Below, piece after piece: positions 1-64,000 of a stretch of 64,000 bases of DNA (its first letter is position 1; every line of letters begins with the position of its first letter). A model generated the notes under the pieces. The model saw only the letters and a list, made by a program, of their open reading frames with translations, was not told where the DNA came from and did not search any database. Source of the stretch: Desulfovibrio piger ATCC 29098 (GTDB lineage: Bacteria; Desulfobacterota; Desulfovibrionia; Desulfovibrionales; Desulfovibrionaceae); contig NZ_DS996353.1 in the NCBI RefSeq assembly GCF_000156375.1, forward strand, positions 21,368-85,367, given 5' to 3'. Both the position numbers and the translations under genes were made by a program.

Positions 1-69
1 GAGTATTGCCGTGCCGGCGGTCTCCGGGAGGAGAGGGCAGGAGCTGATTGGAGCTGTGCTTTCACGGTA

Positions 70-240
70 AAATGCAGTCTTCGCGAAGAGAGAAAGGAAA
101 ACAGAGGGCTGTCTCCGGGAGAAAGGATGGGGTACCGCCAGGCTCCGGGGAGGGATCGGACCAGATTTTTGAAGGGCCGTGCTTCGGACAGGCATGTTAC
201 CTGCCGGACGTTAAGCTGCCCTGAAAGGATGAGCAGGGGA
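70..240 (+). promoter_or_regulatory. Possible cobalamin riboswitch upstream of cobI
   Basis: The leader of the corrinoid gene holds a run resembling the conserved 3' B12 box (GGCATGTTACCTGCC at about 211-225). Further upstream is a GGTACCGCCA / CCGGGGAG pair at about 131-153, similar to the CCGCCACTG core of the RF00174 fold. The core differs from consensus at several places, and I could not fold the whole element. Position before a cobalamin gene is what is known for this class, so the call is tentative. The rest of 1-316 shows no gene. Confidence 0.4.
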
Positions 241-316
241 GAGACTGCCGCGTTCCATCACAACGGCGGCCTGTTTTGCCCTGCGGAGAGATGAAGGAAA
301 CAGTCTGTAACCGGGC

Positions 317-1066
317 ATGAGCCCGCAACGATACGAGATGACCATGACAGGAACCCTGTACGCTGTGGGCGTGGGCCCCGGCGCTCCCGATCTGCTGACC
401 CTGCGTGCCGTGGAGGCCCTGCGCCGGGTGGACGTGATCCTGGCGGCTGCCTCGCCGCGCAACGACTATTCGCGGGCGCTGGAGACGGCCCGTCCCCATC
501 TGCGGCCGGACGTGCGCCTGCAGCGGCTGGAATTCCCCATGACCCACGACAGGGCCACCTTGCGCGCGGCGTGGGAAAAAGCGGCGGGCATCACGCGCGA
601 TGTGCTGCGCGGCGGCGAGAATGCGGCCTTCCTGACCATCGGCGACCCGCTGGTCTACAGCACGTTCGGCTACCTGCTGAAAACGCTCCGGCAGCTGGAC
701 GAGTCCCTGCCGGTGGAGATCATACCGGGCATCACGTCGTTCCAGGCGGCGGCCGCGCGTACCCGCACCATTTTGTGCGAAAGCCACGAGACCCTGTGCA
801 TCATCCCCGGTATCCGGGACGAAGAGAGCCTGACCCAAACGCTGGAGCAGGCCGATTCCGCCGTCATCCTCAAGGCCTACCGCAACTTCCCGGCCATCGT
901 GTCATCCTTGCGCCGTAGCGGACGCCTTGAGAGCGGCCTCATGGCCAGTCATGTGGAGCAGCCCGAAGAGCGTCTGGCTCCCGTGACCACGGTGGCTGCC
1001 GAAGAGGGCACCCCGCCGTACATGTCCCTGATCTTGAGCCGGAAAGGTTCGGGACAGGACGCCTGA
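317..1066 (+). CDS. cobI: Precorrin-2 / cobalt-factor II C20-methyltransferase
   Basis: A SAM-dependent methyltransferase of corrin-ring synthesis that adds the C20 methyl group to precorrin-2, or to its cobalt form (CbiL) in the anaerobic route expected for a sulfate reducer. The 249-residue product has the tetrapyrrole methylase N-terminus LYAVGVGPGAPDLLTLRAVE. It also has the family's TIGDPLVYSTFGYL substrate loop (about residues 105-118) and an IIPGITSF motif near 137. Length is normal for CobI/CbiL (about 240). Starts at 338 or 344 (MTMTGTLYAV) are equally possible and would shorten it by 7-9 residues; neither has a strong ribosome site. No other cob gene is visible to the right, so its partners may lie left of the window or elsewhere. 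Confidence 0.88.
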   Translation: MSPQRYEMTMTGTLYAVGVGPGAPDLLTLRAVEALRRVDVILAAASPRNDYSRALETARPHLRPDVRLQRLEFPMTHDRATLRAAWEKAAGITRDVLRGGENAAFLTIGDPLVYSTFGYLLKTLRQLDESLPVEIIPGITSFQAAAARTRTILCESHETLCIIPGIRDEESLTQTLEQADSAVILKAYRNFPAIVSSLRRSGRLESGLMASHVEQPEERLAPVTTVAAEEGTPPYMSLILSRKGSGQDA

Positions 1067-1235
1067 GCCCGTCCTGACTTTCGCGTCTGCTCCGCTCAGG
1101 CCTCTACTATGGAGATGGGGCCATCCTTATTTCAAAACAAAGGACGTCGCATGCTCAGGACATGTCTACAGCGCAGGCCCACACGATGCGCGGAATGGGG
1201 TGTTTTCTGCCGCACGCGTTGCATGTAACCGCGTG

Positions 1236-2237
1236 TCAGGCTCCCGTACCGCTGTCCGGCGTCGCGGATCGTCGGAGGGAAAAGCGTCGGGCGATGGCTT
1301 CTAGATGGCGTCCGTCCGTACCGCAGCAGCCGCCAAATATCTTCATGGCCGTCAGTTCCCGCAAGCCCAGCATGCCGTGGGCTAGGTCGTCCGGCGCGGA
1401 GGTCAGCAGGCTGGTAGCGTTGTCCATGACCGCATATTCCAGAGGTGCGGCATTGGCCTGGATGCCCTGAAAACGTCGCCGGACCAGCTCCGTACGGTTA
1501 ACGGGCTGGAGCAGGGCCTTGCGGACGATGTCGGGATGCACGCAGTTGGTCATGTAGCACAGCGGGGGACGTTCCGTGCGGCTGTCGATGTGCTGGATGG
1601 CCGTATGCAGCGGGGTGCCGTCCACCAGCGTCCCCTTGTCCAACAGGGAGAAGCTGATGATATAGGGCAGGCAGGTGGCGGCCAGGGCCCGCGCCATGCC
1701 CAGGGCTTCCGGCAGGGTGGGCATGATGCCCGCGTACAGGAAATCCGCTCCGGCATCGGCCAGAATATCGGCTTGCCAAGCATGAAAGCGCCGGGCGTCC
1801 TCTTCGTCCAGAGCGCCTTCGCCCGTATAGGCATCTCCTTTGCAGCCCATCAGACCGCCGGTGTAGGTGGGCGTCCTCTCCCACCCTGCCTTGAGCCCGG
1901 CCAGCAGGGTCATGCAGTCGCGCAGCAGGCCCTCATCTTCCCCGGCCTGCCGCGTCCGTTCCCTGTTGGCCCGGCGGGTGGGCGTGGTAGCGAGGAAGGG
2001 TAGGCCGTAACGGACCGCTGTCTGCCAGTAGCCCTGCCAGAGTTCGCACAGGGCGTGGCGTCCGGCCTCACTGCGCACAAAGGCGGCCAGCGCTACATGC
2101 GGATCGGGCGTGAGAGCGTATTCCCGCTTGAGGCGTTCGCCCAACGCGCCTTCCAGCAGCAGGGCATCGTGACGTTCAAAACAGCGAACCAGGGACAGGG
2201 GCCGTTTTGTAGACGGTGGAGTGGTGGTGGGTTCCAT
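1236..2237 (-). CDS. Homocysteine S-methyltransferase family protein
   Basis: The 333-residue product is a single-domain homocysteine S-methyltransferase (TIM barrel, MetH N-terminal/MmuM type). It would transfer a methyl group to homocysteine or a related thiol. Zinc-ligand positions are seen as the Cys in YMTNCVHP (about 228) and the GGCCGTD motif near the C-terminus (about 306). No B12-binding or folate-binding domain follows, so it is not a full MetH. A methyl donor such as S-methylmethionine, or a separate corrinoid protein, would be needed. It runs convergently to cobI and has no cotranscribed neighbour. The start is uncertain because no clear ribosome site precedes the ATG. Confidence 0.8.
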   Translation of the reverse strand: MEPTTTPPSTKRPLSLVRCFERHDALLLEGALGERLKREYALTPDPHVALAAFVRSEAGRHALCELWQGYWQTAVRYGLPFLATTPTRRANRERTRQAGEDEGLLRDCMTLLAGLKAGWERTPTYTGGLMGCKGDAYTGEGALDEEDARRFHAWQADILADAGADFLYAGIMPTLPEALGMARALAATCLPYIISFSLLDKGTLVDGTPLHTAIQHIDSRTERPPLCYMTNCVHPDIVRKALLQPVNRTELVRRRFQGIQANAAPLEYAVMDNATSLLTSAPDDLAHGMLGLRELTAMKIFGGCCGTDGRHLEAIARRFSLRRSATPDSGTGA

Positions 2238-2371
2238 GCCGAGGTTTTTTTTAGGCTTGTACGTTCGGGCTGCTGCCGTCGAAACGTCGCAATAGAGGTT
2301 TCCCGCACATGGGGCGGCTTATCTCATCAGTCAGCAGTCAGCGGCGGGGACCGGCCATCCGGGCCGGAGCA

Positions 2372-2443
2372 AAGTTTTTTGGAAGGGAGGGGGCGCGGGG
2401 GGAGGGAGGACCTTTTGTCCACAAAAGGTCCTCCCTCCCCCGC
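2372..2443. repeat. Long GC-rich hairpin element, copy 1 of a small family
   Basis: A nearly perfect inverted repeat (about 23 bp arms at 2395-2418 and 2421-2443) is preceded by an AAAGTTTTTTGG tract. The inner arm reads AGGACCTTTTGT and pairs with ACAAAAGGTCCT. It lies just 3' of hypE (minus strand) and may end that transcript, although no T-run follows the stem on that strand. A related element sits at 39982-40075. Confidence 0.7.
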
Positions 2444-2459
2444 ATCCTGCCTTTCTCTT

Positions 2460-3467
2460 CTAACAGATGCGCGGCAGCTGGGCGCCTTCGAGCATGCCCA
2501 GCAGGCGCTGGCCGCCGATGCGGGTACGCAGGCGCACCTGGCCGGGCTTGCCGTCTTCGGCCACGCGGCCGATGATAGCGGCTTCCTTGCCGTAGGGGCT
2601 GGCCTGCATGGCGCGCAGGGCGGCTTCGGCCTTGTCCTGGGGCAGGATGCAGATGCACTTGCCCTCATTGGCCAGATAGAGCGGATCGAGCCCGAGGAAG
2701 GAGCAGCCGTTGCGCACGCTCTCGTGCACGGGCAGCAGGCTTTCCTCGATGTCGATGCAGACGGAAGACTGCTCGGCGATCTCGTTGAGGGTGGTGGCCA
2801 GACCGCCGCGGGTGGGGTCGCGCAGGACGTGGACCTCGCCGCAGGCGGTGATGATGTCGGCGATCATGTGGTTGAGGGGCGCGGAGTCCGAGGCCACGTC
2901 GGTGAGGAAGGACAGGCCTTCGCGGCTGCCCATGACGGTGAGGCCGTGATCGCCTAGGGCGCCGCTGACCAGCACGGCGTCACCGGGACGGGCGGCATGG
3001 CCGGAGGGCACGGGAGAGGCGAAGATCTCGCCCACGCCGGTGGTGTTGATGAAGATCTTGTCGCACATGCCGCGCGGCACCACCTTGGTGTCACCGGTGA
3101 CGATGTGTACGCCGGCGGTCTGCGCGGCAGCGGCCATGTCGGCCACCACACGGTCGAGGATGGAGAGTTCAAGGCCTTCCTCGATGATGCAGGCGCAGCT
3201 CAGGTAGCGGGGCCGGGCGCCCAGCATGGCCACGTCGTTGACCGTGCCGTGCACGGCCAGGGTGCCGATGCTGCCCCCGGCGAAAAAGAGGGGCGTGACG
3301 GTGTAGGAGTCCGTGCTCATGGCCAGCGGGCCCTTGATGTCCAGCAGGGCGGCGTCGTCCATGCGGTCCAGCAGGGGGTTGGAGAAATGGCGCATGAAGC
3401 ACTGGGAGATGAGCCGTTGCGAGGCGCGTCCGCCGCTGCCTGCATCCAGCAGAATGCGATCGTCCAT
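2460..3467 (-). CDS. hypE: Hydrogenase maturation protein HypE
   Basis: HypE dehydrates an S-carboxamide on its C-terminal cysteine to a thiocyanate, and the resulting cyanide is passed to the HypC-HypD complex for the Fe(CN)2CO centre of [NiFe]-hydrogenase. The 335-residue product is a PurM-like ATPase. It has a GGRASQ-like N-terminus, an MSTDSYTVTPLFFAGG segment (about residues 50-65), a VTGDTKVV motif (about 123-130) and RDPTRGGLATTLNE (about 217-230). It ends in PRIC, so the essential terminal Cys (335) is present. It lies downstream of hypD on the same strand, but a terminator separates the two, so it may have its own promoter. Confidence 0.97.
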   Translation of the reverse strand: MDDRILLDAGSGGRASQRLISQCFMRHFSNPLLDRMDDAALLDIKGPLAMSTDSYTVTPLFFAGGSIGTLAVHGTVNDVAMLGARPRYLSCACIIEEGLELSILDRVVADMAAAAQTAGVHIVTGDTKVVPRGMCDKIFINTTGVGEIFASPVPSGHAARPGDAVLVSGALGDHGLTVMGSREGLSFLTDVASDSAPLNHMIADIITACGEVHVLRDPTRGGLATTLNEIAEQSSVCIDIEESLLPVHESVRNGCSFLGLDPLYLANEGKCICILPQDKAEAALRAMQASPYGKEAAIIGRVAEDGKPGQVRLRTRIGGQRLLGMLEGAQLPRIC

Positions 3468-3520
3468 GATGATCCCGGTAGTCTTGGGGTTACGGCCGGG
3501 CGTCGCTGCGGCGCGGGCCG

Positions 3521-3550
3521 GAAAAAACGGGGAAGGTGCCCCTTCCCCGT
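3521..3550 (-). terminator. Intrinsic terminator after hypD
   Basis: A perfect 10-bp stem (ACGGGGAAGG / CCTTCCCCGT) with a 4-base loop is followed on the minus strand by six T residues. It lies 81 bases after hypD and 54 bases before hypE. Confidence 0.85.
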
Positions 3551-3630
3551 CTGTCCAGAAGCAGGATGCTGCGGCTGTCCATGTTGGCGCTCAGGCTGAT
3601 GCGGCATGGACAGCCGGAGAGATCCCGCTC

Positions 3631-4722
3631 CTAAGCCATATACTTGAAGTAGGCCGCGCAGCTGCCTTCGGTGGAGACCATGCAGGGCCCCACGGGGCTG
3701 GCCGGGGTACAGGCCTTGCCGAACAGGGGGCATTGCGGCGGCGTGATGCGTCCCTTGAGCACCTGCCCGCAGCGGCAGCCCGGCAGGGGCGGCACGTCCG
3801 GCAGGGTGATGTCGAGGCGCTTCATGGCGTCGAAGCGTTCGTAGGCGGGCCGCAGGGCCAGACCGCTGTGCGGGATGGGCCCCAGGCCGCGCCACAGGGC
3901 GTCGGACGGTATGAAGTAGGTCTCCAGCAGGGCGCGGGCGCGGGGGTTGCCCTGGTCGCTGACGGCGCGCTGGTAGGCATTGACCACGGCCGGGGCGTCG
4001 TCGCGGCGTTGTTCGGCCATGATGCAGAGGGCCTGCAGGATGTCCACGGGCTCGAAGCCGCCCACCACGGCGGGGACGCGGTATTCCGAGGCCAGGAAGC
4101 CGTAGGGCTCCAGACCGAGGATGGTGGAGACGTGCCCCGGCAGCAAAAAGGCCTGGACACCGCAGCCGTCCTTGTCGTCCAGCAGGGCGCGCAGCACGGG
4201 CGGGACCAGCTTGTGCAGGGAAAGTACGCAGAAGTTGTCCAGCTTGCGCTGCTCGGCCATCATGAGGGTGGCGGCCACGGTGGGCGCGGTGGTCTCGAAG
4301 CCGATGCCCAGGAAGACCACGGTGTCGCCGGGATTGGCGGCGGCGATGTTCAGGGCGTCCAGCGGCGAGTAGACGATCTCGATGCGGGCCCCCTGGGCCT
4401 GGGCGTGCTTGAGGCTGCGGCCGCCGGGGCCGGGCACGCGCAGCAGGTCGCCGAAGGTGGCGATGATGACGCCGTCACGACCGGCCAGATCGAGGAAGGC
4501 GGCCACTTCGGCGTCATGGGTGACGCAGACGGGGCAGCCCGGCCCGGACAGGTGCGTGACTTCCTTGGGCAGCAGGGAGCGCAGGCCGCTCTGGAAGATG
4601 GATACGGTGTGCGTGCCGCAAACTTCCATAAAGCGCAGCTCGCGGCCGTCCAGGGCCGTTTGCAGGCGGTCCAGCAGGGCGCGGCAGAGCGCGGGGTCCT
4701 GATAAGGAGAGCTCAGGGACAT
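3631..4722 (-). CDS. hypD: Hydrogenase maturation protein HypD
   Basis: HypD is the [4Fe-4S] scaffold on which the Fe(CN)2CO unit of [NiFe]-hydrogenase is assembled together with HypC and HypE. The 363-residue length is normal. Visible family motifs are EVCGTHT with Cys35, GPGCPVCVT with Cys63 and Cys66 (the thiols matching E. coli Cys41, 69 and 72) and a C-terminal cysteine-rich tail. In the tail, CRCGQ, PPQCPLF, KACTP and GPCMVSTEGSC supply the cluster ligands. It starts 12 bases after argC stops, so the two are probably cotranscribed. hypC, hypA, hypB and hypF are not in the window. Confidence 0.97.
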   Translation of the reverse strand: MSLSSPYQDPALCRALLDRLQTALDGRELRFMEVCGTHTVSIFQSGLRSLLPKEVTHLSGPGCPVCVTHDAEVAAFLDLAGRDGVIIATFGDLLRVPGPGGRSLKHAQAQGARIEIVYSPLDALNIAAANPGDTVVFLGIGFETTAPTVAATLMMAEQRKLDNFCVLSLHKLVPPVLRALLDDKDGCGVQAFLLPGHVSTILGLEPYGFLASEYRVPAVVGGFEPVDILQALCIMAEQRRDDAPAVVNAYQRAVSDQGNPRARALLETYFIPSDALWRGLGPIPHSGLALRPAYERFDAMKRLDITLPDVPPLPGCRCGQVLKGRITPPQCPLFGKACTPASPVGPCMVSTEGSCAAYFKYMA

Positions 4723-4734
4723 GGCAGGCCTCGG

Positions 4735-5787
4735 CTAGGGCAGCATGGGCGCGGCGTTGAGGCCGCAGTCCACGGGCAGGCCGCACATGAGGTTGGCATT
4801 GGCCAGGGCCTGGCCGGAAGCGCCGCGGCAGAGGTTGTCGATGGCCGAGACCACGATGAGGCGGTTGGTACGCGGGTCCACCACCAGGCCGAGGTCGCAG
4901 AACATGCTGCCGCGCACGAAGCGGGTCTCGGGCAGTTTCCCCTTGGGCAGCACGCGGACCCAGGGGCTCTGGGCCCAGGTCTCGCAGTAGGCGGCGTGCA
5001 CTTCGTCCAGGGTGGTGCCGGGCTTGCGCAGGGTGGTGTAGATGGTGGACAGGATGCCGCGCACCATGGGCACCAGATGCGGGTTGAAGGAGACCCGCAC
5101 GTCGCAGCCGGCGGCGCGGCTGAATTCCTGCTCGATCTCGGGGGTATGGCGGTGCTTGCCCAGACCGTAGGCGCGGAAGGTGTCGTAGACCTCGCAGAAC
5201 AGGGAGGGCACCACGGGCTTGCGGCCCGCGCCGGAGGTGCCGGACTTGGAGTCGATGACGATGTTGTCCGGCGAGATCAGGCCATGCTTGAAGGCGGCGT
5301 ACAGGCCCAGGATGGCCGACGAGGGATAGCAGCCGGGGTTGGCGATCAGGCGGGCCTTGGCGGCCTCGGCGGCGTAGAGCTCGGGCAGGCCGTAGACGGC
5401 CTCGGGCAGCAGCTCGCGGCGGGTGTGGGGCACATACCAGTCTTCATAGACATCGACATCGCGCAGGCGGAAGTCGGCGGAAAGGTCGATGACGCGGGTC
5501 CCGGCTTCCAGCAGTTCTCCGGCCATCTCCATGGCCTTGCCGTGGGGCACGGCCAGGAAGACCAGGTCGCAGCGGCGGGCGGCTTCCTTGGCATCGAAGA
5601 TGCTGATGACCACGTCAGAACCGGGCAGGCCTTCGAGGAAGGGATAGAACTCGCCCAGGCGCAGGCCGGATTCGGTGCGGGAACAGGCCATCTCCAGTTT
5701 CATGCGGGGGTGGCTGGCCAGCAGCCGGGCCAGTTCCATGCCGGTGTACCCGGTGACGCCCACAAGACCCACTTTGAATATCTTCAT
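4735..5787 (-). CDS. argC: N-acetyl-gamma-glutamyl-phosphate reductase
   Basis: This enzyme reduces N-acetylglutamyl-5-phosphate to the semialdehyde with NADPH, the third step of arginine synthesis. The 350-residue product begins MKIFKVGLVGVTGYTGMELA, with the Rossmann GxxGxxG motif at residues 10-16. It carries the active-site cysteine in ANPGCYPSS (Cys153) and a conserved SGAGRKP segment. The start at 5787 is chosen over an in-frame ATG 33 bases upstream because a GGAGAGGGAG ribosome site directly precedes it. It lies 11 bases downstream of the DUF1844 gene and 12 bases upstream of hypD, so the three probably share one message. No other arg gene is present. Confidence 0.96.
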   Translation of the reverse strand: MKIFKVGLVGVTGYTGMELARLLASHPRMKLEMACSRTESGLRLGEFYPFLEGLPGSDVVISIFDAKEAARRCDLVFLAVPHGKAMEMAGELLEAGTRVIDLSADFRLRDVDVYEDWYVPHTRRELLPEAVYGLPELYAAEAAKARLIANPGCYPSSAILGLYAAFKHGLISPDNIVIDSKSGTSGAGRKPVVPSLFCEVYDTFRAYGLGKHRHTPEIEQEFSRAAGCDVRVSFNPHLVPMVRGILSTIYTTLRKPGTTLDEVHAAYCETWAQSPWVRVLPKGKLPETRFVRGSMFCDLGLVVDPRTNRLIVVSAIDNLCRGASGQALANANLMCGLPVDCGLNAAPMLP

Positions 5788-5798
5788 CTCCCTCTCCT

Positions 5799-6095
5799 TT
5801 ATTTGCTGTCCGGGCCGCATTTGATGACGTATTTCATGCGCAATTCGTAAAGGATGCTCTCCAGCATCTTGCGCTCCTGTTCGTCCAGCCCCTTGGTGGT
5901 CTTTTCATGCAGCATCTCCAGCATGCTGATGCTGTGCCGGGCAAGTTCCGGCTGCTGGCTGGTCTGGCCGGTCTCGGGGTCGGCCACTTCGCCCAAATGG
6001 ACGAGGGCGGCGGACGCCAGGGAAAGGACGAAGGTAGAGAAGGTCACTTCCGGCAGGGGGCCCTTGCCGCCGCAGCCGCATTGGTTCTGACTCAT
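5799..6095 (-). CDS. DUF1844 family protein
   Basis: A 98-residue protein of the DUF1844 family, which is common in deltaproteobacteria and has no known function. It starts with a Cys/Gly-rich segment (NQCGCGGKG, residues 3-11), which could bind a metal. The DUF1844 core follows: a hydrophobic helix TFVLSLASAALVHLGE (about 20-35), then an amphipathic helical C-terminal half ending near a Cys (CGPDSK). The call rests on the pattern FxxFVLSLxxxALxxLG, a hydrophilic helical half with EMLxEKTxGN-like sequence and a similar family length. It lies 11 bases upstream of argC in the same operon. Confidence 0.8.
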   Translation of the reverse strand: MSQNQCGCGGKGPLPEVTFSTFVLSLASAALVHLGEVADPETGQTSQQPELARHSISMLEMLHEKTTKGLDEQERKMLESILYELRMKYVIKCGPDSK

Positions 6096-6145
6096 GCTGT
6101 TCTCCTGCTGATGCGCTCCGGGGCCGTCCGGGGCCCGGGAGCGGT

Positions 6146-6165
6146 GCGGCCGCCGCAGCGGCCGC
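6146..6165 (-). terminator. GC hairpin after the aminotransferase gene
   Basis: Two GCGGCCGC octamers form a perfect 8-bp stem with a 4-base loop, 10 bases past the aminotransferase stop. No T-run follows, so termination would be weak or factor-assisted. Confidence 0.45.
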
Positions 6166-6174
6166 TGCTGTGAT

Positions 6175-7362
6175 CTATCTGACGGCGGGGCAGCTCACGG
6201 GCGTGCCGGGCGCCACTTCGAGGGCGGCACGGTACACGGCCAGGCCCTGTTCGAGGTAATTGCGCGCGCCGATGTAGCCGCCGGCGTCCACGATGCTGCG
6301 TTCCAGGGCGTAGAGGCCCGCGGCCACGTCGGCCCAGTCCACCCAGCCCATGTGGCCGATGCGCACGATGCGGCCCTTGAGCTGGTCCTGTCCGCCGGCC
6401 ATGTAGACGCCGTGCTTTTCGGCAGCCAGGCGCAGGACCTCATTGCCGTCCACGCCTTCGGGCAGCAACACGCTGGTGATGCCCCAGGCGAAGTCCTCGG
6501 GCGCCAGCAGTTCCAGGCCCATGGCCTTGACGGCGGCACGGGTGAACATGGTCAGGGCCCACTGTTTGCGGTAGATGGCGTCCAGACCGCCGGCCAGCAG
6601 CATCTTCAGGCTCACGTCCAGGCCCACGATGAGGTTCACGGGCGTGGTGAAGCGGGTCTGGTTCTTGAGCACGTTGTCGCGCTCGCGGCACAGGTCGAAA
6701 TAGAAGCAGCCGGTGCCGGTCTTTTCGGCCTTTTCCCAGGCACGGGCGGAAAGGGCCAGCAGGGCCAGGCCGGGAGGCAGCATCAGGCCTTTCTGGGAGC
6801 CGGTGACCAGGCAGTCCACGCCCCACTGGTCCATGGGACAGGGGGAGAGACTGACGCCGGAGATACCGTCCACCACGCAGAGCACGTTGCGGGTGCGGGT
6901 GATGGCCGCCACCTCGCGCACGGGATGGAGCACGCCGGTGGAGGTCTCGGACATCTGGATCAGCACGCCGCGGATGTCGGGATCGGCATCCAGGGCGGCC
7001 GCCACGTCCCCGGCCTTGACGGCCTGGCCCCAGGGGGCGGACAGCACGGTGCATTCCAGACCGCGGGAGCGGGCGATCTCCACCCAGCGTTCGCCGAACT
7101 TGCCGGCTTCGGCCACCAGCACTTTCTCACCGGGGGCGAACAGGTTGTAGACGGCGGCGGTCATGGCGCCACTGCCGGAGCAGGACAGGGGCAGGACGGG
7201 CTGCGTGGTGCCGAAAAGCTCGCGCAGGTGGCCCTGCACGCGCTGCATGACTTCCTTGAACTGGCTCTTGCGGTGGTGGATCATGTCCTGGGCCAGCGCA
7301 AGGCGGACTTCTTCGGGCAGGGGCGTGGGGCCGGGGGTCAGGAGGCGTTTTTTGTTGAGCAT
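6175..7362 (-). CDS. Class V PLP-dependent aminotransferase (alanine/serine-glyoxylate type)
   Basis: A fold-type I pyridoxal-phosphate aminotransferase of the alanine-glyoxylate / serine-glyoxylate group, which also contains proteins once called the soluble hydrogenase small subunit. The 395-residue product starts with the family signature LLTPGPTPLPEEV. It has a QMSETSTGVLHP cofactor-contact segment (about 136-147), VDGISG (about 164-169, with the pyridine-binding Asp) and TGSQKGLM with the likely PLP lysine at 191. Amino donor and acceptor cannot be told from sequence. It lies 21 bases downstream of the rlmI-like gene and may be cotranscribed with it. Confidence 0.88.
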   Translation of the reverse strand: MLNKKRLLTPGPTPLPEEVRLALAQDMIHHRKSQFKEVMQRVQGHLRELFGTTQPVLPLSCSGSGAMTAAVYNLFAPGEKVLVAEAGKFGERWVEIARSRGLECTVLSAPWGQAVKAGDVAAALDADPDIRGVLIQMSETSTGVLHPVREVAAITRTRNVLCVVDGISGVSLSPCPMDQWGVDCLVTGSQKGLMLPPGLALLALSARAWEKAEKTGTGCFYFDLCRERDNVLKNQTRFTTPVNLIVGLDVSLKMLLAGGLDAIYRKQWALTMFTRAAVKAMGLELLAPEDFAWGITSVLLPEGVDGNEVLRLAAEKHGVYMAGGQDQLKGRIVRIGHMGWVDWADVAAGLYALERSIVDAGGYIGARNYLEQGLAVYRAALEVAPGTPVSCPAVR

Positions 7363-7383
7363 GATGCGTCCTTTATGCGCCGC

Positions 7384-8577
7384 TTACGGCAGCAGATGCG
7401 CGATGAAACATTTGAGATAGGCCGTCTCGGGCATGGCGGCATGCACGGGATGGTCCGCACCCTGTCCGCCCGCATAGAGGATGCGGGCCTGCCACTTGCG
7501 GCGGGCGGCGGCCTGCTGCACGCAGGAACGCAGGGACTCGGCGGGCAGGTGGTGTGAACAGGAACAGCTTACAAAGACACCGCCCGGCGTCAAGAGCTGC
7601 ATGGCCAGGGCATTGATCTTGCGGTAGGCGGCCAGGCCCTGGGCAAAGTCCTTGCGGCGTTTGATGAAGGCGGGCGGATCGAGACAGATGAGCGAGAAAC
7701 GGCGGCCCTGGGCATCCAGTTCGGCCAGACGTTCGAAGGCATCGCCGCACAGACCTTCGATGGCCTTGGTGCGGGCCAGTTCGGGCGCGTTGCGGGCCGC
7801 GTTCTCCGTGGCCAGGGCCAGGGCCTGCGGTGAGGCGTCCAGGAAGGTCACGGAGCGGGCCCCGGCAGCGGCGGCCGTCCCGCCGAAGCCGCCGGCGTAG
7901 CAGAAGATGTCCAGCACGTCGGCGCCCGCGGCGTAGCGGGCGGCCTCGCGGCGGTTGCGGCGCTGGTCATAGAACCAGCCGGTCTTCTGGCCACCCTGCA
8001 GGGGGGCCCGGAAGATGCAGCCGTTTTCCGGCACTTCCAGCACATCGGGCACCGGGCCCTCGCTTTCGTTCTCGCGGGACAGACCTTCCAGCGAACGGGC
8101 GGCGATGTCGTTGTCCCAAAGGATGGAGCGGGGCTGCAAAAGTTCGCCCAGCACTTCGCGCAGCTCTTCCTTGCGGGCTTCCATGCCCCAGGTGCCGACC
8201 TGCACGGTGAGGTGATCGCCAAAGCGGTCCATGACCAGGCCGGGCAGCAGGTCGCCTTCGCCGTGGCACAGGCGGTACCAGGGCTGGTTGTAGAGGCGCT
8301 GGCGCAGGCCCAGGGCGCTTTGCAGGCGCTGGCGCAGCAGGTCGGCGTCCAGGGGCAGGTCGGCCTTGCGGCTGTAGAGGCGGGCGCAGATGAGCGAATG
8401 CGGGTTGACGAAGACGCTGCCCAGCACGGCCCCGCGCGCGTCGCGCAGGGTGGCGTTCTCGCCGGGCTCAAAGTCGGGCAGGGGACTTTTGGCGCTGTCT
8501 ATCTCGTTGCTGAAAATCCACAGGTGGCCGGCACGGATGCGGCGGTCTTCCTCTTTTTTCAGCCAAAGTGTCTTCAT
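7384..8577 (-). CDS. rlmI: Class I SAM-dependent rRNA (cytosine-C5) methyltransferase, RlmI family
   Basis: The 397-residue product has an N-terminal PUA-like RNA-binding part (residues about 1-80) and a C-terminal Rossmann methyltransferase. Visible motifs are the YDQRRNR helix typical of RlmI, VLDIFCYAGGFG as SAM motif I (about 223-234), LICLDPPAFIKRR (about 293-305) and the catalytic-type FVSCSCSHHL (about 336-345). E. coli RlmI makes m5C1962 in 23S rRNA. The start at 8577 is chosen over an ATG 48 bases upstream because the family starts near MKTLWLKKxExxRRIRxGHLW and a GGGAG site precedes it. Confidence 0.88.
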   Translation of the reverse strand: MKTLWLKKEEDRRIRAGHLWIFSNEIDSAKSPLPDFEPGENATLRDARGAVLGSVFVNPHSLICARLYSRKADLPLDADLLRQRLQSALGLRQRLYNQPWYRLCHGEGDLLPGLVMDRFGDHLTVQVGTWGMEARKEELREVLGELLQPRSILWDNDIAARSLEGLSRENESEGPVPDVLEVPENGCIFRAPLQGGQKTGWFYDQRRNRREAARYAAGADVLDIFCYAGGFGGTAAAAGARSVTFLDASPQALALATENAARNAPELARTKAIEGLCGDAFERLAELDAQGRRFSLICLDPPAFIKRRKDFAQGLAAYRKINALAMQLLTPGGVFVSCSCSHHLPAESLRSCVQQAAARRKWQARILYAGGQGADHPVHAAMPETAYLKCFIAHLLP

Positions 8578-8755
8578 GGTAACTCCCGATGGGCAAAAAA
8601 GTTTGACGGCGCGGGCAGGAGGCATCCTGTCCGATGCCGCACAGATGACTATGGCTGAAAAAAGGATTTTTCGCCAGCACCATGATGCCCCTGTGCCCTG
8701 CGGGAGGGGAGCCTGGCCCGGTGCCGGACGCGTCCGTGCCGTGTGTCGCGGGCAT

Positions 8756-8788
8756 GAAAAAAGGAACGCTCCCCAAAGGGAGTGTTCC
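8756..8788 (-). terminator. Intrinsic terminator after the 513-residue hypothetical gene
   Basis: An 11-bp stem with one G-T pair (8763-8773 with 8778-8788) and a 4-base loop is followed on the minus strand by six T residues. Confidence 0.85.
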
Positions 8789-8841
8789 TGTCAGTCAGGG
8801 CAGGGCCAAAGGAGCGGCGGGCCCCTGCGGCCGGTCAGGGC

Positions 8842-10383
8842 CTAGTTGGCCGTAAGGGCCTTCATCTGCTCCAGCAGGGACTTTTCGCCGGGCGTCGCGG
8901 TAAATACCAGCATGCGGCCCAGAGCGGCGGCATCGATGAACTGGATCCAGGGCATGACCCGGGCCGGGTCCTCGCTGCGGATGGACAGAGTGCCGGGGCG
9001 GGCCAGGAAGGTCTGGATGGCTTCCGCATCCCGGGGGTCATTGAGATCGCTGCTCAACGAGGCGCCCAGCATGGGCATCATGGCTTCCATGGCCTCGGGA
9101 CGGGGATCGATATTGTAGGCCAGGACGGCCGTCAGGCCGTGGTCGTGCAGATCCAGCGACAGGTCGGAGATGGCGGCATCCATCATGCTCGGGTCTTCAC
9201 TGAAGAAGTTGTAGGCATAGTCCAGATCGACCAGGCCTTCCAGGCTCAGGCGGCCCGTCTGGCGCAGGCAGCTTTGACCGGCAGCATCCGGCTTTTCCAG
9301 GGTGTCGTCCTGCCACTTGAGGGCGATGCGTTCCTTGCCCGGGATGGCGATCATCCCGCGGAGGGGCTTCGTGGAAAAGTCGCAGGTCAGGCTGCTCTTG
9401 AAATGATGGGGGGCGAGCCCCAGCCAGTCGAACCGCATCTCGCCGGCATGGAACAGGTTCTCGTTCTTCCTGCCGGGCGATTCGATGATGTCGACTTCCT
9501 TGACAGTCAGCTGACCAAAGAAGGGCCGGGTCATCATCTGCTTGCCGGCGGCATCCTTCTGGGGCCGCGCGATTTCCATAAGAAGGGCTTCGAGCTGGAG
9601 CTGGAATTCGTCGATACCGGTGTCACCGGTACGGCGGACAAGGCTGAGGAAACGCCCGAACCAGTCGGCGTCGGGCAGGAAGATGTCGCGGCTCTCCAGC
9701 TTGTCCATCTTGAGCGCGCCTTCGGACCGGATGGTGACCTCGGTGGCATCCATGGTCATCCGCTTCCAGGTGCGGCGGTCCACGCCTTCGATGCTGACGG
9801 CGGCGATGGAGCTCTGCATCTGCTCGTCGGGAACCGTGTTGCTGATGCGGATGGGCCCGTAGGTGACCTTTTCCGCGATGGCGGCGATCATGAGTTCGCC
9901 CTCGGGCACCTGCTGCCCGTCCAGCAGACGCTTGAGCACGGCGGCGTCCATGGCCACAGGACCGGAGGAGAGCCCCTCCACCGTGCAGGTCACGGAATCC
10001 CCCGGTATCAGAGACTTCTCGATAAGATCACGCCCCGTGGCGCTGGAGAACAGGGGCGCGTCCCCTGTGGCGGGCAGGATGCTGTCCCGCAGGAAGGGCA
10101 CGCAGGCCAGGACGAAGCGGGGGCTGAGCGTCAAGGAGATCTCTTTCAGGGTCGTGTCATACGTGCGCTGGTCAGAGAGATGGATGTTGCCGAGCTTCAG
10201 GGTGAAGCTCAGGGGATTGATGTCCACCGTCTCCACGCTGCAGATGGCGGCATCAGGATTGGCAGTGCGCAGGACATCCCGGACGGCCTGTTCCACCAGG
10301 GGCTTGCAGGCGAACAATCCTCCCACGACGGCGAGGACACAGATGATGAGTGCGGCCAACAGGCCTTTCGCTGTTTTGGACAT
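8842..10383 (-). CDS. Membrane-anchored hypothetical protein, AsmA-like appearance
   Basis: I do not recognise a named family for this 513-residue protein. It begins with one hydrophobic segment (about residues 7-25, GLLAALIICVLAVVGGLFA) acting as signal anchor, so the bulk should be periplasmic. The body is rich in alternating hydrophobic stretches of the kind DINPLSFTLKLGNIHLSD and ALKMDKLESRDIFLPD. These resemble the beta-rich AsmA/DUF748 envelope proteins that follow a short N-terminal anchor. It lies 171 bases downstream of nadB behind a hairpin and has its own strong terminator, so it probably forms a single-gene unit. An envelope role is inference only. Confidence 0.7.
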   Translation of the reverse strand: MSKTAKGLLAALIICVLAVVGGLFACKPLVEQAVRDVLRTANPDAAICSVETVDINPLSFTLKLGNIHLSDQRTYDTTLKEISLTLSPRFVLACVPFLRDSILPATGDAPLFSSATGRDLIEKSLIPGDSVTCTVEGLSSGPVAMDAAVLKRLLDGQQVPEGELMIAAIAEKVTYGPIRISNTVPDEQMQSSIAAVSIEGVDRRTWKRMTMDATEVTIRSEGALKMDKLESRDIFLPDADWFGRFLSLVRRTGDTGIDEFQLQLEALLMEIARPQKDAAGKQMMTRPFFGQLTVKEVDIIESPGRKNENLFHAGEMRFDWLGLAPHHFKSSLTCDFSTKPLRGMIAIPGKERIALKWQDDTLEKPDAAGQSCLRQTGRLSLEGLVDLDYAYNFFSEDPSMMDAAISDLSLDLHDHGLTAVLAYNIDPRPEAMEAMMPMLGASLSSDLNDPRDAEAIQTFLARPGTLSIRSEDPARVMPWIQFIDAAALGRMLVFTATPGEKSLLEQMKALTAN

Positions 10384-10502
10384 GGCAGTAGTTCCTTGGG
10401 CAAAAAGGATGGATGGCCACCTGTGAGGGTGGGGCTTTTTTCAAAATAGCCGGGCTCCGGCTGCTTGTACAGAAAAAATGCCCAGGGGGCGCGGGGAACG
10501 GA

Positions 10503-10532
10503 AAGCGCCGTGGCCCGGAGGTCACGGCGCTT
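10503..10532 (-). terminator. Hairpin after nadB
   Basis: A 10-bp perfect stem, AAGCGCCGTG / CACGGCGCTT, lies 23 bases past the nadB stop. The minus-strand tail (TTTCCGTTCC) is only partly T-rich. Confidence 0.55.
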
Positions 10533-10554
10533 CATCGTCAGGGAAGGGGAAGGG

Positions 10555-12153
10555 CTAGTCCACGCGGTGGTGGCAGCCGATGCTGTTCTTGTTGCGCATG
10601 GCGGCCTGGGTGATGACGTAGGCCGTCTGGGAGCCGTGGAAAAGATCCACCAGCGGCTTGGAGATGCGCGTGCCCTTGTAGAAGTCGTGGATGTGGCGCA
10701 CCAGATCGCGCATATCTTCGAAAGCCCGGCGCAGGCGGGCCTTGGAGCGCGAGATGCCCACATAGTTCCACATGGTGTTGCGGATGTTGGCCCAGTCCTG
10801 GGCCACCAGGGCCGGGTCATCGTGATGTTCGTTGCCTTCGTGGCGCCAGTCGGGGATGGCGGCCGCCAGCGCGCGGGGGATGGCTTCGCGGCCGGAGGCG
10901 GTGATGCGCGCCAGATGCTGGCCGCAGCTCTGGCCCCAGACGGCGGCTTCCAGCAGGGAGGTGCTGGCCAGACGGTTGGCGCCGTGCAGGCCGGTGCAGG
11001 CGCATTCGCCGATGGCATACAGGCCGGGCATGGACGTACGGCCGAAGGTATCGGTGAGGATGCCGCCGCAGAAGTAATGGGCCGCGGGTACCACGGGGAT
11101 GGGCTCCTTGCGGATGTCGATGCCGATCTCGAGGCACTGGTTGAAGACCGTGGGGAAGCGCGTGGGCAGATCCTGCTTGACGCCGCTCACATCCAGGTAC
11201 AGGCAGGGCACGCCCCGGCGCAGCATCTCTTCCACCATGGCCTGGGCCACTACGTCACGGGGGGCCAGGTCGCCGCGTTTGTCGTGGCGGAGCATGAAGG
11301 CATCGCCTCTGTCGTCCAGCAGGCGGGCGCCTTCGCCGCGCATGGCCTCGGTGATGAGCGGACGGCGGTAGCTGCGTTCCTCATACAGGGCCGTGGGATG
11401 GAACTGCATGAATTCCAGGTTGGCCAGTTCCACACCGGCGCGGAAGGCCATGGAGATGCCCGCCCCCACGCAGCCGGGAGCATTGGTGGAGTGCAGGAAG
11501 ACCTGCCCCACGCCGCCGGTGGCCAGGACGGTCCAGTCGGCCAGGATGGTCTCGGGCTCGCCGGTCTCGGCATTGAGCACGTAGGCCCCCAGACAGCGGT
11601 TGGTGACGCTGTAGCGGTACTGGGAGTTCTTGGCGTGGTGGTGGGTGGTCAGCAGGTCGATGGCCGAATGGTTGTGCAGGCAGGTGATGCGCGGATGGAT
11701 CTTCACCTGGGCCGCCAGGCCGTCCATGAGGGCGCGGCCGGAATAGTCGGCCTTGTGGAGGATGCGGTGGGCACCGTGGCCGCCTTCGCGGGTGAGGTTG
11801 TAGGTGCCGTCTTCGTTACGGTCGAAATCGACCCCGGCGCGTTCGATGAGCACATTGTCCACGCAGTCGGGCCCCTGACGGCAGAGGAAGCGCACGGCGC
11901 GGTTGTTGTTGTAGCGGTGGCCCGCCACGAGGATGTCGTGTTCCAGGGCGCGGGCTTCGGCGTCACGGGGGGTATCCGCGGCCTTGTAGATGATGCCGCC
12001 CTGGGCCAGGGGGGTGTTGCCGTCGTCCAGGTCGGGACCGGCGTTGATGAGCAGCACGTCACGCCCGGCATCGGCCAGGGTAAGGGCGGCAGTACAACCG
12101 GCGATGCCGGAACCGATGATCAGGATGGTGACGTGACGACGTGTCGAGCTCAT
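10555..12153 (-). CDS. nadB: L-aspartate oxidase
   Basis: NadB oxidises L-aspartate to iminoaspartate, the first step of de novo NAD synthesis. In anaerobes fumarate can serve as electron acceptor. The 532-residue flavoprotein has the FAD-binding motif IIGSGIAGCTAALTLADAG (residues 12-30). It also has a substrate-site segment GGVGQVF (about 214), the catalytic-domain HPTAL (about 251) and a C-terminal helical domain with NSIGCHHR. It is third in nadC-nadA-nadB, with 21 bases between nadA and nadB. Product transfer to NadA explains the linkage. Confidence 0.96.
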   Translation of the reverse strand: MSSTRRHVTILIIGSGIAGCTAALTLADAGRDVLLINAGPDLDDGNTPLAQGGIIYKAADTPRDAEARALEHDILVAGHRYNNNRAVRFLCRQGPDCVDNVLIERAGVDFDRNEDGTYNLTREGGHGAHRILHKADYSGRALMDGLAAQVKIHPRITCLHNHSAIDLLTTHHHAKNSQYRYSVTNRCLGAYVLNAETGEPETILADWTVLATGGVGQVFLHSTNAPGCVGAGISMAFRAGVELANLEFMQFHPTALYEERSYRRPLITEAMRGEGARLLDDRGDAFMLRHDKRGDLAPRDVVAQAMVEEMLRRGVPCLYLDVSGVKQDLPTRFPTVFNQCLEIGIDIRKEPIPVVPAAHYFCGGILTDTFGRTSMPGLYAIGECACTGLHGANRLASTSLLEAAVWGQSCGQHLARITASGREAIPRALAAAIPDWRHEGNEHHDDPALVAQDWANIRNTMWNYVGISRSKARLRRAFEDMRDLVRHIHDFYKGTRISKPLVDLFHGSQTAYVITQAAMRNKNSIGCHHRVD

Positions 12154-12174
12154 CTTGACTCCTTGTTTCTTGCG

Positions 12175-13245
12175 CTAGCGTTGGGCCGCGCATACCTGGA
12201 GCATGCGGGTCAGGGATGCCCGGGCGGGCGCCAGCTGCTCGTCCTGCAATGTCATGATGGGGGCTGTGCCGGCAGCGACGCCTTGCAGGCAGGCCAGCAG
12301 GTTCTCTTCGGTGACCTTGGCCATGTCGGGGCAGATGGCGGGCGCCAGGGGTTCGATCCGGCAACGTCCGGCGAAACGGTCACGCAGGCGGTGGACGAGG
12401 TTGGTCTCCGTGCCGATGACCAGGGTGCCGCCTTCGCCGGCGGCCTTTTCCGCTTCCTTGATGAGGTAGGAAGTGGAACCGGAGCCGTCGCACAGGCCGA
12501 TGAGCTCGGGACGGCATTCGGGATGGGCCAGCACGCGGCAGCCGGGATGGGCGGCCCGGGCGGCCTGCACGCTTTCGGGACGCAGACGGCCGTGGATGGC
12601 ACAGCAACCCGGCCAGAGCAGCAGACGGCGGCTGGCGGCGGCGCTGCCGGGCCGGCGTTCGCTTTCGGCCAGACCGTCTTTGCCGCTCAGGCGCAGCACA
12701 TGCCAGTCATCGGGGCCCAGCCCCAGCTGCAGGCCCGTGTTGCGGCCCAGATGCTTGTCGGGCATGAAGAGCACGGCACCGTCGGGCCCGGCTTCTTCCA
12801 GGGCCCAGGCCAGCATGGTGCGGGCATTGGCCGAGGTGCAGACCGCCCCGCCGAATTCGCCCACCACGGCCTTGAGCGCCAGGGTGGTGTTCACATAGGC
12901 CAGGGGCACGATCTTGCGCCCTGTGGCCTGCAGTTGCAGCAGTACGGTGCGGGCGAGCCCGGCCGGCGTCATGAGCGACATCATGCAGTTGGCGTCCCAG
13001 GCGGGCAGATGCACGCTCTGGCCCGGTTTGGCCAGCAGGGCCGCGGATTCGCCCATGAAGTACACGCCGCAGAACACGATATGTTCGGCATCGATGCCTT
13101 CGATGCGGCGGGCCAGTTCCAGGGAGTCCCCGGTCACATCACAATGCCGCACCACATCATCATGCTGGTAATGATGCCCCATGATGCACAGGCGGTCGCC
13201 CAGTCCTTGCTTGATGGCCGTAATGGCGTCGGAGAATCGAGACAT
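12175..13245 (-). CDS. nadA: Quinolinate synthase
   Basis: NadA condenses iminoaspartate with dihydroxyacetone phosphate to quinolinate using a [4Fe-4S] cluster. The 356-residue product has the family's GHHYQHDDV opening (residues 23-31). Likely cluster cysteines sit in VCTSANA (about 139), HPECRPEL (about 226) and AICPDM (about 308). The substrate-binding DGSGSTSYLI (about 237) is also present. The arrangement with three triose-binding repeats is that of the E. coli-type enzyme. It lies 23 bases after nadC and 21 before nadB. Confidence 0.96.
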   Translation of the reverse strand: MSRFSDAITAIKQGLGDRLCIMGHHYQHDDVVRHCDVTGDSLELARRIEGIDAEHIVFCGVYFMGESAALLAKPGQSVHLPAWDANCMMSLMTPAGLARTVLLQLQATGRKIVPLAYVNTTLALKAVVGEFGGAVCTSANARTMLAWALEEAGPDGAVLFMPDKHLGRNTGLQLGLGPDDWHVLRLSGKDGLAESERRPGSAAASRRLLLWPGCCAIHGRLRPESVQAARAAHPGCRVLAHPECRPELIGLCDGSGSTSYLIKEAEKAAGEGGTLVIGTETNLVHRLRDRFAGRCRIEPLAPAICPDMAKVTEENLLACLQGVAAGTAPIMTLQDEQLAPARASLTRMLQVCAAQR

Positions 13246-13268
13246 GGTTTCCTTCGGGTTGGGGATGA

Positions 13269-14168
13269 TCAGGCGTTGGCCAGGGTCATGCTGAAGTCGG
13301 CAGCCACGGCGGAATGCGTCAGGCGGCCCACAGAAATGAAATCGGGATGGCGGGGGCCGGTAAGGGCGATGTCGCGGATGGTCTCCAGGGTCACGCCGCC
13401 GCTCACTTCGGCCTCGATGTGGGCGGGCACCAGTTCCAGGGCCTGGCCCAGCAGGGGGACGCCCATATTGTCCATCATGATGCGGTCGGCCCCGGCGGCC
13501 ACGGCCTCACGCACATGGTCGAGGGTGCGGCACTCCACTTCGATGGGCGGGCAGGGGGAGTAGGTCTCACGCAGGCGGGCCACGGCGCGGGTGATGGAAC
13601 CGGCGGCGTCGATGTGGTTGTCCTTGAGCATGAGCATCTCCACCAGATTCTTGCGGTGGTTGCAGCCGCCTCCGGCCTGGACGGCGTATTTTTCGGGCCA
13701 GCGCAGGCAGGGCGTGGTCTTGCGGGTATCCAGCAGGCGGACCCCGGTACCTTCCAGCTCGTGCACGTAGCGGGCCGTGAGGTTGGCGATGCCCGAAAGG
13801 TGGGTGATGAAATTGAGGATGACCCGCTCGGCCTTGAGCAGGACGATGGCCGGGCCATCCATGCGGACGACCTCGGTCATGGCCGGGACGGTGGAGGCTT
13901 CCTCCACCAGCATCTCCACGTGCGGATCGGCGCCCATGACCTCGAAGACCTCGTGGATGACGGGCAGGCCCACCACGTGGGTGTCTTCCTTGGCGCGGAT
14001 GACGGCATGCATGGGCGCGTCGGCGGCAAAAAGGCCTTGGGCGGTCAGGTCGGGGCCGTCCTCATCCAGGGCCAGTTCTATGGAGCGACGCAGGTAGCGT
14101 CGGCCTTCGTCGGAAAAAAACGTGCTCCAGGGTGTGAACATTCTTCTTGTCCCGTCTATGGTGTGCAT
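13269..14168 (-). CDS. nadC: Nicotinate-nucleotide pyrophosphorylase (carboxylating)
   Basis: NadC (quinolinate phosphoribosyltransferase) converts quinolinate and PRPP to nicotinate mononucleotide. The reading frame extends to 14345, but the start at 14168 (MHTIDGTRRMFTPW) is chosen. It gives 299 residues, the usual length, and the extra upstream codons would run across the nadC promoter. Motifs seen are LNFITHLSGIANLT (about 118-131), LLDTRKTTPCLRWPEKYAV (about 146-164), NHRKNL and LMLKDNHI (about 173-188), and the C-terminal SVGRLTHS. First gene of the NAD operon. Confidence 0.95.
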   Translation of the reverse strand: MHTIDGTRRMFTPWSTFFSDEGRRYLRRSIELALDEDGPDLTAQGLFAADAPMHAVIRAKEDTHVVGLPVIHEVFEVMGADPHVEMLVEEASTVPAMTEVVRMDGPAIVLLKAERVILNFITHLSGIANLTARYVHELEGTGVRLLDTRKTTPCLRWPEKYAVQAGGGCNHRKNLVEMLMLKDNHIDAAGSITRAVARLRETYSPCPPIEVECRTLDHVREAVAAGADRIMMDNMGVPLLGQALELVPAHIEAEVSGGVTLETIRDIALTGPRHPDFISVGRLTHSAVAADFSMTLANA

Positions 14169-14201
14169 GGTAAGCCCTGCGCATAAGCACGGCATTACAT
14201 A

Positions 14202-14230
14202 GTGATAAATGGCCCGTTGGGGCGCGTCAA
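14202..14230 (-). promoter_or_regulatory. Sigma70-type promoter of nadCAB
   Basis: On the minus strand, TTGACG (-35) and TATCAC (-10) are separated by exactly 17 bases, 34 bases upstream of the nadC start. It is flanked upstream by the palindrome at 14233-14250. Confidence 0.65.
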
Positions 14231-14232
14231 GT

Positions 14233-14250
14233 TTGAGAGCTTTTTCACAA
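14233..14250. promoter_or_regulatory. Rex/HcpR-like operator beside the nadC promoter
   Basis: The 18-bp site TTGAGAGCTTTTTCACAA (plus strand) matches the redox-sensor consensus TTGTGAAATATTTCACAA at about 14 of 18 positions by my count. It begins 3 bases upstream of the nadC -35 box. Rex-type NADH sensors are known to control NAD synthesis in some bacteria. Assignment to Rex rather than a CRP/FNR-family HcpR is not possible by eye. Confidence 0.4.
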
Positions 14251-14371
14251 CAGCGCAGCAAAAAAGCATTCTTTTTGTCACGAAGATGCTGTATGATACC
14301 GCCGTGTTGTGGGAGAAGTCCGTCGGGCAGGCAGAGGCCCGGCACGCGTACAGACGAGGGAGCTGATTGCC

Positions 14372-15769
14372 ATGAGTGAACAAGAGAAGACCCAGACCGC
14401 AGACGACCGGCCGCAGATGGCGAACCCGATCCCCGAAGATGACGGGATGGCGGAAGGACATGGCATAAGCATACCCGAGGCCTGCCGCGAGCTGGGGGAC
14501 GAGGCCGAATTCGTCCACCCCGCCGACCTTGCCGACCATCTGGAGAACCTGAGCCTGGAAAAGCAGGTCTGCGCCCTGCGCCACATGCCCACGGAAGACG
14601 CCGCCGAGGCCCTGGCCGAACTGGAAGGCAGTGTGGCCGTGGACGTGCTGGAGAACCTGGATGCCGACGTGGCCGCCCAGATCATCGCCGAGATGGAGCC
14701 CGACGACGCCGCCGACGTGCTGGACGAGCTGGACGAGGAACACCGTGACGTCCTGCTGGGCAAGCTGACGCGCGAAGACTCCGAAGAGCTGCGCAACCTG
14801 CTGAATTTCGACCCCGACTCCGCAGCCGGTGTCATGAACACCGAGCTGATCCTGCTGGAAGAGAACATGACGGCCGACGAGGCCATCACCCACATCCGCA
14901 GCGAGATGGAGGACAAGGAAAGCCCCTACTACGCCTATGTGGTGGACAAGAACGACAAGCTGGTGGGGGTGCTTTCGCTGCGCGACTTGATGCTGGCGCG
15001 CCCCGGGACCATCGTGGGCGATGCCGTGTCGGGCCAGAGCGTGGTCTCCGTGCCCTATGACATGGACAAGGGCGAAGTGGCCAACCTGCTGTCGCACTAC
15101 AACTATCTTGCCATGCCCGTCGTGGACTACGAGGGGCACATCATGGGCGTGGTGACCTATGACGACATCATGGACATCATGCACGAAGAGGCCAGCGCCG
15201 ACATGCTGGGCATGGTGGGCGCCGACCCCGAAGAAAGCGTGGACACCCCCTGGAAGGAGAGCGTGCGCAAGCGCCTGCCCTGGCTGGTGGTGAACATGGT
15301 CAATTCGGCGCTCTCGGCATCGGTGGTCTACATGTTCGAGGGGTCCATCGCCCAGATGGCCGCCCTGGCCGTGCTCATGCCCATGGTGGCCAACCAGGCC
15401 GGGAACACCGGCCAGCAGGCTCTGGCCGTCATGATTCGGCAGCTGGCCACGGACCGCTTCGAGACCAAAAAAGCCTGGATGGCCGTGCTGCGCGAGGCCA
15501 AGATCGGCCTGGTCACGGGCCTTTTCATGGCCATGCTGGCCCTGTGCGGCGCCTGGGGCTTCACAGGGAACCCGCTGGTGGGTATGGTCATGGCTGGTGC
15601 GCTGCTGTGCGACATGATGCTGGGCGCGGTGGCCGGTGGTTCCATCCCCCTCATCTTCCGTGCCCTGGGGCGTGACCCGGCCCAGGCTTCCAGCATCTTC
15701 CTGACCACCATCACAGACGGCGCGGGCTTCTTCATCTTCCTCGGGCTGGCCACCATGTTCCTTTTCTAG
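14372..15769 (+). CDS. mgtE: Magnesium transporter MgtE
   Basis: An inner-membrane Mg2+ channel/transporter. The 465-residue product has the MgtE_N superhelical domain with acidic repeats (EPDDAADVLDELDEEHRDVLL, about 107-127), then two CBS domains (about 150-275) that sense Mg2+. The C-terminal pore domain has five helices, with VLMPMVANQAGNTGQQALA (about 332-350), the signature of the ion-selectivity region. The start at 14372 (MSEQEKTQ) is preceded by GAGGGAG and is preferred over an ATG 63 bases upstream. The response-regulator gene follows after 33 bases. Confidence 0.95.
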   Translation: MSEQEKTQTADDRPQMANPIPEDDGMAEGHGISIPEACRELGDEAEFVHPADLADHLENLSLEKQVCALRHMPTEDAAEALAELEGSVAVDVLENLDADVAAQIIAEMEPDDAADVLDELDEEHRDVLLGKLTREDSEELRNLLNFDPDSAAGVMNTELILLEENMTADEAITHIRSEMEDKESPYYAYVVDKNDKLVGVLSLRDLMLARPGTIVGDAVSGQSVVSVPYDMDKGEVANLLSHYNYLAMPVVDYEGHIMGVVTYDDIMDIMHEEASADMLGMVGADPEESVDTPWKESVRKRLPWLVVNMVNSALSASVVYMFEGSIAQMAALAVLMPMVANQAGNTGQQALAVMIRQLATDRFETKKAWMAVLREAKIGLVTGLFMAMLALCGAWGFTGNPLVGMVMAGALLCDMMLGAVAGGSIPLIFRALGRDPAQASSIFLTTITDGAGFFIFLGLATMFLF

Positions 15770-15802
15770 GCCTGCCCGTACACAACGCAAAGGCAGGTAG
15801 CC

Positions 15803-16471
15803 ATGCACGACGTTTGCCGCATCCTGCTGGTGGACGATCACAAATTGCTCATGGAGGGCATCCGCAGCCTGCTGGCCCCCCACAGCCATTTGCGTGTGGC
15901 CGGCATGGCCCCCGACGGCAAGGAAGCCGTGGGCCTGGCCGCCACCCTGTCTCCCGACCTGGTCATCATGGACATCTCCATGCCGGGCATGAACGGCGTG
16001 GAAGCCAGCCGCGCCATCCTCCAGATCCGGCCCGAGACGCGCATCCTCATCTATACCGGTCACGAGGACCAGCGGCATCTGCTGGAGCTCATCCAGCTGG
16101 GCATCATGGGCCACGTTTGCAAAAGCGATCCGCCGTCCGTCCTGCTCCAGGCCATCGATGCCGTGCGGCAGGGGGAGGTCTTCCTCAGCTGTGCGGACCC
16201 CGGCGGCTGCATGGCGGCCCTCATGCGCCAGAACCGCCAGCGCCTCAGCCCCGCCGAGGGCGGGCCGGACATCGGCATGCTCTCGCCGCGCGAGAAGGAG
16301 ATCTTCCGCCTGCTGGCCGACGGCTACAGCGTCCGCCAGATAGGGGATGCCCTCAACATCAGCCCCAAGACCGTGGAGACCCACAAGTACAGCGTGCTGA
16401 CCAAATTGCGCGCCAGCTCCATCAACGAACTGACCAAGATGGCCATCCGTCTGGGCCTGGTCTCGCTATAG
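15803..16471 (+). CDS. NarL/FixJ-family response regulator
   Basis: A 222-residue two-component response regulator. The receiver domain spans residues about 5-120, with the acidic pair Asp11-Asp12, the phosphoacceptor Asp57 in IMDISMPGMNG and the switch Thr near 81 (LIYTGHED). A LuxR-type helix-turn-helix lies at about 155-215 (LSPREKEIFRLLADG and SPKTVETHKYSVLTKL). No sensor kinase is nearby, so it is an orphan. The 33-base gap to mgtE makes cotranscription likely, but any role in magnesium control is inference. A short hairpin with a GTTTT loop follows the stop (16472-16486). Confidence 0.93.
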   Translation: MHDVCRILLVDDHKLLMEGIRSLLAPHSHLRVAGMAPDGKEAVGLAATLSPDLVIMDISMPGMNGVEASRAILQIRPETRILIYTGHEDQRHLLELIQLGIMGHVCKSDPPSVLLQAIDAVRQGEVFLSCADPGGCMAALMRQNRQRLSPAEGGPDIGMLSPREKEIFRLLADGYSVRQIGDALNISPKTVETHKYSVLTKLRASSINELTKMAIRLGLVSL

Positions 16472-16838
16472 CCCGGTTTTCGGGCCTGTCCTTCCAGAGC
16501 CTTCCCTGTGTGGTCCCCTTCCGGCCGTCCCGTGCGGCAGGGCTTGCAGGGGGCGTCTCCTTCCTCTCGGGGCCTGCCGCTCCAAGCCCTCTCTTGCCGT
16601 GGCGGACTGCCTTCCCGGCAGACTTCCCGCTCTTGCTCCGATCACCTGCCATATCCGCCGACCATGTTTGCTTGGGGTGCCCGCGGCAACCCTGTCTCGA
16701 TCCTGCGGCTGTCCCTGCCGTGGTACGTCATAACGGCAGCGGTCTTGTTCCCGTATGCCTGCCCCTTTCCGGGCAGGAGCGGGATAAAAGCCGGCATACG
16801 CAAGGCCCTGCGGGAGCATGGCGTTGGCGCAGCAGGCC
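16472..16838. other. Non-coding stretch between convergent genes
   Basis: No gene is supported here. It contains short hairpins (CCTGCCC / GGGCAGG at 16758-16777; CTGCCGT / ACGGCAG at about 16716-16738) that may end the two converging transcripts. None has a T-run. Confidence 0.5.
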
Positions 16839-17765
16839 TTACGCCGGAGTGGAGGCGTCCCGGGCTGTGTCTTCAGGAACAGGCCCGCCCCAGAGCGAGG
16901 CCTTCAGGTACTCCAGAAAGACCCTGGCCGGTTTGGAGAAGAGCTGCTGCTTTTTCCAGGCCACGTTCAGGCCCACTTCCATGGCCGGACGCAGGGGGCG
17001 GAAGCAGAGCGGACCGTTTTCCGGCAGGCGGATGATCCTGTCCAGGCAAAGTGCATAGCCCATGCCTTCCTCGACCATGATCGAAGCACTGTAGAGCAGG
17101 TTGTAGGTAGCCACCACCTGCAGGGCATCGTGCGTTTCGCCCAGCCAGCCCGCGACTTCGTTGTTGACCATGTTCTGCCGGGAGACCAGCAGGGGCAGGC
17201 CGCGCAGGTCGGCAGGCGTGATGGACGTCCGGGCTGCCAGCGGCGCGTCCTTGCGCATCAGGACGCCCCAGCGGTCCTTGACCGGCAGACGGAAGAACTC
17301 GTAGCCCGCAAGATCCACGGGCTCGATGAAGAGGCCGAAATCCACCAGATCCCGGTCTATCTTTTCCATGACGTCCTCGGCATTGCCGCTGAAGATGTGG
17401 AAGGTCACGTGCGGGTGATCCTGCCGCATGCGGCGCGCGGCCCGGGCGAGGAGACGTATGGCGTCGGTCTCGCCGCCGCCGATATGGATGTCCCCGCTCA
17501 ACAGCTCGTCCGGCGCCCTGAGTTCCGCGGTGGTCTTTTCCAGCAGGCTGAGGATCTCCTGTGCCCGTTTGCGGAAAAACGTACCTTCCTCCGTCAGGGT
17601 GATGCTCCGTTTGCCGCGCAGGAAAAGCGTCTTGCCCAGCTCTTCTTCCAGCTCCTGCATCTGCCGGGACAGGGTGGGCTGGGTCACGTGCAGGGCCTCG
17701 GCAGCAGCGGAGATGGTCTTTGCCTGCGCGACCGCCAAGAAATAGCGGAGGGTCCTCAATTCCAT
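16839..17765 (-). CDS. LysR-family transcriptional regulator
   Basis: A 308-residue LysR-type regulator. The N-terminal winged helix-turn-helix starts MELRTLRYFLAVAQAKTIS and contains AAAEALHVTQPTLSRQMQEL (residues about 22-41). A linker helix and a two-lobed ligand-binding domain follow (about 90-295). The start at 17765 is set by an AAAGGAG ribosome site and by family alignment; the open frame upstream is ignored. The symporter gene lies upstream on the same strand, behind a terminator. Control of that symporter is plausible but not shown. The effector is unknown. Confidence 0.92.
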   Translation of the reverse strand: MELRTLRYFLAVAQAKTISAAAEALHVTQPTLSRQMQELEEELGKTLFLRGKRSITLTEEGTFFRKRAQEILSLLEKTTAELRAPDELLSGDIHIGGGETDAIRLLARAARRMRQDHPHVTFHIFSGNAEDVMEKIDRDLVDFGLFIEPVDLAGYEFFRLPVKDRWGVLMRKDAPLAARTSITPADLRGLPLLVSRQNMVNNEVAGWLGETHDALQVVATYNLLYSASIMVEEGMGYALCLDRIIRLPENGPLCFRPLRPAMEVGLNVAWKKQQLFSKPARVFLEYLKASLWGGPVPEDTARDASTPA

Positions 17766-17883
17766 ACGATGCTCCTTTGCCGGGATGCAGGTGGGGCGTC
17801 TGCGGCTGGTGCCATTACCGTCCGCCCCGGTCAGGGACGGCGGAAGACCGGCACGTTTGGCCGCATGGCCGGAGAGCGGATAC

Positions 17884-17905
17884 AAAAAATCCCCGCCGGG
17901 CGGGG
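17884..17905 (-). terminator. Intrinsic terminator upstream of the LysR gene
   Basis: On the minus strand a 6-bp GC stem (CCCCGC / GCGGGG) is followed by ATTTTTT. It separates the symporter transcript from the LysR gene. Confidence 0.7.
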
Positions 17906-18000
17906 CTGGATGCGGCAGGGGCCTGACCAGAGAGGATACAGGCGCCTTTTGCCCTTGTCCATGTCCGTACCGGAAGGGGGACTTTCCGGGAAAGGGACAT

Positions 18001-18044
18001 CCGGGAGAGGGGCCCCGCATGGTGCGGGGCCTGCCTCTTCCCGG
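18001..18044 (-). terminator. Long hairpin after the symporter gene
   Basis: Arms CCGGGAGAGGGGCCCCGCA and TGCGGGGCC..CCTCTTCCCGG form an interrupted stem of about 18 bp, beginning 25 bases past the symporter stop. No T-run is present. The 303-base gap 17766-18068 holds only this and the next terminator. Confidence 0.55.
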
Positions 18045-18068
18045 AACCTCCCTGTGCGGCAGCGGGAC

Positions 18069-19286
18069 TTATTCGTCCTGGAGGGCGGCGCCCCGCTGGG
18101 GATCGAAATCGTTTTCCGTGCGGGAGATGAAGATGGCCGCGGTGGCGTCGCCCAGCACGTTGATGGTGGTACGCGCCATATCCATGACACGGTCGATACC
18201 GGCCACCAAAGCGATGGCTTCCAGCGGGATGCCCACATGGGTGAAGATCATGGAGAGCATGATCAGGGCCGCACCGGGCACGCCCATGGTGCCCACACTG
18301 GCCAGCAGGGCGATGAGCAGCACGGAGATCTGCTGATCCAGGGGCAGGGGCATGCCGTAGATCTCGGCGGCAAAGATGGTCACGATGCCCATGTAGATGG
18401 CCGTGCCGTCCATGTTGATGGTATTGCCCAGCGGGATGGAAAAGCTGGAGACGCTGCGGGAAGCGCCCAGCTTCTGCACGCTGGTCAGGTTGGTGGACAG
18501 GGCGGCGGCGCTGGAACAGGTGGTGAAGCTGGTGAGCAGCGGGGCGCTCAGGCCGCGGAAGAAGGTGCCGGGCTTGAGACCGGCGTAGCGGATACAGGGC
18601 AGGTAGGTGATGATGACGTGGATCAGACAGCCCAGGTACATGATGCCGATGAGCTTGATGAGCGGCAGCAGCACTTCCAGACCGTGGTTGGACACGGTGT
18701 AGGCCATGAGGGCGAAGACACCGATGGGCGCGTAGAGCATGACCATGCTGGTGACGCGGATCATGACCTCGCTCATGGCGTCGAAGAAGGCGGCGGCAGG
18801 CTTGGCCTTATCACCGCACAGGCTGATGGCCATGCCCACCAGCACGGCAAAGAAGATGATCTGCAGGATGTTGCCCTTGGCCAGGGCGTCCACGGGGTTC
18901 AGGGGCACGATGCCCATGAGCACCTGCACCAGCGAAGGCGCGGCCACTTCCTTGGCGCTCAGGTTGGCGGTGGAAAGGTCGAGCCCCACACCGGGCTGAA
19001 AGATATTGCCCAGGACAAGGCCGATGGCCACGGCCAGGGCCGTGGTGGCGAAATAGAAGACCAGCGTCTTGGCGGCGACCCGGCCCAGACGGCCTACATC
19101 GCCCACACTGGCGGCGCCGGAGACCAGGGTGGCCAGCACCAGGGGCACGACGACCATGCGGACGAGATTGATGAACAGGTCGCCGAAAGGCTTGAAGAAG
19201 GCGGCACTGATGCCCAGCTTGGGGGCCAGCGTGCCCACCAGTATGCCCAAAACCATGCCGATGCCCATCTGCAGGGGCAGGCCCAT
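18069..19286 (-). CDS. Dicarboxylate/amino acid:cation symporter (DAACS family)
   Basis: An inner-membrane sodium- or proton-coupled carrier for C4-dicarboxylates or acidic amino acids (GltP/DctA/SstT family). The 405-residue product has about eight membrane segments and two re-entrant loops. Conserved motifs are the serine-rich loop FTTCSSAAALSTNL (about 248-261), NTINMDGTAIYMGI (about 283-296), the GVPGAALIMLS loop (about 328-338) and DRVMDMARTTINVLGD (about 359-374). The Asp and Asn/Arg positions of the last motif bind substrate and cation. The exact substrate cannot be decided. It lies upstream of a LysR gene on the same strand. Confidence 0.92.
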   Translation of the reverse strand: MGLPLQMGIGMVLGILVGTLAPKLGISAAFFKPFGDLFINLVRMVVVPLVLATLVSGAASVGDVGRLGRVAAKTLVFYFATTALAVAIGLVLGNIFQPGVGLDLSTANLSAKEVAAPSLVQVLMGIVPLNPVDALAKGNILQIIFFAVLVGMAISLCGDKAKPAAAFFDAMSEVMIRVTSMVMLYAPIGVFALMAYTVSNHGLEVLLPLIKLIGIMYLGCLIHVIITYLPCIRYAGLKPGTFFRGLSAPLLTSFTTCSSAAALSTNLTSVQKLGASRSVSSFSIPLGNTINMDGTAIYMGIVTIFAAEIYGMPLPLDQQISVLLIALLASVGTMGVPGAALIMLSMIFTHVGIPLEAIALVAGIDRVMDMARTTINVLGDATAAIFISRTENDFDPQRGAALQDE

Positions 19287-19420
19287 TTTCTTGCGCTCAT
19301 AGGAACCTCACTGCGTGTTGCGTAATGTCACGATACTGTTGCCGACAGTAAGCAAGATTCGTTCCGCGCGCAACGTTTTCCTTGTCTGGGGATATGGCCG
19401 GGGAAGATCCCGTGCGCACG

Positions 19421-19903
19421 TCACAGCGGGCAGCGCATGTCATACCAGCAGGCCTGGCCGTGCTGGCTGTCGGAACGTCCCAGCAGCCGGAAGCCCAGCG
19501 CGCTGTAGAAGGGGATCAGCCGTTCCTTGCAGGTGAGGACCACAGCTTCCTTGCCCCGCTGCCGGGCCACTTCCAGAAAATGGCGCACCAGGGCGGCACC
19601 GATGCCCTGATGCTGCCGCTGCGGATCCACCACCAGGCCGAAGACGGCCTGATGCGGGGCCTCCTCACGATGCAGTCCGGCATCGTGGTAGAGCTCGTCC
19701 CGGCAGGTGTCGAAGTCGGTCATGCAGCCGTTGATATGGCCCACGATGGCGCCGTCGTCTTCGGCCACGAAAAAGCAGTGGGGAAAGACGGCAAAACGAG
19801 CGGCAAAGCTTTCCGGCGATGCGGCTTCGGCAGGGGGAAAGCCGCGTGCTTCCAGGGCGGCGATGGCGGGCAGGTCTTCGGGACGGGCTTGTCTGATATG
19901 CAT
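19421..19903 (-). CDS. GNAT-family N-acetyltransferase
   Basis: A 160-residue GCN5-related acetyltransferase. The acetyl-CoA pyrophosphate loop is QHQGIGAALVRHFL (about residues 97-110), and the preceding strand is HQAVFGLVVDPQRQ. The opening MHIRQARPEDLPAIAALEARGFPPAEAAS and the C-terminal YSALGFRLLGRS are typical. The overall pattern resembles the small AANAT-like amine acetyltransferases. The substrate is unknown. It stands alone between the symporter gene and the large membrane-protein gene. Confidence 0.88.
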   Translation of the reverse strand: MHIRQARPEDLPAIAALEARGFPPAEAASPESFAARFAVFPHCFFVAEDDGAIVGHINGCMTDFDTCRDELYHDAGLHREEAPHQAVFGLVVDPQRQHQGIGAALVRHFLEVARQRGKEAVVLTCKERLIPFYSALGFRLLGRSDSQHGQACWYDMRCPL

Positions 19904-20100
19904 GGGAGCTCCTGGGCGGGGCCCGCCGGAGCGGACCGTGAGGTTGATGAGGGGCCGTCGCGGGACGGGATGAAGGTCGGGAAAATACGGCAGCCTGCTG
20001 AACGAGGCCCTTTAGGGCGGGCATCAGGGACGCATGGGGTCCTGTACGCGTGCTGCGAGAGGGTGGAAGGCCGCTCTCCTTCCGCGACAAGATGATCCAC

Positions 20101-20139
20101 GGCGGTGTCCGTCAGCTCCTGGGCATCACGGGCACCGCC
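20101..20139 (-). terminator. Hairpin after the large membrane-protein gene
   Basis: Arms GGCGGTGTCCGT and ACGGGCACCGCC form a 12-bp stem with one mismatch, starting 38 bases past the stop. There is no T-run. Confidence 0.4.
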
Positions 20140-20176
20140 GGAAGAGAAAGGGACCTTACCTCAAAGGATGAATGCG

Positions 20177-23100
20177 CTAGGCCGCCTTTTCCATGAACAG
20201 GTTCCTGCGGGCGGCTTCGTGCCGGATCTCCTTGCGGTAGCTGTCGTGCTGGCGCAGGTAGAAGGCCAGCGCGTTGGCGAAATTGTCGCCCAGCAGGCCG
20301 TCGAGGACCTGGCTGGAGATCTCGCGTTGCAGGCGCAGCAGGGAATGCAGGGCCAGGATGCCTTCCACTTCTTCCGTGGGCATGCTGCCCAGGCGACGCC
20401 AGAAGATGTCGTGCGAGCGGGGCAGATAGTACCACATGTACATCAGGTCGAGCAGATGGACGATGGCCTGCCGGGCGGCGTTGGGATCCTTTTCCAAAAG
20501 CTGCTGCCAGAACTCGCGGGGCTGATCCTGCATCAGGCGCCGGATGGTGGCCTGGGGGAAGAGCAGGGCCAGCTTCACGAGATTGTTGAAGATCTGGGTG
20601 AACTTGCTGTCATACTCCAGGGAGCGCATGCGCAGGTACATATTGCGGTCCGCAAAACCTTCGATGACGGCGGCCACGATGTCCGAGGAGCACTTGGAGA
20701 CGATGGCGGCGCAGTTCTGCAGGGCGCCCACCGGATCGGCGATGCCCAGCCAGACGAAGCAGACCAGCAGCCCCTTGCCCAGCACGATGGACAGGGGGAT
20801 GGAGATGGCGCTGCGGAACAGGTTGCCCACGACGGCTTCCTTGGGCAGGCCGCGGAAGATGTTGTGCCCTGATATGTAGACGCTGTTGATCATGGCGATG
20901 ACCGTATAGACCGCCAGCTCGTTGTTCTGGACCGTGATGCCGAGCCAGTCCTCCAGCAGCCACATGCGGACGACCACCTCCAGCAGGGGGACGGATATGC
21001 CCGTGTAGAGCAGCGAGTCCGCCATGCGGCTCCAGCTCACATAGCGGTTCCAGGGCAGGAGCATGGAGCGGCAGAAGGCCCCGCCCCCCACCATGGATTG
21101 CAGGACGTTGCGCACGGCCGTGATGGCGAACCAGAGCAGGGCGCCGATCCAGGTCAGGATCCACCAGCTGTCCACATACCAGAAGGCCCACTGCGCGGGG
21201 ATGAAGCCCAGCAGCACCTTGAGCACGTTCACCAGATTGCTGTTGAAATAGTGGACGTTCCAGGGCGTGGCGGCATCGCGCATCATGCTCACGGGGTCAT
21301 GCTGTTCCGCATTGATGCCGCGGGAGTCCACGCCGCCCAGGGTCACCAGGTTACCGCCGTCGGGGCTGATGGTGGTGGTCTTTTTTTCCAGCTCCCAGCC
21401 CCGGACCACGCGACAGCCCAGATGGTGCAGCAGGGGCAGGCGGCGCAGGGCCTGGAGCCAGCGCGGCAGGGTCGCGGGCTCGTGATAATGGGTAAAGCCG
21501 TAGATGTCGGTATGCACGGGCAGGGTCAGGCGCTGTCCGCTCTTTTCATGGCGCAGGGCGGCCCGGGCCTGCGGGGGCAGGGTCTCGGTGAAGACCAGGC
21601 CCATGCCGTGCGTCATGTGGGAACGGCTGGTGGAATCCGTGCCGATGCGCGAGCCAAGCCACGAGAGCTCGTAAAAACTCCGCAGCTGGGCCAGGTTGTC
21701 CTGCACCTCCAGCAGCAGTTCCCGGCGGGGGGAATCTGCGGGTTCGTCCTGCACGATCCGGCGGACCACCTGCTTGAGGCGCAGGGGGCTGCCCTCGTTG
21801 ATGGCCCGCTGCAGTTCGTTGATGGCCTCGATATGCGGCAGCTGGCCCTTGGACCAGGTGCGCAGGTTGAACAGTTCCAGATGGGTGATGAGTCCTTTGC
21901 CGCGCCAGAGCAGTTCCAGCGTATCCTGTACGTTCAGTCCTTCCAGGCCAAGGATCATCTGGCAGGGATGCAGGGGCACCAGGGACTGCAAAAGGACTTC
22001 GGGATCGCGCAGCAGCACGGGGGGAAGATCCTTGTGGGGCGCCACGGGGAACAAAATGTCCGGGTTGGCCTGCGGTCCCAGCCATTCCTGGCGCAGGCTG
22101 TCAGGCATGAGGCCCTCTATGGCTTCCAGACGGGCGCGCAGGCGGGCGGCTTCCTCGTCCGTGCCCTCCCTCCGGGGATCGTTGCGGAGCTCTTCCAGGG
22201 CCTGTTCCAGGGCGGGCTGCCATTGCTGGAGGATGTATTCGGCCAGATGCAGGGACGATGGCTGGCGCTGGCCCACGAAAGCCAGGAACGCGTCCGCATC
22301 CAGCGGAGGCGGGGGCGGGACTTGCAGCTTTCGGGCCAGGTTACCCGCATGTTTCTGGTTCCAGGCCTGGAGCAGGCGCAGGACATGCTGGCGCATCCAC
22401 TGGTTCACCGTGGCGTATTCCTTGAGGATGGCCGCGATGTCCGGACGCTGGAGCAATTTGATGAAGGCCCGGCTGCTGTGGACATTGAGCGGCGACCAGG
22501 TGAATTCGATGAGCTTGTCGTGGAAAGTGGCCCGGAACTCGATGCCGATGCGCACGGTGATGCCCATGATGCGGGCCGCGCGCAGCAGTTCGCTGGCCGC
22601 TTCGGGGTCCACGGTATTGTAGTAGACGACCGTGATGAAGCGCAGCCCCTTGAGCCAGGCATCCATGACCAGATGCGTGGGGCTCTTGCGGCCCTTGGTG
22701 TTGGCATCATGGACGTGATGGTCGAAGGCCTGCTGGTTCCAGGCTTCGGGCATCTCCAGCAGGTGGTAGCGGCGCAGCAGCGAGCGGATGACATGGGGCG
22801 TGCCGCGCACCGCCTGATAGAAATCGTGGGCCAGCGGCAGCTGGATATGGACGTGCGGCGCGGCGCGGACCAGGTCCTTCATGATCTGGATCAGGACGCG
22901 GGCCGTGTTCTTCTGCAGGCTGGACAGGGCGGAGTAGAGGACCTCGTCATGCAGGCGGCGCAGGGCCTGCAGGCGTTCCTGCGGGCCGCGGGCCTCCAGG
23001 CTCTCCAGCAGGATGATGACGGCGCGGGCGATGCGCATGCCCGGGTCCGTGGTCAGCTTGATGATGCCGCGCGGGTGCAGGCCTTCTTCAGGCTGGGCCA

Positions 23101-23242
23101 GGCTCATGGACATGTTGCGGGCGGCCACGAAACTGTTGACCAGCTGGATCAGCTGATGGTCCTGCAGATCGAACAGCCAGGACGCTTGCTTGTCCGGGCC
23201 GGAAGTGGTGACGGCATTGGCCGAATGTCTGGTGGCGCACAT
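20177..23242 (-). CDS. Large membrane protein with degenerate PHP-like domain (uncharacterised)
   Basis: I do not recognise a named family for this 1021-residue protein. A helical N-terminal part (about 1-160) is followed by a segment that reads like a PHP metallohydrolase. It has FDHHVHD (172-178), SPTHLVMDAWLKGLRF (187-202), YYNTVDPEAASELLRAAR (207-224) and GITVRIGIEF (227-236). The usual second metal motif (TDH before the NT) is replaced by VYY, so catalysis is doubtful. The middle is soluble and Leu-rich. The last third has several hydrophobic segments, roughly residues 700-880 (WWILTWIGALLWFAITAV, IPLSIVLGKGLLVCFVWLG). The start at 23242 has a GAGGGAA site, and the family-free 60-codon upstream extension is left out. 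No operon partner. Confidence 0.75.
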   Translation of the reverse strand: MCATRHSANAVTTSGPDKQASWLFDLQDHQLIQLVNSFVAARNMSMSLAQPEEGLHPRGIIKLTTDPGMRIARAVIILLESLEARGPQERLQALRRLHDEVLYSALSSLQKNTARVLIQIMKDLVRAAPHVHIQLPLAHDFYQAVRGTPHVIRSLLRRYHLLEMPEAWNQQAFDHHVHDANTKGRKSPTHLVMDAWLKGLRFITVVYYNTVDPEAASELLRAARIMGITVRIGIEFRATFHDKLIEFTWSPLNVHSSRAFIKLLQRPDIAAILKEYATVNQWMRQHVLRLLQAWNQKHAGNLARKLQVPPPPPLDADAFLAFVGQRQPSSLHLAEYILQQWQPALEQALEELRNDPRREGTDEEAARLRARLEAIEGLMPDSLRQEWLGPQANPDILFPVAPHKDLPPVLLRDPEVLLQSLVPLHPCQMILGLEGLNVQDTLELLWRGKGLITHLELFNLRTWSKGQLPHIEAINELQRAINEGSPLRLKQVVRRIVQDEPADSPRRELLLEVQDNLAQLRSFYELSWLGSRIGTDSTSRSHMTHGMGLVFTETLPPQARAALRHEKSGQRLTLPVHTDIYGFTHYHEPATLPRWLQALRRLPLLHHLGCRVVRGWELEKKTTTISPDGGNLVTLGGVDSRGINAEQHDPVSMMRDAATPWNVHYFNSNLVNVLKVLLGFIPAQWAFWYVDSWWILTWIGALLWFAITAVRNVLQSMVGGGAFCRSMLLPWNRYVSWSRMADSLLYTGISVPLLEVVVRMWLLEDWLGITVQNNELAVYTVIAMINSVYISGHNIFRGLPKEAVVGNLFRSAISIPLSIVLGKGLLVCFVWLGIADPVGALQNCAAIVSKCSSDIVAAVIEGFADRNMYLRMRSLEYDSKFTQIFNNLVKLALLFPQATIRRLMQDQPREFWQQLLEKDPNAARQAIVHLLDLMYMWYYLPRSHDIFWRRLGSMPTEEVEGILALHSLLRLQREISSQVLDGLLGDNFANALAFYLRQHDSYRKEIRHEAARRNLFMEKAA

Positions 23243-23494
23243 GACGGTTCCCTCGATTGGTGGAGATGCGGGCGGCACTGGGGGCGGCCGGCGGCCGCAC
23301 GATATGCCGGGCTGTCCCTCCCGGTGTGAAAGAAGAAAATGTGACAAATATCGTCGGGGATTGCAAACGGATGAGGTCGGGATGCCCAAGGGGGACGAAA
23401 GGACGGCCCGGGGCGGATGCAAGGCAGGAAGTGCCCCGCATGCGGGGAAGGAGCGGAAGGGACCCCGAACGGCATCCCGGTGGGCCCATAAACG

Positions 23495-23520
23495 AAAAAA
23501 CCCGCTGATTGCTCAGCGGG
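23495..23520 (-). terminator. Intrinsic terminator of tRNA-Ser
   Basis: On the minus strand CCCGCTGA / TCAGCGGG form a perfect 8-bp stem with a 4-base loop, followed by six T residues, 13 bases past the tRNA 3' end. Confidence 0.9.
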
Positions 23521-23532
23521 CTATTTTCTCGG

Positions 23533-23624
23533 TGGCGGAGAGGAAGAGATTCGAACTCTTGGTACGCTTTTAACGTACACACGATTTCCAATCGTGCTCC
23601 TTCGACCAACTCGGACACCTCTCC
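23533..23624 (-). tRNA. tRNA-Ser (anticodon GGA)
   Basis: A 92-base class II tRNA with encoded CCA. The acceptor stem GGAGAGG pairs with CCTCTCC. The anticodon stem-loop has CGATT-GGA-AATCG. There is a long variable arm of the serine type (GTACGTTAAAAGCGTAC) and a TTCGAAT T-loop. GGA reads UCC/UCU serine codons. It is preceded by a good promoter and followed by an intrinsic terminator, so it forms its own transcription unit. Confidence 0.97.
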
Positions 23625-23643
23625 GTGTCGTGAAGACCTGCTC

Positions 23644-23672
23644 TTTATAGGCAGAACCTTCGGCTTTGGCAA
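23644..23672 (-). promoter_or_regulatory. Promoter of tRNA-Ser
   Basis: On the minus strand TTGCCA (-35) and TATAAA (-10) are separated by 17 bases, 20 bases upstream of the tRNA. A very AT-rich stretch (23680-23750) lies just upstream and could act as an UP element. Confidence 0.7.
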
Positions 23673-23792
23673 GCAAAAAATCGCATTTTTCGCGAAAAAA
23701 TTTTTTCTTCCAAAATTTATATGTTATTTTAGTATGTTATCTTCGCTGCTTTTCGTCTCCATCTTCCGCCGGAGATGGTCACAACTGCCTAC

Positions 23793-23888
23793 TCACGGAG
23801 CATGATGACGAAAAGGGGTCCCGGCCCTGCCTTTGGCAAGGGCCACGGCAAGGACGATGACCAGCAGGACGAGCAGGGTCTGCCACAT
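23793..23888 (-). CDS. 31-residue predicted membrane peptide
   Basis: A very short gene. Its product starts MWQTLLVLLVIVLAVALAKG, one hydrophobic helix (about residues 3-18), and ends in a basic tail with GTPFRHHAP. It starts 3 bases after the stop of the preceding 39-residue gene, with AAGG 8 bases upstream of the ATG, so translational coupling is likely. The opening resembles that of small single-helix companions of transporters, such as FeoB-associated proteins, but the cysteine tail of that group is absent. Function unknown. It could be chance, but its pairing with the next gene argues otherwise. Confidence 0.5.
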   Translation of the reverse strand: MWQTLLVLLVIVLAVALAKGRAGTPFRHHAP

Positions 23889-23891
23889 GGC

Positions 23892-24011
23892 CTAGTCCTT
23901 GCGATCCCTGTCTTCTTCGCGCTTTTTTTTGCCCATCATGTAAAAAAAGCCCAGGACGGCCACACCGAAGGCCACGATACCGGCCAGATTGAGCATGAAG
24001 ATGGTATCCAT
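23892..24011 (-). CDS. 39-residue single-helix membrane protein
   Basis: A short gene with an AGGAG ribosome site 5 bases before its ATG. The product begins MDTIFMLNLAGIVAFGVAVL, a 20-plus-residue hydrophobic helix (about 3-26). A strongly charged tail follows (GKKKREEDRDRKD), which would face the cytoplasm. This layout is typical of small membrane subunits such as CcoQ-like or pump gamma-type peptides, but no specific family can be named. It lies between fabI and tRNA-Ser on the same strand and is followed at once by a second single-helix peptide gene. Confidence 0.62.
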   Translation of the reverse strand: MDTIFMLNLAGIVAFGVAVLGFFYMMGKKKREEDRDRKD

Positions 24012-24163
24012 ACGATCTCCTGAAAGACTGTCCGGGGTGTCCCGGAGTTCGTCCGTTGTTGCCAGAAGGCCCGGCAGGGGAGCGGGATGGTCCCGCCCCG
24101 CCGTTGCCGGGCCGTCAGCATCAGAAAAGGATGGCGCTGCCGTGGCAGCCGCCTATGGTCGTT

Positions 24164-24928
24164 TTAGATGCCCAGCTGGCTGAAGCCGCTGTCCACGTAG
24201 ATGACTTCACCGGTCACGCCGTGGGAGAGCTCGGAGGCCAGGAACACGGCGGCACCGCCCACATCGGCGGTGGTCACGTTGCGGCGCAGGGGAGCATGCT
24301 CTTCCACGCGGGTGAAGATGTTCTTCAGGCCGGAGACGGCGGAAGCGGCCAGGGTCTTGATGGGGCCGGCGCTCAGGGCATTGACGCGCACGCCCTTTTC
24401 GCCCAGGTCGTAGGACAGGTAGCGCACGGAGGCTTCCAGGGCGGCCTTGGCCACGCCCATGATGTTGTAGCCGGGGATGACCTTGGTGGAACCGTGGTAG
24501 GTCATGGTCAGCACCGAAGAACCGTCATGCAGCAGGGGCTCGAAAGCGCGGCAGACACCGGTGAGGGAGTAGGCGGAGATGTCCAGGGCCAGATGGAAAC
24601 CGGCGCGCGACGTATCCAGGAAACGGCCGCTCAGGTCTTCACGGTTGGCAAAGGCCACGGAGTGGACCAGGATGTCCACCTCGCCCCACTTTTCCTTGAC
24701 CAGGTCGGCCGCGGCCTGGATCTGGGCGTCGTCGGTCACGTCACACTGGAAGGTGAACTCGCCTCCCAGTTCTTCGCTCAGGGGCTCAACACGTTTTTTG
24801 ATGGCGTCGCCCACATAGTTGAAGGCAAGGCGGGCGCCCTGTTCCTTGAAGGCATTGGCGATGCCGTAAGCGATGCTCTTGTTGTTGGCCAGGCCCAGGA
24901 TCAGGGCTTTTTTTCCTTGAAGCAGCAT
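24164..24928 (-). CDS. fabI: Enoyl-[acyl-carrier-protein] reductase (NADH)
   Basis: FabI carries out the last reduction of each fatty-acid elongation cycle. The 254-residue product is a short-chain dehydrogenase with the FabI-type cofactor motif GLANNKSIAYGIA (residues 12-24). It has SVAFAN (about 90-95) and the catalytic pair Tyr144 (in MTYHGST) and Tyr154/Lys161 in the Y-x6-K arrangement that separates FabI from ordinary SDRs. The ATG at 24928 has a GGAGG site upstream. purC lies 44 bases upstream on the same strand. Confidence 0.96.
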   Translation of the reverse strand: MLLQGKKALILGLANNKSIAYGIANAFKEQGARLAFNYVGDAIKKRVEPLSEELGGEFTFQCDVTDDAQIQAAADLVKEKWGEVDILVHSVAFANREDLSGRFLDTSRAGFHLALDISAYSLTGVCRAFEPLLHDGSSVLTMTYHGSTKVIPGYNIMGVAKAALEASVRYLSYDLGEKGVRVNALSAGPIKTLAASAVSGLKNIFTRVEEHAPLRRNVTTADVGGAAVFLASELSHGVTGEVIYVDSGFSQLGI

Positions 24929-24972
24929 GTAGTATCCTCCAGAAAAGTCGCCTTGGCGACGGTGACCACAGG

Positions 24973-25869
24973 TTAGATGGTGAATTCTTTGCCCGTCAGG
25001 ATGTGGTAGGCCTCACGGTAGCGCCGGGCCGTGGCGTCCACGACCTCGGCAGGCAGGGCAGGCGCGGGCGGCTGCATGTCCCAGGGCTGGGAGGTGAGCC
25101 AGTCGCGCAGGTACTGTTTGTCGAAACTAGGCTGGCTGCGGCCGGGTTCGTACTGGTCCGCAGGCCAGAAGCGGGAAGAGTCGGGGGTCAGTACTTCGTC
25201 GATGAGGCGCAGTTCCCCGTCCACGAAACCGAATTCGAACTTGGTGTCGGCCACGATGATGCCGCGGCTGGCAGCGTAGGCACGTCCGGCTTCATAGATG
25301 GCCAGGGTGGTCTCCTGGACCTTGCGGGCCACATTTTCGCCCAGCAGGCGGGCGGCCTCGTCGGCGCTGATGTTCTGGTCGTGCTGGCCCAGCTCGGCCT
25401 TGGTGGAAGGCGTGAAAAGGGCCGTCTCCAGCTTGTCGGATTCCCGCATGCCGGCAGGCAGCTGATAGCCGCAGAGCGTGCCGGTCTTCTGATAGTCTTT
25501 CCAGCCCGAGCCGGAGATGTAGCCGCGTACGATACATTCCACAGGCAGGGGCTTTGCCTTGCGGACCAGCACGGCGCGCCCTTCAAGCTCGTCCTTCCAG
25601 GGGGCAAGGGCGGCGGGGAACCGGTCCACGTCGCTTTCCACCAGATGATTGGGGATGATGTCCTTGAACTTGTCCATCCAGAACAGGGTGATCTGGTTCA
25701 GGATCACGCCCTTGTAGGGGATGGGCTTGTCCATGATGACATCGAAGGCGGACATGCGGTCGGTAGTGACGATGAGCAGGGTCTTGTCGTCGATGTCATA
25801 GATGTCGCGGACCTTGCCGCGGGACAGCAGCGGGTAAGCGCTGATTTCAGTCTTGGTGGTGATGCGCAT
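24973..25869 (-). CDS. purC: Phosphoribosylaminoimidazole-succinocarboxamide synthase (SAICAR synthetase)
   Basis: PurC joins aspartate to CAIR with ATP to form SAICAR in purine synthesis. The 298-residue product has the opening YPLLSRGKVRDIYDIDDKTLLIVTTDRMSAFD (about 13-44) and the signature segment PVECIVRGYISGSGWKDY (about 108-125). It has IIVADTKFEFGF (about 204-215) and DEVLTPDSSRFWP (about 224-236). It is slightly longer than the E. coli enzyme, matching the yeast-like type found in many bacteria. It sits between hisD and fabI on the same strand with short gaps (27 and 44 bases), suggesting one operon. Confidence 0.97.
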   Translation of the reverse strand: MRITTKTEISAYPLLSRGKVRDIYDIDDKTLLIVTTDRMSAFDVIMDKPIPYKGVILNQITLFWMDKFKDIIPNHLVESDVDRFPAALAPWKDELEGRAVLVRKAKPLPVECIVRGYISGSGWKDYQKTGTLCGYQLPAGMRESDKLETALFTPSTKAELGQHDQNISADEAARLLGENVARKVQETTLAIYEAGRAYAASRGIIVADTKFEFGFVDGELRLIDEVLTPDSSRFWPADQYEPGRSQPSFDKQYLRDWLTSQPWDMQPPAPALPAEVVDATARRYREAYHILTGKEFTI

Positions 25870-25896
25870 AGTCTTGATCCAGTTTTGTTTAAGGCA

Positions 25897-27201
25897 CTAG
25901 CGCTTGCTGCGGATCTCCACGGAACGGGCGTGGGCCTCCAGCCCTTCCAGACGGGCCAGAGAAGCAATGGCAGGCGCGTTTTCCAGCAGGAAGGCCGGAG
26001 AAGTGGCCACGATGCTGGTTTTTTTGCAGAAGTTCTGGACGGAGAGCGCGGAAGAGAAGCGCGCGGTCCGCAGGGTGGGCAGCACATGGTTGGGGCCCGC
26101 GAAGTAGTCCCCCACGGGTTCGGGGCTGTGCTGGCCCATGAAGATGGCCCCGGCATGGCGGATGTGGGGCAGCAGGGCCCAGGGATCGCGCACGCACAGT
26201 TCCAGATGCTCGGGGGCCACGCGGTTGGCGATGGCCACGGCGGTCATGATGTTGGGCACCACCACGATGGCGCCCCAGTCCATGAGGGACTTGCTGGCGA
26301 TCTGGGCCTTGGGCAGCTGGCTGCACTGCTTTTCCAGTTCCTGCTGCACCTGCTCGGCCAGGGTGATGTCATCGGTGAGCAGGATGGCGGAAGCCAGCAT
26401 GTCGTGTTCGGCTTGGGAGAGCATGTCCGCGGCCAGCCAGTGCGGGCGGGCGGAGCTGTCGGCCACCACCAGCACTTCACTGGGGCCGGCCACCATGTCG
26501 ATGCCCACCGTGCCCTGCACCAGACGTTTGGCCGTGGCCACATAGATGTTGCCGGGACCGGCGATGACGTCCACGGGATCGATGCTCTGGGTACCGTAGG
26601 CCATGGCGCCGATGGACCAGGCACCGCCCACGCGGTAGATCTCGTCGATGTCCAGCAGGTGGGCCGCCGCCAGGATGTGCGGGTTGATGGTGCCGTCCTT
26701 GCGGGGCGGGGTGCACACGGCCACGCGGGGCACGCCGGCCACCAGGGCGGGGATGGCATTCATGAGCATGCTGGAGAGCAGCGGGGTATTGCCGCCCTGG
26801 CCACCGGGCACATACAGGCCCACACGGTCCACGGGCAGCACGCGCTGGCCCAGGATGCTGCCGTCAGGGCGGGTCTGGAACCAGGATTTTTCCAGCTGTT
26901 CCTTGTGGAAAGTACGGATGTTGTGGGCGGCTTCGCTGATCTGCTCGCGATGTTCGGGAGAGATGGACGCCGCGGCCCAGGCGATGTCCTGTTCGCTGAC
27001 GCGCAGGGGCGCGGCAAATTCGGGACAGTCGAAACGGCGGGTATAGTCGATCAGGGCCTCATCGCCCTTTTCACGTACATTGGCGAGGATCTCGCGCACG
27101 CTGCCCTCAACGCTGTCGCCGGGATTGAAGCGGCCGTCGAGCCACTGCGAGGCCTTGACCCATTCCTGCTCGGACTGCAGGTGCAAAATTCGGCAAATCA
27201 T
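25897..27201 (-). CDS. hisD: Histidinol dehydrogenase
   Basis: HisD oxidises L-histidinol to histidine in two NAD-dependent steps using a zinc ion. The 434-residue product has the family signature IDMVAGPSEVLVVADSSARP (about 233-252) with the following DMLSQAEHD. The catalytic Glu-His pair lies near NRVAPEHLELCV (about 317-328), and Asp/His zinc ligands are near 358-420. It is the first gene of the hisD-purC-fabI run. A weak stem with seven T residues lies just before its ribosome site (27216-27245). No other his gene is in the window. Confidence 0.97.
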   Translation of the reverse strand: MICRILHLQSEQEWVKASQWLDGRFNPGDSVEGSVREILANVREKGDEALIDYTRRFDCPEFAAPLRVSEQDIAWAAASISPEHREQISEAAHNIRTFHKEQLEKSWFQTRPDGSILGQRVLPVDRVGLYVPGGQGGNTPLLSSMLMNAIPALVAGVPRVAVCTPPRKDGTINPHILAAAHLLDIDEIYRVGGAWSIGAMAYGTQSIDPVDVIAGPGNIYVATAKRLVQGTVGIDMVAGPSEVLVVADSSARPHWLAADMLSQAEHDMLASAILLTDDITLAEQVQQELEKQCSQLPKAQIASKSLMDWGAIVVVPNIMTAVAIANRVAPEHLELCVRDPWALLPHIRHAGAIFMGQHSPEPVGDYFAGPNHVLPTLRTARFSSALSVQNFCKKTSIVATSPAFLLENAPAIASLARLEGLEAHARSVEIRSKR

Positions 27202-27335
27202 GGAATATACCTCAAGAAAAAAACGCCACCGGAGGGCGCGTGGACGCGCGGAATTGCGCGTCGGACGAATATAGCGAAGGCGTGCACCAATGTCGAGACT
27301 TCCGTGCAGGGGCCCTTTGCCGGGCTGTCATCCCC

Positions 27336-27364
27336 TTGACAGTACGCCGGTGCGTATTTACTCA
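27336..27364 (+). promoter_or_regulatory. Probable grpE promoter
   Basis: A perfect TTGACA (-35) is followed after 17 bases by a weaker TACTCA (-10), 42 bases upstream of the grpE start. No CIRCE inverted repeat is present. The 204-base space to hisD serves both divergent genes. Confidence 0.5.
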
Positions 27365-27405
27365 ATACTAGCCGGCACAACGCCGGTGCATTTCTGGGAG
27401 GAACC

Positions 27406-28002
27406 ATGGATCGTCACAACGAGAACGATGATATGCATATGAAGGACACGCAGAACACGGAAGCGCAGGAAGAGGCCTGTGCCGGTGCCGAGGCCGGGGA
27501 TGCCGGGGACGCCGTGCAGACCCTGCCGGAAAACCTGGAAAGCCTGTGCCACGAACATGTGTGCCCCAACTGCACCGAAAAGCGCGATGCCGATGACGCA
27601 CGCCTGCGCGCGGCCGCGGAGATGGATAATTTCAAAAAGCGTCTGAAGCGCGAGCACGAGGATCAGATCCGCTATGCGGCGGAAAAGGTCATGAGCGACC
27701 TGCTGCCCACGCTGGACAACCTCGACCTGGCCCTGCAATACGGCAGCAAGGACGAGGCCTGCAAGGACATGCTCCAGGGCGTGGCCATGACCCGCAAGCT
27801 GTTGCTGGAAGCCGTGGCGCGCCACGGCCTGACCCCCGTGGGCACGGCCGGTGAGGCCTTCACGCCCGAACTGCACGAAGCCGTGGGCTTCGATGCCGAG
27901 GCCGATGTGGAAGCCGGGGCCGTGGCCCGCGTGCTGCAGAGCGGCTACAAGCTGGGCGAACGTCTGCTGCGTCCGGCCAAGGTCATGATCAAGCAGGGCT
28001 AA
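27406..28002 (+). CDS. grpE: Nucleotide exchange factor GrpE
   Basis: GrpE is the nucleotide-exchange factor of DnaK. The 198-residue product has an acidic, probably disordered N-terminus (1-60). The long dimerisation helix follows (about 60-100, MDNFKKRLKREHEDQIRYA), then the four-helix bundle (LLPTLDNLDLALQ) and the C-terminal beta domain (GEAFTPELHEAVGF and VARVLQSGYKLGERLLRPA). Unusually, the N-terminal tail carries C48-H49-x-H51-x-C53-x-x-C56, a possible metal site not seen in standard GrpE. dnaK, dnaJ and hrcA are not adjacent. A strong terminator closes the single-gene unit. Confidence 0.95.
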   Translation: MDRHNENDDMHMKDTQNTEAQEEACAGAEAGDAGDAVQTLPENLESLCHEHVCPNCTEKRDADDARLRAAAEMDNFKKRLKREHEDQIRYAAEKVMSDLLPTLDNLDLALQYGSKDEACKDMLQGVAMTRKLLLEAVARHGLTPVGTAGEAFTPELHEAVGFDAEADVEAGAVARVLQSGYKLGERLLRPAKVMIKQG

Positions 28003-28027
28003 GCGCCGTTACCCGCAAGACAACCGG

Positions 28028-28063
28028 AAGGGCCTTCCCCGTTGGGGGAGGGCCCTTTTTTAT
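28028..28063 (+). terminator. Intrinsic terminator of grpE
   Basis: A GC-rich stem of about 13 bp (AAGGGCCTTCCCC / GGGGGAGGGCCCTT) runs into TTTTTTATT, 26 bases past the stop. Confidence 0.9.
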
Positions 28064-28389
28064 TGCCGGCAAAGGCGGAGAGGACGCCCTGCCGGTATGC
28101 CGGGGGCCTTTTCCCTTCCCTGTCTGCTCCAACGGGGGGCCCCCAGGCATATCGGCAGCCTTGCTGCCGGAGGCTCGCGGCCGGTCGTTGTCGCAGTGGT
28201 CTGCCCGGCATCCCGGACAGGGGAGGGCCAGGCTTTGCTGCCGTTCCCTGCGCCAGCGCCGGGCAGTCCGGCAAAACAGCTTGACTTTCAGAAGTATTGC
28301 CACCTAGCGTAATGGTAGGTGGCTGTACGGCGGTGAATGCTGCGTGCGGTGCTTTTATCGTGTTCCGACTGTTTTTGTGGGGGATGGAT
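28064..28389 (+). other. Leader region of the fadL-like gene
   Basis: No gene is supported in this stretch. A weak promoter candidate, TTGACT at 28281-28286 with TAGCGT 18 bases later (28305-28310), lies about 80 bases upstream of the porin start. The rest shows only GC-rich sequence without a clear signal. Confidence 0.35.
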
Positions 28390-29682
28390 ATGAAAAAATT
28401 GTATGTCGTGCTCGCGGTCTGTCTTCTGTGGGCATGCCAGGTGACGACGGCAGGGGCCGAAGGCTTCGCCCTGACGGAATGGAGCTCGCGGGGCCTGTCG
28501 CTGGCAGGCGGCATGGTGGGGCGTGCGGATGACCCCTCGGCCATCGCCTACAATGCGGCGGGCATCACCCAGCTGCCGGGCACACACGTCATGGGCGGTT
28601 TTGCCGCCATCGCGCCCATGGGCACCATCGATCTGGACCTCGCCGACGGCAGCCATACCTCCACGACCACAAAACCGCACATCTGGGCTGCACCGCACGC
28701 GTACATCACCCATCAGCTGAACGACCGCTTCTGGCTGGGCCTGGGCCTGTTCTCGCGTTTCGGCCTCGGCAATGAATTCGCCGACAACTGGACGGGGCGC
28801 TACAACCTGACCAACATCAATTTCCAGACCTTTTCCCTCGTGCCCACCGTGGCCCTGAAGGTCAACGATGTCCTCTCCCTTTCGGCGGGCGTGGAGATCA
28901 TGCATGCCAGCTTTGCCATGGGACAGCAGATCCCCAGCATGCAGTATATCGGCTATTTCCCCAGCAAAGGGGAGGACAGCAAGATGACGCTCAACGGTAC
29001 GGGCTGGGGCGTGGGGGCCCAGCTGGGCGCGCACTTCCGCATGACCGACGAGCTGTCTTTGGGCTTTTCCTATAAAAGTCCGGTCACGCTCAATATCGCC
29101 GGCACGGCGGATTTCTCCCGGCATCACAGCAACATGCTGGCCGACCAGGGACAGGTGCCGCACACCATCGATACCGACGTGCACAGCACGGTGCATCTGC
29201 CCGATTCCTTCGCCGTGGGCCTGGCCTACCGCCCGCTGGAAAATCTGAGCTTCGAGGTGGGCACCGTCTTCACCCGCTGGTCCACCTACGATTCCATGAA
29301 CATCTATTTCGATTCCGACTTCCAGTCCATCAACCATAAGAAGTGGCGTGACGGCTGGAACTTCAACGCCAGCGTGGAATACGAGCCCCTGGACTGGCTG
29401 GCCCTGCGCGCGGGCTTCTGGTACGAGACGCCGGTCACCAACGAGTCGCACGCGGATTTCATGGTCCCCAGTCACGGCCGCACGGGCGTCAGCGTGGGCG
29501 CGGGCTTCCAGTGGGGCAACTGGACGCTCGATCTGGCCTATGCCCATCTTTGGGTGCACAGCCTGGACTATTCGGAGACCGATGCCGCCGGTATCCGTTC
29601 GTCCGTGGGGAATGTCAGCAGCGGGAACAGCCGGAACACGGTGGCCAATATCTATTCCGCCACCATCGGCTACACGTTCTGA
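28390..29682 (+). CDS. FadL/OmpP1/TodX-family outer-membrane transport protein
   Basis: A beta-barrel porin for long-chain fatty acids or other hydrophobic compounds. The 430-residue product has a signal peptide with likely cleavage after TTAGA (residue about 23). The mature N-terminus EGFALTEWSSRGLSLAGG and the segment DDPSAIAYNAAGITQLPG hold the family's NPA-like motif (here NAA), which forms the hatch. Amphipathic strands run to a terminal aromatic residue (IYSATIGYTF), as expected for BAM-dependent barrels. The start at 28390 is placed 6 bases after GGGGGA; 28384 is an alternative. It stands alone, with a terminator after it. Confidence 0.9.
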   Translation: MKKLYVVLAVCLLWACQVTTAGAEGFALTEWSSRGLSLAGGMVGRADDPSAIAYNAAGITQLPGTHVMGGFAAIAPMGTIDLDLADGSHTSTTTKPHIWAAPHAYITHQLNDRFWLGLGLFSRFGLGNEFADNWTGRYNLTNINFQTFSLVPTVALKVNDVLSLSAGVEIMHASFAMGQQIPSMQYIGYFPSKGEDSKMTLNGTGWGVGAQLGAHFRMTDELSLGFSYKSPVTLNIAGTADFSRHHSNMLADQGQVPHTIDTDVHSTVHLPDSFAVGLAYRPLENLSFEVGTVFTRWSTYDSMNIYFDSDFQSINHKKWRDGWNFNASVEYEPLDWLALRAGFWYETPVTNESHADFMVPSHGRTGVSVGAGFQWGNWTLDLAYAHLWVHSLDYSETDAAGIRSSVGNVSSGNSRNTVANIYSATIGYTF

Positions 29683-30037
29683 TGGCTGGACTGCCACGTC
29701 GGGCATGACAGGCTGTCGGCAAGCGCATGCCGGACCGGAATGCAGGCATGGCCCGGTAACCGCTCTGACTGTACGAAACTGATATTTTTCATTTGAAGGA
29801 TAAAACGGCGGCAAGCGGGATGGCGCGGTCCGTGCGGGGCAGTCACTGGCAGCAAGGCCACATTGGACCAAAAGGAAAGGGAGGCCTTGAGCCTCCCTTT
29901 TTTCGTCTTGTGATGTCGTGATCGACAGTTGCCTTCCGTATGTTCCGGCCTGCCGTCCGGCCATGCCGGATGGTACGGCACCCGCCGGGCCTGCTGCTGG
30001 GGGCAATGCCGGTCAGGTAACGCAAAATGCGTTGTCT
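29683..30037. other. Gap between convergent genes
   Basis: No gene is supported. The only clear element is the terminator at 29879-29903. Confidence 0.5.
29879..29903. terminator. Bidirectional terminator between fadL and the Mla operon
   Basis: A perfect 7-bp stem GGGAGGC / GCCTCCC with a 5-base loop has six T residues on the plus side. The minus side continues TTTCCTTTT, so it can serve both converging units. Confidence 0.85.
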
Positions 30038-30634
30038 CTAGCGTCCCCCCTTGAGCCGGGGCAGCAGGCGTTCGGCCAGGTGTTCGCCCAGCCCCTGCAA
30101 CAGGCGGCTCTGGGCCGCCACCAGGCTGGCGCTGCTCATGCCGGCGTCCTCGCTGGCCGCGTAGATGCCGCGATCCAGTGCCTCCCCGCCACGGGAAAGC
30201 TGCCAGCGGGCCTGCAAGCGGGCCGTGCCCGGCGTGTCGCCGTCCAGACGTTCCAGAGCCACGGCCAGTTCCATGTCTCCCTGCCGGTCTCCGGCCGCGA
30301 TCACATCGATGCCCCGGGGCAGCAGCCGGGCGGCCAGCACTTCGCCCAGCACGCGCCGGGCGCCCTGTCCAAGCGGTTCGGCCCAGATATCCAGTTCCGA
30401 GACCTCCAGACGGGTCTGGCCGTCGCTGCGGCGCACCAGGCCGTTGCGGTCCAGATAGTCAGGCACGCTCACCGGTGCGATGCTCAGGCTGGCAGCGGGC
30501 AGGCTGTCGGCGGTCAGGGGGGGCTGGCCGCTGTCCAGCAGATAAAAATGCGTGGGCGCGCTGCGGCCGCAGGCGGTCAGCAGGAGCGTCAGCAGGGCCA
30601 GGAAAATGGTCGTATGGCGGAGGATAGGGTTCAT
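30038..30634 (-). CDS. ABC-transport auxiliary lipoprotein (PqiC/YmbA-like)
   Basis: A 198-residue lipoprotein with an N-terminal lipobox (LLLTACG, Cys22) and the family's opening THFYLLDSGQPP. It also has the conserved IAPVSVPDYLDRNGLVRRS segment (about 52-70) and DIWAEPLGQGARRVLGEVLAARL (about 83-105). PqiC-type lipoproteins are thought to couple MCE proteins to the outer membrane. It is the last of four minus-strand genes (permease, ATPase, MCE protein, lipoprotein) and overlaps the MCE gene by 4 bases, so it probably belongs to that lipid transporter. Confidence 0.88.
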   Translation of the reverse strand: MNPILRHTTIFLALLTLLLTACGRSAPTHFYLLDSGQPPLTADSLPAASLSIAPVSVPDYLDRNGLVRRSDGQTRLEVSELDIWAEPLGQGARRVLGEVLAARLLPRGIDVIAAGDRQGDMELAVALERLDGDTPGTARLQARWQLSRGGEALDRGIYAASEDAGMSSASLVAAQSRLLQGLGEHLAERLLPRLKGGR

Positions 30635-31584
30635 CGGCGACTTCCTTGTTTGCCGCGGAGCAGGGCTTCAGGGTTGCGTTCCAGCACGTCCATGAACGCC
30701 CGCAGGGAACGTACGGCAGCCGCGCTTTCCTGGATCAGGCGGCGCAGCTCCTGGGTGAGGGGGGCATTGCGCTCCACCACGGCCTTGGTGGCCAGGGAAA
30801 CGGAGGAGACGTTGTTCATGGCGTCACGGGTGCTTTGCAGGGCCTGGGGCAGGTCGTGCTGGGCCGATGTGGCCGCCGCATTCAGCTTTTCCAGGGCCTG
30901 GGCCAGGGTCTTCTGGGATTCCTGCATGCCGGCCAGTAGGGCCTGGGCCTCTTCGAAGGTGGTGGCAAAGGCCTTGAGACCGCGCTCCAGCGCATCGCCG
31001 GACAGGGCGGCGTTGAGCTTTTCCAGTATGCCCGCCGTGGTACGCGCCATCTCTTCCAGCGGCAGGCTGGCCACGGTGCGCTGCAGGGTGTCGATGGGCG
31101 AGGGCAGGGTGGGGATCTCCCTGTCCGGCATGGGGGACCGGAAATTGGCCGGCGTGTTGGGCAAAAAGTCCAGTTCCACGCGGTACTGGCCGGTGATGAG
31201 GCTCTGGAGCTGCAGGCGGGCGCGCAGGCCGCGCTGGATCAGGCGGCGCAGGATCTCCTGCCGGAAGTTGTCCGTGAGCTCGCCGGTGACCCCGGCCCGG
31301 ACGATGCTGTTCTCGTCCAGCCGGATGTAGACCGGGATGGTGACGCTGGCGTCGCGCGGGTTGGCCTCCAGGCTGATGCGCGTGACCTGGCCCATGGGTA
31401 CGCCGCGGAAGACCACGGGCGCCCCGATGTTGAGGCCGCTCACCGAGCCGTCGAAGTACAGGACGTATTCGATGTCGTCACTGAACATGCGTCCGCCGCC
31501 CAGCAGGATGATGCCCGCCACCAGCAGCGCCAGTCCGCCGATGACGAAAGCCCCTACAGCGGTTTTGAATGATTGTTTTGCCAT
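30631..31584 (-). CDS. mlaD: MlaD/MCE-family substrate-binding protein
   Basis: The periplasmic lipid-binding subunit of a Mla-type ABC transporter, anchored in the inner membrane. The 317-residue product has one N-terminal helix (about 9-29) and a single MCE domain (about 38-120, with FDGSVSGLNIGAPVVFRGV and GQVTRISLE). A long helical tail follows (about 170-310). MCE rings of this type bind phospholipid between the membranes. The gene overlaps the downstream lipoprotein gene and lies 16 bases after the ATPase gene. Confidence 0.92.
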   Translation of the reverse strand: MAKQSFKTAVGAFVIGGLALLVAGIILLGGGRMFSDDIEYVLYFDGSVSGLNIGAPVVFRGVPMGQVTRISLEANPRDASVTIPVYIRLDENSIVRAGVTGELTDNFRQEILRRLIQRGLRARLQLQSLITGQYRVELDFLPNTPANFRSPMPDREIPTLPSPIDTLQRTVASLPLEEMARTTAGILEKLNAALSGDALERGLKAFATTFEEAQALLAGMQESQKTLAQALEKLNAAATSAQHDLPQALQSTRDAMNNVSSVSLATKAVVERNAPLTQELRRLIQESAAAVRSLRAFMDVLERNPEALLRGKQGSRR

Positions 31585-31600
31585 ACCGTATCCTGTGGGT

Positions 31601-32374
31601 TCAGTCCTGTTGTTGGGGGCCGTCGGCCTCGCCGCGCGTCAAAAAGCGCAGGGCCTGCAGCTCGGTGTGCGGGTCGCGCACCAGTTCGGAGGGGTTGCCC
31701 CGGGCGGTGACGCGCCGGGTCCGCACGTCAAGATAGATGCCGTTGCTGGCGATGGCGAAGATGCTGGCCAGCTCGTGGGAGACGATGACGAAGGTCGTGC
31801 CCAGGGCGTCGCGCAGCTCCAGGATCAGGTCGTCCAGCATGCGGGCGCTCACCGGGTCCAGACCGGCGGACGGTTCGTCCAGAAAAAGGATCTCGGGGTC
31901 CAGGGCCAGCGCCCGGGCCAGACCGGCCCGCTTGCGCATGCCGCCGCTGATCTCCGAAGGGTAGTAGTCCTCGAAACCGGCAAGACCGGCCAGGGCCAGC
32001 TTGAGGGATGCCTGCTCGCGGATCTCGTCGTCATCGAGGTCGGTGTACTGCTGCAGCGGCAGGCCCACGTTTTCGGCCAGGGTCATGGAGCTCCACAGGG
32101 CGCCGCCCTGGAAAAGGACGCCCGTGCGGCGCAGGATGCGGCGGCGCTCTTTTTCGGTGCAGGCCCAGATGTCCGTATCGCCGTAGAGCACCTGGCCGCT
32201 CTGGGGCTCCTTGAGGCCCATGAGCGTGCGCAGGAGCGAGCTTTTGCCGCAGCCGGAACCGCCCATGATGAGGAAGATGTCGTCGGCGGCCACATCGAAA
32301 TTCACGTCACGCATGAGCACGAAGGAACCGTAGCCCAGGGTCAGGTCGCGGACGCGCAGGCGGGGAGTGCTCAT
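31601..32374 (-). CDS. mlaF: Mla-type ABC transporter ATP-binding protein
   Basis: The 257-residue ATPase of the lipid transporter. It has Walker A GGSGCGKSSLLR (about 37-48), the signature ISGGMRKRAGLARALALDPE (about 138-157), Walker B EILFLDEPSAGLDPV (about 157-171) and the switch His in VIVSHEL. The signature ISGGM-R-KR is typical of MlaF rather than importers of soluble solutes. It lies 1 base after the permease gene and 16 bases before the MCE gene. Confidence 0.93.
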   Translation of the reverse strand: MSTPRLRVRDLTLGYGSFVLMRDVNFDVAADDIFLIMGGSGCGKSSLLRTLMGLKEPQSGQVLYGDTDIWACTEKERRRILRRTGVLFQGGALWSSMTLAENVGLPLQQYTDLDDDEIREQASLKLALAGLAGFEDYYPSEISGGMRKRAGLARALALDPEILFLDEPSAGLDPVSARMLDDLILELRDALGTTFVIVSHELASIFAIASNGIYLDVRTRRVTARGNPSELVRDPHTELQALRFLTRGEADGPQQQD

Positions 32375-32375
32375 G

Positions 32376-33503
32376 TCAGATGCCCAGTACGTTGCAGATG
32401 ATGGTGATGATGGCCGTGGCGATGATGATGCCCACGATGGACTGGACCACGGCCGTGGTGGTGGCCAAGCCCACGGCCTGGGCGCTGCGGCCGCAGCGGA
32501 TGCCCTGATAGCAGCCCGCCAGGGCGATGATGACGCCGAACACCGTGCCGTAGGCGATACCGATGAGCCCGTGGACGAAGGAGACCATCTGCATGGTGGC
32601 GTTGAGATATTCGGCGGAACTCAGCCCCAACATGGAGACGCCTACCACATAACCGCCCAAAATGCCCATAAGGTCGGCATAGACCGTGAGCAGGGGCACC
32701 ATGAACATCAGGGCCAGCATGCGCGGCAGCACCAGAAAATCGATGGGCGAGATGCCCAGGGTGGTCAGGGCGTCCACTTCCTCGTTGACCTGCATGGTAC
32801 CGATCATGGCCGCATAGGCGGCCCCCACGCGGCCGGACATGACCACGCCCACCATGACCGCCCCCATGACGCGCAGCATGCCGATGCCCACCAGCCCGGC
32901 CACATAGATCTGGGCGCCGAACTGCGTCAGCTGCACCGCGCCCACAAAGGCCAGGATCAGGCCGAACAGCAGGCTGGTGATGGAGATGATGGGCAGGGCG
33001 CGCACGCCGCATTCGTACATGGCTTCCACGAAGTCCTGCATGCGCATGCCGGCGCGTCCCAGGATGAGGCGCCAGATGGAAAGGGTCACGTCGCCGAGGA
33101 ATTCCAGAAAATCCGCACAGCGGGGCGGCAGACTCATGACCGCTCCGCCCACCCGGGCGAAAAGCCCCTGCCGGTGGTCGCTGCGGGCGGCCCCTGCCTG
33201 GGCCGGGATGGCGAAGGCCAGATGCAGCAGCCGTGCCAGGCCTGCGGGCAGGTCCTGGCTGATCTCGATCCGTGCGGCGCTGGCGGCCTTGTGCAACTGG
33301 ACGAGGAAGACCAGCAGGCTGCTGTCCCAGGCGTCGAGGGAGGCCGCCGCGAGGTGCAGCTGCCGGATGCCGGGGCCCTGCAGCTGCTGCAGGGCATCGG
33401 CACACTGCGGCGGCCAGGGGGTATTGATGGCCCAGCTGCCGGAGACGGTGACCTGAAGGCGCTCTCCGGCCCTGTCCAGGATTACTTGCGGACTTGTTTC
33501 CAT
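32376..33503 (-). CDS. mlaE: MlaE-type permease with N-terminal STAS-like domain
   Basis: A 375-residue inner-membrane permease. Residues about 1-100 form a STAS/MlaB-like domain (VTVSGSWAINT, IRQLHLAAASLDAWDSSLLVFLVQLHKAA), fused to the MlaE domain (about 130-375). The latter has the hallmark VGVVMSGRVGAAYAAMIGTMQVNEEVDALTTLGI helix and five to six hydrophobic segments. The fusion supplies in one protein what MlaB and MlaE provide separately in E. coli. First gene of the lipid-transport operon, divergent from polA with 98 bases between them. Confidence 0.92.
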   Translation of the reverse strand: METSPQVILDRAGERLQVTVSGSWAINTPWPPQCADALQQLQGPGIRQLHLAAASLDAWDSSLLVFLVQLHKAASAARIEISQDLPAGLARLLHLAFAIPAQAGAARSDHRQGLFARVGGAVMSLPPRCADFLEFLGDVTLSIWRLILGRAGMRMQDFVEAMYECGVRALPIISITSLLFGLILAFVGAVQLTQFGAQIYVAGLVGIGMLRVMGAVMVGVVMSGRVGAAYAAMIGTMQVNEEVDALTTLGISPIDFLVLPRMLALMFMVPLLTVYADLMGILGGYVVGVSMLGLSSAEYLNATMQMVSFVHGLIGIAYGTVFGVIIALAGCYQGIRCGRSAQAVGLATTTAVVQSIVGIIIATAIITIICNVLGI

Positions 33504-33601
33504 CTCTATAGTATACGCGTGGGACAGAAGCTACGCAAGGAGGGAGGCCGCTCCCCCGCAGGCTTTTTCCCCTTTTTGCTTACCCTCAACCCCGGATTGC
33601 C

Positions 33602-36361
33602 ATGTCGCTGAAACAACGCCTCGGGCTTGCCGCAGAGCCCGTCTTTCTCATGGATGGCTCGGCCTTCATCTATCGCGGCTTTTTTGCCAACAGGAACATG
33701 CAGCGTTCCGACGGCTTTCCCACCAATTCCCTGGTGGTGGTCAGCCGTGTGCTGCTGCGCATCCTGCGCGAAGAGCGCCCCCGCTATTTCGCCTTCGTGC
33801 AGGACGGCAAGGGCCCCAACTTCCGGCACGAGATATTCCCCCTTTACAAGGCCAACCGTGACGCCACGCCCGAAGACCTGGTACGCCAGCTGGACCCCAT
33901 CCAGCGCATGGTGCGGGCCCTGGGCCTGCGGCTGGAAGTCTCGCAGGGCTGCGAGGCCGACGACTGCATCGCCTCGCTGGCGGCGCGCTTCGCGGGGGAA
34001 CACCCCGTCATCATCGTCAGCGGCGACAAGGACCTGAAGCAGTGCCTGGGCCCCAATGTCTATATGTGGGATCCGGCCTCCAAGGAAGAAAAGCTGGTGA
34101 GCGAGGCCGACTTCACGGCGGAGAGCGGCGTGACGCCCGGCCAGTGGCCCGACGTGCAGGCCCTTATCGGTGATACCAGCGACAACATCCCCGGCGTGCC
34201 GGGCATCGGTCCCAAGACCGCGCGCCAGATTTTTTCCATTTGTCCCAGCCTTGAGGACATCCGCGACCATTTCGTCCTGCTGCCGCCCAAATTGCAGGCC
34301 AAGCTGCAGGAACATCTGGAAAACATGTTCATCTGGCGGCAGCTCACCACCCTGAGCCGCGAGGCCTGCCCCGGCGTCACCCTGGACGACCTGCGCGTGC
34401 GCCCGCTGGATGCCGCCACCTGCGCCCTGCTCACGGAAGAGTTCGAGCTTTTCGCCCTGCGGCGCGAGCTGGCCGCTCTGGACCGTTTGCAGGCCGCCGA
34501 GGCCGACCTGCCCGAGGAGTTCCTGGATGCGGGCAGCATCCGGGAGGACGCTCGGCCCGCAGCCGGGAAAAAGGCGGCCGCGGAACAGGCTTCCCTGCCG
34601 CTGGCCCAGCCTGCCCGCAGCGGTCGCGCCACCAGCCAGATGAGCCTGCTGGATGCCATGCCGCAGGAGTCCGCGCCCGCGCTGGATGACGTATCGGCCC
34701 TGCCGGACTGCGGGGATGCCCGCGTGGCCCTGATCTGGGCCCACGGTGACCGGGAGGCCCCCTATCTTGCCGTGGAAGGGGCTGACGGCGGCTCGTTGGG
34801 AGAATGGCAGTGGACAGGCCCCGTGGCGGAACTGGCCCGCTGGCTGGCCCCTGCCCGCACCCTGGTGACGGCCGATCTCAAGGGACTGCTGACGTCCGCT
34901 CCCTGCTGGCAGTTTTTGGCCGGACGTGCGGCGGATTGCATCGACCTGGGCGTGGCCGCCTATCTGCTGAATCCCGAAGAGAACGATTACGGCTGGCCCC
35001 GTCTTTCGGCCCGCTGGGGCGCCGTGCTGCGCCATGAACTGGAGAGCAGGGGCGAGACGGCCTCCGGCCCCGCACGCCTGGGACTGGCCATGGCGCAGCT
35101 GTTCGAGCAGCGCATGGAAAAGGACGGTCTGCTGGAGCTGTTCCGGCGGCTGGAAATGCCCCTGCTGCCCGTGCTGGCAGGCATGGAGCAGAGCGGGGTG
35201 GCCATCGACGCCGCGGCCTTCCGGGCCTTCCTCGACGACGTGCAGGGGCAGCTGGACCAGCTCACGGCCCATGTCTACGAGCTGGCGGGCACGCAGTTCA
35301 ACATCCGCTCGGCCCAGCAGCTGGGCGACGTGCTGTTCAACGGGCTGGGCCTGCCCGCGCCGCGCAAGACCAAGGGCGGCCAGGCTTCCACCAGCCAGCA
35401 GACGCTCGAAAAACTGGCCGGGCAGCATCCCGTGGTGGACAGCATCCTCCAGTACCGCAAGCTGGAGAAGATGCGTTCCACCTATCTCGATCCCCTGCCG
35501 CGCCTGGTGGACCCGCAGGGCCGCATCCATACCACCTTCAACCAGAAGGCCACGGCCACGGGGCGGCTTTCCTCCAGCAATCCCAATCTGCAGAACATCC
35601 CCGTGCGCGGGCCGCTGGGCAAGCGCATGCGCTCCTGCTTCATCGCCGGGCCGGGCCGTCTGCTGGTCTCGGCCGACTATTCGCAGGTGGAGCTGCGCGT
35701 GCTGGCCCATGTCTCGCAGGATCCGGCCCTGCTGGAAGCCTTCCGCAACGGCGAGGACATCCACGCCCGCACGGCGGCCCTGGTCTATGATCTGCCGCCC
35801 GACCAGGTGAGCCCGGACCAGCGCCGTAATGCCAAGACCATCAACTTCGGCCTCATCTACGGCATGGGCGCCCAGAAGCTGGCCCAGGAGCTCAAGATCA
35901 GCACCACGCAGGCCAAGGACTTCATCGCCCGTTATTTCGAGCGCCTGCAAGGCCTGAAGGAGTTTTACGAAGGCGTGGAGGCCTCGGCCCGCAAGCACGG
36001 CTTCGTGACCACTCTGGGCGGTCGCCGCCGTTTGCTGCCGGACATCAATTCCGCCAGCGGCCAGGCCGCGGCCCTGGCCCGCCGTCAGGCCATCAATACC
36101 GTGATCCAGGGCTCTGCGGCGGACATCATCAAACTGGCCATGCTGGCCGTGGCCCGTGATGAGCGCCTGCGGGAGCTGGATGCCCGTCTGCTGCTGCAGG
36201 TGCACGACGAACTGTTGCTGGAAGTGCCCGCTGACGCCGCCGAAGAAGCCGGGGCCCTGGTGGCCCGCCTTATGCAGGACGTCTGCCCCGCAGGCAAGGA
36301 GCTTTCCGTGCCGCTGCTGGTGGACTGGGGCACCGGTCACGACTGGGGTGCGGCGCATTAG
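33602..36361 (+). CDS. polA: DNA polymerase I
   Basis: Repair and Okazaki-fragment polymerase, 919 residues. The 5' nuclease domain covers about 1-300 (SGDKDLKQ, ALIGDTSDNIPGVPGIGPKTA). A middle region (about 370-540) has the position of the 3'-5' exonuclease but not its metal ligands. The polymerase domain (about 550-919) has motif A DYSQVELRVL (Asp692), motif B RRNAKTINFGLIYG (Lys745) and motif C QVHDELLLE (Asp869). Thus polymerase and 5' nuclease should be active and proofreading absent. No ribosome site stands out; the ATG follows GGATTGCC. A terminator follows. Confidence 0.96.
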   Translation: MSLKQRLGLAAEPVFLMDGSAFIYRGFFANRNMQRSDGFPTNSLVVVSRVLLRILREERPRYFAFVQDGKGPNFRHEIFPLYKANRDATPEDLVRQLDPIQRMVRALGLRLEVSQGCEADDCIASLAARFAGEHPVIIVSGDKDLKQCLGPNVYMWDPASKEEKLVSEADFTAESGVTPGQWPDVQALIGDTSDNIPGVPGIGPKTARQIFSICPSLEDIRDHFVLLPPKLQAKLQEHLENMFIWRQLTTLSREACPGVTLDDLRVRPLDAATCALLTEEFELFALRRELAALDRLQAAEADLPEEFLDAGSIREDARPAAGKKAAAEQASLPLAQPARSGRATSQMSLLDAMPQESAPALDDVSALPDCGDARVALIWAHGDREAPYLAVEGADGGSLGEWQWTGPVAELARWLAPARTLVTADLKGLLTSAPCWQFLAGRAADCIDLGVAAYLLNPEENDYGWPRLSARWGAVLRHELESRGETASGPARLGLAMAQLFEQRMEKDGLLELFRRLEMPLLPVLAGMEQSGVAIDAAAFRAFLDDVQGQLDQLTAHVYELAGTQFNIRSAQQLGDVLFNGLGLPAPRKTKGGQASTSQQTLEKLAGQHPVVDSILQYRKLEKMRSTYLDPLPRLVDPQGRIHTTFNQKATATGRLSSSNPNLQNIPVRGPLGKRMRSCFIAGPGRLLVSADYSQVELRVLAHVSQDPALLEAFRNGEDIHARTAALVYDLPPDQVSPDQRRNAKTINFGLIYGMGAQKLAQELKISTTQAKDFIARYFERLQGLKEFYEGVEASARKHGFVTTLGGRRRLLPDINSASGQAAALARRQAINTVIQGSAADIIKLAMLAVARDERLRELDARLLLQVHDELLLEVPADAAEEAGALVARLMQDVCPAGKELSVPLLVDWGTGHDWGAAH

Positions 36362-36387
36362 GCCCGCTGTTGCACAGCCCATGATCG

Positions 36388-36445
36388 TTTGGGGAAGGGG
36401 AGCTGCTCTCGCATGAGGCCGTGGCCCCTTCCCCCAAATTTTCTT
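36388..36445 (+). terminator. Terminator of polA
   Basis: Arms TTTGGGGAAGGGG and CCCCTTCCCCCAAA enclose about 23 bases and are followed by TTTTCTTT, starting 27 bases past the stop. Confidence 0.8.
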
Positions 36446-36733
36446 TCCCGCACGTGGGTGGAAAACGGCAGGAGAGGGATTTTCCTGCCATGCCGCTTTG
36501 TCCTCACGAATCGGAGCGGGGAGGAGCTCCCATCCCTTTGGTGCAGGTGCTCCCTTCCTGAGGGGCGGCAGAGTGGCCTGATAAATAGGGATAGAAAAAA
36601 CTAATGTTTTCAGATGGTTTTTTGCTTGGTTCAAATTTTTGGCAAAAAAAGGATGACAGCCGGAGCATTTTGATATACACCAACCCGCAGCCGTCTGGAA
36701 TACGGCACAAATTTGGCATTCCGTCGTGAATGC
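36446..36733. other. Intergenic stretch upstream of the rplM promoter
   Basis: No gene is supported. It holds a small hairpin (GGCAGGA / TTCCTGCC, 36467-36489). From about 36590 the sequence becomes AT-rich ahead of the ribosomal-protein promoter. Confidence 0.5.
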
Positions 36734-36762
36734 TTGACAAGTTGCGCACTTTACGATAAAGA
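36734..36762 (+). promoter_or_regulatory. Promoter of rplM-rpsI
   Basis: A perfect TTGACA (36734-36739) is followed after 17 bases by TAAAGA. This leaves a leader of about 100 bases before rplM. The leader contains a short GACGG / CCGCC hairpin but no recognised ribosomal-protein leader motif. Confidence 0.6.
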
Positions 36763-36870
36763 GCGCTTTCTTTGTGAGCGATACTGTCGTCACCCGTTAG
36801 GCGGCACGTCGCAGACGGATTTTCCGCCGCTTGATGGCTACTGAGATAAGTAGATGAGGAGTTCATCCCG

Positions 36871-37305
36871 ATGAAGACGTTCAGCCCCACCCCGAAAGAC
36901 ATCAACCACGAATGGTTTGTGGTTGACGCCCAGGATCAGGTGCTGGGTCGTCTGGCCAGCCAGATCGCCCACCGCCTGCGCGGCAAGCATAAGCCCGAAT
37001 TTGCCCGTCACATGGACAACGGCGACTTTATCGTCGTGGTCAACTGCGAAAAGGTCAAGGTGACTGGCACCAAGATGGCCCACAAGAACTACTATCGCCA
37101 CTCCGGTTGGGTGGGCGGTCTGAAGACCACCTCCCTGGGCGATATGCTGGCTTCCAAGCCCGAGCGTGTGCTCATGGCCGCTGTGCGTGGCATGCTGCCC
37201 AAGAACCGTCTGGGCCGCGCCATGCTGAAGAAGCTCAAGATTTACGCGGGTCCCGAACACCCGCACACGGCTCAGAACCCGCAGCCGCTGACCCTGCCTT
37301 ACTAA
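36871..37305 (+). CDS. rplM: 50S ribosomal protein L13
   Basis: Large-subunit ribosomal protein uL13, 144 residues, normal length. Conserved segments are [19 protein letters not shown] at the N-terminus, [18 protein letters not shown] (about 24-41), [16 protein letters not shown] (about 50-65), [11 protein letters not shown] (about 71-81) and the signature [19 protein letters not shown] (about 104-122). A GATGAGGAG ribosome site precedes the ATG. rpsI follows after 12 bases, the usual L13-S9 operon. Confidence 0.99.
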
Positions 37306-37317
37306 GGAGCGCACGTC

Positions 37318-37710
37318 ATGAGCGACAAATTCGAATACGGCACCGGCCGCCGCAAGACCGCCACTGCCCGCACCCGCGTCTACGCTGGCTCCGGCAACAT
37401 CACGGTGAACGGTCGTGCCTTTGAAGACTACTTCCCCCGCAAGACCCTGCAGATGATCATCCGTCAGCCCCTCGTGCTGTCCAAGCTGGCTGAAAAGCTG
37501 GACGTGCGCGTCAACGTGGCTGGTGGCGGCGTGGCCGGTCAGGCCGAAGCCGTGCGTCACGGTATTTCCCGCGCCCTACTGCTGGTGGATCCCGCCCTTC
37601 GTCCTATCCTGAAGAAGGCCGGCTTCCTGACCCGCGATGCGCGTAAGAAGGAACGCAAAAAGTACGGTCTGCGCGCTGCCCGCGCTCGTTACCAGTACTC
37701 GAAGCGTTAA
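37318..37710 (+). CDS. rpsI: 30S ribosomal protein S9
   Basis: Small-subunit ribosomal protein uS9, 130 residues. It has [20 protein letters not shown] near the N-terminus, the signature [20 protein letters not shown] (about 67-86) and the basic tail ending RARYQYSKR, which reaches the P-site tRNA. AAGGAG precedes the ATG. Second gene of the rplM-rpsI operon. Confidence 0.99.
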
Positions 37711-37735
37711 TCCGCACTCCGGATTACGGAACCTC

Positions 37736-37768
37736 AAGGGGTGGGTCATTGTTGGCCCACCCCTTTTC
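37736..37768 (+). terminator. Terminator of rplM-rpsI
   Basis: A perfect 10-bp stem AAGGGGTGGG / CCCACCCCTT, with a 10-base loop and T-rich tail, starts 26 bases past rpsI. Confidence 0.9.
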
Positions 37769-38005
37769 TGTTATCTTGCGCCCGTCCTGTCCCGGGAGAC
37801 GGGAGTACGAGCCCTTTCTTTCGCGGTCCTGCCGGGCCACGCCTTTTGCTGCCGTCCGTGCCCTTGGCCCCTTGCCGGACCGCACCGGCCCTCTTCCATG
37901 CCGTCTGGTTGACGATGGATCGTCGAGGCGCCATGTGCTTCCGGTCCTGCCGGATCGCGCCCCGGGATGTTGTCGCCATCTTTTTGCCATGAGGTTTTCC
38001 ACGCC

Positions 38006-39757
38006 ATGCCCGTGATCCCCGAAGGCATCGCCTATGCCTATACCCACGAGACCACCCAGGCCACGACCGGCTATTTTTCCTGCCAGCCGCCCGCATCCCT
38101 GACCCTGCCCCAGGCGCTGGCCCGTCTGGAGGCCACGCCCTTTGATGATTTTTTGCGCCAGCACTGCCTGCGCCAGCTGAGCCGCCGTTCGCCGGAGGAG
38201 ATCAAAAATCTGGCCGAGGAACTGTACGACCGCGAGACGGACAGCTTCCGGCGCATGGGGCTTGCCGGCCTGCTGCTGGAGTGCTCGCTGCTGGTGCCCG
38301 AACTGGCCCATTGCTGCGACAGCTTTCCCGAGGATGCCCTGCAGCGCCTGACGCTGTCGTCCTCCCTGATCTACCTGCGCGCTGCCAGCCGGAAGGATTT
38401 TGGCCTCATGCAGGCCTGGAGCGCCCATTTTGCCGACAACATCGCCCGGCACCACATGCTGCCGCACTGGGAAGAACTGGAGCTGGAGCTGCCCTACAGC
38501 GAAGAGGAGCTGGAGGTTTGCCGCGAAGGGCTGCGTGCCCGGGCCGGGATGCTGAAGCGGGAACACGCCCGCATGCAGGCGGAAGACCTGCCGCGCCTTG
38601 AGCGCCGTCCGGCGCAGGAGACCTACGAGCAGGCCGTCAATGCTTTGCTGGAGAACGATGTGCTGGCCGGTCAGGAGATGCGGCATCAGGCGTCGCTGTC
38701 TCCTATCGCGCTGCTGCGTTCCTGGAAGGTGGATCTGGATGTCGATTGCGGCCGCATGCGCCACAGCCTGCGTGGCGAGGCCACGGCCTACGGGCGCGGC
38801 CTTTCCCTGGCGGCGGCCCGGGCCTCCTACGTCATGGAGATCGTGGAGCGGGCCAGCAGCTATGTGAGCGTGGCCCGTACCGGTGAGCACTCCTTCGAGG
38901 TGACGAACCGTCGCCGGCCCATGCCGCTGATCCATGCTTCCTGCGCCAAGCTGCGCTCCCAGGGCAAGGATTTCCTTCCCCTTTCGTCCCTGCCGCTGGA
39001 AACGCCTTTTGAGGATTATGTGCCCCTGTACTGGCTGGAGGCCCGTGATCCGGAGGGCAAGACCGTGCTGGTGCCCGCGCAGGCGGTCTTCCTGTTCTGC
39101 AACCTGGACGAGCAGTCCCTGTTCCTGGCCGGCGGCTCCACGGGCCTGGCTTCCGGCAACACCGAGGCCGAAGCCAAGCTGGCGGCGCTCACGGAGATCG
39201 TGGAGCGTGACGCCGAAGCCACCACGCCCTTCGGCCGTGAAGGCTGCTTCGTGCTCAAGAGCCGTGACGAGCGTTTGCAGGCCCTGCTGGACGATTATGC
39301 GGCTCGCGGCATCCAGATCCAGTTCCAGGACATCACCACGGAGCTGGGCGTGCCGGTCTACCGCTGCTTCGTCATGAGCCGTCGCGGCGAAGTGGCGCAG
39401 GCCACGGGCGCCAATCTGTGCGGCAGCCGGGCCGCGCTGGCGGCGCTGACCGAAGTGCCCTGGCCCTATCCCTATGGCGAACCGACGGGGCCTGCCCTGG
39501 GCGGCCTGCCGGTGCGCTGGCTGGAAGATTTGCCCGATTACAGCCTGCCGTCGGCCGAAGCCTCCTGCAAGCTGCTGGAAAAGACGCTGTCTGCCCAGGG
39601 CCGTACGCCCCTGTATGTGGATATTTCCCGCAAGGATCTGGACATGCCTGTGGTGCGTGCCCTGGTCCCCGGCCTGGAGCTCACCGCGGACTTCGACCGC
39701 TTCTCCCGGCCGTCACTGCGCCTGCTGGCCCGCTACACGGCCCGTTGGCAGAAGTAG
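38006..39757 (+). CDS. YcaO-like family protein (large, stand-alone)
   Basis: A 583-residue protein with a C-terminal YcaO ATP-grasp-like domain. YcaO enzymes use ATP to activate amide backbones, making azolines, thioamides or amidines, or assist RimO-type sulfur chemistry. Likely Mg-ATP segments are SLAAARASYVMEIVERASSY (about 271-290) and TGLASGNTEAEAKLAALTEIVERDAE (about 385-410), with the paired Glu residues of the family. The N-terminal 240 residues are helical and unassigned. The protein ends RYTARWQK without the proline-rich tail of azoline-forming YcaOs. No TfuA, dehydrogenase or precursor peptide is adjacent. The start at 38006 follows GAGG by about 12 bases. Confidence 0.87.
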   Translation: MPVIPEGIAYAYTHETTQATTGYFSCQPPASLTLPQALARLEATPFDDFLRQHCLRQLSRRSPEEIKNLAEELYDRETDSFRRMGLAGLLLECSLLVPELAHCCDSFPEDALQRLTLSSSLIYLRAASRKDFGLMQAWSAHFADNIARHHMLPHWEELELELPYSEEELEVCREGLRARAGMLKREHARMQAEDLPRLERRPAQETYEQAVNALLENDVLAGQEMRHQASLSPIALLRSWKVDLDVDCGRMRHSLRGEATAYGRGLSLAAARASYVMEIVERASSYVSVARTGEHSFEVTNRRRPMPLIHASCAKLRSQGKDFLPLSSLPLETPFEDYVPLYWLEARDPEGKTVLVPAQAVFLFCNLDEQSLFLAGGSTGLASGNTEAEAKLAALTEIVERDAEATTPFGREGCFVLKSRDERLQALLDDYAARGIQIQFQDITTELGVPVYRCFVMSRRGEVAQATGANLCGSRAALAALTEVPWPYPYGEPTGPALGGLPVRWLEDLPDYSLPSAEASCKLLEKTLSAQGRTPLYVDISRKDLDMPVVRALVPGLELTADFDRFSRPSLRLLARYTARWQK

Positions 39758-39766
39758 CAATCTGAG

Positions 39767-39816
39767 CGGGGGAGGAGCCCCCTTTTGCTTGCGGCAAAAA
39801 GCGGGTTCCTCCCCCG
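39767..39816 (+). terminator. Long hairpin after the YcaO gene (hairpin-family member)
   Basis: Arms CGGGGGAGGAGCCC and GGGTTCCTCCCCCG enclose an inner CTTTTGC / GCAAAAAG stem. It begins 10 bases past the stop and resembles the elements at 2372-2443 and 39982-40075. Confidence 0.7.
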
Positions 39817-39943
39817 TGCCCCCTCCTCCCCCAAAACCCGCTATACGGAGGCATATAGCCGTACCTCAAGCACACGTTATCTGGAGATCATTTTCCGGGC
39901 AAAGCAGACAGGGGAGATAACAGAGACCATGCCAGTGGTCATG
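39817..39943 (+). other. Short non-coding segment between two terminators
   Basis: This segment of about 127 bases holds a GGAG-rich stretch and the very short frame starting MPVVMKKGRLSVLFL at 39930, which runs into the next terminator. No gene is supported. It may be the body of a small transcript ending at 39972. Confidence 0.3.
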
Positions 39944-39972
39944 AAAAAAGGACGCCTTAGCGTCCTTTTTTT
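39944..39972. terminator. Bidirectional intrinsic terminator
   Basis: A GGACGC / GCGTCC stem with a CTTA loop is flanked by six A residues on the left and seven T residues on the right. Confidence 0.9.
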
Positions 39973-39981
39973 GTGATCTGA

Positions 39982-40075
39982 TAAAAGTTTTTGGGAGGAA
40001 AGAGGGGAGCGCGAGGGGGGAAAGGAGGACCTTTTCTCAAAAAGGTCTCCGTTCCCCCCTCGCTCAAAACTTTTC
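39982..40075. repeat. Long GC-rich hairpin element, copy 2
   Basis: An outer AAAAGTTTT / AAAACTTTT pair encloses a long stem (CGAGGGGGGAAAGGAGGACC with its complement, 40012-40062). The core AGGACCTTTT and the leading AAAGTTTTTGGGAGG match copy 1 at 2372-2443. It lies 3' of the dsdC-like gene on the minus strand and may end that transcript. Confidence 0.7.
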
Positions 40076-40080
40076 GCCCG

Positions 40081-41076
40081 CTAGGCGTGCATCAGGCGGG
40101 CAAGAGCAGCATTGCTCTGCTGGCCTTTTTCTTCCAGCCAGTCCAGGAAGCCCTGGAGCTTGGGAGAAGGATTGGTATGCCGGGGCCAGGCGGCGTAGTA
40201 GGAGCGGAACGCCGTGGTGGGAGGCAGGTCGGGGAAGGGAGTGACCAGCTTTTGTTCAGCCAGCAGGGGCGCGATGAGACTGCACCGCCCCAGAGCCACG
40301 CCCAGGCCGTGGCTGGCGGCCACGGAAGCCCCGTAGGTATGGTCGAACGTGACGAAGTTCAGACAGTTGGAGATGTCCACATGGTTCCTGTCTGCCCATT
40401 CCTGCCATTCGGCCGTGGTGGCGGCATAATGCCAGGCGGCGGAGTCATGGAGCAGGGTGCAGGCGGGCAGGTTCTCGGGGTGGCCTATCAGGTCGTGCTT
40501 TTGCGCATATCCGGGTGAACAGACGGGCAGGGTGGCCTCGTCCATGAATTTGCGCGAGGTCAGGCCGCTGACGTGGCTTTCGGCATAATACAGGGCCACG
40601 TCCACCGTGGAGTCCCCGTGGAAATCGATGGGGGCGTTGCCGGTGCGCACATGCAGCTGCATGGAGGGGGAGCGCTGCTGGAAGTCGCTGAGCTGGGGGA
40701 TGAGCCAGGCCAGGGCCAGACTGGGGGCGGCATAGATGGTCAGGGAGCTGAAGTCGTCCTGCAGGAGCTGGGTGATCTCCTCATAGATCTTCTGGAAAGC
40801 ATTGAGGTAGACGTCGCGCAGGCGTTCCCCCTCCGGTGTCAGGGAAACGGCGCGGGTCAGGCGGTTGAACAGGGGGAAGCCCAGTTCTTTTTCCAGGCGG
40901 GCGATGCGGTGGCTGACAGCGCCGGAGGTCAGGCCAAGATGCCGGGCCGCGGCCTTGAAGCTCATGTAGCGGGCCGCGATGGCGAAGGTCTTTATGTTGA
41001 TGAGGCTGGCGTCATCGTTGAGGACGCGGGCGATGCTGCGGGAACGCTGACGATTTTTGCTGTCGGGAAGCGTCAC
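40081..41076 (-). CDS. DsdC-like LysR-family transcriptional regulator
   Basis: A 331-residue LysR-type regulator. The winged helix-turn-helix lies at about 25-85 (SFKAAARHLGLTSGAVSHRIARLEKELG). The ligand-binding domain resembles E. coli DsdC: LTIYAAPSLALAWLIPQLSDFQQRSPSMQLHVRTGN, the PVCSPGYAQKHDL and CTLLHD..AW segments, and GVALGRCSLIAPLLAEQKLVTPF. DsdC responds to D-serine and drives its uptake and deamination. The gene is divergent from the livJHMGF operon across 459 bases, so control of that operon is plausible. The effector is not known. Confidence 0.88.
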   Translation of the reverse strand: MTLPDSKNRQRSRSIARVLNDDASLINIKTFAIAARYMSFKAAARHLGLTSGAVSHRIARLEKELGFPLFNRLTRAVSLTPEGERLRDVYLNAFQKIYEEITQLLQDDFSSLTIYAAPSLALAWLIPQLSDFQQRSPSMQLHVRTGNAPIDFHGDSTVDVALYYAESHVSGLTSRKFMDEATLPVCSPGYAQKHDLIGHPENLPACTLLHDSAAWHYAATTAEWQEWADRNHVDISNCLNFVTFDHTYGASVAASHGLGVALGRCSLIAPLLAEQKLVTPFPDLPPTTAFRSYYAAWPRHTNPSPKLQGFLDWLEEKGQQSNAALARLMHA

Positions 41077-41535
41077 ATTGTCTCCTTGGAGATCCCGCCC
41101 GAACGGGGCAGGGGATACGGACAGATATACGTTGCGAAGGGGATATTCCTTTCTTCATGGCCTTTCGTCAATACGGACAGGATGTGCCCGGGAAGAGGAA
41201 CAGGGGAAAAGATGACCAGCCTTCAACCATGAGGATCTGTGATGAAAATACTTGAAAAATATATTATTATAACTAGTTACAGATAATAAAAAATCAAAAG
41301 GCAAATTATCGAAAAAAGGCCTTGGCGCCTGACGTGAAAGAGGATAAATTTTTTCAACTGCGGATGAACCATTTTGTATAGGGGTATCCGCGGGGTTTGT
41401 TCGGCTTGGGGTTTATGGCCAAATTCTCCCGGCAAATTGCGCAATGGGCGGATTTGGTGTATCTCAACAGGAATAGCCCTGGAAAAGGATCGCCGGGGCG
41501 AGCTCTTTCACCCTCCAAGACCTGGGAGATGATTT
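41077..41535 (+). other. Regulatory space between the DsdC-like gene and livJ
   Basis: No gene is supported. The stretch 41240-41310 is very AT-rich. A weak promoter candidate lies at 41353-41382 (TTCAAC, 18 bases, TATAGG), about 155 bases upstream of livJ. LysR-type binding sites (T-N11-A) are expected here but none stands out. A GGGAG-type ribosome site precedes livJ. Confidence 0.4.
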
Positions 41536-42672
41536 ATGAAACTGGGCAAATTCGTTGGCTTGGCGCTGATGGCTCTGACCCTGGGGCTGGCCGGCCAGTC
41601 CCTGGCTGCTGAACCCATCAAGATCGGCGTGTACCTGCCCCTGACCGGTCAGAATGCCTTTGGTGGCCAGCTTGAGCTGGAAGGTGTGCAGCTGGCTCTG
41701 AAGGACATGCCTGAAGTGCTGGGCCGCCCCATTGAACTGGTTGTGGTGGACAACAAGTCCGACAAGGTGGAAGCCGCCAACGCCGTCAAGCGCCTGGTGG
41801 AACGCGACAAGGTCGTGGCCCTGATCGGTACCTACGGTTCCTCTCTGGCCATGGCCGGTGCCGAAGTGGCCGAAAAGGCCAAGGTGCCCGGCGTGGGCAC
41901 CTCCTGCACCAGCCCCCTGGTGACCCAGGGCAAGAAGTACTACTTCCGCGCCTGTTTCATCGACCCCTATCAGGGCGCCGCTGCCGCCACCTATGCCTAT
42001 GAGAACCTGGGCCTGCGCAAGGCCGCCGTGCTCATGGACATGACCAACGACTACGCCGTGGGCCTGTCCAGCTTCTTCACCCGCTCCTTCAAGAAGCTGG
42101 GTGGCGAAGTGGTGGCCAACCTCAAGTACAGCTCCGGTGACCAGGACTTCACTGCCCAGCTCACCGAACTGATCGCCAAAAAGCCCGAGATCGTCTTCAT
42201 GCCCGCCTACTTCGCCGAAGGCGCCATCATCATGAAGCAGGCCCGCGAACTGGGCGCCACCTTCCGCCTGATGGGCGCTGACGCCATGGACAACCCCGAC
42301 ACCGTGAAGCTGGCCGGCAAGGCTGCGGAAGGTTTCCTGCACACCACCTTCCCCTATGACGCCAAGATGCCCAACATGAGCGCCGAAGCCAAAAAGTTCA
42401 CCGAAGCCTGGAACAAGGCCTATCCTGAAAAGGAAACCAACGTGAACGGCGCCCTGGGTTACAACTGCCTGTTCCTGATCGTTGACGCCATCAAGCGCGG
42501 CAACTCCGCTGATCCCGCTGCCATCACCAAGGCCTTGGCCGAGACCAAGAACCTGGTGACCCCGCTGGGTACCCTGACCATCAATGCCAGCCACGACGCC
42601 GAAATGCCCGTGGGCATCATTGAGTACAAGGACGGCAAGCGCGTTTATCTGACCGAAGTCACTCCCAAGTAA
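41536..42672 (+). CDS. livJ: Branched-chain amino acid ABC transporter substrate-binding protein
   Basis: The periplasmic Leu/Ile/Val-type binding protein, 378 residues. The signal peptide MKLGKFVGLALMALTLGLAG is cleaved after SLAA, about residue 25. The type I periplasmic-binding fold follows: EPIKIGVYLPLTGQNAFGGQ at the mature start, then VVVDNKSDKVEAANAVKRLV, ALIGTYGSSLAMAGAEVAEK and YNCLFLIVDAI. Ligand choice within aliphatic and polar amino acids cannot be fixed. First of five genes; a hairpin after it probably lowers expression of the membrane genes. Confidence 0.93.
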   Translation: MKLGKFVGLALMALTLGLAGQSLAAEPIKIGVYLPLTGQNAFGGQLELEGVQLALKDMPEVLGRPIELVVVDNKSDKVEAANAVKRLVERDKVVALIGTYGSSLAMAGAEVAEKAKVPGVGTSCTSPLVTQGKKYYFRACFIDPYQGAAAATYAYENLGLRKAAVLMDMTNDYAVGLSSFFTRSFKKLGGEVVANLKYSSGDQDFTAQLTELIAKKPEIVFMPAYFAEGAIIMKQARELGATFRLMGADAMDNPDTVKLAGKAAEGFLHTTFPYDAKMPNMSAEAKKFTEAWNKAYPEKETNVNGALGYNCLFLIVDAIKRGNSADPAAITKALAETKNLVTPLGTLTINASHDAEMPVGIIEYKDGKRVYLTEVTPK

Positions 42673-42687
42673 GGGATCCGTCTGTTC

Positions 42688-42725
42688 ACGGCGGGGCTCC
42701 GACGGGCCCCGCCGTTCCGTCTTCG
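42688..42725 (+). terminator. Hairpin between livJ and livH
   Basis: A perfect 10-bp stem ACGGCGGGGC / GCCCCGCCGT with an 8-base loop is followed by TTCCGTCTT. It is probably a partial terminator or 3' stabiliser that keeps the binding protein more abundant than the permease. Confidence 0.65.
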
Positions 42726-42765
42726 CGCCCCTTCGGGCGGATAAAGCTTATTTCCAGGTGGCCCC

Positions 42766-43659
42766 ATGACCCTTGACATGTTTTTGCAGCACTGTTTCAA
42801 CGCCTTGACGCTAGGCTCGCTCTACGCGCTGATCGCCATTGGCTATACCATGGTCTACGGCATTCTGCGCCTGATCAACTTTGCCCACGGCGACATCTTG
42901 ATGGTCGGGGCTTACTTCGTCTTTTTCGGTACGTTCGCCTATGGCTGGCCCTGGGGTGTGGCCGCCATCATCGCCATCCTCGGTGCCAGCGTGCTGGGGG
43001 TGGTGGTGGAACGCGTGGCCTACCGGCCCTTGCGTGACGCGCCCCGAATTTCGGCGCTCATCAGCGCCATCGCTGTCTCCTTCTTCATCGAAAGTCTGGC
43101 CGTGGTGGTCTTCACCGGCCAGCCCCGGCCCGTGCTGCAGCCCGACTGGCTGCTCTCGGTCTGGCAGTTCGGTGATGTGCGCATTCTCAAACTCACGGCC
43201 TTCGTGCCGGTCATGACCATCGTGCTGGTGGCGCTCTTGCTCTACATCGTGCACCACACCAAGCCCGGTCTGGCCATGCGCGCCATCTCCAAGGATATCG
43301 AGACCACGCGTCTTTTGGGGGTGCGGGTGGACAACATCATCGCCTTCACCTTCTTCATCGGTTCCGCCCTGGCTGCCGCGTCGGGCATCATGTGGGCCCT
43401 GCGCTACCCGCAGGTGCATCCTTACATGGGCATCATGCCCGGCCTCAAGGCCTTCATCGCGGCCGTGTTCGGCGGCATCGGTTCCATCCCCGGCGCCGTT
43501 ATCGGCGGTGTGGCCCTGGGCTTTGTGGAAATCATGACCGTGGCCTTCATGCCGGAGCTTTCGGGCTTCCGTGATGCCTTCGCCTTCATCCTGCTGGTGC
43601 TGGTGCTTGTGTTCAAGCCCACGGGCCTGCTGGGCGAGCGCATGGAGGAGAAGATCTAA
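42766..43659 (+). CDS. livH: Branched-chain amino acid ABC transporter permease LivH
   Basis: One of two inner-membrane permeases of the HAAT-family importer, 297 residues with about eight hydrophobic segments. Family motifs are LTLGSLYALIAIGYTMVYGILRLINFAHGD (about 15-44), FIAAVFGGIGSIPGAVIGGVALGFVE (about 227-252) and the C-terminal LVFKPTGLLGE. Its stop overlaps the livM start (TAATG). Confidence 0.95.
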   Translation: MTLDMFLQHCFNALTLGSLYALIAIGYTMVYGILRLINFAHGDILMVGAYFVFFGTFAYGWPWGVAAIIAILGASVLGVVVERVAYRPLRDAPRISALISAIAVSFFIESLAVVVFTGQPRPVLQPDWLLSVWQFGDVRILKLTAFVPVMTIVLVALLLYIVHHTKPGLAMRAISKDIETTRLLGVRVDNIIAFTFFIGSALAAASGIMWALRYPQVHPYMGIMPGLKAFIAAVFGGIGSIPGAVIGGVALGFVEIMTVAFMPELSGFRDAFAFILLVLVLVFKPTGLLGERMEEKI

Positions 43660-44693
43660 TGCGCTTCAATCAAACGACCCTGCTCAACATCGCGCTTATC
43701 GTCATTTTCGGTCTGGCCCTGACCCAGGCCGAGGCCTATATGGGCGACTACCAGATCTACATCCTCAAACTGATCTTCATCAACGCCATCCTGGCCCTGT
43801 CGCTCAACCTGATCTACGGCTTCACCGGCCTCTTCTCGCTGGGGCATGCCGGTTTCATGGCCATCGGCGCCTATGTGGGCGCCCTGTGTACCCTGCTGCC
43901 GGAACAGAAAGAGATCATGTGGATCCTGGATCCCATCATCTGGCCTTTCTCGGTGCTGCACACGCCCTTCTGGGTGGCGGTCATCGCCGGTGGCCTGGTG
44001 GCCATGATCTTCGCCTTCATCATCGCCGTGCCCGTGCTGCGGCTGGGGGACGACTACCTGGGCATCGCCACCCTGGGCTTTGCCGAGATCATCCGCGTGG
44101 TCATCGTCAATGCCACGTCCATCACCAACGGTTCGCTGGGCATCAAGGGCATCCCCGGCGAGGCGACCCTGCTGACCTGTTATATCTGGACAGTCATCAC
44201 GCTTGTGGTGCTGTCACGGCTCATATTCAGCAATTTCGGCAACGTATTGCGTTGCATACGCGATAACGAGATCGCCGCGGGCGTCATGGGCATCAACGTG
44301 TTCCGCTACAAAGTGCTCTCCTTCTGCGTGGGGGCCTTCTTCGCGGGCGTGGGCGGCGCGCTGCTGGGCAGCCACCTGTCCACCATCGACCCCAAGATGT
44401 TCAACTTCCTGCTGACCTTCAACGTGCTGATGTTCGTTGTGGCCGGCGGTCTGGGCTCGCTGACCGGCAGCCTGCTGGGCGCCACCATCGTCACCATCCT
44501 GCTGGAATGGCTGCGCGCCATCGAGGAGCCCATGGACTTCGGCGTGTTCGAGATCCCGGGCATCCCCGGCATGCGCATGGTGGTCTTCTCGCTCATCCTG
44601 CTGGCCATCATCCTGTTCCGGCGTGAGGGCATCATGGGCACCCGTGAGATCACCTGGAAATCCATCTTTTCGCTGGGGAGGCGCAAGGCATGA
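43659..44693 (+). CDS. livM: Branched-chain amino acid ABC transporter permease LivM
   Basis: Second permease of the importer, 344 residues with about nine hydrophobic segments. Motifs are ALSLNLIYGFTGLFSLGHAGFMAIGAYVGAL (about 46-76), LGDDYLGIATLGFAEIIRVV (about 129-148) and VAGGLGSLTGSLLGATIVTIL (about 262-282). The sequence ends in the REGIMG-type tail. It overlaps livH by 1 base and livG by 4 bases. Confidence 0.95.
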   Translation: MRFNQTTLLNIALIVIFGLALTQAEAYMGDYQIYILKLIFINAILALSLNLIYGFTGLFSLGHAGFMAIGAYVGALCTLLPEQKEIMWILDPIIWPFSVLHTPFWVAVIAGGLVAMIFAFIIAVPVLRLGDDYLGIATLGFAEIIRVVIVNATSITNGSLGIKGIPGEATLLTCYIWTVITLVVLSRLIFSNFGNVLRCIRDNEIAAGVMGINVFRYKVLSFCVGAFFAGVGGALLGSHLSTIDPKMFNFLLTFNVLMFVVAGGLGSLTGSLLGATIVTILLEWLRAIEEPMDFGVFEIPGIPGMRMVVFSLILLAIILFRREGIMGTREITWKSIFSLGRRKA

Positions 44694-45475
44694 GTGCAAG
44701 CAAAGTCCAGCCCATCCTGACGGCTGAAAACGTGACCATGCGCTTTGGCGGCGTGACGGCCGTCAGCGACCTTTCCCTGAAGGTGGACGAGGGGAGCATC
44801 GTGGGCGTCATCGGTCCCAACGGTGCGGGCAAGACCACCCTGTTCAACGTGCTGAGCGGTTTTTATACGCCGCAGGAAGGTGACGTGCGTTTTGCGGGCA
44901 AGAGCATCCGCGGCCGCAAGCCGTTCGAGATCTGCCGCATGGGCATGGCCCGCACCTTCCAGAACATCCGTCTTTCGCCGCACATGAGCGTGCTGGAGAA
45001 CGTGATGGTGGGCTGCCATGTGCGCCGCCGCTGCCCCTGGTGGATGGCGCCGCTGGGCCTGCCCATGTACTACAAGGAAGAGAAGGCCATCACGGAAAAG
45101 GCCCGCGACCTGGTGGAACACCTGAACCTGGCCGAATACATGGACGAGAAGGCGGGCAGCCTGCCCTACGGGGCGCAGCGCCGTCTGGAGATCGCCCGTG
45201 CCCTGGCCACGGAACCGCGCCTGCTCCTGCTGGACGAACCCGCCGCCGGCATGAACCCGCAGGAAAGTATCGAACTCATGCACTTCATCCAGGCCATCCG
45301 GGATCACTTCGACCTGACCATCCTGCTCATCGAGCATGACATGAAGGTGGTCATGGGTGTGTGCCAGTACATCTGGGTGATGGAATACGGTGCGCTTATC
45401 GCACACGGCGACCCGGACGCCATTCGCAGCAATCCCGAGGTCATCCGGGCCTATCTGGGCGAGGACGTGGTGTAG
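44690..45475 (+). CDS. livG: Branched-chain amino acid ABC transporter ATP-binding protein LivG
   Basis: First ATPase of the importer, 261 residues. It has Walker A GPNGAGKTTLFNVLSG (about 43-58), the Q-loop region ARTFQNIRL (about 88-96), signature LPYGAQRRLEIARALA (about 156-171), Walker B LLLLDEPAAGMNP (about 177-189) and the switch His in LIEHDMKVVM. The LPYGxQRRLEIARAL form is typical of LivG. livF begins 1 base after its stop. Confidence 0.95.
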   Translation: MSASKVQPILTAENVTMRFGGVTAVSDLSLKVDEGSIVGVIGPNGAGKTTLFNVLSGFYTPQEGDVRFAGKSIRGRKPFEICRMGMARTFQNIRLSPHMSVLENVMVGCHVRRRCPWWMAPLGLPMYYKEEKAITEKARDLVEHLNLAEYMDEKAGSLPYGAQRRLEIARALATEPRLLLLDEPAAGMNPQESIELMHFIQAIRDHFDLTILLIEHDMKVVMGVCQYIWVMEYGALIAHGDPDAIRSNPEVIRAYLGEDVV

Positions 45476-45476
45476 T

Positions 45477-46199
45477 ATGCTGAAAATCAGGGATCTTTAC
45501 GTTCGTTACGGCGGCATCGAGGCCGTGCAGGGTGTCAGCCTGGACATCAAGCGCGGCAGCATCGTCACGCTGGTGGGCGCCAACGGCGCGGGCAAGAGCA
45601 GCATCATCCGCTCCATCGCCGGCCTGAACAAAAATATCAGCGGCGAGATCTCGCTGACCCGCAAGGAGGGCGACGAGCCTGTCTCCCTCATCGGTCTCAA
45701 GCCCGAGGAGATGGTGCGCCGGGGCATCTCGCTTTCGCCGGAAGGGCGCCGCATCCTGCCCCATCTGACCGTGGTGGAAAACCTGCGTCTGGGCGCTTAC
45801 TCGCGCACCGACAAGGACGGCATCAACGAGGACATCGAGCGCGTCTACGCCCTGTTCCCCCGTCTGAAGGAACGCCACTGGCAGAAGGGCGGCACGCTTT
45901 CGGGCGGTGAACAGCAGATGCTGGCCGTGGGCCGCGCGCTCATGAGCCGCCCGGACATGATCATGCTCGACGAGCCTTCGCTGGGTCTGGCCCCGCTGCT
46001 GGTCAAGGAGATCTTCAACATCATCCGCCGCATCAACGAAGACGGCATGACCGTGCTGCTGGTGGAGCAGAACGCGTTCGCGGCCCTTTCCGTGGCCCAT
46101 TATGCCTACATCCTCGAAGTGGGCCGCGTGGTGCTGGAAGGCACCGGTCAGGAGCTGCTGGAGAACCCCAAGGTCAAGGAAGCCTATCTGGGCGGCTAG
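45477..46199 (+). CDS. livF: Branched-chain amino acid ABC transporter ATP-binding protein LivF
   Basis: Second ATPase of the importer, 240 residues. The start at 45477 (MLKIRDLYVRYGGIEAVQGV) is set by family alignment. It has Walker A GANGAGKSSIIRSIAG (about 36-51), signature LSGGEQQMLAVGRALMSRPD (about 141-160) and Walker B MIMLDEPSLGLAP (about 161-173). The longer-than-average loop NISGEISLTRKEGDEPVSLIG lies after the Walker A helix. Last gene of livJHMGF, closed by a terminator. Confidence 0.95.
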   Translation: MLKIRDLYVRYGGIEAVQGVSLDIKRGSIVTLVGANGAGKSSIIRSIAGLNKNISGEISLTRKEGDEPVSLIGLKPEEMVRRGISLSPEGRRILPHLTVVENLRLGAYSRTDKDGINEDIERVYALFPRLKERHWQKGGTLSGGEQQMLAVGRALMSRPDMIMLDEPSLGLAPLLVKEIFNIIRRINEDGMTVLLVEQNAFAALSVAHYAYILEVGRVVLEGTGQELLENPKVKEAYLGG

Positions 46200-46219
46200 T
46201 GCCGTCATCATACGCATGC

Positions 46220-46262
46220 AGGGGAGGGGACGTTTCCGCAAGGGGCGCCCCTCCTTTTTTTG
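46220..46262 (+). terminator. Terminator of the liv operon
   Basis: GGAGGGG and CCCCTCC arms enclose 18 bases and are followed by eight T residues, 23 bases past livF. Confidence 0.85.
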
Positions 46263-46481
46263 TACATGACGGCAGGGGAGGAGGGGCTCGTCCCCTGTCG
46301 TCCTTTCGTGCCCGCCGTCACATCGCGGTGTCGGCTCTTGTCAGGCGGGCCTTCTGACATTACTGTCCGAAAACGGAGGATGCAGGGCCGGCTGCCGTCA
46401 GGCAGGGGGACCGGTCCGTGCTGTTCCCCGGATGTCTTCGGAGGGGCCGGAGACGTCCGCAACCCTTCATAAGGAGTACCC

Positions 46482-49142
46482 ATGCTGCGCATTTCCCGCC
46501 ATGCATTGCTCATCCTTCTGCTGGGGATACTGCTGTTGCCGCAGCTCGCCGCTGCCGCGCCGCAGGCCGCCCCGGCCAATCCTTCAACCTCTGGTAACGA
46601 TACCATGCTCGTCCGTCTCAAAAACGGCCTGACGGTCTACATCATCCGGGACAGCCGCTTCCCGCTGGTCTGCACGCGCCTCTATGTGGGCACGGGTTCC
46701 GCCAACGAGACCGCCGAGCAAGCGGGCATCAGCCATGTGCTGGAGCATATGGTCTTCAAGGGGACGGAAAAACGTCCCAAGGGGCAGGTGGCCCGGGATG
46801 TGGAATCCCTGGGCGGTTATCTCAACGCGGCCACCAGCTTCGACAAGACCTGGTACATCACCGACATGCCCGCCAAGCACTGGAAGACGGGCATGGACGT
46901 GGTCAAGGACATGGCTTTCCATCCCTCGCTGGATCCGGCCGAGCTGGAAGCGGAAAAGGACGTCATCGTTTCCGAGCTCAAGGGCGGTGACGACACCCCC
47001 ACCCGCCGCCTGTTCGAGGACCTGCAGGTGGCCGGTCTGGCCCATACGGTCTACGGACGCCCCATCATCGGCTTTGAAAAGACCATCCGCGCGGTGACCG
47101 CGGACGATCTGCGTGCCTATATCCGCACCTGGTACCAGCCGCAGAACATGATGCTGCTGGTGGCCGGCGACATCGATCCCAAGGCCGTGCTGGCCCACGC
47201 CGAAGAGCTGTTCGGCGATTTGAAGAACGATGCCATCCTGCCCGAGCCCGCCCCCGTGCGGCTGGAAGGTGCCGCGGGCGGTCCCCGTGTGGAGGTGACG
47301 CGCGGGCCGTGGAACAAGGTCTATCTGGGCATCGCCCTGCCTGCTCCCGCCCTGGGCGACCAGCGCTCCATCGATCTGGACGTGCTGGCCTATGCACTGG
47401 GCGGTGACGGCACCTCGCAGTTCTACCGCAAGTACCGTTACGAAAAGCAGCTGGTGGACAGCATCAGCGTCGGCAACATGAGCCTCAACCGTGCCGGTCT
47501 GTTCTACATGGTCGCCCAGCTGGATGCGGACAAGGTGGAGCCTTTCTGGCAGGAGTTCACCCGCGATCTGGCCGCGCTGGACGCCGGCAAAATCACGCCC
47601 GACGTCATCGAGCGGGCCCGCTTCAACTATGAGGACGGCATGGATCGCGCCAGCGAGACCCTGGACGGCCTGACCTCGTGGAAGGCCACGGTGCAGTTCG
47701 AGCTGGGCGGACCGCAGGGCGAGGCCAACGTGCGGCATGCTCTGGCCGCCGTGGACAGCGCGCGTCTGCGCCAGGCCCAGGACCTCTGGCTGCGTCCCGA
47801 TCAGGTGCGCGTGCGTGTGCTGGCGCCCGAAAAGGCCCAGCTGCCCGATCTGGATGCCATCCTGCAGCGCAACTGGCCCGCGCCTGCCGCGGAGCGGCAG
47901 AAGGCCGCCGCCGCTGCGGAAAAGGTGGGCAAGCGCGAGATCGTCGATCTGGGGCAGGGCCGCACCGTGATCCTGCAGCCGGACCGCACCATCCCCTATG
48001 TGTCGCTGGAGATCCTGCGTCCCGGCGGCAACGCGCTGCTCAAGCCTGCCGACCAGGGCCTGGCCCAGCTTACGGCCGCTACCCTGACCGACGGTTGCGG
48101 CACGCGTGACCTGGATGCCATGGAACGCTTCGTGGCCGAACGTGCCGCCTCCCTGAGCGCCTCGGCGGGCGTGCAGAGCTTTACCGTCTCCCTGACGGGC
48201 CCGGCCCGCTTCAATGCCGATTACTTCGCCCTGCTGGGCGATCTGCTGCACAAGCCCACCTTTGCCGAGAAGGACGTGCGCCGTCAGGCCGATACGCTGA
48301 AGGCGGCCCTGGTGCGCCGTCAGGACAACCCCATGAGCTTCATGGGTTCCAAGATCAACGGCTTCCTCTTCCCCGGCGGCCAGCCCTACGGATTTGATGG
48401 TCTGGGCACGGCGGAGAACCAGGACCGCTTCGGTCCCAAGGATGTACAAACCTTCTGGAAGCAGCAGAATGCCCAGCCGTGGATCCTTTCCGTGGCCGGG
48501 GACTTTGACCGGGAAAAGGTGCTGGCTTTTGCCCGCAGCCTGCCCGTGCCCACCGCGTCTGCCGTGGATGTGGCCCAGCCGTCCTGGGGCGCCGACAAGC
48601 GCCTGCCCCTGTCCCTGCCCGGTCGCCAGCAGGCCCATCTGCTGCTGGCCTTCCATGCCGTGCCGCTGGACCATCCCGACGCTCCGGCGCTCATGCTGCT
48701 GGAATCCGTGCTTTCCGGCCAGAGCGGCCTGCTGTTCAACAAGTTGCGTGACGAGCAGGGCCTGGGCTACACGGTGACGGCTTTTTACCGCAGCCTGCCC
48801 AAGGCCGGTTTCATGGCCTTCTATATCGGGACCACGCCTCGCAATCTGGACGTGGCCCGGCAGGGCTTCAGCGGCATCATCAAGGACATCAAGACCGATC
48901 TGCTGCCTGCCGATCTGCTGGCCAAGGGCCTGAACCGCATGGAAGGCAGCTATTATCGTGGCCGCCAGAGCCTGGGCGCGCGGGCCGACGAGGCCGCCAG
49001 CGAGCGTTTGCTGGGCCAGCCCCAGGATTTCCAGAAGCGTTTGCTGGAAAAGGCCGCCAAAGTGACGCCGGAACAGCTGCGTGAGGTCGCCCGCAAGTAC
49101 TTGCTGGTGGATAATATGTACGAAGTGACCTTGCTGCCCTAG
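46482..49142 (+). CDS. M16-family (insulinase-like) zinc metallopeptidase
   Basis: An exported zinc peptidase of 886 residues with a signal peptide (LLILLLGILLLPQLAAAA, cleavage near 26). The M16 catalytic domain carries the inverted zinc motif HVLEH (His85, Glu88, His89) in AGISHVLEHMVFKGTEKRP. The third ligand Glu lies near 165 (EKDVIVSELKGGDD). Three further M16 domains follow, the C-terminal half being the usual inactive partner (NKLRDEQGLGYTVTAFY about 745). This is the pitrilysin-like double-length, single-chain form. It stands alone with its own terminator. Substrates, probably periplasmic peptides, are unknown. Confidence 0.92.
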   Translation: MLRISRHALLILLLGILLLPQLAAAAPQAAPANPSTSGNDTMLVRLKNGLTVYIIRDSRFPLVCTRLYVGTGSANETAEQAGISHVLEHMVFKGTEKRPKGQVARDVESLGGYLNAATSFDKTWYITDMPAKHWKTGMDVVKDMAFHPSLDPAELEAEKDVIVSELKGGDDTPTRRLFEDLQVAGLAHTVYGRPIIGFEKTIRAVTADDLRAYIRTWYQPQNMMLLVAGDIDPKAVLAHAEELFGDLKNDAILPEPAPVRLEGAAGGPRVEVTRGPWNKVYLGIALPAPALGDQRSIDLDVLAYALGGDGTSQFYRKYRYEKQLVDSISVGNMSLNRAGLFYMVAQLDADKVEPFWQEFTRDLAALDAGKITPDVIERARFNYEDGMDRASETLDGLTSWKATVQFELGGPQGEANVRHALAAVDSARLRQAQDLWLRPDQVRVRVLAPEKAQLPDLDAILQRNWPAPAAERQKAAAAAEKVGKREIVDLGQGRTVILQPDRTIPYVSLEILRPGGNALLKPADQGLAQLTAATLTDGCGTRDLDAMERFVAERAASLSASAGVQSFTVSLTGPARFNADYFALLGDLLHKPTFAEKDVRRQADTLKAALVRRQDNPMSFMGSKINGFLFPGGQPYGFDGLGTAENQDRFGPKDVQTFWKQQNAQPWILSVAGDFDREKVLAFARSLPVPTASAVDVAQPSWGADKRLPLSLPGRQQAHLLLAFHAVPLDHPDAPALMLLESVLSGQSGLLFNKLRDEQGLGYTVTAFYRSLPKAGFMAFYIGTTPRNLDVARQGFSGIIKDIKTDLLPADLLAKGLNRMEGSYYRGRQSLGARADEAASERLLGQPQDFQKRLLEKAAKVTPEQLREVARKYLLVDNMYEVTLLP

Positions 49143-49449
49143 CTGAGAGGGACAGGATCATGAAGACAGGGGAAGGGTTCCGGCCGTGGGCAGGGCCCTT
49201 CCCCTTTTGTTTACGGCAGGGGCATTTGTGTCTGCCGGACAGGCCCGCCATCTTGACCGCTGCCCGGGCGGGATTATCTCTGAATAAAGCATCCTGACGG
49301 CTGACTGACGCCTGTCTTGTTAGACCGCAAGGGTGCGGCGGCCGATGGCCCGGCCATGCTGGTACGGAAAGGCCGTCTTGCCTATTTCCTTTTTATGGAA
49401 ATATACCCTGTCATAAAAAGAATGAAATTTTTAATCCTGCGAGGATGAC
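49143..49449 (+). other. Intergenic stretch with terminator and promoter
   Basis: It holds the M16-gene terminator (49169-49210) and a promoter candidate (TTGCCT at 49378-49383, then ATATAC after 17 bases or TATACC after 18). No gene is supported. Confidence 0.45.
49169..49210 (+). terminator. Terminator of the M16 peptidase gene
   Basis: GGGGAAGGG / CCCTTCCCC arms with an 18-base loop are followed by TTTTGTTT. Confidence 0.85.
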
Positions 49450-50367
49450 ATGAAACTGACGGACATGCATGTGTTTGACAAGGCCCGTGTGGTGGCCAAG
49501 ACCCTGGGCATCCAGGTGTGCCTTTTCGTGGGCCTGCTGGTGCTGGTCTGGGGCAGCCAGGCTTTCTACGGCGTCATCGATACCAAAAAATTCCCCCAGG
49601 CCTACAGCGTGGGCGAGACCGCGAACCTGAGCGAAAACGACAAGGGCAAGCTGCTGGTGGATTCCGTCACCAATCAGCTGCGTCGCGAGATGGGCTCCAC
49701 CTTCGGCTGGACCATGAACGACATCGTCTTCAACCGCTTCGTGCTGGATAACCGCGCCTATCGCCAGTACGGCGTCTACCACGCCACGCGCGTGCTCATG
49801 GACCTGTACTCCACCCAGATCGCCAAGCTGGGCTCCAATGACCGCGAAAGCGAGTTCCTGTATCAGGCCCGCCTCAACGGCTTTGCCGTGGACCCGCGCA
49901 GCTTCATGTTCCCCTCGGCGGAAGGCTCCTACAAAAAGGCCCTGAAGCAGGTGGAGGAATACAAGAAGTCCCTGGATACCGGCAAGGGCACCTACAATTG
50001 CCGCACTGACGACCTGTACGCGGCCCTGAACACGGTGGTGGGCGAGAACATGCTGGGCTACGCTCTGGGCCTGCTGGCCGATGCCCAGGACATCCCCTTC
50101 TACACCCTGGACAACCGCATCTACGAGGTACAGGGCATGGTGCTGGTCATCCGTGATTTCGTGAAGGCCCTGTACGACCTGTATCCCGAGATTGCCCAGA
50201 AGAACAATGCCGAGAACATGGCCGCCGCCATGCAGTTCATGAACGACATCTGCACCTATGATCCCATGTACATCACCTCGTCGCTCAACTCCGGTGAGCT
50301 CATCATCTCCTACCTGATGTTCACCAAGAACCGTCTGGAAGACATCCGCGACAGCCTGCGCATCTAG
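49450..50367 (+). CDS. DUF2333 family inner-membrane protein
   Basis: A 305-residue protein of DUF2333, found in proteobacteria and without known function. One N-terminal hydrophobic segment (about 20-41, GIQVCLFVGLLVLVWGSQAFY) anchors a long periplasmic part. Conserved stretches are DSVTNQLRREMGSTFGWTMNDIVFNRFVLDNRAYRQYGVYHAT (about 70-113) and the alpha-helical C-terminus. An AGGATG-type ribosome site precedes the ATG. Single-gene unit with terminator. Confidence 0.85.
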   Translation: MKLTDMHVFDKARVVAKTLGIQVCLFVGLLVLVWGSQAFYGVIDTKKFPQAYSVGETANLSENDKGKLLVDSVTNQLRREMGSTFGWTMNDIVFNRFVLDNRAYRQYGVYHATRVLMDLYSTQIAKLGSNDRESEFLYQARLNGFAVDPRSFMFPSAEGSYKKALKQVEEYKKSLDTGKGTYNCRTDDLYAALNTVVGENMLGYALGLLADAQDIPFYTLDNRIYEVQGMVLVIRDFVKALYDLYPEIAQKNNAENMAAAMQFMNDICTYDPMYITSSLNSGELIISYLMFTKNRLEDIRDSLRI

Positions 50368-50393
50368 CAGGACGTCCTCTCAAGTGCATCAGC

Positions 50394-50430
50394 AAGGCCG
50401 GGGCCCCAAAGGCTCCGGCCTTTTGCGTTT
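50394..50430 (+). terminator. Terminator of the DUF2333 gene
   Basis: AAGGCCGGGGCC and GGCTCCGGCCTT form an interrupted stem followed by TTGCGTTT, 27 bases past the stop. Confidence 0.8.
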
Positions 50431-50948
50431 ATGGGAGAGGAGGGAAGGGGAGAGGCCGCACCGGCCCGGCGTATGCCGTCTGCCCTGTGCAGGAAAGGAG
50501 GCGGCGCGCCGTTCCTCGTGATCCCGTCATGCGTCCGGGCCTCGTCAGTTCGTCTGGCGGGGCTCTTTGCGTCTGCGGATCTGTGCGCGGGCTGACCGCC
50601 GGGAATGGATGTCATGCCGGTCGGGCAGAGGAGCTGAACGGTCGGCGACAGGCGAGCCCGGATGCTCCTGCCCTTTTATGGATGTAGACAGAAGAGGCTG
50701 CAAAAAATACTGGCCGGAAGGTGCGGAGGGATGGAAATATTTTGTATATATTTTCACAATCAATGATCGCAAGGCGCACTTTTGTCACCGGAAAAGCTCA
50801 AAGCGTGACATTCTCCCGGAAATCATTGCAAAAGCGTGCATCCTGCGATGGCGTATCAAGCCATCTTATTTTATAAGGTTTTTCTTTGCACTTTTTATGA
50901 AAACTTGCTATTCCTTTTCTGTATCTCATAGTTTGTTCAGGAGAGACA
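50431..50948 (+). other. Long leader region of the molybdenum locus
   Basis: About 520 bases without a gene. The 5' part is GC-rich and featureless. From 50730 it turns AT-rich and holds a redox-type palindrome (50742-50759), a GATGGC / GCCATC hairpin (50847-50865) and an AGGAGAGACA ribosome site at the end. I found no molybdenum-cofactor riboswitch consensus. Confidence 0.5.
50742..50759. promoter_or_regulatory. Rex/HcpR-like operator upstream of the molybdenum locus
   Basis: TTGTATATATTTTCACAA has a perfect right half (TTTCACAA) and matches TTGTGAAATATTTCACAA at about 13 of 18 positions by my count. A -10-like TATATT lies inside it (50747-50752). The identity of the protein, Rex or a CRP/FNR-type HcpR, cannot be told by eye. 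Confidence 0.35.
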
Positions 50949-51989
50949 ATGAAAGCTGCTGCCATGAAAACCATTCACGTCAAGGACGCTGTCGGCAGCG
51001 TGCTCTGTCACGATATCACCCGCATCGTGCCCGGAGGGGACAAAGGGCCCGTGTTCCGCAAAGGACATATCGTGAGGGAGGAAGACATCCAAACCCTTCT
51101 GGAGGTAGGCAAGGAACATTTGTACGTGTACGAGCCGCAGGAGGGCGTGCTGCATGAGAATGAAGCCGCCCGGCGCATCGCGGCCGCTACGGCCGGGGCC
51201 AACATCACGCTGAGCGAGCCCAAGGAAGGGCGCATCAACTATTCGGCGTCCTGTATGGGCCTCTTGCGGGTGGATGTCCCCACGCTGACCCGCATCAATT
51301 CGTTGGGAGAGATCACCCTGGCCACGCTGCACAGCATGCAGCAGGTCAGGCCGGGACAGAACCTGGCAGGCACCCGCGTGGTGCCCCTGCTCATCGAGGA
51401 GAGCAAGATCGTCGCCCTCGAGCAGCTGGTTTCCCGTCCCGTGGTGGAGGTCCTGCCCCTGCAAAAGTTCAAGGTAGGCATTGTCACTACCGGCAGCGAA
51501 GTCTACACGGGCCGCATCAAGGATGCGTTCGGCCCTGTGCTTCGAGACAAGTTCGCCCGCCTTGAATGCACCGTCATGGATCAGGTCTTCACCAGTGACG
51601 AAGTGGAGATGACCTCGTCAGCCATCAGCGGCTTCATCCGACAGGGAGCCGACATGGTGGTGGTGACGGGAGGCATGTCCGTGGATCCCGACGACAAGAC
51701 CCCCGCTTCCATCCGTGCCGCTGGCGCGCAGGTGGTGAGCTATGGCGCACCGGTCTATCCCGGGGCCATGTTCCTGCTGGGCTATGTGCCCACGGAACGC
51801 GGCCGCGTCCCCGTGCTGGGGCTGCCCGGCTGTGTCATGTATTACAAGGCCAGCATCTTCGAACTCGTAGTCCCGCGCCTTCTGGCCGGACTGGAGGTGA
51901 CAGCCGAGGATATCGCCGGCATGGGTCACGGGGGCTTCTGCTCCGGCTGTGGCGAATGCCGGTATCCCATCTGTCCGTTTGGAAAATAG
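50949..51989 (+). CDS. MoeA/MogA-like molybdopterin-binding protein with C-terminal cysteine cluster
   Basis: A 346-residue protein whose residues about 170-330 form a MoCF/MogA molybdopterin-binding domain. It has GIVTTGSEVYTGRIKDAFGPVL (about 175-196), MVVVTGGMSVDPDDKTP (about 235-251), GAPVYPGAMFLLGY (about 263-276) and VLGLPGCVMYYKASIFELVVPRL (about 288-310). The N-terminal part (IHVKDAVGSVLCHDITRIVPG) resembles the MoeA entry domain. The tail CSGCGECRYPIC has spacing C-x2-C-x2-C-x4-C, which is unusual for MoeA and suggests a metal or Fe-S site. It lies 51 bases upstream of the aldehyde oxidoreductase gene, so it probably handles that enzyme's cofactor. Confidence 0.85.
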   Translation: MKAAAMKTIHVKDAVGSVLCHDITRIVPGGDKGPVFRKGHIVREEDIQTLLEVGKEHLYVYEPQEGVLHENEAARRIAAATAGANITLSEPKEGRINYSASCMGLLRVDVPTLTRINSLGEITLATLHSMQQVRPGQNLAGTRVVPLLIEESKIVALEQLVSRPVVEVLPLQKFKVGIVTTGSEVYTGRIKDAFGPVLRDKFARLECTVMDQVFTSDEVEMTSSAISGFIRQGADMVVVTGGMSVDPDDKTPASIRAAGAQVVSYGAPVYPGAMFLLGYVPTERGRVPVLGLPGCVMYYKASIFELVVPRLLAGLEVTAEDIAGMGHGGFCSGCGECRYPICPFGK

Positions 51990-52040
51990 ACGGCGCGGCA
52001 GCGACCGTCTCAACTTGCAAGCCGTTTCTAGGAGTCGCAT

Positions 52041-54770
<2,730 letters not shown>

Positions 54771-54788
54771 ATGGAACAATGACTGTCA

Positions 54789-54812
54789 GGGGGACCGGTC
54801 CGCCGGTCCCCC
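54789..54812 (+). terminator. Hairpin between mop and the downstream cluster
   Basis: A perfect 10-bp stem GGGGGACCGG / CCGGTCCCCC with a 4-base loop lies 19 bases past mop. There is no T-run. It may reduce read-through into the maturation genes or protect the mop 3' end. Confidence 0.5.
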
Positions 54813-54981
54813 GTCAGATGCAGACAAGGCTGACGGCATCCTGCTGGAGGGATGCCGTCTTGCCCTGCACCGTTTTTTCTTCCCTGCCCGCCGCAGGCGT
54901 GCCGTGTGCCGTATCCGTTGCCTGCCTCGCCATGGGGCATGACGATGCGGGGCCCCTGCCCGCTGGCATCCCGAGGTCCCC

Positions 54982-57345
54982 ATGAGCATTTCCATGAACA
55001 GCCAGAGCGCGCTGCATGAAGTGGAGTCCCGCTGCACGCAGGAGCGCCCGCCCCGTTGCCAGTCCCTGTGTCCGCTGGGTCTGGACGCGCGCGCCTTCCT
55101 GGGCCATGCCGCCGAAGGCCGCTGGAGCGATGCCCGCAAACAGCTGGAACGTTATCTGCCCCTGCCGGGCCTGCTGGCCCGCATCTGCGACCATCCCTGC
55201 GAGCAGGGGTGCCTGCGCGGCGATCTGGGGGGCGCCGTCAACCTGCACGGACTGGAGATCTTCTGCACGGAGCATCTGGGCGTGCAGACCCGTTCCCTGC
55301 CCATGCCGCGCAAACAAAAGCGCATCGCCGTCATCGGTGCCGGTCTGGCCGGTCTGGTCTGCGCCTGGGATCTGGCAGGCAAGGGCTATCCCGTGACCGT
55401 CTTCCATGAAGGCGAGCCTCAAGCGCAGCTGTTGTCCTGCTGGCCCGTGCTGGCCGGGGCGGGGGCCGCTGCCCTGGATGCCGAATGGGAGGCCCTGGGC
55501 CGCCGGGGCGTGCGCTTTGAACAGGCCCGCACGGATGCGGCCTGTCTGCAACAGGCTGCCGGGGAGTACGACGGCGTCCTGCTGGATGCCGGTGCCCTGC
55601 CGGAACTGGCGCCCGCGGAATCCGGCATGGAGGCGCAGATCCTGCACTGGCGGGACAATATCTGCTGCGCGGGCTGGGCCAGCGTCACGCCTACGGGCCA
55701 CCGTTTCGCGTCCGCGTCGCGGCAGGCGGGGCAGGGCAGGAGCGCTGCCCGGACCCTGGAACGCCTGGTGGCCGGCGTGTCCCTGACCGCGGCCCGGGAT
55801 ACCGACGAACGCAGCCTGTTCACCGAGCTGGACGGCATCGCGCCGGTGGAGCGGGTCCTGCCCGTCGCGGAAACCTATTCCGAGGCGGAGGCCCGGCAGG
55901 AGGCCGGACGCTGCCTGCAATGCCAGTGCCTGGTCTGCGTCAAGGCCTGCGTCTATCTGCAAAAATACAAGGGCTATCCTCGCGTCTACGCCCGCCAGAT
56001 GTACAATAATGCGGCCATCGTCAAAGGCCTGCATCTGGCCAACAACCTCATCAACGGCTGCGCCCTGTGCGGCCAGTGCGAGGAACTGTGCCCCGAGAAT
56101 TTCTCCATGGCCGAGCTCTGCCTGAGCGCACGGCAGGACATGGTGGAGCGCGGCGTCATGCCGCCTTCGGCCCATGAATTCGCGCTGGAGGACATGGAAG
56201 CCGCCAGCGGCCCGGAATGCGCCCTGAGCATCAAGGGAGGGGAGGGCGGCTGGCTGTTCTTCCCCGGCTGCCAGCTGGCGGCCTCGCGCGGGGAACAGGT
56301 GGAAGCCCTTTATGCCTGGCTGCGTGAGGCGCTGGCCGGGCAGGGCGAGTTTGCCCCCGGCCTGGAACGCGGGCCCGTGAGCCTGCTGCTGCGCTGTTGC
56401 GGCATCCCGGCACGCTGGGGCGGTCGTGAAGCGCTTTTCGCCCAGCAGGCGCAGGAACTGCGGCAGCAATGGGAAGAGCTGGGCAGGCCGCGGATCATGG
56501 CCGCCTGCTCGTCCTGTCTCGCCGTCCTGCGCGAGGTCCTGCCCGAGGCGCGGGCCCTTTCCCTTTGGGAAGTGCTGGATGCCCTGCCGTGGCCCGAAGG
56601 CCTCCCCGGCGGTGCTGGCCGGGGCACGCTGCTGACCATGCAGGATCCCTGCACGGCCCGGTACGATAGGGCATGGCAGGAGGCCGTGCGCTCGCTGGCG
56701 CGCAAGGCGGGCATGGTCCCGGAAGAGCCGCCGCAGGGGCGCGACAGGACGGCCTGCTGCGGCTATGGCGGTCTGGTCTGGTGCGCCCAGCCGGAACTGG
56801 CCGATGCCATGGCCGGTCACCGGGCCGAAGGGCTGCCGCATGCGGCCCTCAGCTCCTGCATCATGTGCCGTGACCGTCTGGCGGGCAGCGGCAAGCCCGG
56901 GCTGCATCTGCTGGACCTGCTGCCGCAGCTGGCCCCGCTGGCCCACGGTCTGGAGCCGGAAAAGGGCCCCGGCCTTTCGGAGCGGCGCGCCCGTCGTGCG
57001 GCCTTGCGCCGTCGCCTGGCCCGTGTCTGGCTGGGGCAGGAAGTTGCCGAACCGGCCGCCGGACGGCTGGATCTGATTCCCGGTCTGCTGGAAGAGCTGG
57101 AGCGCCGCCATATCCTGCTGGAAGACGTGAACGGGGCCGTGGCGGCCGTGGAAGCGGAAAAGGCTTATTTCGTGGATGCGGAGAGCGGCCATCGTCTGGG
57201 CGCGTGGCGGCCGCGCAACGTGACCTTCTGGGTGGAATATACGGAAGAAGGTGGGCGCTGGCTGCTGCATGATGCCTGGTGCCACCGGATGCGCGTACCG
57301 GGCAGCGGCGGCGTGCAGGAAAACGGCTGCTGCGGGGAGGCGTAA
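54982..57345 (+). CDS. FAD/Fe-S oxidoreductase with dicluster (CCG-domain) region, DVU_1558 type
   Basis: A 787-residue multi-domain redox protein. Residues about 15-90 form a GltD-like Fe-S entry (CTQERPPRCQSLCPLGLDA, ICDHPCEQGCLRGD), followed by the FAD motif IAVIGAGLAGLVCAWDLAGKG (about 114-134). A ferredoxin part lies at about 310-375 (CLQCQCLVCVKACVYL, CALCGQCEELCPENFS). Two CCG half-domains span about 425-645 (FFPGCQLAA..CCGIPARWGG, ACSSCLA..CCGYGG..SSCIMC), as in heterodisulfide-reductase HdrB, which bind non-cubane clusters. The last 140 residues are unassigned. The second FAD/NAD half found in GltD is shortened. Translation of the next gene starts 1 base after its stop. It probably supplies electrons to the pathway below. 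Confidence 0.85.
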   Translation: MSISMNSQSALHEVESRCTQERPPRCQSLCPLGLDARAFLGHAAEGRWSDARKQLERYLPLPGLLARICDHPCEQGCLRGDLGGAVNLHGLEIFCTEHLGVQTRSLPMPRKQKRIAVIGAGLAGLVCAWDLAGKGYPVTVFHEGEPQAQLLSCWPVLAGAGAAALDAEWEALGRRGVRFEQARTDAACLQQAAGEYDGVLLDAGALPELAPAESGMEAQILHWRDNICCAGWASVTPTGHRFASASRQAGQGRSAARTLERLVAGVSLTAARDTDERSLFTELDGIAPVERVLPVAETYSEAEARQEAGRCLQCQCLVCVKACVYLQKYKGYPRVYARQMYNNAAIVKGLHLANNLINGCALCGQCEELCPENFSMAELCLSARQDMVERGVMPPSAHEFALEDMEAASGPECALSIKGGEGGWLFFPGCQLAASRGEQVEALYAWLREALAGQGEFAPGLERGPVSLLLRCCGIPARWGGREALFAQQAQELRQQWEELGRPRIMAACSSCLAVLREVLPEARALSLWEVLDALPWPEGLPGGAGRGTLLTMQDPCTARYDRAWQEAVRSLARKAGMVPEEPPQGRDRTACCGYGGLVWCAQPELADAMAGHRAEGLPHAALSSCIMCRDRLAGSGKPGLHLLDLLPQLAPLAHGLEPEKGPGLSERRARRAALRRRLARVWLGQEVAEPAAGRLDLIPGLLEELERRHILLEDVNGAVAAVEAEKAYFVDAESGHRLGAWRPRNVTFWVEYTEEGGRWLLHDAWCHRMRVPGSGGVQENGCCGEA

Positions 57346-57346
57346 G

Positions 57347-57562
57347 ATGAGTATCGGTCCCAATTATGAACCGGATGGCGGCAGCTGGACCTGCGGCCGT
57401 TGCGGTTGCCCGTTGGAACAGGGCAAGGTGCAGGTCTTTTACCTCAACAGCGCTTTCGACGTCATGCTGCCGCGCTGTCCGCAATGCGGGCTGACCATGG
57501 TGCCCAAGTCGCTGGCCGAGGGCAAGATGCTGGAAGTGGAAGCTCTTCTGGAAGACAAGTGA
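57347..57562 (+). CDS. Small zinc-ribbon-like redox protein, DVU_1557 type
   Basis: A 71-residue protein with two CxxC knuckles: CGRCGCPL (residues 16-19) and CPQCGL (about 44-47). This arrangement suits a zinc ribbon or a rubredoxin-like iron site. The start at 57347 is chosen because GGGGAGG precedes it and it abuts the previous stop. An open frame extends 32 codons upstream without a start of its own. It overlaps the following methyltransferase gene by 4 bases. By neighbourhood it belongs to the aldehyde-oxidoreductase-linked pathway, perhaps as an electron carrier. Confidence 0.82.
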   Translation: MSIGPNYEPDGGSWTCGRCGCPLEQGKVQVFYLNSAFDVMLPRCPQCGLTMVPKSLAEGKMLEVEALLEDK

Positions 57563-58263
57563 GCCAGCTCTACACCCGGCCGGAATTCAGGCGTATCGCG
57601 GGCGAGCACTGGCGGCCCGGCGGGACGGAGATCACGGACAGGCTGCTGGTCCTGGGGCGGCGCTGGCATGATGCCGGGCCGGAGGGCCGCATCCTGGACG
57701 TGGGCTGCGGGCCCGGCGGCAGCGTGCGCCATCTGCGGCAGCAGGGGAGGCAGGTCTGGGGCCTGGATACCGTGCTGCGCCCCCAGTGGCGGGCGGAAAC
57801 ACCGGCAGAGGCCGGGGGACTGCCGTATCTGGTGGCCGATGCCTGCGCCGGCTTGCCCCTGCGGGACAGCGTGCTGGACATGATTTTGTGCGAATGCGTG
57901 CTGTCCGTGTTGCCGGACACGGCGGCCTTCCTGCGGGAGGCCCGGCGCGTCTTACGGCCGGGCGGCCTGCTGGCGTGCAGCGATCTGTACCGACGTGGGG
58001 AAGAGGGCATCCTTGTACCGCAGCCCGCCGGCTGTGCGGCCGGGGCCCGCTCCCGTACGGAGTGGACGGCGCTGTGCGAAGGGGCGGGCTTCACTGTCCG
58101 ACATTTCGAGGATGCCAGCCCGGCCCTGGCCCGTCTGGCCGCGGCGCTGGTCTGGTATGGCGACAGGCAGAGCCTGCAGGAATGGGGCCTGTGCGGTCCC
58201 GACTGCGGCGGCGCGGCGGCCCGGCCCGGTTATGCGCTCTGGATCGCGCAAAAGGAGGAATGA
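57559..58263 (+). CDS. trsM: SAM-dependent methyltransferase TrsM (DVU_1556 type)
   Basis: A 234-residue class I methyltransferase. SAM motif I is ILDVGCGPGGSVRHL (about 45-59), motif IV DMILCECVLSVL (about 105-116), and the post-I helix LREARRVLRPGGLLACSD is clear. The GTG start at 57559 overlaps the previous stop (GTGA) and begins SQLYTRPEFRRIAG; the ATG 159 bases upstream lies inside the previous gene. Homologues in this family are, as I recall, sometimes selenoproteins. Here the frame has Cys and no internal TGA (CECV about 109-112, GLCGPDCGG near 207-215). The methyl acceptor is unknown. Confidence 0.82.
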   Translation: MSQLYTRPEFRRIAGEHWRPGGTEITDRLLVLGRRWHDAGPEGRILDVGCGPGGSVRHLRQQGRQVWGLDTVLRPQWRAETPAEAGGLPYLVADACAGLPLRDSVLDMILCECVLSVLPDTAAFLREARRVLRPGGLLACSDLYRRGEEGILVPQPAGCAAGARSRTEWTALCEGAGFTVRHFEDASPALARLAAALVWYGDRQSLQEWGLCGPDCGGAAARPGYALWIAQKEE

Positions 58264-58724
58264 TGCATCCCCTGATGATGGATCTTTTGCCGCTGGTGCG
58301 GCAGGGCTATTGTTGCAGCCAGCTGCTGGTGCAGTTGCTGGTGCAGGCCCAGGGCAGGGAAGTGCCGGATCTGGTGCGGGCCCTGCACGGCCTTTGTCAC
58401 GGCATCGGCCAGTCCGGCGGGCCTTGCGGCCTGCTCACGGGCGGGGCTTGTGTGCTGGCCCTGCTGGCGGGCAAGGGCGCGGAAGGCGAGGAGCCCCATC
58501 CCATGCTGGCTCCTCTGCTCAATGACTATGCCGGCTGGTTCTACGAGCGTACGGCGGCCTATGGCGGCCATTCCTGCGAACAGGTGGCGCTAGGACTGGG
58601 AGCGCGTACGGGGGAGAGCGCGGAGCCCGATCCCGTGGCCTGCGGCGACCTGCTGGCCGAATGCTGGGAAAAGATCCTGGAACTGATCCAGACCTACGAT
58701 CTGGATTTCATGGCCCATGCCTGA
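58263..58724 (+). CDS. C-GCAxxG-C-C family redox protein, DVU_1555 type
   Basis: A 153-residue cysteine-rich protein related to the C_GCAxxG_C_C family, which often sits beside redox or metal-cofactor enzymes. Cysteines are Cys17-Cys18 (QGYCCSQLL), Cys45 (GLCHGIG), Cys55 (GGPCGLLTGG), Cys63 and one in GGHSCEQVALG (about 102). The GPCGLLTGG stretch is the family's GCAxxGG equivalent. Start 58263 is spaced best from the AAGGAGG site; 58260 is possible. It shares its first bases with the trsM stop and overlaps trsS by 8 bases. Confidence 0.8.
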   Translation: MHPLMMDLLPLVRQGYCCSQLLVQLLVQAQGREVPDLVRALHGLCHGIGQSGGPCGLLTGGACVLALLAGKGAEGEEPHPMLAPLLNDYAGWFYERTAAYGGHSCEQVALGLGARTGESAEPDPVACGDLLAECWEKILELIQTYDLDFMAHA

Positions 58725-60177
58725 GGTAGATGTGGAGATATTGCACGAGACCCAGAGCCTGTGCCCTGTCTGCCTGCGACGGCTGGATGCCCGCTATGTG
58801 CGGCGGGGGCAGAACATCCTTCTGGAGCGTACCTGCCCGGAACACGGTACCTTTGCCGTGGACATCTGGCACGACCGGACGGAAGGGGGCGTCACCCCGC
58901 CGCGTTTCGACGGTTGGCCACGGCCCAAAACGCCCTCGTATCCGCGTGAGCCGCGCACGGCGGTCCGGCACGGCTGTCCCTATGATTGCGGTTTGTGCCC
59001 GGTCCATGCTCAGCATACCTGCACGGGACTGGTGGAAGTGACCCTGCGCTGCAATATGGCCTGCCCCATCTGCTATGCGGCGGCCGGCGGCGCTGTACCT
59101 GACGATCCTTCCCTGGAGACCGTGGGCTTTCAGCTGGACAGTCTGCGCCGGGCCTCGCCGGGCTGCAATGTCCAGCTTTCCGGCGGCGAGCCCACCGTGC
59201 GCGACGATCTGCCCGCCATCATCCGCATGGCCCGGGAGCGAGACTTCGGTCTGTTGCAGGTCAACAGCAACGGCCTGCGGCTGGGACTGGAAGAGGGCTA
59301 TGCCCGAAAGCTGCGCGAGGCCGGGCTGGATTCCGTCTATCTGCAATGGGACAGCCCCGATCTGGAGGGGTGTCTGCCTTTGCGGGGGGCCGTGGCCCTG
59401 CCGGGGGGACTGGATCTGCTGGCGGTCAAGCGCCGGGCCGTGGAGCGGTGCACGGCCGCCGGTCTGGGCGTGGTGCTGGTGGCCACCGTGGCCCGGGGCG
59501 TCAATGACGACCGTCTGGGGGCCCTGCTGCGTCTGGCGCTGGAGCTGGGCCCCGGCGTGCGCGGGCTGCATATCCAGCCCGTGGCTCGCTTCGGCCGCTA
59601 TCCCGGGCGGCTGGAAGACGGCCTTCGCTTCACCCTCAGCGATGTGATGACGGCCCTGTGCCGTCAGGCCCCGCAGTGGCTGCGCATGGAGCATTTCCAT
59701 CCGCCGGGCTGCGAACATTCGCTTTGTTCTTTCAGTTCGCTCTATGCGCGGGAAAAGGCGGCGGACGGCAGCCCCTCTCTGCGCTGGCTGCCTGATGCGG
59801 CCCGTTCCTGCTGCGGCCCTGCCGTGGACAAGCTACCGATCCCGGCGGCCGAAGGGGCGCGCAAGTCCCGGCAGTTCGTGGCCAGCCACTGGCGCGGTGA
59901 CGACAGGCCCCGGGACGAGGGCAAGGCGGCGCTGGCCGATGACTTCGGCCGTTTCCTGGCCCGTGCCGGGGCCGAACAGCGTTTCACCCTTTCCTGCATG
60001 GCCTTTCAGGACGCGCTCTCTCTGGACGTGGAGCGGGTGCGCGGCTGCTGCATCCATGTGGTGCGCCCCGATGGCCGCATGATCCCTTTCTGCCTCCACA
60101 ACCTCACGTCCACGGAAGGCCGGATGCTCTATTCGCAGCGTCTGGCTTGCGGGGAGAGGAAAGATGACAGCATCTAG
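58717..60177 (+). CDS. trsS: Radical SAM protein TrsS (DVU_1554 type)
   Basis: A 486-residue radical SAM enzyme. The cluster motif is CNMACPIC (Cys112, 116, 119) after LVEVTLR. It is preceded by two cysteine knuckles, LCPVC..RTCPEH (Cys16, 19, 40) and HGCPYDCGLCPVHAQHTC (Cys87, 91, 94, 102). SAM-binding features are SGGEPTVRDDL (about 155-165) and the beta-strand region QVNSNGLRLGLEEGY. C-terminal cysteines (GCEHSLCSF, SCCGPAVD, GCCIHVV, FCLHN) probably bind more clusters. The layout resembles COG1964 enzymes, which include the archaeal pterin methylase MJ0619, so a pterin substrate is a fair guess. No selenocysteine codon. It overlaps genes at both ends. Confidence 0.85.
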   Translation: MPEVDVEILHETQSLCPVCLRRLDARYVRRGQNILLERTCPEHGTFAVDIWHDRTEGGVTPPRFDGWPRPKTPSYPREPRTAVRHGCPYDCGLCPVHAQHTCTGLVEVTLRCNMACPICYAAAGGAVPDDPSLETVGFQLDSLRRASPGCNVQLSGGEPTVRDDLPAIIRMARERDFGLLQVNSNGLRLGLEEGYARKLREAGLDSVYLQWDSPDLEGCLPLRGAVALPGGLDLLAVKRRAVERCTAAGLGVVLVATVARGVNDDRLGALLRLALELGPGVRGLHIQPVARFGRYPGRLEDGLRFTLSDVMTALCRQAPQWLRMEHFHPPGCEHSLCSFSSLYAREKAADGSPSLRWLPDAARSCCGPAVDKLPIPAAEGARKSRQFVASHWRGDDRPRDEGKAALADDFGRFLARAGAEQRFTLSCMAFQDALSLDVERVRGCCIHVVRPDGRMIPFCLHNLTSTEGRMLYSQRLACGERKDDSI

Positions 60178-61423
60178 TCCGAATCCCGCGACGAAAGCGC
60201 AGAGCAGGGCACAGGCGCTGTCGCTCCTGCCCCCGGCCGTCCGGCAGGCCCTGGAACACCCCGGCCCTTTCGCGCTGGGGCTGGATGCCTGGCTGGCGGC
60301 GGAGTGCGGCGCGACGCACCCCGAAGAGCTGGCCGCCGCGGTGCGGGCACGCCAGCTGGAGCTGCTCAATGCCGATCTGTGCCATATGGCGAAGCACAGC
60401 TCCCTGTACCGGCAGCGCCTGATGGGGGTCGGGCGCTGGTCCGCGGCGGGCTTGCGTCCTTTGCGCGATCTTTCCGAGCTGGCGGAGCTGCCGTTCACCA
60501 CGGCCGACGACCTGCGTCCCGGCGAGGCGCTGCTCTGTGTCTCGCGTGACGAGGTGGCACGCATGGTCACGGTGAGCACCTCCGGCAGTACGGGCGCACC
60601 CAAGCGGCTGGCCTTCAGTGATGCCGAGCTGGCGCGCACGCGGGATTTCTTTGCCGTGGGCATGGCCCAGATGGTATCGGCAGGGCAGCATGTGGCCGTG
60701 CTGTTGCCGGGCGCCCACCGTCCGCGGGGTATCACGGATCTGCTGGCCGGGAGCTTGGCGCCGCAGGGGGTGCGCGTGACGGCCTGCATGGAACTGGCCG
60801 ACCTGCTGCTGTGCGTGCCGGATCAGGCCCCGGAAGGGACGGCGGCCCGTCTGGCGGCTGTGCGTGCCGCCTGGCGGGCGCTTGCGGCCACGGCGCCCGC
60901 CGGTCTGGGGCTCGTGCTCCTGCCCCGCCAGATGGAGTGCCTGTGGCGTGCCTTTCCCCAGACGCCGCCGGGCCTGTGCGCCGCCCTGTGCGCCGCCGAC
61001 TGGCTGGATCCCGGCCTGCGCCTTCAGGTGGAGCAGAGCTGGGACTGCCTTGTGCTGGATCATTACGGCTCCACGGAGAGCGCCTTTGCCGGGGCCGTGC
61101 AGTGCCGCTGCCGTGAGGGGCGGCATGTGCGGGCCCTGGACCTGCTGCTGGAGATAGTCCATCCTGTGACGGGCAAGGTCCTGCCTGCGGGCGAGACCGG
61201 GGAACTGGTCATCACCACATTGCAGCGGCGGGCCATGCCCTTGTTGCGCTACCGTACGGGGGATATGGCCAGCCTGCTGGACGGGCCCTGTGCCTGCGGC
61301 AGTCCGTTGCCGCGGCTGGGGCCGGTGCTGGGGCGCATCGAGTATGATGGACAGGGATTTCGAGTGACGCATCCCCGCAAAGGGGGGAGCGAGGAGAGGA
61401 GGTCATGCGCCATTACGCTTTGA
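60164..61423 (+). CDS. AMP-dependent acyl-CoA/adenylate-forming ligase, DVU_1553 type
   Basis: A 419-residue member of the ANL superfamily closest to PaaK/coenzyme F390 synthetase proteins. It shows the phosphate loop VSTSGSTGAPKRLAFSDAEL (about 136-155), HYGSTESAFAG (about 301-311) as the acid/adenine site, and GETGELVITTLQRRAMPLLRYRTGDMASL (about 344-372), with the conserved Arg-Tyr-Arg-Thr-Gly-Asp. The C-terminal swivelling domain is very short. GAGAGGAAAG precedes the ATG. It overlaps trsS by 14 bases and the next gene by 19. It probably adenylates a carboxyl group of a pathway intermediate; the substrate is unknown. Confidence 0.82.
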   Translation: MTASSPNPATKAQSRAQALSLLPPAVRQALEHPGPFALGLDAWLAAECGATHPEELAAAVRARQLELLNADLCHMAKHSSLYRQRLMGVGRWSAAGLRPLRDLSELAELPFTTADDLRPGEALLCVSRDEVARMVTVSTSGSTGAPKRLAFSDAELARTRDFFAVGMAQMVSAGQHVAVLLPGAHRPRGITDLLAGSLAPQGVRVTACMELADLLLCVPDQAPEGTAARLAAVRAAWRALAATAPAGLGLVLLPRQMECLWRAFPQTPPGLCAALCAADWLDPGLRLQVEQSWDCLVLDHYGSTESAFAGAVQCRCREGRHVRALDLLLEIVHPVTGKVLPAGETGELVITTLQRRAMPLLRYRTGDMASLLDGPCACGSPLPRLGPVLGRIEYDGQGFRVTHPRKGGSEERRSCAITL

Positions 61424-62643
61424 TACTGGCTGCCGGTGCGGCGTCCCGCATGGGACGGTGCAAGGCCCTGCTGCCGCTGCCCTTCCCGGACGGGGAGTGC
61501 TGTGCTCTGGAGCGGCTGGCCCGGATGTACGCTTTTTGCGGGCAGCGCTTCGTGGTCACCGGGCATCATGCGGGGCTGCTGGAGCCGGCGGCACCCGGCT
61601 GGGGCCTGCGCGCTGTCCGCAATCCCCGCCCGGAAGACGGCATGTTCTCCTCCATCCGTGCGGGGCTCCGTGCCGTGCTGGAACAGGCCCGGGCGGAGGG
61701 CGTGGAGCCGGAGCAGGGCGGCGTGTTCGTCCATCCTGTGGACGTGCCCCTGACCCGGCGCCTGACGCTGCTGGCCCTGCTGCGGGCCGCGGACGTCCTG
61801 CCGGGGACGGCCCTGCAGGCGGCGTTCTGTGGCGAGCCGGGGCATCCCGTGTTCCTGCCCCTTTCCCTTGTGCCCGCCATCCTTGCCCATGACGGACATG
61901 ATGGCCTGCGCGGTGCGCTGGCGGTTGTTCCCTGTCGTCAGGTACCGGTGGCCGATGCCGCCATGCTGCCGGATATGGATACTCCCGAACAGTACGCGAT
62001 CCTGCAGACCATGGCCGCCGGCCACGATGCCCTGACGCGGGACGAGGCCGAGGGCCTGCTGCTCCAGGCCGGTGTGCCGGAGCGGGGCCTGCGCCATGCG
62101 CTGGCCGTAGGCCGGGTGGCGGAAGCCCTGTGCGGAGCCCTGGCGGAGGCCCGTGGGGAGGAGGATCCCGTGGAGACGGCTTTGGCGCTGGCCTCCGGCC
62201 TGACGCACGATATCTGCAAGGGCGTGCATGGCCATGAGGCCGCCGGGGGGCGGTTGCTGGCCCGTCTCGGGTTTTCCCGCATGGCCGCCATCGTGGCGGC
62301 CCACAGGGACCAGAGCGTCCCGGCGGAAAAAAAGCTGGGTGCGCACGAGCTGGTCTATCTGGCGGACAAATACTGCCGGGGCGGTATCTGGGTGCCGGTG
62401 GCCCAACGTTTTGCCCAGAAACTGGAAGAGTTCGGCGCTGATCCGGGCGCCCGGGCCGGTATCGAAGGGCGGCGCGACCGGGCATTGGCCCTGGAACGGC
62501 GGCTGGCCGTGGAGCTGGGGCGTGACCCCGCACAGCTGGCGCGGAAAGTGCTGGATGCGGCGGACATCAATACGCGCGCGCAGATGCTGGATGCCCGGCG
62601 GTCTCTCTGGACACCGCCGTGCCCGCTGGCGGAAGAGGTATAG
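61405..62643 (+). CDS. MobA/MocA-like nucleotidyltransferase fused to an HD domain, DVU_1551 type
   Basis: A 412-residue two-domain protein. Residues about 1-200 form a nucleotidyltransferase with LILAAGAASRMGRCKALLP (about 6-24), VTGHH, PRPEDGMFSSIRAGL (about 74-88) and VHPVDVPL (about 111-118, with the metal Asp). It is closest to MocA, which makes molybdopterin cytosine dinucleotide. Residues about 215-400 carry an HD phosphohydrolase-like domain (RHALAVGRVAEAL, SGLTHDICKGVHGHEAAGG, VAAHRDQSV, VYLADKYC). As MOP needs a cytosine dinucleotide cofactor, formation or turnover of it is the most likely job. It overlaps the ligase gene by 19 bases. Confidence 0.86.
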   Translation: MRHYALILAAGAASRMGRCKALLPLPFPDGECCALERLARMYAFCGQRFVVTGHHAGLLEPAAPGWGLRAVRNPRPEDGMFSSIRAGLRAVLEQARAEGVEPEQGGVFVHPVDVPLTRRLTLLALLRAADVLPGTALQAAFCGEPGHPVFLPLSLVPAILAHDGHDGLRGALAVVPCRQVPVADAAMLPDMDTPEQYAILQTMAAGHDALTRDEAEGLLLQAGVPERGLRHALAVGRVAEALCGALAEARGEEDPVETALALASGLTHDICKGVHGHEAAGGRLLARLGFSRMAAIVAAHRDQSVPAEKKLGAHELVYLADKYCRGGIWVPVAQRFAQKLEEFGADPGARAGIEGRRDRALALERRLAVELGRDPAQLARKVLDAADINTRAQMLDARRSLWTPPCPLAEEV

Positions 62644-62644
62644 C

Positions 62645-63388
62645 ATGGAGGGGCTCTGGCTGCTGCGTCACGGTTCTTTGCTGCCCAACCCGGAGCGGCG
62701 CTTTGTGGGCGCGCGCGACATCGCCCTGACCGAGGCGGGACGGGGACAGATACGGCAGGCCGCCCGGGCCCTGCTGGCGGAATGCGATGCGGCAAACGGG
62801 CTGCCGCCCTCTGCTGCCGCAGCCACCGGGCAGGGCAGACATGCGCAAACGGCGGTTGCAGAGGCAGCGGAGAGAGGGGCGTTACGAGAAGGGAGGACCG
62901 GCCAGTATGGCCCCTGTGTGCCGCAACACATCATCTGTTCGGATCTGGGCCGCTGCCGGGAAAGTGCGCGGCTGGTGCAGGACGTCTTTCGTGCCCGGGG
63001 CCATGCCGTAGATGTTTTTCCCGATGCGGGACTGCGCGAGATCTCGCTGGGGTTGTGGGAGGGCCTGACCATAGCCGAAGTGGAAGCCCGCTGGCCGGGC
63101 AGCCATGCGGCCAGGGGGACTGACATGGCGGGCTTCGTGCCGCCGCAGGGAGAGAGCTTTGCCGCAGTGCAGGCGCGCGCCATGGCTTGTGTGGAACGCT
63201 GGCAGGCCCGTTATCCCGGAGAATGTTTGCTGCTGGTCAGCCATGCGGGCGTGCTGCGTACCCTGCTGTGCCACTGGCTGGCCCTGCCGCTGGCCGAGGT
63301 GATGCGCGTCCCCCAGCACTATGCCTGCCGTATCTGGCTGCCGGGAAAGGAATTTTTGGGGGAAGAGACTTCCTTCAGCTGGCGCTGA
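62645..63388 (+). CDS. Histidine phosphatase family protein (CobC/phosphoglycerate-mutase-like)
   Basis: A 247-residue phosphatase. The phosphohistidine motif is LLRHGSLL (His9), with RRFVGARDIALTEAGRGQI (about 19-37), IICSDLGRCRESARLV (about 96-111), LREISLGLWEGLT (about 128-140) and the second catalytic His in LLVSHAGVLRTLL. It resembles CobC alpha-ribazole phosphatases. An insertion of about 45 residues (about 50-94), low in conserved residues, separates the first helix from the IICSDL strand. It begins 1 base after the previous stop and closes the cluster. A phosphate-removal step on the pathway product is likely. Confidence 0.83.
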   Translation: MEGLWLLRHGSLLPNPERRFVGARDIALTEAGRGQIRQAARALLAECDAANGLPPSAAAATGQGRHAQTAVAEAAERGALREGRTGQYGPCVPQHIICSDLGRCRESARLVQDVFRARGHAVDVFPDAGLREISLGLWEGLTIAEVEARWPGSHAARGTDMAGFVPPQGESFAAVQARAMACVERWQARYPGECLLLVSHAGVLRTLLCHWLALPLAEVMRVPQHYACRIWLPGKEFLGEETSFSWR

Positions 63389-63739
63389 AAGCGTGCGTCC
63401 CCCACCCGTCTTTCCCAGGGCTCTTCGCTCGGGAGGATGACAGAACAAGGCGTATGCAGACCTGCGCCCGTCCCTGTGGGCTCTTGGTAAAAGAGTTGTG
63501 AGGTGGGCTGCCGGATATGGGCGCCTGGCAGGGAAATTTTCACAAGACGTTGTTTGGCTGCGCTGATGCCGCTGTCAGGTGGAGACGCTCTGGATGGCGG
63601 AGCGTAGGGGAAGACGTTTGAAGGAAAAGAGCTTTGCGTCTGCGCAACAGGAGGACGCCACAGGGCAAGCCTGTGACGCTGTCCCATGACAGGGGCGCAG
63701 AGCGGTGGGGCCTCCTGCCGGAAGCCCCGGCCGTCGTTC
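63389..63739. other. Gap between convergent genes
   Basis: No gene is supported. GGGGC / GCCCC arms (about 63698-63720) may form a hairpin after the minus-strand gene. No T-run terminator was found for the long cluster. Confidence 0.4.
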
Positions 63740-64000
63740 CTAATCCAGGGTCAGGATGACGGACAGGGCCTTGAAGATGACCCAAACGCTGCTGCCCACC
63801 GGCGGGATGGGGCTTTCACCGCGCACATGCAGAGCGCAGGCCTGGCTGCCGTCAGGCAGGTTGACCAGGATCTCGGCCAGCATCTCGTCCTGGCGCACAC
63901 GTTCCACCGTGCCCCGGAAGCAGTTGCGTGTGGCCACGGGGGGCTTGTCCTGGCCCTGGTCGGGCTCGATGATGATCCAGGGGGCCTTGATGCTGGCGGT
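63740..64000 (-). CDS. Mop/TOBE-domain molybdate-binding protein, C-terminal part (ModE-like; cut by window edge)
   Basis: The open frame runs off the right edge of the window. The visible C-terminal 86 residues begin with the end of one Mop domain (SIKAPWIIIEP). A linker and a second complete Mop domain follow: TRNCFRGTVERVRQDEMLAEILVNL, SQACALHVRGESPIPPVGSSVWVIFKALSVIL. Tandem Mop domains are typical of ModE repressors and di-Mop molbindins. A GTG at 63937 could start a single-domain molbindin, but the sequence before it continues the Mop pattern, so a longer gene is more likely. Next to the molybdenum locus, a molybdate-responsive regulator is the best guess. Confidence 0.7.
   Translation of the reverse strand, partial: TASIKAPWIIIEPDQGQDKPPVATRNCFRGTVERVRQDEMLAEILVNLPDGSQACALHVRGESPIPPVGSSVWVIFKALSVILTLD

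Follow-up and report, generated by a model that had tools for sequence, protein, structure and literature searches.

A widespread bacterial membrane protein family with a complete but altered PHP domain

What might a 1021-residue membrane protein do with a PHP metallohydrolase domain that has lost five of its nine metal ligands? The gene that raises this question lies in Desulfovibrio piger ATCC 29098, in a stretch of 64,000 nucleotides from contig NZ_DS996353.1 (the window; positions are counted from its first letter). It runs on the minus strand from an ATG at 23242 to a stop ending at 20177 (20177..23242), limits that an earlier sequence-only reading had given without a strand. The frame stays open further up, as far as a TTG at 23422. 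Relatives align from about residue 20 of the 1021-aa protein, so the ATG at 23242 is the likely start despite this TTG, and a ribosome-site-like GAGGG (23250-23254) stands 7-8 bases ahead of it. Genes for a GNAT acetyltransferase and a dicarboxylate symporter follow downstream on the same strand. The upstream neighbour, outside the gene, is a tRNA-Ser(GGA) gene (23533..23624, minus strand), with a strong terminator-like hairpin at 23499-23522 between the two.

The protein could not be placed by library searches, in agreement with the sequence-only reading, which knew of no described family combining these parts. It matched no PHROG and no PADLOC family, and in Pfam nothing at E ≤ 1 and nothing over a gathering score. 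The family consensus found no Pfam match at E ≤ 10, and 29 relatives gave scattered weak names only. NCBIfam returned sub-threshold PHP-type matches, all over the same 70-odd residues, and no cut-off was reached. Against the PDB, the sequence alone gave one PHP phosphoesterase lead (E 0.2) and the family profile nothing sensible. Among the publications listed in literature searches none dealt with the family, and a PHP protein is mentioned neither in PMC5193443 nor in PMC10102598, in the portions available. From the analyses described below we conclude firmly that the family is real, widespread and without a Pfam model, and that its PHP domain is complete but altered.

The PHP domain

All features of the protein are given with their minus-strand coordinates. 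In the AlphaFold models, an all-helical N-terminal domain (residues 18-165; 22748..23191) precedes the PHP domain, and a helical C-terminal domain (residues 867-1018; 20189..20644) follows the membrane part. The sequence-only reading had recognized the motif order of a PHP enzyme in residues 172-236. The motifs are indeed found there: HxH is H176/H178, SPxxL is S187-L191, NTV is 209-211 and GIE is 233-235, and the TDH motif is lost as had been said, with YYN at its positions. This resemblance goes beyond chance. In a profile-profile comparison by hhalign, residues 160-262 matched a family of 31 RNase AM-type proteins at 90.8% (E 1.2e-6), whereas the highest of the controls, one reversed and six column-shuffled, reached 0.4%; a weak NCBIfam match and the independent agreement of the predicted fold point the same way. 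The NCBIfam match, the best one in that library, joins residues 173-241, the first 69 PHP residues, to the start of the CehA/McbA-type metallohydrolase model NF038032 (E 0.0025); its 17.3 bits fall well short of the 80 required, and the protein is not a member of that group.

The model of the whole protein, built from an alignment of 76 sequences, reached a pLDDT of 84.3 and a pTM of 0.82. Foldseek with the full model gave four matches at E ≤ 0.001, each a PHP enzyme. VIA-align over model residues ~170-625 ranked the solved structures 3e0f and 3o0f highest (both Z 20.4; 251 residues at rmsd 2.5 for 3e0f, and 251-255 residues at rmsd 2.5-2.6 for the pair), followed by 2yb1 (Z 18.5) and RNase AM 9etk (Z 17.8), with polymerase PHP domains at Z 11-13. 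Ranked by Z, the top ten solved structures are PHP domains without exception, ranks 1 to 23 are PHP-containing proteins throughout, and the first non-PHP rows fall below Z 7; the PHP scores far exceed the background that VIA-align itself quotes. In the predicted structure, the barrel over residues ~170-625 is therefore a PHP fold, that of the superfamily, and no other fold was seen in the region.

Since the structural matches run over residues ~170-625, the PHP domain extends to about residue 625 and holds a helical insert of 164 residues. The segment noticed at first was thus rightly called PHP-like, while its extent of 65 residues was far too short. The first half of the barrel covers residues 170-261 (22460..22735), the mostly helical insert residues 262-425 (21968..22459; placed by model and hhalign) and the second half residues 426-625 (21368..21967; placed by structure only). 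The second half carries no sequence signal on its own, scoring 0.3% in hhalign against the RNase AM-type profile. Mapping it by sequence was given up, as hhalign also misaligned this half once the insert had been excised. The stretch FVGxGQxSxLHLAEFI in the insert aligns, weakly in sequence, with the insert of the RNase AM family; the hhalign path spans the insert, yet the insert alone scores 2.4% against that family. VIA-align covers 265 of the 280 residues of RNase AM 9etk and 192 of the 206 residues of the PHP-only structure 7ug9.

The closest known proteins are RNase AM (Rnm/YciV), 2yb1 and 3e0f/3o0f (BAD_1165), with 251-265 of their 280-287 residues aligned on the same barrel, the HxH and GIE motifs in common and possibly the site of the insert as well. 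All three are COG0613-type PHP phosphoesterases, 2yb1 being the 3',5'-nucleotide bisphosphate/AMP phosphatase. They are soluble proteins of 280-300 aa with complete sets of metal ligands, whereas the family described here has lost five of nine and adds the helical domains, the membrane domain and the 164-residue insert. It also stays far below the threshold of the RNase AM equivalog NF047791: the family consensus scored 11.1 bits against a cut-off of 375, and at E ≤ 5 the NCBIfam matches of the window protein do not include this model. Elsewhere, the window's genome encodes an RNase AM-like PHP protein in a gene of its own (G000:C41:45390-46163, open frame of 302 aa).

Metal ligands and the motif I loop

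In the portions available of PMC3666897, PMC6616362 and PMC5636811, three metals of PHP enzymes are held by nine residues. We mapped these ligands by hhalign in the first half of the barrel and by motif and strand order in the second (D536, L433, T538), where the mapping also rests on the divergent relative L144, which has NHP at the place of AHP. Five of the nine canonical ligands are lost, so that the full set of an active enzyme is lacking. In the motif I loop, D174-x-H-V-H-D-x-N-T-K-G-R-K186 (22685..22723), H176 and H178 are kept and the Asp ligand is replaced by K183. At the TDH position (Y207-Y208-N209; 22616..22624) the His has become Y208; the His of the third motif is unconserved; and the AHP His is replaced by L433. 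E235 of GIE (22538..22540) is kept. In GTDST (534-538; 21629..21643), at the place of GSDxH, the His has become T538 and D536 is probably the kept ligand, given strand 530-534 of the model and the conservation. The replacements are shared by most of 76 aligned rows, with Lys at the Asp-ligand place in 74, Tyr at TDH in 69 and Thr at GSDxH in 66.

The four kept residues (H176, H178, E235 and D536) would form one predicted metal site, which would hold one metal at most; the HxH pair presumably completes the same site as E235 and D536. Across 162 non-identical members, the pattern at these four positions is HHED in 129, HYES in 17, HYEN in 5, HHSD in 5, HHEG in 3, and HHQD, RHEG and HHEA in one each. 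The site is incomplete in 33/162 members, and metal chemistry therefore cannot be the function common to all of them. Judging from the sequences, the PHP part is probably not simply dead, since the other 129 keep four of the nine ligands, a set sufficient for a single metal. In the tree, all 22 members with Y178 fall into a single clade (support 1.0) and all 5 with E235S into another; the remaining losses are scattered. The window protein belongs to the copy A clade (support 1.0) and retains all four ligands. A strict co-loss of H178 and D536 had appeared in 10/10 cases among 129 sequences but turned out to be one-way among 162: all 22 Y178 members are without D536, while 5 others without D536 retain H178.

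Could the PHP part still be an enzyme? It might act through these four residues as a single-metal phosphoesterase on a membrane-derived phosphoester, the membrane part serving as anchor and substrate channel. We consider this unlikely. The four residues do make a coherent ligand set, and the counterparts of E235 and D536 in M. tuberculosis DnaE1 ligate one zinc, the Asp activating water, according to the portions available of PMC5636811. H178 and D536 are lost together in all 22 members of one clade, as joint ligands would be, and phosphodiesterase genes adjoin the family gene in three lineages. The same clade of 22 also counts against an enzyme, having neither residue, as do the five further members in which D536 is changed to Gly or Ala. 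E235 has become Ser in the clade of 5 and Gln in one member. The erosion is independent from lineage to lineage, while the loop around these residues stays. To our knowledge, moreover, PHP enzymes with single-metal catalysis are not known.

The loop itself stays nearly invariant. D174, H176, V177, D179, G184, R185 and K186, together with W196 and K198, reach at least 98% conservation family-wide. In the first PHP half as a whole, this level of invariance is seen at 12 positions with charged, polar or Trp residues, which cluster around motif I; in PHP enzymes, motif I forms the mouth of the active site. With the loop conserved at this level while the ligands erode, selection keeps the loop more than the metals. 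This conservation also bears on a second alternative, in which the PHP domain would be no more than a scaffold, structural or protein-binding, as has been suggested for that of E. coli Pol III, and the membrane part would work without its help. There is a precedent, as the variant PHP domain of the E. coli DNA polymerase III alpha subunit has kept its fold with five of nine ligands lost, the number also lost here (PMC3666897, in the portion available). We nevertheless find a scaffold improbable, because the 12 invariant positions around motif I exceed what a mere scaffold needs. The Pol III domain (2hnh) reaches Z 13.1 only and belongs to a polymerase that has no membrane part.

The membrane part and the spread of the family

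Six membrane helices are predicted in residues 668-866 (20645..21241) from hydropathy, the models and conservation; no solved relative was found. The sequence-only reading had placed membrane segments some 450 residues beyond the PHP-like segment. They are present, with the first predicted helix starting at 668, about 430 residues after residue 236. Hydropathy and the positive-inside pattern suggest that the N-terminus and the C-terminus are both inside. Invariant polar residues (at least 98% conserved and one of RKHDENQST) occupy 16 of 76 positions in the cytoplasmic halves of the helices versus 2 of 75 in the periplasmic halves. Those of the whole membrane region include R711, N712, Q715, R739, S743, N786, H793, N794, R797, R810, K850, S853, D854, E861 and D865.

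Modelled alone, the membrane part with the tail reached a pLDDT of 87.9. Foldseek with residues 655-1021 found no solved structure at E ≤ 0.001, and none of 985 chains reached Z ≥ 8 in VIA, where the best (Z 6.2) covered the helical tail only. As modelled, the membrane part has no clear match among solved structures, which by itself does not make its fold a new one. A resemblance to the membrane domain of the Gcr-type 'site-specific recombinase' (SpecificRecomb, PF10136) was considered and dropped for lack of Pfam support: the membrane consensus had no Pfam match at E ≤ 10, PF10136 included, and none of 59 genomes of the phylum has PF10136 above its cut-off. A profile of membrane part and tail was found in 45 of 395 genomes, one trivial match aside, in frames of 954-1234 codons, the exception being G562, where the gene is split across two contigs. 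In these 395 genomes every real match is a full-length gene and none is another protein, so the architecture is fixed.

Strong matches are found in 243 of 297 genomes of the same order. In an even draw of 395 genomes from the phylum, 53 match at E ≤ 0.001 and 45 of them strongly. In seven of the eight weak matches the aligned part is residues 155-263 and the frame, at ~280-335 codons, resembles that of an ordinary PHP enzyme; the eighth (G353) falls elsewhere. In a collection of named genomes, 584 of 591 pattern matches, among the matches listed, encode a relative; among those listed they come mostly from Desulfovibrio, Desulfobacteraceae, Syntrophales and other Deltaproteobacteria, with single cases labelled CSSED10-310 and KSB3, in whose phyla 1/8 and 2/4 genomes match, respectively. 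No relative was found in the plasmid, phage and viral collections. With this result, and with no PHROG or PADLOC match, a mobile or defence gene was discarded as a candidate, the family being chromosomal core. The most divergent relative is L144 (G453), a 954-aa frame that is ~26-30% identical and retains HVHD..EGRK in addition to its NHP.

Genomic neighbourhood and possible function

The neighbourhood of the gene was surveyed at 114 of 120 loci, which form 69 groups at 75% identity. A gene for a glycerophosphodiester phosphodiesterase (GDPD) is found at 6 of the 114 loci (L067, L068, L071, L080, L171 and L144), that is, in 3 of the 69 groups. In every case it directly adjoins the family gene on the same strand, at distances of -44, 3, 22, 22, 63 and 88 bases, and the family gene is thus operonic with it in three distant lineages. 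One of the three groups is L144, where GDPD lies three bases upstream. Five of the GDPD genes are Pfam-confirmed, and that of L080 matches NCBIfam GDPD models below their cut-offs; at L080 it is followed by glpABC, whose products GlpA, GlpB and GlpC pass the NCBIfam cut-offs. GlpK, also above its cut-off, adjoins the family gene at L116. Genes of the ugp glycerol-3-phosphate transporter adjoin it at L078, L081, L084, L111 and L121; ugp permeases were counted at 8/114 loci, which are 5 distinct genomes with three of them counted twice, and the Ugp proteins of L084 pass the NCBIfam cut-offs.

Forty control regions from these genomes contained no GDPD, GlpA or GlpK; they gave two weak matches, one to an ABC transporter and one of GlpC-like type. 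The 40 case regions had Ugp in 3, GDPD in 2, GlpA/B in 1 and a weak GlpC in one, the adjacent ones being the Ugp cases and one GDPD. This comparison counted UgpC matches above 45% identity, and it missed the GDPD of L171, which the 114-locus survey found. GDPD is an infrequent gene in the phylum, with 32 copies across 59 genomes. If each genome is taken to hold 3000 genes, the nominal chance of finding it in 3/69 groups is ~2.5e-6, a value that is too favourable because the link was noticed after looking. Most loci, the window included, have no glycerol-phosphate gene nearby. The window's genome has its GlpK elsewhere and no GDPD at all, so a GDPD partner is not required. The link to glycerol-phosphate genes is after-the-fact and suggestive. 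GDPD, GlpABC, Ugp and GlpK, neighbours in several distant relatives, are unrelated proteins that suggest a pathway only; together with the conservation, the neighbourhood points towards glycerol-phosphate or phospholipid metabolism.

Our best explanation, which we hold tentatively as possible but short of probable, is that a PHP domain has been repurposed for phosphate binding and serves an enzyme or transporter that takes part in glycerophospholipid metabolism at the inner membrane. The protein would be a polytopic inner-membrane protein in which a helical domain and the PHP domain, both in the cytoplasm, are followed by the six membrane helices and a tail that is again helical. Its PHP domain would derive from enzymes of the RNase AM or nucleotide-phosphatase type, would have lost their trinuclear phosphoesterase chemistry and may now mainly bind a phosphate-bearing ligand through the D-x-H-V-H-D...K-G-R-K loop. 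Where the membrane helices end on the cytoplasmic side, their invariant polar residues would form the pocket that does the work. A glycerophospholipid or its glycerol-phosphate product might be converted or transported there, at the inner leaflet, while the PHP domain positions the phosphate head group or senses it. A wider claim, which we consider rather unlikely, is that the family is a new bacterial membrane enzyme or lipid transporter of glycerophospholipid turnover, nearly universal in Desulfovibrionales, that combines an unseen six-helix fold and a cytoplasmic polar pocket with a PHP domain used as a head-group-binding or single-metal module.

A sensor or regulator, whose PHP domain would bind a phosphorylated metabolite and signal through the membrane helices or partner proteins, seems quite improbable: two-component genes lie directly downstream in L057-L061, and regulators or kinases lie near the family gene in 14/69 groups, but such genes are common everywhere, none adjoin the gene in the window, and Pfam and NCBIfam found no signalling output domain in the protein. 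In L057-L061, which are copy-A relatives, trpS is upstream in four of five, and the genes directly downstream encode a histidine kinase and a response regulator; the window has neither trpS nor these two genes beside the family gene.

Most genomes in an order of sulfate reducers encode this protein of about 1000 residues, which has near-invariant positions and lacks a Pfam model; this indicates a core, unstudied membrane function. Its hosts are gut and anoxic-sediment bacteria. The family would also offer a natural series of PHP domains that shed their metals stepwise. Two paralogues in one genome, with and without the last metal site, would make the step from enzyme to non-enzyme directly testable. 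The second full-length copy in the window's genome (G000:C41:91077-93995) is 44% identical and belongs to a clade that lacks two of the four ligands retained by the window protein (HxY, GSN/GTS). A third copy, with an open frame of 994 aa, was found in one genome of the same genus (G031:C5:220112-221161).
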